DNA from: Patescibacteria group bacterium
GTDB taxonomy: Bacteria; Patescibacteriota; Microgenomatia; UBA10105; UBA927
DNA: 36,596 bases
Direction: 5' to 3'
Assembly: GCA_018821245.1 (NCBI GenBank)
Contig: JAHJMO010000031.1
Coordinates: 1-36,596, forward strand
In this document: positions 1 through 36,596 of the stretch, one piece after another
Layout of the letters: the number at the start of each line of letters is the position of its first letter
Position numbering within the stretch: position 1 is the stretch's first letter
Program-made: the position numbers and the translations under genes
Notes under the pieces: generated by a model
The model's database searches: none
What the model was told of the DNA's origin: nothing
What the model saw: only the letters and a program-made list of their open reading frames with translations

Positions 1-24
1 ATAGAAATATTTATTTTTCTATAC

Positions 25-336
25 ATGTTAATAAATTATATCTTTGTTTCTATAGCAATGGATTCAAGTGTCATTATTTATATTTTAACGATTGGATTTT
101 TTATATTTGTTTCTCACCTTTTCCGTTTTTTCGAGAAATATTTTTCCATATATCGGTTTTCTCCCTCTTGGCTATACAGCCTTTCAGCTATATTAGTCGT
201 CTATTTATTGATAAATATCGCTTTTAATAAGGTGTTAGAATCAACAAGGATTGCATTAGCGATATACTACACAACACTGTTGGCGCTAGCGCTCTCTTTT
301 GTAGAATTAGTGGTTAAACAAAAAAAACGTACATGA
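25..336 (+). CDS. Small multi-span membrane protein, unknown function
   Basis: The 103-aa product is very hydrophobic, with about three predicted membrane helices (roughly residues 14-35, 46-66 and 75-97) and a basic tail ending KQKKRT. I do not recognise the family. The ATG at 25 is used, but the same frame is open to the window edge, so the true start could lie upstream; an internal ATG at 58 (MDSSV) is another option. It ends 4 nt before the next membrane protein gene, which suggests one operon. Small membrane proteins often sit beside polyisoprenoid-dependent glycosyltransferases, so a helper role is possible but is inference only. Confidence 0.6.
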   Translation: MLINYIFVSIAMDSSVIIYILTIGFFIFVSHLFRFFEKYFSIYRFSPSWLYSLSAILVVYLLINIAFNKVLESTRIALAIYYTTLLALALSFVELVVKQKKRT

Positions 337-340
337 TACT

Positions 341-1927
341 ATGAATTGGTATTTTTCATCAGGAGATTTAGATTTCTTTTGGAAAGAACAAATCCAGCAT
401 CTATCCTGGCTTCCAAATATTTATAGAACAGATGTCGGATTCGGATGGTCAGGCATCATAAGTCTATGGCTTGATTATCCGTTTCGCCTCGTTCTGAAAT
501 TACTGTCAACTATAGGGTTATCATGGTTTCTCATTGAAAAGATTTTGTGGGTGTCGGTGTTTATCATTGCTGTATATTCTTCCTACCATTTAGCTAAGTA
601 TATATTGCAGTCACGATTAATTTCTTGGTTAGCAAGCTTGATATATAGTACAAACACATATTTTCTGCTTCTGTTTAGCGGGGGACAACTCGGTGTTGCG
701 TTTGCGTACGCATTCGCTCCGTTTGTTTTGTTGAAGTTTATTGAGAGCCGTAACAAAGAACAAAGAACTAAGAACAAAGAACTAATAACGAATGGTCTAT
801 GGTTAGCTGTTCTTATTATTTTTGATCTTCGGTTAGCATGCCTATTGCTCGGGGCGATTGTCTTGTATCAGATGTGTACAAAAACATTTTATTTTTTTAA
901 GATTGGTGTTTCATTGTTTGTTGCAGCTCTTATTCATTCATTTTGGATTCTTCCGACAATCCTAACCCATGCAAATCCGTCACAGGTTGGGGAGGATTTT
1001 ACAAACCCTGGTATGCTTCGGTTTTTAAGTTTTGCGGATTTTTCCCATACGATTTCACTTCTTCATCCGAATTGGCCGGAGAATCTTTTTGGAAAAATAT
1101 ATTTTCTTCAACCGGAATTTCTTGTTTTACCAATTCTTGCCTTCGGATCACTCCTATTTGTTTCTAGGAATCACGAACCAGGAACTAAGAACCATCATCT
1201 CATTTTGTTCTTTGCTCTCCTTGCCCTCATCGGCGCGTTTTTTGCAAAAGGAGTGAATTCTCCGGCGGGTAGTATTTTTCAATGGTGTTTTACGTATGTT
1301 CCGGGATTTGTCATGTTCCGTGACCCGACAAAGTTTTATTTGTTCATTGCTATCGGATATTCGATACTTATTCCTTTCACCCTGTCAAAGATTGGTCATG
1401 TGTTTCAAAAAAGGAAGATTTATGTTTACGTTCTTTTTGGCATATTTTGGATCATTACCATCCGGTCAGTAAATTTTCATTTAACGCAACTTCCACAGGA
1501 ATACGTTGTATTAAAAGATCAGTTAGTGCAGGACACCATACCTTCCCGAACACTGTGGATACCAAATAAAGAAAATTTTGCATATTATTCTGACATTCAT
1601 CCAATAGTGACTTCAACCGCTGCGGCATCGATTGATTCAAGCATAAAATACATTATAGTGCCTGTCGACGTAAATAGAAGAATTTTCTTAAATGATTATA
1701 AATATGATTCCATAATTAGAAACAACATAATTGAAGAACTATCGAACAAAGGATTATTACGGGATGAGCGGTTTCAAAATCTTGCTGTTTTTAAAAATCC
1801 GCAATTTCAGGAAATGAAAATTACGGTTCCTGACATAGTCGAAACGCAACAGTATTATGCAAATGTTGGCGTAGTCATCAGTGCGGTTGCACTTGTTGTA
1901 GTTCTTATTCTTACTCTATGGCTCTGA
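341..1927 (+). CDS. Large polytopic membrane protein, GT-C/YfhO-like
   Basis: The 528-aa protein has about ten hydrophobic helices and a short acidic segment near the N-terminus (GDLDFFWKEQ, residues 8-17). This resembles the first extracytoplasmic loop of GT-C glycosyltransferases and YfhO-like proteins, where acidic residues bind the lipid-linked sugar donor. A soluble stretch of about 120 residues precedes a last C-terminal helix. Known GT-C enzymes move sugars from polyprenyl-phosphate donors to surface glycans outside the membrane; that role is inferred here. Its end overlaps the next gene by 10 nt, indicating coupling. Two heptamer-type tandem repeats (752-786 and 1168-1195) lie inside the coding region and encode hydrophilic N/K/E-rich loops. 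Confidence 0.65.
   Translation: MNWYFSSGDLDFFWKEQIQHLSWLPNIYRTDVGFGWSGIISLWLDYPFRLVLKLLSTIGLSWFLIEKILWVSVFIIAVYSSYHLAKYILQSRLISWLASLIYSTNTYFLLLFSGGQLGVAFAYAFAPFVLLKFIESRNKEQRTKNKELITNGLWLAVLIIFDLRLACLLLGAIVLYQMCTKTFYFFKIGVSLFVAALIHSFWILPTILTHANPSQVGEDFTNPGMLRFLSFADFSHTISLLHPNWPENLFGKIYFLQPEFLVLPILAFGSLLFVSRNHEPGTKNHHLILFFALLALIGAFFAKGVNSPAGSIFQWCFTYVPGFVMFRDPTKFYLFIAIGYSILIPFTLSKIGHVFQKRKIYVYVLFGIFWIITIRSVNFHLTQLPQEYVVLKDQLVQDTIPSRTLWIPNKENFAYYSDIHPIVTSTAAASIDSSIKYIIVPVDVNRRIFLNDYKYDSIIRNNIIEELSNKGLLRDERFQNLAVFKNPQFQEMKITVPDIVETQQYYANVGVVISAVALVVVLILTLWL
752..786 (+). repeat. Heptamer tandem repeat, AAC(A/T)AAG x5
   Basis: Five consecutive 7-bp units (AACAAAG, AACAAAG, AACTAAG, AACAAAG, AACTAAT) lie inside the membrane protein gene at 341-1927 and encode a hydrophilic N/K/E-rich loop. 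Since 7 is not a multiple of 3, gaining or losing one unit would shift the reading frame. Confidence 0.8.
1168..1195 (+). repeat. Heptamer tandem repeat, GAAYCAN-like x4
   Basis: Four degenerate 7-bp units (GAATCAC, GAACCAG, GAACTAA, GAACCAT) form a second hydrophilic insert in the same membrane protein gene. The consensus resembles the tract at 752-786. Confidence 0.7.
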
Positions 1928-3390
1928 TACTTATTATTTTTGTTCTTCTTTCGTGGTATGTCGGGTATCTCACGCTCGTACGGGTTGTTCCAAAATTTCC
2001 AACACTTTTATCATTGGCAGGTGCGTTCCTTGTCGGCTCTGCAATTGCAGTTCCAATTACCTACATCTTGTCTTGCCTGTTCGTATCAACTGGTCTTCCG
2101 ATTTTATGGGGAACGATAGGAACAACTACGCTATTAGTTATTGTGAGTATTCGGTATAGACGACGCATTGTGCCGACGTGCACGTTTTCAGATATAAGTT
2201 TTTTGCTATGTGCGTTCGGTATCAGTTACTGGCTCATGTTTAAAACGTTTCACGGTACTGCCTCGGGATTGTTGTTTGTTGGAAGCAATAACGTATTCGA
2301 TTTCGGACACACGCTTGGTCTTATTCGTTCGTTTTCCTGGGGAGCTAATATTCCTTTCATGTCGCCTTTTCAATCAGGTTTACCATTTTTCTATCATTTC
2401 TTCTTTAATTTTTACGTTGGTATCTGGGAATATTTTGGCATTCCTCTTGTGTTAGCGGTGAACATTCCCAGTATTTTTTCATTTTCAGCCCTTTTGGTCG
2501 TTGTGTACAGCATACCGAAACTATTTGGAAAAGGATCATGTGTCGGTTGGATAGCTGCGTTTTTAACGCTGACTCATCCGACCATAACGTTTTGGAAATA
2601 TTTCGCAGAAAAAGGGATATCCCTTGGGACATTGAAGGGATTATGGCAAATTCCTACCTATCCGTTTGCCGGTCCGTTTGACGGTTCAACCATCAGTATT
2701 TTTATGACGCTCAACAACTATGTAAATCAACGGCATTTGGCACTTGGAATTGCGCTCGGATTGCTGCTATATGCAATGGTTTGGTATACCATACAGAATG
2801 CAAAAAAAACAATCACGTTGAACACACTCCTTGTTCTTGGGGCGTTAGTTGGAGCGATGTTTTACTGGAATATGGTGCTTTGCGCAGTCATTGCCCTGTC
2901 CATTTTTTTCCTGTTTATCGTATATAAACAAGTGAAAGCAGGAATGTTATTTTTCCTGTCAGTCGGTATTGTCTGTGCTTTTTCCCTTATCCCATATGGA
3001 GCGACAATGATATCTTCTTTACGGTTCGTTCATTATATGGTATCCAGTGCGATGTCTTCCGGTCAGGCGACATGGTCTGTCTTGCAGTATCTCTGGGAGA
3101 ATCTCACACTGCTGCCAATTATTGCAGGTATCGGATATATAACGCTTGGAAAAGAAAAACGCGCGTTTCTCCCGATGGTTGTGTTATTTGCTTTCGTTTG
3201 TGTTTTTTCCGGATACCATCAGAGAGGGTTTGATCAAAAGTTTCTATCCCTTTTTATTATTCCGATAAATATACTGACTGCAGTTGGTCTTGTATGGATA
3301 TGGAATAGAAAATTATTGATGGTAAAGGTTCTATCATGTGTTCTTTTTTTATACTCACCATATCAGGAGTCGTTGACTTGTTGGTTGTAA
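1918..3390 (+). CDS. GT-C-like membrane protein, N-terminal part (frameshifted gene)
   Basis: The 490-aa frame encodes about ten membrane helices. Segments such as GSNNVFDFGHTLGLIRSFSWG (broken here at FGHT) and the FFYHFFFNFYVG region look like the membrane half of a GT-C-type surface-glycan protein. The frame loses protein character after about 3350 and ends with a short out-of-frame tail (YSPYQESLTCWL). The natural C-terminus lies in the -1 frame from 3336 onward, so this is the larger part of one gene. The junction is the heptamer T TTT TTA at 3345-3351, read here as codons TTT and TTA: either a slippage site, a real mutation, or a missing T in a T run. The ATG at 1918 overlaps the upstream gene by 10 nt. 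Confidence 0.65.
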   Translation: MALILIIFVLLSWYVGYLTLVRVVPKFPTLLSLAGAFLVGSAIAVPITYILSCLFVSTGLPILWGTIGTTTLLVIVSIRYRRRIVPTCTFSDISFLLCAFGISYWLMFKTFHGTASGLLFVGSNNVFDFGHTLGLIRSFSWGANIPFMSPFQSGLPFFYHFFFNFYVGIWEYFGIPLVLAVNIPSIFSFSALLVVVYSIPKLFGKGSCVGWIAAFLTLTHPTITFWKYFAEKGISLGTLKGLWQIPTYPFAGPFDGSTISIFMTLNNYVNQRHLALGIALGLLLYAMVWYTIQNAKKTITLNTLLVLGALVGAMFYWNMVLCAVIALSIFFLFIVYKQVKAGMLFFLSVGIVCAFSLIPYGATMISSLRFVHYMVSSAMSSGQATWSVLQYLWENLTLLPIIAGIGYITLGKEKRAFLPMVVLFAFVCVFSGYHQRGFDQKFLSLFIIPINILTAVGLVWIWNRKLLMVKVLSCVLFLYSPYQESLTCWL

Positions 3391-3758
3391 AAAATGAATT
3401 TGCATATCCGGTGATTAGTTCTGAAAACATCTCTGTCATTTCATGGATTCAACATAACACGCCAAAAAACGCAGTATTTGTATCGTATTCCGATATGATT
3501 GACCCCGTAGTTATAGCGGGAAGAAAGAATTATTTTGGTTTTTTTGGAAATGTTGGTTGGGAGAAACGGAGCATACAGGATGTTCAGAGGTTATATAGCG
3601 GTGATATAAAAGCAATTGAAGCAGCAAGTATCTCCTATATACTTATGCCTAAATGGAATAAAAGTGATTTTCCGTATGCTGTTGATCAGGTAAAATTACG
3701 ACAACTTTATCAAGTCGCTTACGAAGATGAACGATTTTTAATAGTTCAGGTGAAATAA
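3336..3758 (+). CDS. C-terminal extracytoplasmic domain of the frameshifted GT-C-like protein
   Basis: This frame starts with the end of a membrane helix (FFILTISGVV) and continues as a soluble domain of about 115 residues. It contains WIQHNTPKNAVF and VIAGRKNYFGFFG, the kind of sequence found after the last helix of GT-C-like membrane proteins. The formal ATG at 3336 lies in the middle of the helix shared with the upstream frame, so it is unlikely to be a true start. One extra T in the run at 3344-3350, or a -1 ribosomal slip there, would fuse it to the 1918 frame into a protein of about 612 residues. It ends just before the convergent small gene at 3772-3945. Confidence 0.6.
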   Translation: MCSFFILTISGVVDLLVVKNEFAYPVISSENISVISWIQHNTPKNAVFVSYSDMIDPVVIAGRKNYFGFFGNVGWEKRSIQDVQRLYSGDIKAIEAASISYILMPKWNKSDFPYAVDQVKLRQLYQVAYEDERFLIVQVK

Positions 3759-3771
3759 AAACGATTTGAAT

Positions 3772-3945
3772 TTATCCGTATCGCATTCTTTCCTGCAATT
3801 TCATGAGTTGATCTTTTTTGGAAAGATGAGGATATAAGAGTTGGATGTTGCGTAACGAAAGTTCCCTGACAAAACTAGATAATTTAAAAGCCTGTTCCAA
3901 TCGTTTTTCTCCGCCTAATTTTTTTAATACCTGTGTTTGATTCAT
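3772..3945 (-). CDS. Small basic hypothetical protein (57 aa)
   Basis: The minus strand carries an ATG frame of 57 codons ending in TAA. The product begins MNQTQVLKKLGGEKRLEQAF and ends LMKLQERMRYG. It is highly charged, probably helical, and has no membrane segment. Support for a real gene is its protein-like composition and a good minus-strand -10 box (TATAAT, plus-strand positions 3956-3961) ten nt before the ATG. It fills a gap that otherwise holds nothing. It runs convergent to the membrane-protein operon and divergent from the decarboxylase gene. Function unknown; small proteins of this type may belong to nucleotidyltransferase or toxin-antitoxin pairs, but no partner is visible here. 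Confidence 0.6.
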   Translation of the reverse strand: MNQTQVLKKLGGEKRLEQAFKLSSFVRELSLRNIQLLYPHLSKKDQLMKLQERMRYG

Positions 3946-3955
3946 AGTGTCTACT

Positions 3956-3984
3956 ATTATAGCATTCTTATGCTATGCTACAAT
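3956..3984. promoter_or_regulatory. Divergent promoter region
   Basis: The minus-strand -10 box TATAAT (3956-3961) serves the 57-aa gene. The plus-strand -10 box TACAAT (3979-3984) lies 7 nt before the ATG at 3992, so the decarboxylase mRNA would be leaderless. The -35 boxes are weak (TTATAG on plus, TTGTAG on minus, each about 16 nt from its -10). Confidence 0.55.
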
Positions 3985-3991
3985 TACATAT

Positions 3992-4939
3992 ATGGATACG
4001 GCAAAACAAGTATCTGTGGTGACTGGTGGAGCCGGGTTTATTGGATCCAATCTCTGTGAAGCACTTCTTACAAAAGGACACGCTGTCTATTGTATCGATA
4101 ACCTTCTTACCGGATCAGAAAAAAATATTGAACAATTAAAATCAAATCCTAGTTTTACCTTTATGCGTTGGGACGTAACGAATGAGTTTCCCGTACTTCC
4201 GAAAATTGATTACATCTTTCATTTAGCTTCTCCCGCGTCAGTTGCCGATTATCAAAAGTATGATGAGGAGACGGCACTCGTTAATTCTATGGGAACCAGA
4301 AATTTACTGAAATTTGCAAAGGCTTATCAAGCCAGGTTTTTGTTTACCTCAACCAGCGAAATTTATGGTGATCCCAAAGAGCATCCGCAAAAAGAAACGT
4401 ATTGGGGTAATGTAAATCCAAACGGTGTTCGGTCGTGTTATGACGAATCTAAACGCTTTGGAGAAATGATGGTTATGTTATATAGCCGGAAACACAGGCT
4501 TGACGCAAGGATTGTACGGATTTTCAATACATACGGCCCTAAAATGCGAAAGGACGACGGGCGCGTCATCTCCAATTTCATAAACCAGGCTATTGCCGGT
4601 CATCCGATAACGGTATACGGCGACGGCACTCAAACGCGGTCGTTTTGTTATGTTGCCGACATGGTGGAGGGGATACTCAAGGCGATGTTTACCGATGCGG
4701 CCAAAGGAGAGGTCATCAATCTGGGCAATCCGGAGGAGTATACGATGATAGATTTAGCAACAAAGATACAGTCTATGACAGCATCTTCCTCAGAGATAGT
4801 GCATACGGATTTGCCGGAGGATGATCCGGTCCGCCGCCGCCCGGACATTACAAAAGCCAGGAAACTTTTGGAGTGGGAGCCTAAAATGAGTCTTGATACC
4901 GGACTTGCTCAGACAATAGCGTATTACAAATCGTCGTAA
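3992..4939 (+). CDS. UDP-glucuronate decarboxylase (UDP-xylose synthase), extended SDR
   Basis: The 315-aa protein is an extended short-chain dehydrogenase. It has the NAD-binding TGGAGFIG at residues 11-18, FHLASP near 77-82, TSTSEIYGDP at 119-128 and the catalytic pair Y150/K154 (CYDESK). The segment HPQKETYWGNVNP followed by RSCYDESKR is characteristic of the family that oxidises and decarboxylates UDP-glucuronate to UDP-xylose. It is cytoplasmic and would supply a pentose donor to the glycosyltransferases downstream. The start at 3992 is chosen over an upstream GTG at 3947 because TACAAT lies 7 nt before it and the homology begins there. A dTDP-glucose 4,6-dehydratase-like role is less likely. 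Confidence 0.85.
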   Translation: MDTAKQVSVVTGGAGFIGSNLCEALLTKGHAVYCIDNLLTGSEKNIEQLKSNPSFTFMRWDVTNEFPVLPKIDYIFHLASPASVADYQKYDEETALVNSMGTRNLLKFAKAYQARFLFTSTSEIYGDPKEHPQKETYWGNVNPNGVRSCYDESKRFGEMMVMLYSRKHRLDARIVRIFNTYGPKMRKDDGRVISNFINQAIAGHPITVYGDGTQTRSFCYVADMVEGILKAMFTDAAKGEVINLGNPEEYTMIDLATKIQSMTASSSEIVHTDLPEDDPVRRRPDITKARKLLEWEPKMSLDTGLAQTIAYYKSS

Positions 4940-4956
4940 TATTTCTCTTCTTATAT

Positions 4957-5781
4957 ATGGTAATTGGGCAAAATTATTGGAGACATTCAGATTTACTTCT
5001 CGAGCAGCTTAAACAGATGTCCAGCTACAGCAAAAAGATGAAGTACCCCCGCTGGTCACGTCCTTTTGTTGCGCTCTATATTCGTTTTTTTGGCATACCA
5101 GAGGTAGGCATACAGTTGCGAGCTTATTATTTTTTCAAATTTTTAAGTAGTTTGCCAAAAAGTTTTACTCCCAAGCGGTTGATGGATGCAGGATGCGGGA
5201 TAGGTTTGTATTACCAGGGGATTCGCAATATGTATCCGAATATAGGCATAGAGGGAATAGATCTGAATAATGCAAAAATTTCTTTTTGTAAAAAATTTTG
5301 GCCGGGCGATTCATGCCAATTTTTCCATAAAAATTTTAGTACGTATTCATCGCCAAAAAAATACGATCTCGTGTTATCTATAGATGTTTTGGAGCATGTG
5401 AAGAATTATCAGAAATATCTTGATAATGCCGGGAAACTGTGTTCCAAAAAGGGGTATTTGTACATAAATACACATCTTATTCCAAAGCATTGGTATTTGG
5501 ATAGTTCTGCCAATTGGAAGCACAAAGAACATGCGCGGGAAGGATTTATATTTAAGGACTTAATCAGAGCCGTGGAGAAAGCCGGATTTACTATTGTAAG
5601 ATCAAAAAAATCATTCGGTTTTTTTGGAAGTTTATCGTTTGAAGTATACCTGTTATTTTTAGAAAAAAATATTATTATTTCGGCATTGTTTTTCCCCATA
5701 CTTCACCTAATTAGTAATCTGGATTATTTTTTTATTAATCCCAGGGGTCATACTGTATCGATATTAGCGATAAAAAAGTAA
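4957..5781 (+). CDS. Class I SAM-dependent methyltransferase
   Basis: The 274-aa protein has the SAM-binding motif MDAGCGIG (residues 76-83), an acidic strand end (GIEGIDLNN, 97-105) and the post-motif LSIDVLEHV (140-148) of a Methyltransf_11-type Rossmann fold. In this setting it probably methylates a sugar, lipid-linked intermediate or nucleotide sugar; the substrate cannot be told. The start is uncertain: ATG 4957 has no clear ribosome-binding site, and ATGs at residues 21 and 28 are alternatives. It begins 17 nt after the decarboxylase gene, suggesting co-transcription. Confidence 0.75.
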   Translation: MVIGQNYWRHSDLLLEQLKQMSSYSKKMKYPRWSRPFVALYIRFFGIPEVGIQLRAYYFFKFLSSLPKSFTPKRLMDAGCGIGLYYQGIRNMYPNIGIEGIDLNNAKISFCKKFWPGDSCQFFHKNFSTYSSPKKYDLVLSIDVLEHVKNYQKYLDNAGKLCSKKGYLYINTHLIPKHWYLDSSANWKHKEHAREGFIFKDLIRAVEKAGFTIVRSKKSFGFFGSLSFEVYLLFLEKNIIISALFFPILHLISNLDYFFINPRGHTVSILAIKK

Positions 5782-5791
5782 TAGTATCTAT

Positions 5792-6499
5792 ATGAAAACC
5801 ATGCCGGGAAATTACGAATATAACCTACTACAGAACGGTAATCCTATTCAACGTCAGTGGCACAAAAGCAGACTCCTTCTTTTAGAAAAATTACACATCA
5901 TTACTTCTAAAGACATAGTGTTAGATGCAGGCTGTGGATCGGGAAATGCTGTTGTAGCTGCGTCTCGGATTGCTCGTCATGTAGAAGGATGGGATAATAA
6001 TCGCGCATGTATTTCTTTTTTACAAAAAACACTTAAAGATAGAAACATTACGAATGCCGAAGCGTTTGAAAAAGATCTTCTGCACGTAAAAACGGAAAAA
6101 AAGTTTACGAAAATACTGCTAACAGAGGTAATTGAACATTTTTCCGATGGTGATACCATGAATGTGTTTTATACGATGAACAAATTATTGTTGCCAAACG
6201 GGAAAATATTTGTAACAACGCCAAACGATCTAAGTTTGTGGCCGCTATATGAGGAGGTGTTAAATAAAATACAAACGATTCCAAAGCTTAAAGAGCGGCA
6301 TTTATCGCGGTATACTATGAATAAATTAGTGAATATTCTAAAAAAAGCACATTTTACTCTAGAGGTATCCGGTACAATGAATAGCATAGCGCCGTTTATG
6401 TTTTTTTTACCTGAAACGCTGCGTGATAAGTTAAGTGTTTGGGAGGCAAAACATTTGCCTTTTGGCGGGTTACTCTACGTGGTAGCGTGTAAGGTATAA
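5792..6499 (+). CDS. Class I SAM-dependent methyltransferase
   Basis: The 235-aa product shows VLDAGCGSG (residues 43-51), a WDNN segment for ribose contact (67-70) and TEVIEHF (111-117), followed by LLLPNGKIFVTTPN. This is a standard SAM-methyltransferase core of the kind found in glycan and lipid-tail modification. It lies 10 nt after the preceding methyltransferase but is only distantly similar to it, so the two probably act on different targets. Cytoplasmic; substrate unknown. Confidence 0.75.
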   Translation: MKTMPGNYEYNLLQNGNPIQRQWHKSRLLLLEKLHIITSKDIVLDAGCGSGNAVVAASRIARHVEGWDNNRACISFLQKTLKDRNITNAEAFEKDLLHVKTEKKFTKILLTEVIEHFSDGDTMNVFYTMNKLLLPNGKIFVTTPNDLSLWPLYEEVLNKIQTIPKLKERHLSRYTMNKLVNILKKAHFTLEVSGTMNSIAPFMFFLPETLRDKLSVWEAKHLPFGGLLYVVACKV

Positions 6500-6519
6500 A
6501 ATAGAGGGAGAGGAGGAAA

Positions 6520-6735
6520 ATGAAAATACAAGATATTGCATTTGTTGTCGTTTTTTTGATTCTTTTGTTTTCTAAAAAACCAAAAGCTTTTGTCTGGGCA
6601 GGATTAGCGTGTCTGGTGTTGGCAATTCCTTTATTTGCTAAATGGATATTTTTTACAGCAGAGCGGCTCACCTGGTATGCGGCAGCATTTTTCCTAGCAT
6701 CTATCATCGGTATCTTTATCCAAGATCGTGTATAA
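6520..6735 (+). CDS. Small two-helix membrane protein
   Basis: The 71-aa protein has two or three hydrophobic segments (residues 4-18, 23-40 and about 50-66) and no known motif. A strong Shine-Dalgarno sequence (gagaggaggaaa) lies just before the ATG, unusual in this window where most genes lack one, so translation here is well supported. It sits between a methyltransferase and an epimerase gene in the same direction. Function unknown; a small helper of a membrane glycosyltransferase is a guess. Confidence 0.6.
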   Translation: MKIQDIAFVVVFLILLFSKKPKAFVWAGLACLVLAIPLFAKWIFFTAERLTWYAAAFFLASIIGIFIQDRV

Positions 6736-6747
6736 AATAGTCTTATT

Positions 6748-7785
6748 ATGAAAAAGGTATTAGTCACAGGATCTGCCGGCTTAGTTGGATCAGAATCCGT
6801 ACAATTTTTTTGTGAAAAAGGATTTGAAGTGCATGGCATAGACAATAATATGCGTGCATTCTTTTTCGGGAATGCCGGTGATACTAATTGGAATAAGCAA
6901 CGGCTCATACGTTTATATAAAAACTATCACCATCACAATGTTGATATCCGGGACGAGAAGAGTATCCACACGCTGTTTACCGCACATGATTTTTCTCTTA
7001 TCATTCATGCGGCGGCTCAACCATCTCACGACTGGGCAGCAAAGGAGCCGTTAACGGATTTTTCTATCAACGCGCAAGCGACAGCGTTTTTACTTGAGTC
7101 GTGTCGTTTGTATTGTCCGGGTGCAGTATTTATTTTCGTGTCAACCAATAAAGTATATGGAGACCGGCCCAACACACTGCCTCTAACAGAGCTTGAAACC
7201 CGTTTTGAATTGTCCGTAGGACACCGATACTGGAGAGGGATAGATGAATCCATGAGTATAGATAGGAGCCTTCACAGTATATTTGGTGCATCAAAAGCCG
7301 CGGCTGATTTAATGGCACAGGAGTACGGTAGATACTTTGGACTGAAAACCGGAATATTTCGAGCCGGATGTATTACCGGACCCGGGCACTCCGCTGTAAG
7401 TCTTCATGGTTTTTTGGCGTTTTTGGTGAAATGCATCGCGGAGGGGAAGCAGTATACGATCTATGGGTATAAAGGCAAACAGGTTCGCGATAACATTCAA
7501 TCGTATGATTTAGTACAGGCATTTTATGAATTTTACCGGAAACCCCGTTCGGGGGAGGTTTATAACATCGGCGGGTCGCGTCATGCGAACGTTTCATTAC
7601 TGGAAGCTATAACCAAAATCGAGAAAATACTGCATAAGAAAGTTAAGCTGAAGCATATCAAGAAACCCCGAATAGGAGATCATATGTGGTATATATCGGA
7701 TGTTTCCAAGTTCCAGTCGCATTATCCTGCGTGGAAGTATCGATATGACATTGATGCGATTTTAGAAGATCTTTGTCGGCACTAA
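6748..7785 (+). CDS. CDP-paratose 2-epimerase-like extended SDR
   Basis: The 345-aa protein has the nucleotide-binding TGSAGLVG (residues 7-14), HGIDNNMR followed by FFGNAGDTNWN (35-49), HAAAQPSHDWA (87-97), STNKVYGDRPN (132-142) and GYKGKQVRDN. These fit the group annotated as CDP-paratose/CDP-tyvelose 2-epimerase. The usual catalytic Tyr of YxxxK is Phe here (F179-GAS-K183). I recall this as common in this subgroup but could not check it, so the chemistry is less certain than the fold. It would remodel a nucleotide sugar for the surface glycan. It starts 12 nt after the small membrane protein gene. Confidence 0.75.
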   Translation: MKKVLVTGSAGLVGSESVQFFCEKGFEVHGIDNNMRAFFFGNAGDTNWNKQRLIRLYKNYHHHNVDIRDEKSIHTLFTAHDFSLIIHAAAQPSHDWAAKEPLTDFSINAQATAFLLESCRLYCPGAVFIFVSTNKVYGDRPNTLPLTELETRFELSVGHRYWRGIDESMSIDRSLHSIFGASKAAADLMAQEYGRYFGLKTGIFRAGCITGPGHSAVSLHGFLAFLVKCIAEGKQYTIYGYKGKQVRDNIQSYDLVQAFYEFYRKPRSGEVYNIGGSRHANVSLLEAITKIEKILHKKVKLKHIKKPRIGDHMWYISDVSKFQSHYPAWKYRYDIDAILEDLCRH

Positions 7786-7810
7786 ATTTCCTCCGTCGGT
7801 ATGAATGGGG

Positions 7811-7816
7811 TACAAT
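7811..7816 (+). promoter_or_regulatory. -10 box for galE, leaderless
   Basis: TACAAT ends 8 nt before the ATG at 7825 with no Shine-Dalgarno sequence between, which fits leaderless transcription. No convincing -35 box is seen. Confidence 0.5.
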
Positions 7817-7824
7817 AGCAACAC

Positions 7825-8811
7825 ATGAAAATTCTTGTTACGGGCGGAGCAGGGTATATAGGGTCTATCACAAATGCGCTTCTTCACAGTCAGGGACACA
7901 AAACGGTTGTCTTTGATAATTTATCCAACGGCCATAAAGAGGCAGTCGGGAAGTCAAAACTCATTATCGGTGATTTGACAGATAAAGATGATGTTTTCCG
8001 AGCGTTTGACGGCGATTCTTTTGATGCAGTTATCCATTTTGCCGCGTACACACTGCCGGGCGAGTCCATGCTTTCCCCTCATAAATATTTTCATAACAAT
8101 ATTATCGGAGGGCTTAATCTATTGGAGGCGATGCGAACACACGGGTGCCGGAATATTGTTTTTTCGTCAACATGCTCCGTGTACGGGTATCCCAAAGATC
8201 TGCCGGTGGCGGAGACTTCTTCTATTGCTCCTGTCAGCGTGTACGGGGCTTCCAAGCGGATGTTTGAAGAAATTCTCGATTGGTATGGGAAAATTTACGG
8301 CATACGAAACGTTAAACTTCGGTATTTTAATGCGGCAGGAGCGGCACTGGATGGATCGCTGGGTGAGGACCATAGTCCGGAAACGCACATTATCCCGGTC
8401 GCTCTCTCCGTCGCTTCCGGCAAGAAGAAACAGTTTGAACTTTACGGTGATGATTACGAAACGCCGGACGGTACGTGCATACGCGATTATATCCATGTAT
8501 TAGATCTGGCTGACGCTCACATAAAGGCACTTGATTACATGATCAAGCATGATGCATCAGACACGTTTAATTTGGGCGTTGGAAGAGGATACAGCAACAG
8601 ACAGGTATTGGATGAAGTCAAAAAAATTACAAAGAAGGAGCTGAATGTGGTGGTAGCCAAACGACGTCCCGGTGATCCAGATGCAATTTTTGCAGATAAC
8701 ACAAAAGCCCGGAAAGTACTCGGCTGGAATCCAAAATATTCAGATCTTCATATCATCATTAAATCAGCATGGAAGTGGCACGTTAAACATCCCGAAGGAT
8801 ACGGAAGCTAG
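7825..8811 (+). CDS. galE: UDP-glucose 4-epimerase
   Basis: The 328-aa protein interconverts UDP-glucose and UDP-galactose (or their N-acetyl forms). It carries TGGAGYIGS (residues 6-14), VFDNLSNGH (29-37), the FAAY segment, VFSSTCSVYGYP (112-123) and catalytic Y140/K144 (VYGASK). RYFNAAGA and the RPGDPDA segment match GalE closely. Length is typical. It has its own -10 box, so it may be transcribed apart from the preceding gene. It provides galactose donors to the glycosyltransferases that follow. Substrate range (Glc versus GlcNAc) cannot be judged. Confidence 0.9.
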   Translation: MKILVTGGAGYIGSITNALLHSQGHKTVVFDNLSNGHKEAVGKSKLIIGDLTDKDDVFRAFDGDSFDAVIHFAAYTLPGESMLSPHKYFHNNIIGGLNLLEAMRTHGCRNIVFSSTCSVYGYPKDLPVAETSSIAPVSVYGASKRMFEEILDWYGKIYGIRNVKLRYFNAAGAALDGSLGEDHSPETHIIPVALSVASGKKKQFELYGDDYETPDGTCIRDYIHVLDLADAHIKALDYMIKHDASDTFNLGVGRGYSNRQVLDEVKKITKKELNVVVAKRRPGDPDAIFADNTKARKVLGWNPKYSDLHIIIKSAWKWHVKHPEGYGS

Positions 8812-8838
8812 TTAATGGTTAATAGTTAATTGTTAATA
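8811..8838 (+). repeat. Heptamer tandem repeat, GTTAATN x4
   Basis: Four exact-period units (GTTAATG, GTTAATA, GTTAATT, GTTAATA) fill the gap after galE, beginning on the last base of its stop codon. Only the last base of each unit varies. Confidence 0.85.
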
Positions 8839-8856
8839 GATAAGATAACTAAAATC

Positions 8857-9414
8857 ATGAAAATTGGAATTGATATTAGCCAAATTGTCTATGAAGGGAC
8901 TGGGGTAGGCAGATATGTGAGAGAGATGGTATTGGGAATAACCCGGATTGCTCCGGAGCATGAATATGTTCTTTTTGCTGGAACACTGCGACAAAAAAAA
9001 GCGCTTTCCCGATTTGTTCAGATGGTTAAACATCAAGCTCCTCATGTTCGGTCTGTGATAATTCCCATACCTCCAACTTTTCTTACCATTCTATGGAATG
9101 TACTTCATGTTGTCCCAATTACCTGGTTTACCGGCCCGCTTGACGTGTTTTGGTCAAGTGATTGGACCCAGCCGCCTTTGGGGAGAGCTGTCGGGATGAC
9201 AACAATTCATGATGTCAGTTTTCTTCGGTTTCCAGAGAGTTTTCCGAAGAAAATAATACAGACACAGAAGCAAAGGCTTAAGCATGCCGTGAGGATAAAT
9301 ACACATATCTTGTGTGATTCCGAAGCGACAAAAAAGGACATTGTTGCAAACTTTAATGTTTCGGAGGAAAGACTGATGGTGGTATATCCCGGAGTTACTC
9401 CTTTACATACATGA
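8857..9414 (+). CDS. Truncated GT4 glycosyltransferase, N-terminal domain only
   Basis: The 185-aa frame begins MKIGIDISQIVYEGTGVGRY, the GT4 N-terminal acceptor-binding fold, and continues through TTIHDVSFLRFPESF to the strand before the interdomain linker (MVVYPGV). It then stops. The donor-binding half with the E-x7-E motif is missing, and the next gene begins a new, complete GT4 36 nt later. The three neighbouring GT4 paralogs carry heptamer tracts at exactly this linker, so loss by slippage or recombination there is plausible. Start at 8857 is preferred to 8830 because homology begins there. Probably not an active enzyme by itself. Confidence 0.65.
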   Translation: MKIGIDISQIVYEGTGVGRYVREMVLGITRIAPEHEYVLFAGTLRQKKALSRFVQMVKHQAPHVRSVIIPIPPTFLTILWNVLHVVPITWFTGPLDVFWSSDWTQPPLGRAVGMTTIHDVSFLRFPESFPKKIIQTQKQRLKHAVRINTHILCDSEATKKDIVANFNVSEERLMVVYPGVTPLHT

Positions 9415-9449
9415 CAAGCGATAGCATGTCGAATATATGATTTAACTAT

Positions 9450-10574
9450 ATGATTGTTGCTATAGACGGGTACGAAGCAAATGTGAAAAATCGGGTAGGA
9501 ATCGGCCGGTATGCATACGAGATCATTTGGGGGATATATAATAGTCGAAAGTCGAAAATAGATTCATTTATTATTTATTTGCCAGATGCACCTTTATCCG
9601 ATCTACCTACAGAAACAGAGTGGTGGATGTACAGAATCGCAAAGCCTAAAAGATTTTGGACGGTTATCGGATTGCCGTTAGCTTTGTGGTTAACGAGTCC
9701 GAAGCCGGACATAATTTTTTCTCCCACGCACTATATTCCGCGGTTTACCAAGGTCCCTCGGGTGATGTCGGTAATGGATCTCTCGTATCTTAAATTTCCG
9801 GAGTTGTTTCGCGCAAAGGATTTGCATCAGCTTATCCACTGGACGAAATATTCGGTTTCGCACGCCAAGGCGATATTTACCATAAGTCAGTTTAGTAAAA
9901 ATGATATAATTAAGACATATAGAGTTGAACCTAAACAGGTCGTCGTGACCTATCCGGGGTTAAATATGGCAATAAAGTCAAAAGTCGAAAATAAATACCA
10001 AATAAGCAAGCATTACATCCTGTCTGTAGGCACGATTCAGCCCCGGAAAAACTATACGCGCCTCATCGCTGCATTTTCCGAGTTTTTGAAGCTGAATAAA
10101 CAACGTTTTGGCGAGATTGATTTAGTGATTGTAGGTAAAAAGGGGTGGATGGTTGAGGATATTCTGGAAGCTCCAAAGACTTATCACGTAGAAAATCGTG
10201 TCAAATTTTTGGATTTCGTACCTGATGGTGATTTGCCGGCTTTGTATCATGGGGCTTTGTGTTTTGCGCTTCCCAGTCTTTATGAGGGATTTGGACTTCC
10301 AGTTCTTGAAGCTATGGCCCAAGGGTGCCCGGTGGTTGTAAGCCATGTTTCCAGCTTGCCGGAGATAGCAGGAGAAGCCGGAGTTTATGTGGACCCAACG
10401 AGCGTTGAGAGCATTACCAAAGGACTTCTTACCGCTGTTCGGCAAAGGAACCTGATGCAGGGGAAGATCCGGGTGAAAAAAGGGCTGGAACAAGTGAAAA
10501 AGTTCTCGTGGGACACTGCAGCCAAACAGACTCTTGAAGTACTTACCCAGATTGGGAAAGGACGAACCTCATGA
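9450..10574 (+). CDS. GT4 family glycosyltransferase
   Basis: The 374-aa, two-domain GT-B protein has the N-terminal GIGRYAYEI segment (17-25), [13 protein letters not shown] (108-120), a linker with KSKVENK (176-182), then GTIQPRKNY (194-202) and the donor-binding signature [17 protein letters not shown] (276-292). GT4 enzymes are retaining and use NDP-sugars (often GDP-Man or UDP-Glc/Gal) in the cytoplasm. The linker DNA holds a short AAAGTCR heptamer pair (9974-9987) and the N-terminal part holds AGTCGAA twice (9543-9556). Its TGA overlaps the next ATG (ATGA at 10571), so the two genes are coupled. Confidence 0.85.
9974..9987 (+). repeat. Heptamer pair AAAGTCA/AAAGTCG in a GT4 linker
   Basis: Two 7-bp units lie in the region encoding the linker between the two GT-B domains. 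Similar tracts lie at the matching site of the paralogs at 18674 and 19740. Confidence 0.6.
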
Positions 10575-11209
10575 AAATGTTAATCGATTTTTGGGTCTAT
10601 TTGGCCACACTTACAGGGTATATCCCGAGTCATACAATACGATTGTTTTTGTATAGACATGTATTCCGTATGCACATAGAGAAAGATTCATCTATTCATT
10701 GGAGAGCGCAGTTCAATCAGCCATCAGGAATTGAAATTGGACACAATACCATTATTGGGAATGATGCTTTTCTTGACGGAAGGTTTTTTCGGAAGTGGGA
10801 GAAGAAGCACCTTGCGGGTGTTGCGGACTTAAGAACACCTGGAAGGTGGGAGAAGGTAACAGTGTATTTACAAGAATTTTTTAAGCCTGTCAGAAGGCCG
10901 CTTCGCATTGGCAATAATGTCTCGATTGCAGGTGAAGTGCGCATTTACACCATGGAACATGACATCGATAGTCCTGACTTTGCCGAAATCAGCGCGCCCG
11001 TTACCATAGAAGATTATGTCGTAATCGGTACCCGCGTGACGATACTTCCCGGTGTAACGATAGGGAAAGGTGCGGTGGTTGCCTCGGGTGCTGTGGTGAC
11101 GAAGGAAGTTGCTCCATATACGGTGGTCGGAGGAGTACCAGCGAAATTCATACGCGAACGAAGCAAGGATTTGAAGTATACGCTGAAATTTGCAAGACTG
11201 TTCCAATAA
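10571..11209 (+). CDS. Left-handed beta-helix (hexapeptide) acyltransferase
   Basis: The 212-aa protein shows hexapeptide repeats typical of the maltose/sugar O-acetyltransferase family: [17 protein letters not shown] early, then [28 protein letters not shown]-like coils and the closing [14 protein letters not shown], with the family ending [13 protein letters not shown]. It likely acetylates a sugar using acetyl-CoA. Catalytic His candidates include the one in TMEHD. An extra loop of about 37 residues interrupts the coils after FLDG; the DNA there forms a nested hairpin (10808-10848). The gene overlaps the preceding glycosyltransferase by 4 nt. The acceptor is unknown. Confidence 0.8.
10808..10848 (+). 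repeat. Nested inverted repeat inside the acyltransferase gene
   Basis: CACCTT (10808-10813) pairs with AAGGTG (10843-10848), and inside it GGTGTT (10817-10822) pairs with AACACC (10834-10839), leaving an 11-nt loop. The near-repeats GGAAGTGGGAGAAG (about 10791) and GGAAGGTGGGAGAAGG (about 10841) lie close to its two sides. It falls in the part of the gene that looks inserted relative to ordinary hexapeptide transferases. Confidence 0.5.
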
Positions 11210-11218
11210 TGTCTCTTT

Positions 11219-11285
11219 GTCATGCCGGACTTGATCCGGCATCTATTTTAAGAGGACTGGATTCCGGCTCAGAGGCCGGAATGAC
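11219..11285. repeat. Intergenic palindromic repeat element (two hairpins)
   Basis: Two strong hairpins lie side by side: ATGCCGGA...TCCGGCAT and ATTCCGGC...GCCGGAAT. The outer ends GTCATGCCGG and CCGGAATGAC are also inverted repeats of each other (9 of 10 bases). This type of GTCATTCCGG-like palindrome is a widespread intergenic repeat in bacteria. Here it fills the gap between the acyltransferase and GT2 genes and could end transcription or cap RNA. A minus-strand frame through it (MPDQVRHDK) is an artefact. Confidence 0.75.
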
Positions 11286-11293
11286 ATCAAGAT

Positions 11294-12160
11294 ATGGGTC
11301 TTTCAATCATTATCGTCAGCTATAATACCAAAAAGTTGCTTGGTGCGTGTCTGGATTCCGTCAAAAAGAGCCTGAAAGGTGCCGATTTTGACTGGGAAGT
11401 AATTGTCGTTGACAACGTGTCCCACGATGGCACGAGAGAGATGATTGCGGAAAAATATCCATGGGTACGGACAATACTCAACAAGGAAAACGTCGGTTTC
11501 GGCCGGGCAAATAATCAGGGCATGCGGGAAGCAAAAGGCGACGTTCTGTTCCTTTTGAATTCGGATACTGTGATTTTAGATAATGCTATCAGTAAATTAC
11601 TGTCCTTTCAAAAAAAGCACCCCACGAGTTTTGTCGGGCCGAAGCTGTTTAACGTTGATCGCTCGCCACAGACTTCATGCGGAGCTTTTTTCAGACTCCC
11701 TGTTGTGTTTGCGTCGCTATTTCTGAAAGGCGATTACAACGGTCTTGTGCGATGGTCGCCCAACAAAATAAAAAAAGTAGACTGGGTATCGGGTGCGGCG
11801 TTTATGGGCCCTAAAAAGCTCTTTTTTGACGACCTCCTGTTTGACGAGAAAATTTTCATGTATATGGAAGAAATCGATCTTCTCTACAGGGCTTGCAAAA
11901 AAGGATATGATACATTTTTTTATCCCAACTCAAAAATTATCCACATAGGAGGGGGGAGCTCGCCGACCAGGAGGAAAGAACCGGTTCTGCATATTTATCG
12001 CGGTTATCAATATTTTTATGCTAAACATTATGGCAATCAGAAGCTTACAATTCTCAAATTTTTACTCAAAGTAAAGGCGGCCGCCGGCTGGACTATCGGG
12101 GCTTTTTCGGGCAATGAATATCTCAGAACAACTTATGCAGAAGCTTTTCGCTTGGTGTAA
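11294..12160 (+). CDS. GT2 glycosyltransferase, rhamnosyltransferase-like
   Basis: The 288-aa GT-A protein opens SIIIVSYNTKKLL and has VVDNVSHDGT (38-47), NKENVGFGRANNQG (63-76), the metal-binding LLNSDT (87-92), WVSGAAFM (164-171) and MYMEEIDLLYR (189-199). The NVGFxxANN and EEID signatures fit the WbbL/rhamnosyltransferase-like GT2 subgroup, which are inverting enzymes on the cytoplasmic side. No dTDP-rhamnose genes are in the window, so the donor is open. It overlaps the next gene by 47 nt, strongly suggesting translational coupling. Confidence 0.8.
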   Translation: MGLSIIIVSYNTKKLLGACLDSVKKSLKGADFDWEVIVVDNVSHDGTREMIAEKYPWVRTILNKENVGFGRANNQGMREAKGDVLFLLNSDTVILDNAISKLLSFQKKHPTSFVGPKLFNVDRSPQTSCGAFFRLPVVFASLFLKGDYNGLVRWSPNKIKKVDWVSGAAFMGPKKLFFDDLLFDEKIFMYMEEIDLLYRACKKGYDTFFYPNSKIIHIGGGSSPTRRKEPVLHIYRGYQYFYAKHYGNQKLTILKFLLKVKAAAGWTIGAFSGNEYLRTTYAEAFRLV

Positions 12161-15143
12161 ACAATATTGGCTCATCGTCACGGGGTGCCTGCTTCTTGCG
12201 TTTATCCCGCTCTACCCGAAGTTGCCGCTTCTGGATGTGTTTCAGACGTGGGTCTACATACGTCTCGAGGATTTTCTCGTTGCCATCGCCATGCTGCTTT
12301 TGGTCCTCATGCTATGGCGGCAAAAACTTTTTCCTAATACGCCGCTTACCATCCCGATCATCATCTATTGGTTGGTCGGGCTAGTTTCTCTTACCGTTGC
12401 GGTTGTTTCCGTGCATCCTGCATTAAGTGAGTTTCGGCCGCACCTGGGCATGTTGCATTTCCTTCGCCGCATAGAATACATGGGGCTTTTTTTCATCGGG
12501 TACTTTGCATTTGTCAAAAAGCCCAAAAAAGTTTCTGCCGTCATCTGGACGCTTGTTGTCACAACGCTTCTCATCGTAGCATACGGGTTTGGGCAGAAAT
12601 TCTTAGGGTTTCCGGCGTTTCTAACGATGAATGAGGAATTTTCGAAAGGGATTCCACTCCGGCTCCCTCCTACGGCGCGCATCCCTTCCACGTTCGGCGG
12701 ACATTATGATCTGGCGGCATATCTTGTTTTTGTCATTCCGATATTCGGGGCCCTCGTATTTGGGGCAGACAAATTTTGGCAAAAATTCGTGTTTTTGGCC
12801 GCGTCGATATTATCTCTCGTTCTCCTTCTTTTTACCGCTTCGCGTATTTCATTTGGTGTATACCTTATCGCTATCTCCGTGATGCTTGTATGGAAACGGA
12901 AGCCTTTGTATATCCTGCCCGTCATTATCGTAAGTTTCCTGCTTCTTAGTTCCGTGTCTACAGCCTCTGAGCGGTTTTATAAAACGTTCAGATTTTCGGA
13001 TGTCGTTATTGACCTTTCTACCGGGCAACCCATCGGAACCCTGGAGTCACTCGAAGGCGGTAAGGCAAAAATTGAGATGCAGGAATCGCCAGACACAGAG
13101 AGTCTTCCAAAGGGGAGTGAGTTTATCAGCGTGCCTCAAGTTTCGGCCAAACCCACCAAAACTTTCAAAACGATCGAGGTGTACACCAGTAGTCCACTCG
13201 CGACCGGGTCGGGGGAGATTGCCACCGTATCGGGCAGTTTCCTGGTCCAAAAGGCATTTGTGTATGACATATCGATAACGACACGCTTCCAGGGTCAGTG
13301 GCCGAAGGCGATGACGGCGTTTAAAAGAAATATTCTTTTGGGAGGTGGTTATTCAACCTTGTCGGTTGCGTCTGACGGGGATTATCTTCGGATGCTCGGA
13401 GAGACGGGAGTTTTGGGAACCGCAGCATTTTTGGGTATTCTCATCATGGCGTTTGTCCTCTTTTTCCGTAGAGGCACTAAGCTGTCCAATATATCTGAAT
13501 CATTTGTGACTGGGGTATTTGCCGGACTTGTGGGATTACTCGTAAATGCTGTGCTTATTGATGTGTTTGAGGCGTCGAAAGTGGCTTTTCCGTTTTGGTT
13601 CCTTATGGGGGTTTCGGTGGCACTTCTTCGGTCAACCCCCGGAGAGCGCGTGTCCTATCGAGAAGTATGGCGGCGCGTGCTCTCAAGTAGAGCGAGCGTG
13701 GTTTTTGCCATATTCATTGCCGTACTGACGCTTTATGGGAATGCCTTGACGCTTTATTTCCTCGGTGATGACTTCACCTGGCTTCGATGGGCCGCATCAA
13801 CGATTACTAGCGATATTCCTAAATATTTCACTGATTCCGGCGGATTCTTTTATCGCCCCATACCGAAGATTGCGTATTTTCTCCTCTATACGTTTTTTTG
13901 GTTGAAACCATGGGGGTATCACATCACATCGCTTCTGCTTTTCACATTACTTTCCGTACTCATGTTTGTACTTTTGGAAAAACGCGGGGTGCGGCGATGG
14001 ATTGCGTTTGGATCTTCGCTCCTTTTTGTCAGCCTTTCTATCCACCATGAAAACGTCATTTGGGTTTCGGGGCTTTCAGGGATGCTTGCGAGCGTTTTTA
14101 CGATGCTTGCTATTACACTCCTTACTGTAAGTGAGAATCGTAACCGACGGATAACATATATTACCTGGGTGGGTATCTGGGTTTGCGCTGGTCTAGCCAC
14201 TCTTTCGTACGAAGGTGGCATTGTTGCGCCAATACTTGTTTGGTATGTAAGCTGGTTTGTTTTTGGGATACGAAGCGCAGGATCGACGGCAATACTCATT
14301 ATAGTTCCATGGTATTGGTGGGCGCGATCTGCTGCTGGTGCTGTATCGCCGGGCGGGGATTATAGCGTCCGAATGTCACGGTTTTTCGTCAACAGCATCG
14401 GGAACGCGGCAGGCTACATAAGTGCCACCATAGGGGGTCCGCGGATGGTAGAGCTCTTTGCCTCATGGCGTGCTGCGGTGAGACAATCAGTCTTATTTAC
14501 TGGAGTTGCGGCCCTTATGGCGCTTTTCGGCACGGTCGTACTGGGGTTCAAATATTTGCAAAAAATAGTACGTGAGTATCGTGCGAGTTTGGTATGGCTC
14601 GGCGCTTTTGGCATAGCCCTTCTGCCGTTTATCGGACTTGGGACGATAGCGGAGCGCTATGGAATGCTGGCTTCGGTATTTATGGTTATCGCGATTGGCG
14701 AGTTCGTGGAAAAGATTTGGAAAACAAACGCGGGTCTCTTGCGATGGGTTGTCGTGTCGGTATTTGTCGGCGTGATAGGGTGGAACAGTATCGAGCTTAC
14801 CCGCGTGATGGGCGATTGGCAAAAAGCAAGCAATGTGTCGCAAGCTACGATACTCACTCTCAAGCGAAACTTTTTCCCGCTCAAGGATAAGCAGACATTC
14901 ATTTTTGTGAATACGCCTATCCGGTACGGGAGAGCGTGGATATTCCCGACAGGACTCTCCGATGCCATGTGGCACATGTTTAAGTTTAATGCTTTCCCAT
15001 ATCTCGTCTACTCATCGCCGGGTATCGAAGAAGCGTTTAAGATAACGACACCCATAGGTATCCCGGCAGTTCTTGTGTTTGAAGACATGGTGCTTAAGAT
15101 GGCTCAGCACAAGACGCAGGTTGTCGAGGTGGATAATCCATGA
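12114..15143 (+). CDS. O-antigen ligase/polymerase-like and GT-C fusion (1009 aa)
   Basis: This polytopic protein joins two modules. Residues 1 to about 515 look like a Wzy_C/O-antigen ligase protein: repeated helices, a GGHYDLAAYLVF segment around residue 200, and a large extracytoplasmic loop that includes a Ser/Thr/Lys-rich stretch (about 300-375). From about residue 520 a second set of helices begins, with LYFLGDDFTWLRWA after the first helix, an acidic loop motif typical of GT-C/PMT-like glycosyltransferases, then LSYEGG and a soluble C-terminal tail. The combined protein could both transfer sugars from a lipid carrier and ligate or polymerise a glycan. ATG 12114 overlaps the GT2 gene; ATG 12135 is an alternative. 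The stop overlaps the next ATG by 4 nt. Confidence 0.75.
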   Translation: MNISEQLMQKLFAWCKQYWLIVTGCLLLAFIPLYPKLPLLDVFQTWVYIRLEDFLVAIAMLLLVLMLWRQKLFPNTPLTIPIIIYWLVGLVSLTVAVVSVHPALSEFRPHLGMLHFLRRIEYMGLFFIGYFAFVKKPKKVSAVIWTLVVTTLLIVAYGFGQKFLGFPAFLTMNEEFSKGIPLRLPPTARIPSTFGGHYDLAAYLVFVIPIFGALVFGADKFWQKFVFLAASILSLVLLLFTASRISFGVYLIAISVMLVWKRKPLYILPVIIVSFLLLSSVSTASERFYKTFRFSDVVIDLSTGQPIGTLESLEGGKAKIEMQESPDTESLPKGSEFISVPQVSAKPTKTFKTIEVYTSSPLATGSGEIATVSGSFLVQKAFVYDISITTRFQGQWPKAMTAFKRNILLGGGYSTLSVASDGDYLRMLGETGVLGTAAFLGILIMAFVLFFRRGTKLSNISESFVTGVFAGLVGLLVNAVLIDVFEASKVAFPFWFLMGVSVALLRSTPGERVSYREVWRRVLSSRASVVFAIFIAVLTLYGNALTLYFLGDDFTWLRWAASTITSDIPKYFTDSGGFFYRPIPKIAYFLLYTFFWLKPWGYHITSLLLFTLLSVLMFVLLEKRGVRRWIAFGSSLLFVSLSIHHENVIWVSGLSGMLASVFTMLAITLLTVSENRNRRITYITWVGIWVCAGLATLSYEGGIVAPILVWYVSWFVFGIRSAGSTAILIIVPWYWWARSAAGAVSPGGDYSVRMSRFFVNSIGNAAGYISATIGGPRMVELFASWRAAVRQSVLFTGVAALMALFGTVVLGFKYLQKIVREYRASLVWLGAFGIALLPFIGLGTIAERYGMLASVFMVIAIGEFVEKIWKTNAGLLRWVVVSVFVGVIGWNSIELTRVMGDWQKASNVSQATILTLKRNFFPLKDKQTFIFVNTPIRYGRAWIFPTGLSDAMWHMFKFNAFPYLVYSSPGIEEAFKITTPIGIPAVLVFEDMVLKMAQHKTQVVEVDNP

Positions 15144-16603
15144 AAAAACAGAGAGGACTACTGTTTGCCATTGCCGTTTTGTTCATAACACTGCTTACTA
15201 TTTCCGTACGGCTGTATAAAGTGACAGCCCCTCTTGCTGATTGGCACAGCTGGCGGCAGTCAGATACCGCTGCCGTAGCACGTAATTTTTTGAAATACGG
15301 CTTTGATCCTCTTCGGCCCCGGTATGATGATTTGTCTAATATCCAGTCGGGTCACGATAACCCGCATGGCTATCGCATGGTAGAGTTTCCGATGTATCAG
15401 CTCGTTGGTGCGGGTCTCATGAAGCTTTTTGGCTATTTTCCTATTGAGGTATGGTTGCGTTTGACAACCATTGCGGTGTCCGCGGGGACAGGCATACTTT
15501 TAACACTTCTGACCGCCGGTTATGCCGGATGGCTGATCGGTTGGTTGACCGGTCTGACATATGCAATACTCCCTTACGGCGTTTACTACGGTCGGGTGAT
15601 TTTACCGGAGCCTATGGCGGTGTTTTGGGCAATTCTTTCGATTTATCTCATAAGTCTTATATGTTCAATAGGTCAAATAGGGAAAGAAAAGACAAACTGG
15701 GCGCTGGTTGTGGTTTCAGGTTTAGCAGGTGCGATCGCGCTCCTTACTAAACCCACCGCCGTGTTTCTGCTTCTGCCTGTTTTGTATTTTTTGTATCGGC
15801 AATATGGTCTGTCCAAGCGTTTGTTTATCGGTTTATTGATTTATGGGTTAATTTGTGTTTTGCCTTTGATTTTATGGCGTAAGTGGATTTTACAGTTTCC
15901 CGAAGGGGTTCCTGCATACGGGTGGCTACTTAACGATGGCGGTATCAGATTCAAGGGGGCTTGGTGGTGGTGGTTATTTGCAAAGCGGTTTGGGGAGCTG
16001 ATATTGGGTTACTGGGGATTAATCCCCTTGGGGCTTGGAATTCTAGTCAAACCCACAAAGAAAGAGGGTTGGGTATTCCGCTGGCTTCTCATTGGAACAC
16101 TCGTATATCTCGTTGTTTTTGCCGCCGGTAATGTCCGGCACGACTATTATCAAATTCTTGTTCTTCCGATAATCAGTATATATGTAGGTAAAGGATTTTA
16201 TTTTCTTTTGACTAATCGGGTTTTTTCAAAAGCTATCAGCTATCAGCTATCAGCTGTCAGCCTATTGTTCGTGTTGGCTTTTTCCTGGTATACGATTCGT
16301 ACATATTATTGGATCAACAGGCCGGAGATCGTAGAGGTCGGCAGAATCGCAGATCAAATGCTTCCGAAGGACGGGAAGGTGATTGCGCCGTACAACGGAG
16401 ACACGACGTTTTTGTATCAGATCAACCGTCAGGGATGGCCTCTGGGGTTTGATATCGATAAAAAAATTACCCAGGGGGCAGGGTATTATGTTACCGTTTC
16501 ACCAACGGACAGCGATTGGGAGACACGTGATCTGGCCAAAGAGTATACAGTGCTTGTGCGTAACGACAAATATGCGATTATCGACCTAACCAGGCGAAAA
16601 TAA
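15140..16603 (+). CDS. PMT/ArnT-like GT-C membrane glycosyltransferase
   Basis: The 487-aa protein has about 10-11 membrane helices. Its first loop contains LADWHSWRQSDTAAVARNFL and an EFPMYQ motif, hallmarks of the PMT_2/ArnT group in which an early loop Asp acts with polyprenyl-phosphate sugars. YYGRVILPEPMAVF is a second family-like stretch. It would glycosylate a lipid, glycan or protein outside the membrane. A soluble C-terminal part of about 90 residues follows the last helix. A perfect-period heptamer tract (16231-16258) is translated as ISYQLSAVS at the start of that last helix. It is coupled to the fusion gene through ATGA. Confidence 0.8.
   Translation: MKKQRGLLFAIAVLFITLLTISVRLYKVTAPLADWHSWRQSDTAAVARNFLKYGFDPLRPRYDDLSNIQSGHDNPHGYRMVEFPMYQLVGAGLMKLFGYFPIEVWLRLTTIAVSAGTGILLTLLTAGYAGWLIGWLTGLTYAILPYGVYYGRVILPEPMAVFWAILSIYLISLICSIGQIGKEKTNWALVVVSGLAGAIALLTKPTAVFLLLPVLYFLYRQYGLSKRLFIGLLIYGLICVLPLILWRKWILQFPEGVPAYGWLLNDGGIRFKGAWWWWLFAKRFGELILGYWGLIPLGLGILVKPTKKEGWVFRWLLIGTLVYLVVFAAGNVRHDYYQILVLPIISIYVGKGFYFLLTNRVFSKAISYQLSAVSLLFVLAFSWYTIRTYYWINRPEIVEVGRIADQMLPKDGKVIAPYNGDTTFLYQINRQGWPLGFDIDKKITQGAGYYVTVSPTDSDWETRDLAKEYTVLVRNDKYAIIDLTRRK
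16231..16258 (+). repeat. Heptamer tandem repeat, AGCTATC x4
   Basis: Three identical AGCTATC units plus AGCTGTC, then a decayed AGCCTAT. It lies inside the PMT-like gene at a membrane-helix border and is the cleanest heptamer tract in the window. Confidence 0.9.
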
Positions 16604-16610
16604 CATCCGC

Positions 16611-17801
16611 ATGAAGATACTTTTTGTTTCAGCTGTTTTGCCATATCCTCCTTTTTCCGGTGGGCAGATTCGTTTGTACAATCTTCTCAAGCGTCTTTCT
16701 CGGGAGCACGAGATTACGCTGTACTCTTTTATCCGAGACAACAAAGAGCGAAGTTACCTAAAGTCATTGCGATTTTGTAAGCGGGTAGAAGTAGTAATGC
16801 GGGGGAGAGCCTGGCAGCCCAAGTATGTCGCTGGTGCGGCATTTGGGAAGTACCCGTTTCTTTTGAGTACCTATCAGAACAGTTTCATGCGGCTTTCTCT
16901 GGGGAAAGAGCTTGAAGAAAACAATTTTGATATTGTCCACGCAGAGCCGTTTTACGTTTGGCCGTCTATCCCGTATTCGGATAAACCATTGGTCGTGGGG
17001 GAGCATAATATCGAGTACCGGGTATATACAGAATACGTACGGCACTTCCCGATTGTTCCTTTGCGGCCTATTCTCTACGCAGATGTGTTGAAGATGCGGT
17101 TTTGGGAAGAGCATAGTTGGGGAAAAGCGTCCCATCTTGTTACCGTCTCACAGGAAGATAAACAAACGATACTCAAGGCAGTCCCTGATGCCGGTGTAAC
17201 GGTTGTCGTAAATGGTGTGGATGAGTCGCTGTTTGGAGTTCACACAAGGAAGCTCAAAAAACCGCCGGAATTTCTCTTTTTGGGTGATTTTCGCTGGATG
17301 CCGAATACCGATGCCCTCCGTCATCTTTTGTCTGATCTTTGGCCGCAGATACGGGAGCGTTATCCGGGCGCAAGCCTTCGTGTTGTGGGGCAAGGCCTTT
17401 CTTTCCGATATGTACAAGAGATAGAAAAACATCATGCTTTGTCTGTTGGTGAGGTAAGCGATATTGCCGGAGAGTACAGGCGGGCAGATGTACTGCTTGC
17501 GCCCATGCGGATCCCCGGTGGTACGAAATTTAAGATATTGGAGGCGTTTGCTGCTGGTATTCCCGTTGTGACGACACTAAATGGTGTATTTGGGCTTGAT
17601 GTACGGCACCGAGTGCACGCATGGATTGCTCAGACTGATGAGGAATATGTCGAGGGAGTACGGGTCATACTAACGGATCAGGCGTTTAGAATGCAATTGG
17701 TCCAAAATAGCAGAAAGCTCGTAGAAAGCAGGTATAATTGGGATACGATTGCAAAGACACTTGACAGAGTATGGAGAGAATCGTATGGAAAAAAGTCCTG
17801 A
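16611..17801 (+). CDS. GT4 family glycosyltransferase
   Basis: The 396-aa GT-B protein begins MKILFVSAVLPYPPFSGGQIR, broken here only to name the glycine-rich acceptor loop (PPFSGGQIR). It has VVGEHNIEYRVY in the N-domain and VVVNGVDESLF at the linker. The C-domain has LFLGDFRWMPN and the donor-site region LLAPMRIPGGTKFKILEAFAAG. The E-x7-E motif is replaced by the GGTKFKILEA form seen in one GT4 branch. It is clearly distinct from the other GT4 genes here, so a different sugar or linkage is likely. It starts 7 nt after the PMT-like gene and overlaps the next gene slightly. Confidence 0.82.
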   Translation: MKILFVSAVLPYPPFSGGQIRLYNLLKRLSREHEITLYSFIRDNKERSYLKSLRFCKRVEVVMRGRAWQPKYVAGAAFGKYPFLLSTYQNSFMRLSLGKELEENNFDIVHAEPFYVWPSIPYSDKPLVVGEHNIEYRVYTEYVRHFPIVPLRPILYADVLKMRFWEEHSWGKASHLVTVSQEDKQTILKAVPDAGVTVVVNGVDESLFGVHTRKLKKPPEFLFLGDFRWMPNTDALRHLLSDLWPQIRERYPGASLRVVGQGLSFRYVQEIEKHHALSVGEVSDIAGEYRRADVLLAPMRIPGGTKFKILEAFAAGIPVVTTLNGVFGLDVRHRVHAWIAQTDEEYVEGVRVILTDQAFRMQLVQNSRKLVESRYNWDTIAKTLDRVWRESYGKKS

Positions 17802-18666
17802 TTTATCAGTGGTTATTCTCAATTTCAATACCCGCGATTTGACGCGCAAGTGTTTGGTCAGCATTTACGCTTCAAACATGGGGGAATATCGCATGGAGGT
17901 AATAATCTGCGATAACGGCTCAACAGACGGAAGCCTGGAAAGTATTAAAAAGGAATTTCCCGATGCTTTACTTATTGAGAACGGGAAAAATCTTGGGTTT
18001 GCGGCAGGTAATAATCCCGGCATTAAGAGCGCAAAGGGCCGCAATATTCTGCTTCTTAATTCCGATACCGAAGTGCAGCCGGATACTTTTCGTATCATGA
18101 TTGATCATATGGACGGTAATCCCAAGATAGGCGCATCAACATGCAAGCTCATTTTAGCTGACGGTACAATGGATCCGGCTTGCCACCGGGGGTTCCCCAG
18201 TCCTTGGGCGGCACTTACTTACTTTAGCGGTTTAGAGAAATTATTTTCCAAAAGCAGGATTTTTGGGCAGTACCACCAGGGATATAAAGATCTGAATACA
18301 ATTCATGAAGTAGACATGATCAGCGGGGCTTTCTTTTTGGCCAGGCGTAAGGCGGTTATCGAAGTTGGGCCACTCGATGAAGAGTATTTTTTTTACGGAG
18401 AGGACATGGACTGGTGTTTCCGAATGAAGGAAAAGGGCTGGAAGATTATGTTTAATCCGACAGCTTACACCATCCACCTCAAGAAGAAAAGCGGGCGGGC
18501 AAATACTGATAGAACGAGGCGGATAAAAACAGAAATTTTCTTCTTTCAGTACAATAAACTCTTTTATCAAAAGAACTATGAGAGATATTACCCGCAGATA
18601 GTAATGCGGTGTATCTACTTCTTGTTTGATCTTCGGATATTTTTACTTAAACATTTTTCCTTATAA
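17785..18666 (+). CDS. GT2 glycosyltransferase, rhamnosyltransferase-like
   Basis: The 293-aa GT-A protein has LSVVILNFNTRDLT, IICDNGSTDGS, NLGFAAGNN, LLLNSDTEV, a MISGAFFLARR stretch and FFYGEDMDWCFRMK, the full set for a WbbL-like GT2. It resembles the GT2 at 11294 and is probably a diverged paralog adding another residue. The ATG at 17785 (MEKSPDLS) is chosen over 17749 because homology starts there; it overlaps the previous gene by 17 nt. The long basic tail may sit on the membrane. Confidence 0.82.
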   Translation: MEKSPDLSVVILNFNTRDLTRKCLVSIYASNMGEYRMEVIICDNGSTDGSLESIKKEFPDALLIENGKNLGFAAGNNPGIKSAKGRNILLLNSDTEVQPDTFRIMIDHMDGNPKIGASTCKLILADGTMDPACHRGFPSPWAALTYFSGLEKLFSKSRIFGQYHQGYKDLNTIHEVDMISGAFFLARRKAVIEVGPLDEEYFFYGEDMDWCFRMKEKGWKIMFNPTAYTIHLKKKSGRANTDRTRRIKTEIFFFQYNKLFYQKNYERYYPQIVMRCIYFLFDLRIFLLKHFSL

Positions 18667-18667
18667 T
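18662..18667 (+). promoter_or_regulatory. -10 box for a GT4 gene, leaderless
   Basis: A consensus TATAAT ends 6 nt before the ATG at 18674. It overlaps the stop codon of the upstream GT2 gene, so a new transcript may begin here inside the cluster. Confidence 0.5.
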
Positions 18668-18673
18668 AAAGTT

Positions 18674-19762
18674 ATGCGTATTGGTATTGATGCGAGACTA
18701 ATCGGAGAAACGGGAGTAGGGAGGTATACGCGGAACCTTATCCGTGAACTGGCGCGGATCGATAGCAAAAATACCTACGTGTTGTTTTTGCGGAAAAACG
18801 CTTTTGAAAATCTGGATTTGCCTTCTTCTCATTTCAAAAAGGTTTTGGCAGACGTGCCATGGCATACGCTTACGGAGCAAATAGTCATGACCGGTATTTT
18901 TTTGCGGGAAAAGCTGGATCTTCTGCATGTTCCGTATTTTAATGCCCCGCTTTTGTATCCCGGCAAGACGGTTGTGACGATCCATGATTTGACGATCCTG
19001 CACTTTGATACAGGCAAAGCCACGACGTTGCCGATGGTGCTTTATAAACTCAAACGCTTAGGGTATTGGTTGGAATTGACTTTCGGTCTTCGGCAGGCGA
19101 AAAAAATCATTGCTGTTTCGAAAACTTCGAAACAAGAAATTATTGACCATTTTGGGATTGATCCATCAAAAATAGCAGTGACGTACGAAGGAGTGGATGA
19201 AAAAGTCAAAAGTCAAAAAAGAATTATTGAAGACCCTTATTTTCTTTACGTGGGGAATGCGTATCCGCATAAAAACCTTGAATTGCTCTTAAGAGCATTT
19301 CAAGCGTTCATAGTTAATAGTTTACCGTTTACAGTAAAATTAGTTTTGGTCGGAAAGGAGGATTATTTTTACAGTAAATTGAAGCTAATTGTCAAAGAAT
19401 TGGATTTAGGAGATGAAGTAATTTATTTTGGGGAAGCCAATGATACACAGTTGACGAACCTCTACGGCAATGCAATAGCGTTAATTTTCCCGTCACTCAT
19501 GGAAGGGTTTGGGCTGCCGGCGATTGAAGCGCTATCTTGTGGTTGTCCGGTTATTTGTTCCGATATTCCGGTATTTCATGAAATACTTGAAGACGTACCG
19601 ACGTACTTTGATCCATTTTCGGTGAGTGACTTACTCGCTAAAATGACGCAGGTAGTGAAGAAGCAACACAAAGAAATTAGAAGCATTGACTTAGCTAAAT
19701 TCAGCTGGGAGAAAATGGCAAAAGAGACGTTAGATATATATGAGAATTGCCTTCGTGTATGA
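18674..19762 (+). CDS. GT4 family glycosyltransferase
   Basis: The 362-aa GT-B protein begins MRIGIDARLIGETGVGRYTR, has TIHDLTILHFD, AVSKTSKQEI and the linker YEGVDEKVKSQKRI. The C-domain has YVGNAYPHKNLELLL and the donor signature SLMEGFGLPAIEALSCG with its E-x7-E spacing. It is close in plan to the genes at 8857 and 9450, forming a small paralog family (WbaZ/mannosyltransferase-like), and GDP-mannose made by the nearby ManC is a likely donor. The start at 18674 is preferred to 18626 because of the homology and the TATAAT box. Two AAAAGTC heptamers lie in the linker. It overlaps the next gene by 23 nt. Confidence 0.85.
   Translation: MRIGIDARLIGETGVGRYTRNLIRELARIDSKNTYVLFLRKNAFENLDLPSSHFKKVLADVPWHTLTEQIVMTGIFLREKLDLLHVPYFNAPLLYPGKTVVTIHDLTILHFDTGKATTLPMVLYKLKRLGYWLELTFGLRQAKKIIAVSKTSKQEIIDHFGIDPSKIAVTYEGVDEKVKSQKRIIEDPYFLYVGNAYPHKNLELLLRAFQAFIVNSLPFTVKLVLVGKEDYFYSKLKLIVKELDLGDEVIYFGEANDTQLTNLYGNAIALIFPSLMEGFGLPAIEALSCGCPVICSDIPVFHEILEDVPTYFDPFSVSDLLAKMTQVVKKQHKEIRSIDLAKFSWEKMAKETLDIYENCLRV
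19201..19214 (+). repeat. Heptamer pair AAAAGTC in a GT4 linker
   Basis: Two identical AAAAGTC units followed by AAAAAAG, coding for the K-V-K-S-Q-K linker between the GT-B domains. The same unit occurs at 20359-20379 in the next gene. Confidence 0.75.
19310..19337 (+). repeat. Degenerate heptamer tract, ATAGTTA-like x4
   Basis: ATAGTTA, ATAGTTT, ACCGTTT and ACAGTAA keep a 7-bp period within the C-domain of the same GT4 gene (residues around FIVNSLPFTVK). Confidence 0.5.
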
Positions 19763-20900
19763 CCGCGTGAATAAGTGGGGTGGCGCAGAAAGAGTATTGC
19801 TTGCGCTTCACGAGATTTGGCCTGAAGCACCGCTCTTTACAGCAGTGTATGATCCCCGTGGTGCTCCATGGGCTCGTGTGTTTCAGGTGCACACGTCCTT
19901 CATGCAGCACTTGCCGTTTGCAAAATCTCATCATGAGCTGTATCCGTGGCTGACTCCAATGGCGTTTGAGACGTTTGACTTCAGCGGATTCGACGTGGTA
20001 ATAACGGTTACGAGCGCGGAAGCAAAATCGATTATTACAAAACCCGGTACATTGCACATCTGTTATTGTCTGACCCCTACGCGCTACCTTTGGAGCGGGC
20101 GCCAAGATTATCAGGATAATCCGGGAATGGGATTATTATCAGCTCCGGCGAGAATTTTGATGAATACAGTAAGTACTCTCTTAAAGCGATGGGATCTGTC
20201 GGCGGCGTGGCGGCCGGATAGCTACATAGCCGTATCCCACCATGTCGCCGAACGGATAAAAAAATATTACAGGCGGGAAGTCGAAGCGATCATTTATCCG
20301 CCGGTGGACATGAATAAAGTCAAAAGTTCCCGCGAAGCGGGATCTCGCTCCGCGAGACAAAAGTCAAAAGTCAAAAGTGAAGGCCAAAACAATTATTTTC
20401 TTGTTGTTTCCAGATTGGTTAGTTATAAGAGGGTGGATCTGATTATTGATGCGTTTAATGAATTGGGATGGCCGTTGGTTGTCATCGGAGACGGTTGGCA
20501 GAAAAGGGAATTGATGCATAAAGCAAAAAATAATATCAAGTTTGTCAGCAGTAATTTGACAGACCACGAGTTAGTTGGTTATTATGGGAATTGCCGTGCT
20601 TTTATTCATGCGGCAGACGAAGATTTTGGATTGGCCGCGGCAGAAGCTCAAGGCTGTGGCAGGCCGGTAATATCTTTCCGTAATAGCGGTGTGGCGGAGA
20701 TTGTGCAGGAAGGGAAAACCGGACTTTTTTTTGCCAGGCAAACCAAGGAAGATATCATTCATGCGCTAACAAATTTTGGAAAACAGGCCTTTTCGGAGGC
20801 AGACTGCCGAACTAATGCGTTAAGGTTTAGTAAAACAGAATTTAAAAGAAGTTTTCTGCGGATAGTTGAGCTATTGCTGAATAACTATCAAAATACATGA
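19740..20900 (+). CDS. GT4 family glycosyltransferase, mannosyltransferase-like
   Basis: The 386-aa GT-B protein opens MRIAFVYDRVNKWGGAERVL and has FDVVITVTSAEAKSI, HICYCLTPTRYLW and SYIAVSHHVAERI in the N-domain. The C-domain has VVSRLVSYKRVDLII, a GDGWQK loop and EDFGLAAAEAQGCGRPVI. This matches a GT4 branch commonly found with mannose-containing polymers. The linker is expanded: about 25 extra residues rich in K, S and R come from heptamers plus a 30-bp double hairpin (20315-20379), all in frame. ATGA coupling to manC at 20897 supports use of GDP-mannose. Confidence 0.85.
   Translation: MRIAFVYDRVNKWGGAERVLLALHEIWPEAPLFTAVYDPRGAPWARVFQVHTSFMQHLPFAKSHHELYPWLTPMAFETFDFSGFDVVITVTSAEAKSIITKPGTLHICYCLTPTRYLWSGRQDYQDNPGMGLLSAPARILMNTVSTLLKRWDLSAAWRPDSYIAVSHHVAERIKKYYRREVEAIIYPPVDMNKVKSSREAGSRSARQKSKVKSEGQNNYFLVVSRLVSYKRVDLIIDAFNELGWPLVVIGDGWQKRELMHKAKNNIKFVSSNLTDHELVGYYGNCRAFIHAADEDFGLAAAEAQGCGRPVISFRNSGVAEIVQEGKTGLFFARQTKEDIIHALTNFGKQAFSEADCRTNALRFSKTEFKRSFLRIVELLLNNYQNT
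20315..20379 (+). repeat. AAAAGTC heptamer tract split by a 30-bp double hairpin
   Basis: TAAAGTC and AAAAGT- are followed by two 15-bp hairpins, TCCCGCGAAGCGGGA (20328-20342) and TCTCGCTCCGCGAGA (20343-20357). Then come -C and AAAAGTC, AAAAGTC, AAAAGTG (20359-20379). The two hairpins share the form TCYCGC-NNN-GCGRGA. Removing exactly 30 bp restores an unbroken AAAAGTC unit, so it looks like an in-frame insertion into the tract. Confidence 0.85.
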
Positions 20901-21979
20901 AAGCCGTAATTTTTGCCGGAGGCGTTGGGACCAGACTGTGGCCACTGTCGCGGAAAAAATCGCCCAAGCAATTTGAAAAGGTGATCGGTGATAAGTCTAC
21001 GCTTCAGCTGGCGGCTTTGCGGTTACTGCCTGACTTTTCCTGGAAAGATATTTATGTTGCCACAGGTGTTCCCTATGCAAAAATCGTGCAGGATCAGCTT
21101 CCCGACCTTCCCCCAAATCATGTGATCGCAGAGCCTGTAATGCGCGACGTGGGACCTGCAGTAGGATTAATTACGGCAATTCTCAAAAAGGAAACCCCCT
21201 ATACGTCAATGGCCATTCTTTGGAGTGATCATCTGGTCAAAAAAGAAGAATTATTCCGCAGAATCCTTACTCGGGCAGGAAAACTGATGGAAAAAGAACC
21301 AAACAGAATTATTTTTGTAGCCCAAAAGCCGCGCTTTGCCAGCGAAAATTTAGGATGGATTCAATATGGGGGTCTCGTAAAAAAAATTGATAATGTAGGT
21401 TTTCATGCGTTCGTCGATTGTCATTATCGGCCTGATAGCGATACGGCAAAACGTTATCTTGCCAGTGGTCACCATGGCTGGAATTTAGGATATTTTGTGA
21501 CGACCCCGCAATTCTTATGGCAACTCTATAAAAAGTTCGTGCCGAATCTCGTAGTAGGTTTAGAGCGGATTGCCGACAGCTGGCAGACAGGACGCTTCAC
21601 GGAAGTTCTGGAAGAAGTGTATCCGACGCTTGAAAAGATAAACTTTGATAACGCTATTTTGGAGAAATTAACACCATCTGATGCATATGTTGTAGCAGAT
21701 AATATTGAATGGAGTGATGTCGGGGCTTGGGAAGCTTTGAAAGAAGCTTTGGCAGAATCCAAAGACAAAAACGTCACTCAAGGGAAGGTCCTTTTGACCG
21801 ATACCAGCGACAGCCTGGTGTATAACTATACAGATCAGATGGTGGCAACGATTGATATAAACGAAATGCTGGTAGTAAATACAAATGATGTCATACTCGT
21901 GTGCAAAAAGAGTTCGGTTCCGAAGATCAAGAAATTAGTAGAGAGTATGTCCGGGACGGATAACGAGCATTTAACCTGA
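20897..21979 (+). CDS. manC: Mannose-1-phosphate guanylyltransferase (GDP-mannose pyrophosphorylase)
   Basis: The 360-aa protein joins GTP and mannose-1-phosphate to give GDP-mannose. It has the nucleotidyltransferase signature GGVGTRLWPLSR (residues 8-19) with K-S-P-K-Q-F (21-26), the EPVMRDVGPA segment, WSDHLV, ENLGWIQYG and the metal-site region VVADNIEWSDVGAWEAL. It lacks the C-terminal phosphomannose isomerase domain of the long type, so mannose-6-phosphate must be made elsewhere. It is coupled by ATGA to the upstream GT4 gene, the likely user of its product. The start is well fixed by the motif near the N-terminus. Confidence 0.9.
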   Translation: MKAVIFAGGVGTRLWPLSRKKSPKQFEKVIGDKSTLQLAALRLLPDFSWKDIYVATGVPYAKIVQDQLPDLPPNHVIAEPVMRDVGPAVGLITAILKKETPYTSMAILWSDHLVKKEELFRRILTRAGKLMEKEPNRIIFVAQKPRFASENLGWIQYGGLVKKIDNVGFHAFVDCHYRPDSDTAKRYLASGHHGWNLGYFVTTPQFLWQLYKKFVPNLVVGLERIADSWQTGRFTEVLEEVYPTLEKINFDNAILEKLTPSDAYVVADNIEWSDVGAWEALKEALAESKDKNVTQGKVLLTDTSDSLVYNYTDQMVATIDINEMLVVNTNDVILVCKKSSVPKIKKLVESMSGTDNEHLT

Positions 21980-21984
21980 TCATT

Positions 21985-22623
21985 ATGCTGTATTACCAAA
22001 CGAAACGAATCATTGATATAGTCGGGAGCACGGTCATAAGCATAATGTTTCTTCCGATTTGTGCTCTTGTTGCGGTTGCCATTAAACTGGATAACCCTGG
22101 TCCGGTATTAGCCGATACGCCGGAGCGGGTCGGGCAATACGGCAGACGATTTAAGCTATTCAAATTCCGCTCCATGGTGGTTAATGCCCACGAGATTCTT
22201 CGTAAAGATCCGAATTTTTCCAAACTCTACAAGGAATACAAGCACAACAGTTATAAACTGCGCCATGACCCGCGTGTTACGGGAGTTGGACGATTCATTC
22301 GAAAGCATTCCCTGGACGAGATTCCGCAGCTTCTTAATGTCATAAAGGGCGAGATGAGTTTGGTAGGGCCGCGACCATATTATCCTGATGAACTAGTCGA
22401 GCAGCAGCGCAAGTACCCTCATACGAAGAAGCTCGTAAAGATTGTGTTATCCGCCAGGCCCGGGATTACCGGCCATTGGCAGGTTTCCGGCAGAAGCGAG
22501 GTAAATTTCGACAAACGTATAAAGATGGATGCTGATTATGTCACGAAAAAGTCGCTCCTTTTGGATGTATCTATTCTTCTGAGAAGTCCATGGGCTATGG
22601 TGTCGGGTAAAGGAGCTGTGTAG
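21985..22623 (+). CDS. Polyprenyl-phosphate sugar-phosphate transferase (WcaJ/PglC-like)
   Basis: The 212-aa protein has one N-terminal hydrophobic segment (IDIVGSTVISIMFL to about residue 33) and the bacterial sugar transferase core: GQYGRRFKLFKFRSM (50-64), HSLDEIPQLLNVI (108-120) and SLVGPRPYYP (125-134). Members move a sugar-1-phosphate onto undecaprenyl phosphate and so start glycan assembly on the inner face of the membrane. It is a short, single-domain form. It begins 5 nt after manC; a TAACCT box 7 nt before the ATG is a weak candidate promoter. It is probably the initiating enzyme of this cluster. Confidence 0.88.
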   Translation: MLYYQTKRIIDIVGSTVISIMFLPICALVAVAIKLDNPGPVLADTPERVGQYGRRFKLFKFRSMVVNAHEILRKDPNFSKLYKEYKHNSYKLRHDPRVTGVGRFIRKHSLDEIPQLLNVIKGEMSLVGPRPYYPDELVEQQRKYPHTKKLVKIVLSARPGITGHWQVSGRSEVNFDKRIKMDADYVTKKSLLLDVSILLRSPWAMVSGKGAV

Positions 22624-22671
22624 GTAATAACCTCATTGACTTTTCCATGCGTTCATGACAAAAATACTACT

Positions 22672-24651
22672 ATGCCAGACGAACTGAAAAAAATAGACGT
22701 AGAGACAGAGCCCTCGCCGGAAGTAACTCCGCAAGGATCCACGAAGCGTCACTTTCCAAAGAAATTTATTCTGATTCCCGCAGGTGTGCTTCTGGCGATC
22801 ATCGTGCTTTTTCTCGTTATGCTTCTTCCGCTTCGCGCGGTACTTGCGAAGGCCGGGGATGTGAAGACTGCGGGGCAGGCGGCGGCTGCGGCTATCAAAG
22901 ATCAAAATCTGGAGGAGACCAAAACGTCGCTTATGTCAACGAGGAAATCATTGACTGCATTGTCGCAGGACTATCAGCGACTATTACCTCTCCGTTATGT
23001 ACCATTCTTCGGGCGATATATTTCCGATGGCGATCACGCGATCAAAGCCGGATTTGCGGGACTTGATGCGGCAGATAAGGCAATCGAAGCGCTTGAGCCC
23101 AACTCGGACTTGTTGGGCTTGAAAGGCGGGAGTAAGTTTGTCTACGGGTCCGCAGACGAACGCATTCAAACGGCTGTCAGGACGATGAACGCGTTGACTC
23201 CGCAGATTGAGAAAATGTCCCAATCTGTCGATACTTTAAGAAATGAAATAGATAACATAAATCCTGCGCGATACCCGAAGCGCATCGGGAATATTGTGAT
23301 CCGTGAACGCCTTGCCGCGGTCAAAGATGTTATAGATAGCACTGCTAATTTGTTTGTCAACGCGCAGCCGCTTCTGATGAGTCTCCCCTCTATTTTGGGT
23401 GAGCCCTCGGAAAAGAGATATTTGGTTCTTTTCCAGAACGACAAGGAACTGCGGTCCACAGGAGGTTTTTTGACGGCGTATGCGCAATTCCGATTTGTCC
23501 GGGGAAAAGCGATATTGGAAAAAGCAGATGACATGTACGCATTGGATGCTGCCAAGCGCACGACATTCCCAGCTCCTCCTGAAATTCTCAAATTCCATAA
23601 GGGGGTTTACACCCTTAATATTCGGGATAGCAACCTCTCTCCGGATTACAAAGTATCGATGCAGAAATTTGAGGAATTGTACTCATTAGTATCAGGCAGG
23701 GAGAAGATCGACGGCATTATTGCCGTAGACACCCATGTTCTTGTCGAGGCACTGAAAATCTTAGGCCCGATGACGGTATACGGAAGGCAGTTTAGCGCGG
23801 AAACAGACAAACGGTGTGATTGTCCGCGTGCTGTCTATGAGCTTGAGGACTATTCGACGCGCCCGGTAGGGTACGTACGGGAAGCACGAAAAGACATTAT
23901 CGGTGTTCTCTTGCAGGGAATTTTACAAAAAGCACTTGGCGTGTCTCCTTCGCAGTATTGGGGAAAGCTTTTCCAGATGCTTCTTTCTGAGATTGGTCAA
24001 AAGCATATTCTTGCTTATTTTCACGACGAAGCGGTACAGAAAGCGGCTGAGAGCTTTAATATGGGCGGGCGCATCATGACAGCGTCAGAAACCGCTACAC
24101 TTCTGAAATATAAGGAAAATGAAGGCTGGGATTACCTGCATATAAACAATAGCAATATGGCAGGCGCCAAATCCAATATGTTCGTAAGCGAAAAAGTGAC
24201 GAAAGACACGAAGATAAACAGCGATGGCACATTGACGACAAGCTTAATCATCGATTACAAAAATCCGTATCCCGGTTCTGACTGCGGTTTGGAAAGCGGA
24301 GGTTTATGCCTGAACGCGCCGCTTCGCGATTGGGTGCGTATTTACGCGCCTTTAGGCAGCTCTCTTGTTGACAGTAAAGGCGCCAGGTCTCCCAAAGACG
24401 GGAAGCCCGTAGCCATGGATACCTATGAGAGTTTGGGAAAGACGGTGTTTGAGGGGTTTTTGACGGTCGATCCTTTGGGTATGGCGCGTTTGGAGCTTAC
24501 CTATACGACCCCGGCGGTTTTGAAGGGCGCGCCCTATCAACTGCTTATACAAAAGCAACCGGGAACGGACGGCATTGAATATACGATTAAACTGGGAGGG
24601 AAGGAGCGAAAAGTATTTCCTCTCATCGGTGATACGGAAATCGCGCTTTAA
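22672..24651 (+). CDS. DUF4012-type membrane-anchored protein
   Basis: The 659-aa protein has a short cytoplasmic tail, one membrane helix (about residues 26-48) and a large outer part. The DUF4012 core is recognisable from YLVLFQNDKELRSTGGFLTA onward, followed by DDMYALD and a long C-terminal half with a CNxxC-poor, cysteine pair region (CDCPRAVY; DCGLESGGLC). Its role is not established in the family; the link to sugar clusters is contextual. The ATG at 22672 (MPDELKK) is chosen over upstream TTG because it precedes the tail directly; a TTGACT -35-like box lies at 22635. The stop is 4 nt before the recO start. Confidence 0.8.
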   Translation: MPDELKKIDVETEPSPEVTPQGSTKRHFPKKFILIPAGVLLAIIVLFLVMLLPLRAVLAKAGDVKTAGQAAAAAIKDQNLEETKTSLMSTRKSLTALSQDYQRLLPLRYVPFFGRYISDGDHAIKAGFAGLDAADKAIEALEPNSDLLGLKGGSKFVYGSADERIQTAVRTMNALTPQIEKMSQSVDTLRNEIDNINPARYPKRIGNIVIRERLAAVKDVIDSTANLFVNAQPLLMSLPSILGEPSEKRYLVLFQNDKELRSTGGFLTAYAQFRFVRGKAILEKADDMYALDAAKRTTFPAPPEILKFHKGVYTLNIRDSNLSPDYKVSMQKFEELYSLVSGREKIDGIIAVDTHVLVEALKILGPMTVYGRQFSAETDKRCDCPRAVYELEDYSTRPVGYVREARKDIIGVLLQGILQKALGVSPSQYWGKLFQMLLSEIGQKHILAYFHDEAVQKAAESFNMGGRIMTASETATLLKYKENEGWDYLHINNSNMAGAKSNMFVSEKVTKDTKINSDGTLTTSLIIDYKNPYPGSDCGLESGGLCLNAPLRDWVRIYAPLGSSLVDSKGARSPKDGKPVAMDTYESLGKTVFEGFLTVDPLGMARLELTYTTPAVLKGAPYQLLIQKQPGTDGIEYTIKLGGKERKVFPLIGDTEIAL

Positions 24652-24655
24652 CTTC

Positions 24656-25219
24656 ATGATTGAGTCCCGCATTTATAAGGCCTTGGCAATTGTTCTCAAG
24701 AGAAAAAACTACAGAGAAAAGGATCGGATCATTACAGGATTTACGAAGGAATACGGAAAAATCCGCCTTATCGCACGCGGAGTCCGACGGATAAACAGCA
24801 GAAGAGCTCCTTTCTTGGAAATATTCTCACAAGTAGCAATTGTCGCACACCGCGGGAAAGTATTTGATTCAATAAGCGAGGCACAGGGGATCAGTGACTT
24901 TGGACTCTTACGGCAAGATCTCAAAAAAGTGGGGATAGCATATTTACTTTGCGAGCTTGTCGATGCGTTATTGGCAGAAAAACAAGAGCACAGAGATGTG
25001 TACGGCTTACTGCTTAGGGCTTTGAACAGTCTTAATACTAAGGGAACCTCACGACTCCATCAGACCGGAAGAAAGTTTGCTCTGGAATTGCTATGGGATC
25101 TGGGTTTTTTGCCGCGTGGACATGTTTTGCGGGGAAGCATACTACAGGATTTTATAGAAAATATTACGGAAAAAAGACTGTGTTCGCCTAAACTCATTCG
25201 CCAACTGTTTAACACGTAG
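24656..25219 (+). CDS. recO: DNA repair protein RecO (short form)
   Basis: The 187-aa protein shows the RecO N-terminal OB fold: ALAIVLKRKNYREKDRII, then FTKEYGKIRLIARGVRR and an FLEIFSQV stretch, followed by a helical domain (LLCELVDALLAEKQ; FALELLWDLGFLP). RecO helps load RecA by exchanging it for SSB on single-stranded DNA. Length is well below the roughly 240 aa of common RecO, and no zinc-binding cysteine cluster is seen, so the C-terminal part is reduced. The ATG at 24656 is used; the frame upstream overlaps the DUF4012 gene and has no homology. It is a housekeeping gene that marks the right end of the sugar cluster. Confidence 0.8.
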   Translation: MIESRIYKALAIVLKRKNYREKDRIITGFTKEYGKIRLIARGVRRINSRRAPFLEIFSQVAIVAHRGKVFDSISEAQGISDFGLLRQDLKKVGIAYLLCELVDALLAEKQEHRDVYGLLLRALNSLNTKGTSRLHQTGRKFALELLWDLGFLPRGHVLRGSILQDFIENITEKRLCSPKLIRQLFNT

Positions 25220-25239
25220 TCGATTAGGTGAATATTTGT

Positions 25240-25245
25240 TACAAT
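25240..25245 (+). promoter_or_regulatory. -10 box for the glycyl-tRNA synthetase gene, leaderless
   Basis: TACAAT ends 6 nt before the ATG at 25252 with no Shine-Dalgarno site between. No clear -35 box at the right distance. Confidence 0.5.
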
Positions 25246-25251
25246 TTAAGC

Positions 25252-26535
25252 ATGGTTACTTTAGATAAAATTGTTGCTTTGGCTAAACGCCGCGGATACA
25301 TCTATCCAGGTAGCGATATCTATGGTGGAATTACCGGATTTTGGGACTACGGTCCCTTAGGTGTTGAGCTTAAGCAAAACCTGAAGAGTGCTTGGTGGAA
25401 AAGCATGGTGCAACTGCGTGATGACGTAGTTGGCGTCGATGCGGCGATTATCATGAATCCGAAGGTGTGGGTTGCTTCTGGCCATACAGATTCATTTACA
25501 GATCCGCTCGTAGAATGCAAGGTTTGTCATAAAAGGTTTCGGGCCGACAAGGTAGACGAACAAAAAGAACACGCAAATGAACATGAGGGAAATGTCCAAT
25601 GGACAGAACCGAAACAATTTAATTTGCTGACTGAGGTTTATTTAGGAGTCACAGAGCCCAAACAAAAATCCTATCTCCGCGGAGAAATCACCCAAGGCGT
25701 GTTTGTTAATTTCCGCAACGTAATTGATTCTTCCAGGGTAAAAATTCCTTTCGGAATTGCCCAAATCGGTAAAGCATTCCGCAACGAAATTACCCCGGGG
25801 AATTTTACGTTCCGAAGCCGTGAGTTTGAACAGATGGAGCTGGAGTATTTTATCAAACCAGATGAGAAAGAAGGAGAGAGATGGTTTGAGTATTGGAAAG
25901 AGCAGAGGATGAAGTGGTATCAGGATTTAGGAATTAGCAAAGACAATCTCCGATTCCGCGACCATGAAGAAAAAGAACGGGCGCATTATGCGCGATTCGC
26001 CACGGATATAGAATATCGGGCGCCTTTTGGCTGGAGTGAGTTTGAAGGAATCCATCATCGGGGAGACTGGGATCTGGGAAGGCATAAACTTACATATAAA
26101 GCCGAAATAGCCGGTGAGGAGTATACCCCGTGGGTGATTGAAACTTCAGGAGGAGTAGACAGAGCTGCCCTATTTTTCTTGCTAGAAGCCTATAAAGAAG
26201 AAGAAAAACGGATAGTATTACGCTTGAATCCTATTCTTTCACCGATTAAAGCTGCAGTATTCCCTTTGGTTTCCAACAAACCGGAAATCGTGGCAAAAGC
26301 AAAACACGTGTATCAGCTCTTGAAACAGGATTTGATGGTTGCCTGGGATGATCGGGGCAACATCGGGAAGCGCTATCTGGCGCAGGACGAAATCGGGACC
26401 CCCTGGTGCGTTACTGTCGACTATACTACACTTGAGGATGATACAGTGACCGTAAGGGACAGGGATACCACCAAGCAGGAGAGAATAAACATCAGTCAGT
26501 TAGTCAAATATTTTCAGGAAAAATTAAGGGAGTAG
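25252..26535 (+). CDS. glyS: Glycine-tRNA ligase, single-chain class II type
   Basis: The 427-aa protein charges tRNA-Gly. It is the alpha2 (eukaryote/archaea-like) form rather than the split alpha/beta enzyme: FWDYGPLGVELKQNL (30-44), FNLLTEVYLG, the motif-2 region FRNEITPGNFTFRSREFEQME and motif 3 in ETSGGVDRAALFFLL. It has an anticodon-binding C-domain (VFPLVSNKPEI; RYLAQDEIGTPWCVT). A small zinc-finger-like insert has CKVCHKRF (89-96) with only two obvious cysteines. The ATG at 25252 is chosen over the upstream start by the -10 box and by homology beginning there. This gene form is common in reduced genomes. Confidence 0.92.
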   Translation: MVTLDKIVALAKRRGYIYPGSDIYGGITGFWDYGPLGVELKQNLKSAWWKSMVQLRDDVVGVDAAIIMNPKVWVASGHTDSFTDPLVECKVCHKRFRADKVDEQKEHANEHEGNVQWTEPKQFNLLTEVYLGVTEPKQKSYLRGEITQGVFVNFRNVIDSSRVKIPFGIAQIGKAFRNEITPGNFTFRSREFEQMELEYFIKPDEKEGERWFEYWKEQRMKWYQDLGISKDNLRFRDHEEKERAHYARFATDIEYRAPFGWSEFEGIHHRGDWDLGRHKLTYKAEIAGEEYTPWVIETSGGVDRAALFFLLEAYKEEEKRIVLRLNPILSPIKAAVFPLVSNKPEIVAKAKHVYQLLKQDLMVAWDDRGNIGKRYLAQDEIGTPWCVTVDYTTLEDDTVTVRDRDTTKQERINISQLVKYFQEKLRE

Positions 26536-26595
26536 GTGTTAGAGAAGACTATCACAATCGTAATATTGTTAAAGTGCTAAATTGTTAGAACACGA

Positions 26596-26619
26596 TATAA
26601 TTTAATAACGGAGGGAAAC
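26596..26619 (+). promoter_or_regulatory. -10 box and Shine-Dalgarno for the 158-aa gene
   Basis: TATAAT (26596-26601) is followed by an untranslated leader with GGAGGG 4 nt before the ATG at 26620. This gene is therefore one of the few here with a led, SD-driven start. Confidence 0.55.
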
Positions 26620-27096
26620 ATGAAAAACAAAATGACGCTTTTGTATATAGGACTTGTCGTTTTATTAATAGTAACCGGTGTCGTGGTATACAAAGCCGTT
26701 TTTGCTCCCAAATTGCAACTGCCGGTAGTAAAGGAGGAGAAAGAACAGGTTAAGCCGACACCGGTTGTAGCAGACTCGAATTTAGTGGTAACCGCTAAAT
26801 GGAGCAAGGCGGCGAGCAATACGGTAGTTTTAAGCGTAAGCAATCTGAACAGTAAATATCAAAATGTGGCTTACGAGCTGACTTACGATAGTCAGGGGTT
26901 GATAAAAGGAGTCAATTCCGGCAGTAAACCCATCGATGTAATCGGAAAAGACAGTTTCCAGCGGGAAATTTACCTGGGTACCTGTTCCAGAAACGTCTGC
27001 AAGCCGGATCTGGGGATCAAACAAGTCTCGGTTGTTCTTGAATTTACCGATTCGCTTGGGCAAAAAAGCCAGTTCAGCAAAGATTTTGACTTATAG
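26620..27096 (+). CDS. Membrane-anchored hypothetical protein (158 aa)
   Basis: The N-terminus is a single uncleaved-looking helix (LLYIGLVVLLIVTGVVVY, residues 8-25). A Lys/Glu/Pro-rich spacer follows, then an outer domain of about 105 residues of beta character (NLVVTAKWSK; VVLSVSNLNSKYQNVAYELTY; VVLEFTDS). Two cysteines close together (CSRNVC) could form a disulfide. I do not recognise the family; the fold looks immunoglobulin- or FxLYD-like. The last 23 residues are clearly related to the fragment encoded at 28433-28549 (17 of 23 identical), showing that a second copy once existed. Confidence 0.65.
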   Translation: MKNKMTLLYIGLVVLLIVTGVVVYKAVFAPKLQLPVVKEEKEQVKPTPVVADSNLVVTAKWSKAASNTVVLSVSNLNSKYQNVAYELTYDSQGLIKGVNSGSKPIDVIGKDSFQREIYLGTCSRNVCKPDLGIKQVSVVLEFTDSLGQKSQFSKDFDL

Positions 27097-27107
27097 TCTA
27101 TTCCTGC

Positions 27108-27404
27108 CTAACATTTTTCCTTGCTTGTTATTTGTAAATGAGGAGAAGAATCTCTTTTTTCTATTCCTAATGTGGTTGAACCAAAGCCATCTACGATTAT
27201 TTGATCCTTACCACCGGCCGTTTTATAAACCGTTATGCCACAAGCTACGGCGATTTCAGACACTTCTCCTCTTTGACTTTTGCCAAGAATATCTATTGGA
27301 ATTCAGAAGTAAAGTGATTGCCACAACTCCGGTGGATTTTTGAAGAAAAGATACTTTAGGTTACCGACACTTAAGGTTTGTCTATCTTTTACCCTGTGTG
27401 TCAC
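27108..27404 (-). pseudogene. Minus-strand small-protein frame broken by one TGA
   Basis: From GTG 27404 the minus strand reads 33 codons (starting with M-T-H-R-V-K, ending ELWQSLYF) to a TGA at 27305-27303. The same frame then stays open for 64 codons of protein-like sequence (IPIDILGKSQRGEVSEIAV, later VDGFGSTTLGIEKR) to a TAG at 27110-27108. The whole would be a 97-98 residue protein with one nonsense codon. The GTG lies 8 nt after a TTGACA-N17-TAGCGT promoter, the leaderless layout seen elsewhere in the window. Family not recognised. It may be a recently dead gene, or a real 33-aa peptide gene with chance open frame behind it. Confidence 0.45.
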
Positions 27405-27441
27405 AGTGACAGACGCTATCCCCCCCCACAAGTTTTGTCAA
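27399..27441 (-). promoter_or_regulatory. Minus-strand promoter with operator-like palindrome
   Basis: On the minus strand TTGACA (27441-27436) and TAGCGT (27418-27413) are 17 nt apart; the spacer contains a run of eight G. A perfect 13-bp palindrome, TGTCACTGTGACA (27411-27399), covers the expected start site and could be a repressor site. Confidence 0.5.
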
Positions 27442-27510
27442 GTCCTGGTGCCATTTTTATGATTATGAAGATAACGCGTAACCATTAGCCCCTTGAGGTG
27501 GGGAGCGGTG

Positions 27511-27554
27511 AAAGTAGTTAAAATAAAAGCTATAGCTTGTCGATTGACTACTTA
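27511..27554. repeat. 44-bp imperfect palindrome, left copy
   Basis: The arms AAGTAGT/ACTACTT enclose a perfect 12-bp core AAGCTATAGCTT (27527-27538); 16 of 22 positions pair. Its right arm contains TTGACT, which serves as -35 for the PaaX-like gene, so a protein bound here would block that promoter. It has the same length and core as the copy at 28366. Confidence 0.8.
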
Positions 27555-27572
27555 ATAAACGTAAGATAGAGT
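27544..27572 (+). promoter_or_regulatory. Promoter of the PaaX-like gene
   Basis: TTGACT (27544-27549) and TAGAGT (27567-27572) are 17 nt apart, and the GTG start at 27580 follows 7 nt later, giving a leaderless transcript. The -35 box lies in the palindrome arm, which points to self-control. Confidence 0.55.
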
Positions 27573-27579
27573 AGAGGTT

Positions 27580-28383
27580 GTGAAGCGAAAATCTAAGACA
27601 CGGAAGATAAGTAGAGTTGCGTTACAACTTGCAGAAGGACTGTTTGCGCATGCCGTGGATTTTGGACTTTGGGTAACGATATATTTTGCCGAAATGAGTG
27701 TGCCTCAATCCCAATCTGGTCAGCTTTGGCGTGCGCGAGTTGGCGCAGATAGGTTTCTCAACCAAGTTAACTATGAGGTTATCAAAAACGCGATACAGAC
27801 AGCCAGAAAACGCGGCTGGGTGAAAGTGGTCAAGCGCCGGGCGTCTCCGGAAATTACGAAAGCCGGTAAAGAGCGATTGTCGGCAGTTCTTCCTACATAT
27901 GACGAAAAGCGCGCCTGGGACGGGCGAATGCACCTGGTAACCTACGACATTCCTGAAGAGAAAAAGCATGATAGAGAGCTGCTCCGTGGATATTTGCGCC
28001 GGTTGGGATGCGGGATGCTTCAAGATTCGGTGTGGATGACGCCGTACAATCCGATTGACACACTCCGGTCTTTTATTTCGGAGCATGGATTAAGCGGCAC
28101 GATTATCATTTCCGATATTGGGAAAGACGGATCAGTTGGTGAAGAAGATCTGCATGGATTCATTGTCCGCGTCTATAAACTCGAAAAGCTTAATGAGCGG
28201 TATGAAGAGTGGCTTGAGCAGGCGGACACTTTCGGACGCATTGATCAGCAATTGCTTATTTTTTATCTTTCAATTCTTAGGGATGATCCGCAACTGCCGT
28301 TTGTGCTATTGCCGAACTGGTGGAAAGGAGATATAGCATACAATAAAGTTCGAGATATTTTAACTAAAGTAGTCGATTTTTAA
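27580..28383 (+). CDS. PaaX-like transcriptional regulator with Cas2-like domain
   Basis: The 267-aa protein has three parts. A basic N-terminal winged-helix region (about 10-105) ends ITKAGKERL, like the wing of PaaX/GntR-type factors. A Cas2-like ferredoxin domain (116-182) carries HLVTYDIPEEKKHDRELLRG, with the Asp of YDIP where Cas2 has its metal-binding Asp, and GCGMLQDSVWMTPYN. A C-terminal part contains RYEEWLEQAD and LPFVLLPNWWKGDIAY, the PaaX C-domain pattern. It is best read as a DNA-binding repressor; there are no CRISPR repeats nearby. GTG start chosen for its leaderless promoter. The stop codon lies inside the right-hand palindrome. Its target is probably the palindromes themselves. 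Confidence 0.75.
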   Translation: MKRKSKTRKISRVALQLAEGLFAHAVDFGLWVTIYFAEMSVPQSQSGQLWRARVGADRFLNQVNYEVIKNAIQTARKRGWVKVVKRRASPEITKAGKERLSAVLPTYDEKRAWDGRMHLVTYDIPEEKKHDRELLRGYLRRLGCGMLQDSVWMTPYNPIDTLRSFISEHGLSGTIIISDIGKDGSVGEEDLHGFIVRVYKLEKLNERYEEWLEQADTFGRIDQQLLIFYLSILRDDPQLPFVLLPNWWKGDIAYNKVRDILTKVVDF

Positions 28384-28409
28384 GCTATAGCTTTTAAATT
28401 GACTACTTA
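28366..28409. repeat. 44-bp imperfect palindrome, right copy, overlapping the stop codon
   Basis: The arms AAGTAGTC/GACTACTT pair perfectly over 8 bp and the core is again TAAGCTATAGCTT; 18 of 22 positions pair. Its left half encodes the last residues (VVDF) and stop of the PaaX-like gene. It could act as terminator, second operator or element end. Confidence 0.8.
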
Positions 28410-28432
28410 CGAGGAATGACTTTGGTTTTTTG

Positions 28433-28549
28433 ATGATGATTTATCAAATCATTGGAACTCAACACGTAGATGCAGGGGTCAGCGTTTTCCTCGAATTCAC
28501 TGACTCATCCGACAACCGCAGTCAATTTTCCAAAGACTTTGAGCTTTAA
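28433..28549 (+). pseudogene. C-terminal remnant of a paralog of the 158-aa protein gene
   Basis: The frame ending TAA at 28547-28549 encodes VSVFLEFTDSSDNRSQFSKD followed by FEL. The intact gene at 26620 ends VSVVLEFTDSLGQKSQFSKD and FDL. Seventeen of 23 residues agree while many codons differ at the third base, so the duplication is old and was under selection for a time. Nothing of the N-terminal anchor or first domain is found upstream; instead the palindrome-bounded PaaX-like gene is there. It is a broken gene, possibly cut by that insertion. Confidence 0.7.
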
Positions 28550-28643
28550 GGCGTTTTTTGTTCGTGAAATACCACTTGACCCATTCGGCTTGCTTAGGAT
28601 CAATCCCCTCGTGAAAACTCGGGGCTTGACAAGGCGTGAAAAA

Positions 28644-28682
28644 TGGGTAACTATGGATATAGATGGGAAGAAGTGGTAAGAT
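28644..28682 (+). promoter_or_regulatory. MraZ-box-like repeats and -10 box upstream of mraZ
   Basis: Four TGG-type units start at 28644 (TGGGT), 28654 (TGGAT), 28664 (TGGGA) and 28674 (TGGTA), each exactly 10 bp apart, like the TGGGN-N5 repeats bound by MraZ in other bacteria. The last unit overlaps the -10 box TAAGAT (28677-28682), which ends 6 nt before the mraZ ATG. A consensus TTGACA at 28626 may serve another start. Self-repression by MraZ is expected. Confidence 0.7.
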
Positions 28683-28688
28683 AGGGTC

Positions 28689-29093
28689 ATGAAACTATTC
28701 CTTGGGGAATACGAGCACAGCTTGGATGATCGGGGCCGCGTGACGCTCCCACGAAAAATAAGGCAAGAGATAGAAGAGAGGGAATTAATCTTAGCCAGGG
28801 GATTTGACAACTGCATATTTGGTTTTGACAAAGGGAGTTGGGAGAAAGAAGCGGGTAAGCACCTTGACACGCCGGTGACCGACAAAGGGGGTCGGCGAGT
28901 GCGCCGATATCTCTTCAGCGCGGCCCAAAAAGTTGAGATCGACAAGCTTGGTCGTATTCTACTGCCTGCCCAGCTCAAGGAATACGCTTCCATAACCCGA
29001 GAATTAGTGGTGATCGGCGCCGGCGACCATTTTGAAATCTGGGATAAAGAGAACTGGAAAAAGCTTTCCGTCTCTTTAGATCAAAATGAATGA
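28689..29093 (+). CDS. mraZ: Transcriptional regulator MraZ
   Basis: The 134-aa protein has the two swapped-hairpin AbrB-like repeats of MraZ: HSLDDRGRVTLPRKIR (10-25) and VEIDKLGRILLPAQLK (82-97), both with the D-x-x-G-R core. MraZ forms a ring that binds tandem TGGGN repeats and controls the dcw operon, and matching repeats lie just upstream. Length is slightly below the usual 140-150 aa. The gene heads the division/peptidoglycan cluster and overlaps rsmH by 8 nt. Confidence 0.92.
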   Translation: MKLFLGEYEHSLDDRGRVTLPRKIRQEIEERELILARGFDNCIFGFDKGSWEKEAGKHLDTPVTDKGGRRVRRYLFSAAQKVEIDKLGRILLPAQLKEYASITRELVVIGAGDHFEIWDKENWKKLSVSLDQNE

Positions 29094-29967
29094 TTATCAC
29101 GTCCCGGTGATGCTGAAAGAAGTAATTGACGGTTTGAACATTAAACCCGGAAAGAAGTATATAGACGCGACGATTGGCGGAGGAGGACACGGGTGGGAGA
29201 TAGTTAAGTTGGGAGGGTATTTATTAGGAATAGACACAGATCGGGACGCTTTAGAGTTTGCGAGGCGGAAATTAGAAGATAGAAATTCGAAACTAGATAG
29301 AGCAGAAAGCTGGAAACTGGTTCAGGGGAATTTTAGGAACATTGAAAAGATTGCGAAAGAAAACGGATTTGATAAAACAGATGGAATTTTGTTTGACTTA
29401 GGAGTGTCGAGCCATCAGCTTGACACTCCTTCCAGGGGATTCAGTTATCGGTACGCGGACGCTCCTTTGGATCTCCGGTTTGACCAGAGATCAGGTGAGA
29501 CAGCTAAAGAATTGTTGGCGGGGATTTCGGAGGCAGATTTATATGAAATACTTATACGATTTGGTGAAGAGAAGCTGGCTCGGCGCATTGCTCGTGCTTT
29601 TATTCTCGCCCGTACCGCAGGACCGGTTGAGACAGTCGGGCGCGTAGCGTCGATTGTGGCGGATATTTCGGGAACGAAGCGAGTTGAAGCAACACTTTCA
29701 CGGGTATTTCAGGCCGTCCGGATAGCAGTAAACAGTGAGCTTGAAGCGCTAAAAGACGGGTTGAGCGGGGCTTATAGCCTGCTTCGACCGGGCGGAAGGC
29801 TTGTTGTAGTTAGTTTTCATTCGCTTGAGGACAGAAAGGTAAAGAGATTTATGCGAAGCGGAGGGTGGAAAACAGTCACGAAGAAGCCGATAGTTGCAAC
29901 ACAAGCTGAACGAAGGGAAAATAGCCGGTCCAGAAGCGCAAAGTTACGTATAGCAGAAAAACTTTGA
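29086..29967 (+). CDS. rsmH: 16S rRNA (cytosine(1402)-N(4))-methyltransferase RsmH
   Basis: The 293-aa protein begins YHVPVMLKEVIDGLNI and has the SAM site YIDATIGGGGHG (25-36), DGILFDLGVSSHQLD, RGFSYR, PLDLRFD and VVSFHSLEDRKVKRF, all RsmH hallmarks. It methylates C1402 of 16S rRNA on the small subunit. A variable stretch (RNSKLDRAESWKL, about 66-78) follows the SAM-ribose strand and is encoded by loosely heptameric DNA at 29283-29320. Gene order mraZ-rsmH is the common one, and the overlap suggests co-translation. Confidence 0.93.
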   Translation: MNDYHVPVMLKEVIDGLNIKPGKKYIDATIGGGGHGWEIVKLGGYLLGIDTDRDALEFARRKLEDRNSKLDRAESWKLVQGNFRNIEKIAKENGFDKTDGILFDLGVSSHQLDTPSRGFSYRYADAPLDLRFDQRSGETAKELLAGISEADLYEILIRFGEEKLARRIARAFILARTAGPVETVGRVASIVADISGTKRVEATLSRVFQAVRIAVNSELEALKDGLSGAYSLLRPGGRLVVVSFHSLEDRKVKRFMRSGGWKTVTKKPIVATQAERRENSRSRSAKLRIAEKL

Positions 29968-29971
29968 ACGT

Positions 29972-30277
29972 ATGAAACGGATACTTAATATAATTTTGGG
30001 CATATTGCCGCTTTGTGCATTGATTCTTATCGGCGTTGAGGTTTTCATATCTAATGAGCTGGCAGGAACCGGAGGAGAGCTGGCCAATATAGAATCCCGT
30101 ATAAGCCAGGAAGCAGGAGAGCGTGAAGTACTCTATACAGAAGTAGCATCAGCTTCCTCACTTCTGGTCATCCGGCAGAAAGCGGAGACATTGGGATTTG
30201 CAGACCCCGGCAAGAACCAGATCATTTCATTAGCTCCGGATCAACTTCCTGTAGCTGCTTTATATCATCTGCAGTAA
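29972..30277 (+). CDS. ftsL: FtsL-like small division protein
   Basis: The 101-aa protein has one N-terminal membrane helix (about residues 5-27) followed by a short predicted coiled coil (ELANIESRISQEAGEREVLY) and an outer tail with IRQKAETLGFADPGKNQII. Sequence is weakly conserved in this family. The assignment rests on topology and on the position between rsmH and ftsI, where FtsL (bacterial division scaffold, partner of FtsB and FtsI) is normally found. It starts 5 nt after rsmH and ends 10 nt before ftsI. Confidence 0.7.
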   Translation: MKRILNIILGILPLCALILIGVEVFISNELAGTGGELANIESRISQEAGEREVLYTEVASASSLLVIRQKAETLGFADPGKNQIISLAPDQLPVAALYHLQ

Positions 30278-30286
30278 GATAGATAT

Positions 30287-31966
30287 ATGTGGCGAATTTG
30301 GGCGGCTTTTGTATCCTTCGTCATTGCGTTTGCCATCATAATTACCCGATTGTTTTATTGGCAGGTTCTAGCTTCGGAGAGCCTTCGTACGGCCGCATCT
30401 TCCCAGCACCATGTAGAGCTCCTGTTGCCGGCGGCACGGGGATCTATCTATGCGTTGGATAGAAGTCCGCTTGTTATCAATCAGCCCGCTTTCCTAGTGT
30501 ACACTCAACCTAAAATTATCAAAGACGTGAAACTATTCACACAACAAGTTTCTCAGGTATTGGGCATAGAGAAAGACACACTTGCCGAACAGGTGCAGGA
30601 ACCGGATAAGGTATGGGTGCCGTTGGTGCATAAAGCAGAAATCGGAGTCGTGGACAAGCTGAAAGAACTTCACCTGGAAGGTCTTGGGTTCGAAAAAGAG
30701 CCTAAGCGTTATTATCCGGAAGCGTCAATTGCCGCGTATATTTCGGGATTTGTCGGGTCTGATGTGAACGGGAACGATAGGGGATACTTCGGGTTGGAGG
30801 GGTACTATAATCAGGAGCTTACCGGAAAATCCGGTGTCATCAGGCAGGAGAAAGACGCGAAGGGTGCGCCGATTCTTATCGGTGAAGCGATGCGGATAGA
30901 GCCGGAGAACGGAAGGGATCTTGTAGCGTGGGTTGATCGAGCGGTCCAGGAGATCGTTGACCGAAGGCTTATGGAGGGCATAAGGAAGTATGGAGCAAAA
31001 GAAGGGTCGATTGTCGTTATGGATCCCAAAACAGGAGGAATTATGGCGATGGCAAATTACCCGTCCTACGACCCCGCACACTACAATATGTATGATAAGT
31101 CGATCTACAAAAATCCGATTGTTGCCGCCAGCTACGAACCCGGATCTACGTTTAAGGTTCTTGTCATGAGTGCAGCCTTACAGGAAAAACTGGTGACACC
31201 GACAACGACAATGGATGAAAGTGGTCCGGTAGAGGTTGGTGAATACGCGATTCGCACCTGGAACAACGAATATCACGGCACAATTACAATGACGCAGGTT
31301 TTGGAGCATTCATCAAACGTCGGGATGGTATACGTAGCGCGTAAACTTGGGATAGAGACGTTTCTTCGGTACCTTACATTATTTGGTTTCGGTGAGTCCA
31401 CGGGGATAGATATGGAAGAAGAAACTTCACCGGACCTGCGTCCCGCCAAAGAATGGAAGGATATTGACCTTGCGACCGCATCGTTCGGACAGGGAATAGC
31501 ACTGACTCCCATCCAGATGGTTCGTGCCGTCGGATCTTTGGCAAACGGGGGTTGGATGATGGAGCCTCGTGTGGTGAAAGAAATAATAGGGGCAAAAAGT
31601 AAAACAATAACGCTTCCACCCAAGAAAATACGTCAGGTGGTAAGCGAAGCTACAGCCCGTATTATTACGGAAATGATGGTTTCCGCTGTTGATCAGGGAG
31701 AGGCGAAATGGGCAAAGCCGAAAGGGTATCGTATAGCAGGTAAAACCGGCACGGCGCAAATACCCGTTGCAGGCCATTACGACGAGAAGAAAACAATCAC
31801 TTCGTTTGTTGGATTTGCGCCGGCTGACAATCCGAGGTTCGTGATGCTTGTGACACTGCGTGAACCGTCTTCTTCGCCGTGGGGGTCTGAAACAGCTGCG
31901 CCTTTGTTTTTTACGATCGCACGCGACCTGTTCACCTATTGGGCAATTTCTCCGGACAGTCAATAG
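30287..31966 (+). CDS. ftsI: Peptidoglycan D,D-transpeptidase FtsI (class B PBP)
   Basis: The 559-aa protein has an N-terminal membrane helix (5-25), a pedestal domain with LLPAARGSIYALDRSPL, and a transpeptidase domain. The three active-site motifs are present: STFK (287-290, serine nucleophile), SSN (342-344) and KTGT (486-489). It cross-links septal peptidoglycan outside the membrane. Its context, directly after an ftsL-like gene, supports FtsI rather than an elongation PBP. No PASTA domains follow; the protein ends soon after the transpeptidase fold. Confidence 0.92.
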   Translation: MWRIWAAFVSFVIAFAIIITRLFYWQVLASESLRTAASSQHHVELLLPAARGSIYALDRSPLVINQPAFLVYTQPKIIKDVKLFTQQVSQVLGIEKDTLAEQVQEPDKVWVPLVHKAEIGVVDKLKELHLEGLGFEKEPKRYYPEASIAAYISGFVGSDVNGNDRGYFGLEGYYNQELTGKSGVIRQEKDAKGAPILIGEAMRIEPENGRDLVAWVDRAVQEIVDRRLMEGIRKYGAKEGSIVVMDPKTGGIMAMANYPSYDPAHYNMYDKSIYKNPIVAASYEPGSTFKVLVMSAALQEKLVTPTTTMDESGPVEVGEYAIRTWNNEYHGTITMTQVLEHSSNVGMVYVARKLGIETFLRYLTLFGFGESTGIDMEEETSPDLRPAKEWKDIDLATASFGQGIALTPIQMVRAVGSLANGGWMMEPRVVKEIIGAKSKTITLPPKKIRQVVSEATARIITEMMVSAVDQGEAKWAKPKGYRIAGKTGTAQIPVAGHYDEKKTITSFVGFAPADNPRFVMLVTLREPSSSPWGSETAAPLFFTIARDLFTYWAISPDSQ

Positions 31967-32003
31967 GGTATCTCGGTTTCGGACGTATGTGTGTCGCCCA
32001 TGA

Positions 32004-32009
32004 TATAAT
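32004..32009 (+). promoter_or_regulatory. -10 box for the murE-like gene, leaderless
   Basis: A consensus TATAAT ends 7 nt before the ATG at 32017, with no Shine-Dalgarno site. It decides the murE start in favour of 32017 over frames reaching back into ftsI. Confidence 0.6.
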
Positions 32010-32016
32010 TGATGTC

Positions 32017-33237
32017 ATGCTTCGGAGTCTCAAAGGGCTTGGCCACCTGCTCATTGCGATTTTTTCTGTACTTTGGTACCGGTTTCCCAGCCGCCATCTA
32101 ACCGTGATCGGAGTTACCGGCACTGACGGCAAGACCACAACAGTCACACTCATATATGAAATTCTCAAAGCAGCGGGATTCCGGACTTCGATGATTTCTT
32201 CTGTCCATGCGTCTATTGCCGGCAAGGTGTATGATACAGGCTTTCACGTAACTACTCCGAATGCCTGGTATATTCAAAAATACCTGCGGGAGGCGCTCAA
32301 CAATGGCGATACTCATATGATTTTGGAGGTGACTTCGCACGGACTCTCCCAACACCGGGTGTGGGGAGTGCGGTTTGCGGTGGGTGTTATTACAAACGTC
32401 ACCCATGAACATCTCGATTGGCACGGGACATTCGCCAATTATCTCGCGACCAAAATTTCGCTTTTAACCCGTTCGCGCATTGCCGTTATTAATCGCGATG
32501 AAGCAGAGTCTTACACCAAGGCTATGCCCAAGCTGGTTCGGAAAAAATACATTACCTATGGCATCCGCAGAGAGGCGATGGTGACACCCAAAAATTATCC
32601 TTTTCAGACTACACTTTGGGGCGATTTTAATAGGTATAATATCCTGTCCGCCATTGCGGCTACCTGCCAAGGGTTGGGAGTGGATAAAAAAACAGCTGCT
32701 GACGCAGTAGTTAGCTTTAAGGGCGTACCCGGGAGGATGGAGGTGGTGGCCGATAAGCCATTTTGTGTGGTTATAGACTTTGCCCACACCCCGCATGCCA
32801 TTGACGTCGCCCTTCAGACCATTCGCCAAATGACGAAGGGGAGAATTGTTCATGCTTTTGGTTCGGCTGGCGCACGCGATACGCTTAAACGCCCGATTAT
32901 GGGCCGGATGTCAGCTAAATACGCTGACGTTATTGTCCTTACCGAGGAAGATTATCGCCGCGAAAGCGTGGAAAAGATTATGGATGAGATTGCCGAGGGG
33001 ATTACGGCGGGAAAGGCTGTCTACCGCTACCCCAACCGCCAGGAGGCGATTAATTTTGCCATATCAATAGCCAAACCCGGCGATACCGTCATTTTAACCG
33101 GCAAAGCCCATGAAAAAAGTTTGTGCCGCGGCAAAGTTGAGCACCCTTGGGATGAATTCAGAGCGGTTCGTCTGGCTCTTGAAAAAGAAAGCGAAGGACG
33201 AAACAAGAACAACAATGTTAAGCAAAACAAAATCTGA
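32017..33237 (+). CDS. murE: MurE-like UDP-MurNAc-peptide ligase, lacking domain 1
   Basis: The 406-aa Mur ligase has the P-loop VTGTDGKTTT (33-42), the NAWYIQKYL region, LEVTSHGL, NVTHEHLDWHGT, FNRYNILSAIA, GVPGRMEVV, DFAHTPHAID and the final LTGKAHEKS. It should add the third amino acid to UDP-MurNAc-L-Ala-D-Glu. Two departures stand out. The usual N-terminal UDP-binding domain (about 90 residues) is missing and only a hydrophobic stretch (LLIAIFSVLWY) precedes the P-loop. The DNPR-type specificity motif reads EDYRRES, so diaminopimelate or lysine use cannot be assigned. A related ligase with another role is possible. Confidence 0.75.
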   Translation: MLRSLKGLGHLLIAIFSVLWYRFPSRHLTVIGVTGTDGKTTTVTLIYEILKAAGFRTSMISSVHASIAGKVYDTGFHVTTPNAWYIQKYLREALNNGDTHMILEVTSHGLSQHRVWGVRFAVGVITNVTHEHLDWHGTFANYLATKISLLTRSRIAVINRDEAESYTKAMPKLVRKKYITYGIRREAMVTPKNYPFQTTLWGDFNRYNILSAIAATCQGLGVDKKTAADAVVSFKGVPGRMEVVADKPFCVVIDFAHTPHAIDVALQTIRQMTKGRIVHAFGSAGARDTLKRPIMGRMSAKYADVIVLTEEDYRRESVEKIMDEIAEGITAGKAVYRYPNRQEAINFAISIAKPGDTVILTGKAHEKSLCRGKVEHPWDEFRAVRLALEKESEGRNKNNNVKQNKI

Positions 33238-33949
33238 AGTATATCAATCAACACTTCTTTCCTCGATTAGTGGCGTAGTTCACGGCTACACCGACCGTAT
33301 ACTGGGAGACATGAAGAAGAACCCGCAAAACCGGCAAAAGGTTCTTGACGGGTTTTTTAGTGAGAAAGTCAAGCTTATTACCGCGGAACAAGTGCATGGT
33401 GGCGGTGTCGCCCTCGTCAATGATGCGACTGTAAGTTATTTCCCGGGAGTTGATGGGCTTGTGTACAAGCATAAGTCCGGTGAAGTGGTTGCGCTGGGGG
33501 TATTTGTGGCGGATTGTGTGCCTATGCTTCTGGTTGATCCTAAGGCCGAGATTATCGCCGCGGTGCATGCCGGATGGAAAGGGACACTTTTAGATATTAC
33601 TTCAAAGACGGTATGCCTGATGAAATCTCTCGGAGGTTTACCCCGGGACATTGTTGCATCAATTGGCCCGCATATTGGCATGTGTTGCTATGATGTCGGG
33701 GAAGAACGCGCGAAGATGTTTCAGAAAGCGTTTGGAAACGATCGGAAGATTGTTTCTATTACAGAAAGAGCCTGGCATCTGGATTTGGGTATGGCCAACA
33801 GAAAACAGCTTCTGGATTCTGGCGTACTTATTGAGCATATTGATGCACCACCCGTGTGTACGTCCTGTCTAAACAATAAATTTTTCTCTTATAGAAAAGA
33901 TAGTTCCGAAACATTTGGCGAGATGTTGGGATTGATCGGATACAGATAA
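33215..33949 (+). CDS. pgeF: Peptidoglycan editing factor PgeF (YfiH/laccase-domain family)
   Basis: The 244-aa protein has the Cu-oxidase_4 (DUF152) triad: H61 in AEQVHGG, C101 in VADCVP and H118 in AAVHAGWKGT, plus IGPHIGMCCYDVG and the closing PPVCTSC region. In Escherichia coli PgeF removes wrongly built UDP-MurNAc-L-Ser products; family members are also reported to act on purine nucleosides. Its place between murE-like and murC genes fits the editing role. The ATG at 33215 overlaps the murE end by 23 nt and is chosen over 33110, since homology begins after it. Confidence 0.85.
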   Translation: MLSKTKSEVYQSTLLSSISGVVHGYTDRILGDMKKNPQNRQKVLDGFFSEKVKLITAEQVHGGGVALVNDATVSYFPGVDGLVYKHKSGEVVALGVFVADCVPMLLVDPKAEIIAAVHAGWKGTLLDITSKTVCLMKSLGGLPRDIVASIGPHIGMCCYDVGEERAKMFQKAFGNDRKIVSITERAWHLDLGMANRKQLLDSGVLIEHIDAPPVCTSCLNNKFFSYRKDSSETFGEMLGLIGYR

Positions 33950-34012
33950 AACAATCAAAAACTCACCTTAGAGGTGTATTATATTAGTATTACTTAAAAA
34001 GGAAGCAGATGT
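33950..34012 (+). terminator. Weak hairpin between convergent genes
   Basis: CACCT-TAG-AGGTG (33964-33976) forms a 5-bp stem with a 3-nt loop, followed by an A/T-rich stretch without a clean T run. It lies between pgeF and the minus-strand gene, so a weak terminator is plausible. Confidence 0.35.
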
Positions 34013-34282
34013 TTATTTACTTTCGGGTTTCCCGAGCGCGCACGCGACGGCTTCTCGATAAACTGCATTCCATCTTTCATAAATTGGGCCTTGCCGAGCT
34101 TCAACGTTCAATTTAGCTAACTCAGCGAGCTTAATTGCTCCTGCTTCTGCGCTCAATTCACCTTTTTTTATAGCAATATGAACATCTGCTTCTTGACATG
34201 CTAGTCTTTGTAGCATATCTTCAAAGTCCTGCAGATCTGGATAATTTTCGAATAAACCCATATTTATTCTTTTTATCATGTC
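34013..34282 (-). CDS. Small charged hypothetical protein (89 aa)
   Basis: The minus-strand frame encodes a soluble, mostly helical, acidic/basic protein (MGLFENYPDLQDFEDML; LSAEAGAIKLAELAKL; YERWNAVYREAVA). No known motif. The ATG at 34282 is preferred; the frame is open back to a TTG at 34363 (116 aa), and an ATG at 34264 is also possible. It interrupts the otherwise plus-strand peptidoglycan cluster between pgeF and murC, so it may be a later insertion. Function unknown. Confidence 0.5.
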   Translation of the reverse strand, partial: DMIKRINMGLFENYPDLQDFEDMLQRLACQEADVHIAIKKGELSAEAGAIKLAELAKLNVEARQGPIYERWNAVYREAVACALGKPESK

Positions 34283-34363
34283 ATTTAACGTTTCGGTATA
34301 TATGATGTCCCGCCTTTTCTTAATTTTATCATAGATGGCGGGATATGGGCCGATCGAGTGCAA

Positions 34364-34473
34364 CGAAGTGAGCCGAATATGCTGCGTTAGACGACCCGAT
34401 CAATGAAAGAGTTGAGAATCATTGCTAGAGCGTAGCGTGGTCGAGTACCGCTACCCTAACCCTACAATTATAG
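34364..34473. other. Non-coding stretch with short GC-rich repeats
   Basis: No frame of note. It contains loosely related words of the type GAGTGCAACGAAGTGAGCC (about 34356-34374) and GAGCGTAGCGTGGTCGAGT (about 34429-34447), like degraded GAGCGAAGCG-type palindromes. No tRNA-like cloverleaf could be drawn. Confidence 0.4.
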
Positions 34474-34479
34474 TATAAT
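34474..34479 (+). promoter_or_regulatory. -10 box upstream of murC
   Basis: TATAAT ends 7 nt before the ATG at 34487, which opens a 23-codon frame, not murC itself. It is the likely promoter of the murC-murB unit after the interruption by the minus-strand gene. Confidence 0.55.
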
Positions 34480-34486
34480 CTTCGTC

Positions 34487-34558
34487 ATGGAAAGACAAAA
34501 AGCATTTCGTTGTTCCGCGGAAACCCATCTCATGGTACACAATGGAGTTGTTTGTTGA
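34487..34558 (+). CDS. Possible 23-residue leader peptide before murC
   Basis: An ATG placed 7 nt after a consensus -10 box opens a 23-codon frame (MERQKAFRCSAETHLMVHNG then VVC) ending TGA at 34556-34558. Its stop overlaps a GAAGG sequence that could be the murC Shine-Dalgarno site, and murC starts 11 nt later. Directly after it, TAGGTT-ATG-AACCTA forms a perfect 6-bp hairpin with the murC start codon as loop. Ribosomes finishing the short frame could open the hairpin. It may equally be a chance frame. Confidence 0.4.
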   Translation: MERQKAFRCSAETHLMVHNGVVC

Positions 34559-34569
34559 AGGTTTAGGTT

Positions 34570-36000
34570 ATGAACCTAGAGATAACAAAAATGCGCAGTC
34601 TCTACTTTGTCGGAATCAAGGGTGTGGCTATGGCGGCTTTGTCAATTTATTGTAAAGAGCTGGGGATCCGCGTATCCGGATCAGACATTCCAGACGAATT
34701 CCCCACAACGAACGAGCTTTTGGAGCATGAAATTAAAGTTCATACCGGATTTCATGAATCTCATGTAAGCGACAATGAGAATATTGACTTGGTGGTATAT
34801 ACAGGAGCTCATGGAGGGAGAGATAACATAGAGGCTATAGCGGCAAGAGAGCGTAATATACCGACTGTCTCTCATGCGGAGGCCCTGGGAGGTTTGATGG
34901 AAGGAAAGCGGCAGATATCCGTAGCAGGAAGCCATGGGAAAACAACCACAGCTGCTATCACTGCATGGCTTTTGCATCAAACGGGGAAAAGCCCGTCTTA
35001 TGCCATAGGCTGCGGAGAGATATTTGGGTTAGGTGCGGCCGGCCACGCAGGAAAGGGAGAGTTTTTTGTTTCCGAAGCAGACGAATATGTGACAGACCCG
35101 GGTCATGACGAAACACCGAGGTTTTTGTGGCAGAGCCCTGAAGTTCTTATCGTGACCAACATCGATTATGATCACCCGGACGCATATACATCCCTCGGGG
35201 CTGTTCAGAATGCATTTCTGGATTTACAAAAGAAACAAGTAGGACAAAAGCTGACTGTCGTCAACGCGGATGATCCTGCAAGTAAAGTGCTTCTCGGGCC
35301 TTCGACGGAAGTTGTGCAATATGGATTTTCTCCTGAGGCGCATGTACACATATCGCACGTGGGGTATGGGGACGAGAGAACCTTTTTTTCGCTTGAGGAA
35401 GATGGAGTAGCCATAGGCGATTTTACGCTGAAAGTTGCTGGCAGACACAATGTGCTCAATGCAACAGCCGCCGCTGTCGCGTGTAAGAGTATGGGGATAA
35501 GCTGGCAGGAAATACACAAGGCGCTCCCCGGATTTTTGGGCACGAAGCGCCGTTTTGAAAAGATAGGCGAGACGGCAAATATACTTTGGTACGATGATTA
35601 CGCGCATCATCCAAGAGAAATCCGGGCTACTCTTGCCGCAGCAAGAGCGTGGTATCCGGACCGAAAGATTTTTTGTGTATTTCAACCGCATACATACTCG
35701 CGGACAAAAGCGTTATTTCATGATTTTGCCCGAAGCTTAGCTCTCAGCGACGTTGCGCTTATCGCAGACGTCTATGCATCAGCCAGGGAAACGGACACAA
35801 TGAGCGTCAACTCGCGACAATTAACTTTGGAAACAGGCAGGTTTATGAAGCACGCGTATTATGCGCCGGGAGCATGTGATGTGATAAGCGTTTTACAGAA
35901 AAACCTGCGAGAGAAAGATTTGGTTGTTTTTATGGGCGCCGGCGACATCTATAATTGGGAAAGAGATGTCGTCAGTCAAGTGTCCGGATCAATACAATAG
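34570..36000 (+). CDS. murC: UDP-N-acetylmuramate-L-alanine ligase
   Basis: The 476-aa protein adds the first amino acid to UDP-MurNAc. It has the N-terminal nucleotide-binding loop YFVGIKGVAMAALS (12-25), SGSDIPDE, the P-loop VAGSHGKTTT (118-127), FVSEADEYV, TNIDYDHPDAY, GRHNVLNATAAA, GTKRRFEKIG and DDYAHHPREI, the standard MurC set (HH of the last motif included). The usual GIGGxGM reads GIKGVAM, a mild change. Starts at 34570 or 34591 (MRSLYFVG) are both possible; the first has the better GAAGG spacing but lies in a hairpin loop. It ends 1 nt before the murB ATG. Confidence 0.88.
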   Translation: MNLEITKMRSLYFVGIKGVAMAALSIYCKELGIRVSGSDIPDEFPTTNELLEHEIKVHTGFHESHVSDNENIDLVVYTGAHGGRDNIEAIAARERNIPTVSHAEALGGLMEGKRQISVAGSHGKTTTAAITAWLLHQTGKSPSYAIGCGEIFGLGAAGHAGKGEFFVSEADEYVTDPGHDETPRFLWQSPEVLIVTNIDYDHPDAYTSLGAVQNAFLDLQKKQVGQKLTVVNADDPASKVLLGPSTEVVQYGFSPEAHVHISHVGYGDERTFFSLEEDGVAIGDFTLKVAGRHNVLNATAAAVACKSMGISWQEIHKALPGFLGTKRRFEKIGETANILWYDDYAHHPREIRATLAAARAWYPDRKIFCVFQPHTYSRTKALFHDFARSLALSDVALIADVYASARETDTMSVNSRQLTLETGRFMKHAYYAPGACDVISVLQKNLREKDLVVFMGAGDIYNWERDVVSQVSGSIQ

Positions 36001-36001
36001 A

Positions 36002-36596
36002 ATGAATATCTACAAACATTTACAAAAAAAACTAGGTGAACGCGTGAGACAGCAGGAATTGCTTGCTCCATATACTACCTTCAAAATGGGTGGTCCGGCA
36101 GATTATTTTTTTGAGGCCAGAACACAGGAAGAATTAGTAAATGCCGTGAGAGCGTCCAATGCGCTCGCGTTGCCTTTCTTTCTTTTGGGGGGAGGATCAA
36201 ATATCCTCGTATCAGACAAAGGGTATCGTGGATTAGTAATCAAAAATTGCACAAATAATATTGTGATACGCGGGATGTATGGCAGGCGGGAGGCAGGACG
36301 AAGCAGCGGAAAGGTTTTTGTTGAAGCCGATAGCGGAGTCAATGTTAACACATTGGTTCGCCTTACCATCGAGGAGGGACTAGGCGGGTTAGAGATGCAC
36401 CTTGGATTACCAGGTACCGTAGGCGGCGCTGTATATATGAATGCAAAATGGACCCATCCGGAGGGATATCTCGGCGATGCTGTATATAAGGCAGAGATTG
36501 TGACACCGAGCGGCGAAGTGAAGGCAGTGCCTAAGAGTTATTTTCGGTTCGCATATGACTACAGTTGTATCCAAAAAACAAAAGACATAGTAATAA
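36002..36596 (+). CDS. murB: UDP-N-acetylenolpyruvoylglucosamine reductase, partial
   Basis: The frame runs from ATG 36002 to the window end (198 codons, no stop), so the C-terminal part is missing. It has the FAD-binding TTFKMGGPADYF (about 26-37), FFLLGGGSNILVSDKGYRG, IEEGLGGLEMHLGLPGTVGG with AVYMNA after it, and FRFAYDYS, all MurB features. MurB reduces UDP-GlcNAc-enolpyruvate to UDP-MurNAc with NADPH. The last visible residues belong to the substrate-binding domain. A short insert (GMYGRREAGRSSGK) separates two FAD-domain strands. The murC-murB pair is a common dcw order. Confidence 0.9.
   Translation, partial: MNIYKHLQKKLGERVRQQELLAPYTTFKMGGPADYFFEARTQEELVNAVRASNALALPFFLLGGGSNILVSDKGYRGLVIKNCTNNIVIRGMYGRREAGRSSGKVFVEADSGVNVNTLVRLTIEEGLGGLEMHLGLPGTVGGAVYMNAKWTHPEGYLGDAVYKAEIVTPSGEVKAVPKSYFRFAYDYSCIQKTKDIVI

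Follow-up and report, generated by a model that had tools for sequence, protein, structure and literature searches.

REP sequences are thought to be copied by RAYT proteins, and to our knowledge this HUH family provides the only enzyme described so far for palindromes of the REP type. In REPtrons, which combine REPs with a gene for TnpA-REP (RAYT), a resident gene of low copy number and vertical residence is found with cognate palindromes that coevolve with its protein and are dispersed as solo copies (PMC8266576). The gene family described here is alike in these respects. It differs in that its protein is PaaX/Cas2-like and not of the HUH/Y1 type, in that hundreds of REPs with a GTAG tag are replaced by 0-5 solo copies per unit in which no common tag was seen, and in the strict pairing of its palindromes at the promoter and the stop codon. 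Rickettsia palindromic elements also lie in frame inside conserved genes of a small genome (reviewed in PMC10969869), as a palindrome does here in leuS, but they measure ~150 bp, whereas the palindromes here span about 44-50 bp and come with a candidate cognate protein. IS200/IS605 elements share with our units a single gene with palindromes near both ends and, in one genome, a bias to one strand; however, their TnpA Y1 transposase is absent here and no fixed cleavage sites were seen.

With respect to the protein, the family resembles E. coli PaaX (PDB 8a39) in its three-domain architecture and in sequence and fold, and binding to imperfect palindromes is likewise to be expected. Unlike PaaX repressors, it keeps the Tyr-Asp-Arg residues of Cas2, is not associated with a paa operon, and may be present in as many as 11 paralogs per 1.1-Mb genome, almost every one of which has a palindrome of its own at either end of the gene. 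The ferredoxin-like domain and the Y-D and R residues are shared with the Cas2 of CRISPR adaptation, but the domain is fused here between a winged helix and PaaX_C. A role in CRISPR adaptation was rejected because the host genome has no Cas1, a gene present in two of the 39 genomes searched.

The window analyzed here is a stretch of 36,596 nucleotides (contig JAHJMO010000031.1) from a 1.08-Mb patescibacterial genome (G000), which is related to Candidatus Gottesmanbacteria and other named Microgenomatia. An earlier note on this DNA had described a PaaX/Cas2-like gene with a 44-bp palindrome at either end, the first holding the -35 box of the gene and the second overlapping its stop codon, and all of this was reproduced, including the shared core and the arm pattern (Table 1). 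The open reading frame is intact. The two dyads are 80% identical with the core AAGCTATAGCTT unchanged, and the self-complementarity of their arms is 79% and 88%. Their pair score of 61 exceeds both the maximum of 32 found in 60 dinucleotide shuffles and the 99.9th percentile (49.8) of 607 control ORFs. Genome-wide, the 12-bp core has two sites, both of them in these dyads, and the arm pattern AAGTAGT-N28..32-ACTACTT is likewise confined to them. A scan of ~98% of the genome, covering all but C33:20001-42604, found no third 44-bp copy. A function of the right palindrome as an intrinsic terminator was rejected, as no T-run follows the dyad.

Table 1 Features of the PaaX unit and its surroundings, in window coordinates.
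Feature	Position	Strand	Remarks
p158, intact upstream 158-aa gene	26620..27096	+	in most relatives directly before mraZ
Left palindrome, dyad with AAGCTATAGCTT core	27511..27554	.	44 bp; overlaps promoter region of the PaaX-family gene
Putative -35 box TTGACT	27544..27549	+	in right arm of left palindrome; from reading of the sequence
Putative -10 box TAGAGT	27567-27572	+	partner of the TTGACT -35-like box
PaaX-family protein, 267 aa	27580..28383	+	winged-helix N-terminus, Cas2-like middle domain, PaaX_C; Pfam/NCBIfam, profile and fold matches
Right palindrome, cognate to left	28366..28409	.	44 bp; overlaps TAA stop (28381-28383)
Decayed duplicate of p158 3' end (last 23 codons)	28478..28549	+	tblastn E 5.6e-7, 74% identity
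mraZ, right-hand anchor gene	28689..29093	+	conserved in 36/39 genomes

The encoded protein has the architecture of the PaaX family, with a Cas2-like PaaX_M domain (PF20803; 6e-17, over the cut-off) between the winged-helix N-terminus and a PaaX_C match that lies slightly below its cut-off (4e-4, 21.1 bits against 22). It scores 27 bits with the TIGR cas2 profile and 58 bits with the equivalog of the phenylacetate catabolism repressor (TIGR02277), far from the latter's cut-off of 265. In the Cas2 protein SSO1404, residues Y9, D10 and R17 are important for cleavage. In our alignment they correspond to Y122, D123 and R132 of the window protein, which are kept across the family and would make its Cas2-like domain one of the catalytic type; the Tyr-Asp pair is absent from E. 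coli PaaX. A profile search matched the protein to E. coli PaaX (8a39) at 5e-6, and with an AlphaFold2 model of mean pLDDT 85 the fold search ranked the same structure first (E 9e-8), ahead of M. tuberculosis Rv0674 and many Cas2 structures. The protein contains no known transposase type or motif. A phmmer search with E. coli RayT gave no match in 98% of the host genome, although a divergent Y1 enzyme would escape such a search. Among the open-access papers searched, we found none linking PaaX with Cas2 or with Patescibacteria. A second subfamily (L015, L016, L017 and L048) has proteins of about 230 aa with PaaX_M and no PaaX_C, in which a hydrophobic segment precedes the winged-helix region, and carries the same paired palindromes.

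Genes of this kind are patchily distributed. Eleven occur in the host genome, one of them broken, and they were found in 17 of the 39 genomes of the relatives search, with none to several per genome, and, when a strict cut-off was applied, in 30 of the 374 genomes from the class. We gathered 70 distinct PaaX loci and compared the sequence before each start with that after the stop. The best palindrome pair exceeded every shuffle in 50 of 53 units, and pair scores lay above the 99th percentile of control genes at 49 of 66 loci and above the 99.9th percentile at 31 of 66; at the lower-scoring loci a pair is still visible in most cases. No pair was visible in the distant homologs L039, L165, L190 and L191, and the score of E. 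coli paaX (29) equals the control median. The 1.16 Mb of sequence retrieved contains 38 strong dyads, of which 33 are palindromes of such units. Each unit has palindromes of its own: their cores include GCGGCCGC, CCGGCCGG, CACGTG, CGATCG, CTATAG and CCATGG, and their arms differ. Two PaaX units lie about 5 kb apart at about 27500-34000 of G000:C14 (L118), and their common downstream segment of about 0.8 kb is 82-87% identical. In L066, tandem right-hand palindromes (6782 and 6848) both have the unit's unusual TGTA core.

The two copies of a pair differ in their setting. In most units, the center of the right copy lies no more than ~27 bp from the stop codon, and matches of at least 10/12 to a sigma-70 promoter occur in 11 of 49 left copies and in none of 49 right copies. 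In L178 (G146:C12) the left dyad is spanned by TTGACA-N17-TAATAT. The PaaX gene of this locus is frame-broken, and the near-perfect palindrome pair is retained together with this textbook promoter. Since some left copies carry sigma-70 promoters and right copies none, autorepression through the left palindrome, as proposed for the window gene in the earlier note, is likely. These genes could be plain PaaX-type repressors, with the left palindrome as their own operator, the copy at the stop codon reinforcing repression through looping or keeping transcription from running past the gene end, solo copies as operators of a few target genes, and patchiness arising from ordinary loss and gene transfer. 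The protein is indeed PaaX by sequence and fold, and some members of the family have a sigma-70-like promoter that the left copy overlaps; however, the tie of the right copy to the stop codon in almost all units and the lack of a third site for the window unit in its genome argue against this explanation. We judge such a paired-operator repressor with few targets rather unlikely, while regarding it as the strongest rival.

Within a unit, left and right copies match in 33.2 of 44 positions on average, against 17.4 of 44 between units, and 45 of 49 left copies find their closest match in the right copy of their own unit. The core 8-mer is identical on both sides in 36 of 49 units, compared with 5.9% in non-cognate pairings. 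Furthermore, units with more similar proteins tend to have more similar palindromes (Mantel r 0.39, p 0.0005). Because copies match within units and their similarity tracks that of the proteins, the palindromes appear to be cognate to the protein that their unit encodes. In L066 and L073, which are orthologous units with 76% protein identity, the cores differ between the genomes and agree inside each unit; both copies of a unit therefore change together. Such joint change is expected if the encoded protein recognizes the sites or if one of them is copied to the other.

Solo copies of cognate palindromes, which lay beyond the view of the earlier note, were found in five genomes (G000, G015, G024, G035 and G036). 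In the host genome, the C23 unit has four (37-38/44), the C18, C14a, C14c and C28 units have one or two each, and the C13 unit has a doubtful one; a control scan of this genome with reversed queries gave none. A candidate at C13:44323 in a membrane-protein gene was set aside as not being a clear insertion. The five solos of the G015 unit share its contig and its strand, with none elsewhere in 1.5 Mb, and its left copy and right copy agree with one solo in all 44 bp. Beside this unit (L057:2875-6789, G015:C15) lies a cassette-like row of genes in which cognate palindromes separate lipoprotein genes and an unknown 260-aa gene, the latter flanked on both sides by identical 44-bp copies. Cognate palindromes at the gene together with dispersed copies, as in REPtrons, are thus a property of the family, and the window unit is one without a solo.

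The positions of the solos bear on the repressor explanation. The leuS gene of G035 contains a 40/44 copy in frame, which codes for residues 737-752 and forms an insert of ~16-18 aa that is absent from aligned PDB LeuRS chains. In G000, a copy in mvaD coincides with a net insert of 8-10 aa and is a probable insertion, and another is present at the def-fmt junction, which in G015 measures 18 bp and has no palindrome. Several solos lie at gene 3' ends, on stop codons or between convergent genes, and no target-site rule was found among them. The in-frame copies in leuS and probably mvaD recall the Rickettsia palindromic element in the kind of event only. Some solos, 28-118 bp upstream of starts, could act as operators, as expected for plain repressors. 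Nevertheless, target operators are a poor explanation for copies that lie within leuS, probably within mvaD, on stop codons and between convergent genes, and those within genes are the best evidence against the paired-operator repressor. In L078, a third cognate palindrome (2603-2646) lies upstream of a neighboring LytR_C gene, so that the middle palindrome is common to two genes.

The earlier note had also taken the neighborhood of the window gene, with a dead minus-strand gene and a broken paralog, for an insertion hotspot. Stops interrupt all three minus frames at about 27100-27500, and the broken paralog consists of residues 136-158 of p158, repeated in decayed form to the right of the unit; this duplicate is significant as protein and not as DNA (108 vs a shuffle maximum of 132). 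Most relatives have the gene order glyRS-p158-mraZ-rsmH without a PaaX gene, and the mraZ locus is empty of a PaaX unit in about 20 of them. The duplicate lies 139 bp from the mraZ start, against 119-190 bp in relatives with the plain junction, and thus occupies the position of the p158 end in those genomes. In G018 (L095), a duplicate of the p158 3' end lies between p158 and mraZ with an unrelated remnant inside and no PaaX unit, and we therefore regard the p158 3' end as an insertion hotspot, in agreement with the earlier note. G012 also has a unit beside mraZ, whose protein is 67% identical to that of the window and whose right palindrome is degenerate; the right outer flank is shared with the window and the left is different. 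The earlier note had named orthologs with conserved outer flanks and no right-hand palindrome as evidence against its proposal; the G012 locus half matches this description, and the differing flanks and empty sites that the note had suggested looking for were found. A minus-strand gene seen at L094, L097, L104, L105 and L051, which we take to be phosphoglycerate-mutase-like, fills the p158-mraZ gap in genus g8 and is found to the left of the PaaX unit in G012. An intergenic repeat containing CACCTCCTCCGG adjoins both G012 PaaX units (L041 and L051).

Duplicates of the 3' end of the upstream gene were found to the right of three units: that of the window (23 codons), L078 (20 codons) and L073 (10 codons). 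In a triplet scan for such duplicates, two of 22 PaaX cases scored high, against about one of 524 others. In addition, one and the same gene has the unit on one side in L065 and on the other in L072. From these comparisons the units appear to have entered new sites, though rarely. The duplicates speak against plain repressors, for which, on the other hand, the retention of both palindromes in units inherited in place is a point in favor. Several units, namely L066/L073, L002/L052 and L055/L056, have kept their site across genera. No near-identical unit copies occur inside any one genome, so the gene has not transposed recently, and the window unit itself looks resident because only its own two palindrome copies exist.

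The single gene inside paired subterminal palindromes, the one-strand bias of the G015 copies and the patchy distribution would also suit a strict transposon, with the PaaX/Cas2-like protein as transposase and the two palindromes as ends, as in IS200/IS605. Yet we consider this highly improbable, given the lack of near-identical copies, of a constant junction distance and of a known transposase motif, and the stable residence of orthologous units. The distance from duplicate to palindrome varies (8-68 bp on the right, 40-404 bp on the left) and the G018 duplicate has no unit, and the duplicates are therefore not the signature of a fixed-end transposon. Fixed ends with a target-site duplication, as in a classical DNA transposon, were not found, the 3'-end duplicates being at variable distance and seen in three units only; nor was a target duplication of fixed length seen, and to the earlier note none had been obvious. 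A simple transposon with target-site duplication was also rejected at the level of DNA, where direct repeats were significant only in L037/L078, besides L041, in which a local repeat explains them. Phage or plasmid cargo was rejected as well, there being no relatives in IMG/VR, INPHARED or PLSDB.

Alternatively, the units may be passive cassettes that, once taken up as DNA, are integrated through homology-facilitated illegitimate recombination, leaving the old upstream 3' end behind and carrying their palindromes along as operators. The variable-junction duplicates in the window, L078 and L073 fit such recombination, as does the p158 duplicate without a unit in G018. However, the dispersal of solo palindromes without the gene and the leuS insert would be left unexplained, and we find this explanation improbable, if less so than a strict transposon.

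Our combined findings lead us to give just over even weight to a family of minimal, perhaps formerly, selfish units, each consisting of one PaaX/Cas2-like gene and the palindrome copies recognized by its product. The encoded protein would bind its private palindrome as a dimer, leading to autorepression where the palindrome lies over the promoter, and the palindrome at the stop codon would close the unit. The palindrome would be copied elsewhere as a solo repeat, as is proposed for REPs and RAYT proteins, and the whole unit would occasionally land downstream of a new gene. The mobile single-gene unit comparable to REP-associated transposase genes that the earlier note suggested thus holds in its layout, with paired palindromes at most of 66 loci, but not in full, as the protein is of no known transposase type, no unit boundary was found and several units were inherited in place. 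Judged from sequence, the layout, covariation, dispersal, patchiness, empty loci and Tyr-Asp-Arg residues are best read as a palindrome system of the REPtron kind whose protein is PaaX/Cas2-like; binding and autorepression by this protein, and dispersal by it through its Cas2-like domain rather than by another enzyme, are what we infer. A bolder proposal, that a winged-helix protein of the PaaX type which contains a Cas2-like nuclease domain copies its operator palindrome around the genome without Cas1 or an HUH transposase and so propagates its own gene, would define a new class of mobile DNA, and we put it forward as a tentative possibility. We know of no demonstration of strand-transfer chemistry by a Cas2-like domain without Cas1.

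How most REP-type and in-gene palindromic elements spread is unsolved, and here the palindrome covaries with a tightly linked protein whose fold is not that of the RAYT family. The PaaX/Cas2-like protein belongs to a lineage connecting Cas2 with a transcription factor, with the solo copies as a direct readout, and a domain of the catalytic Cas2 type may have a role outside CRISPR. For Patescibacteria such as this host, the findings suggest an undescribed family of repeat-making selfish genes, possibly a compact selfish element in genomes of ~1 Mb.
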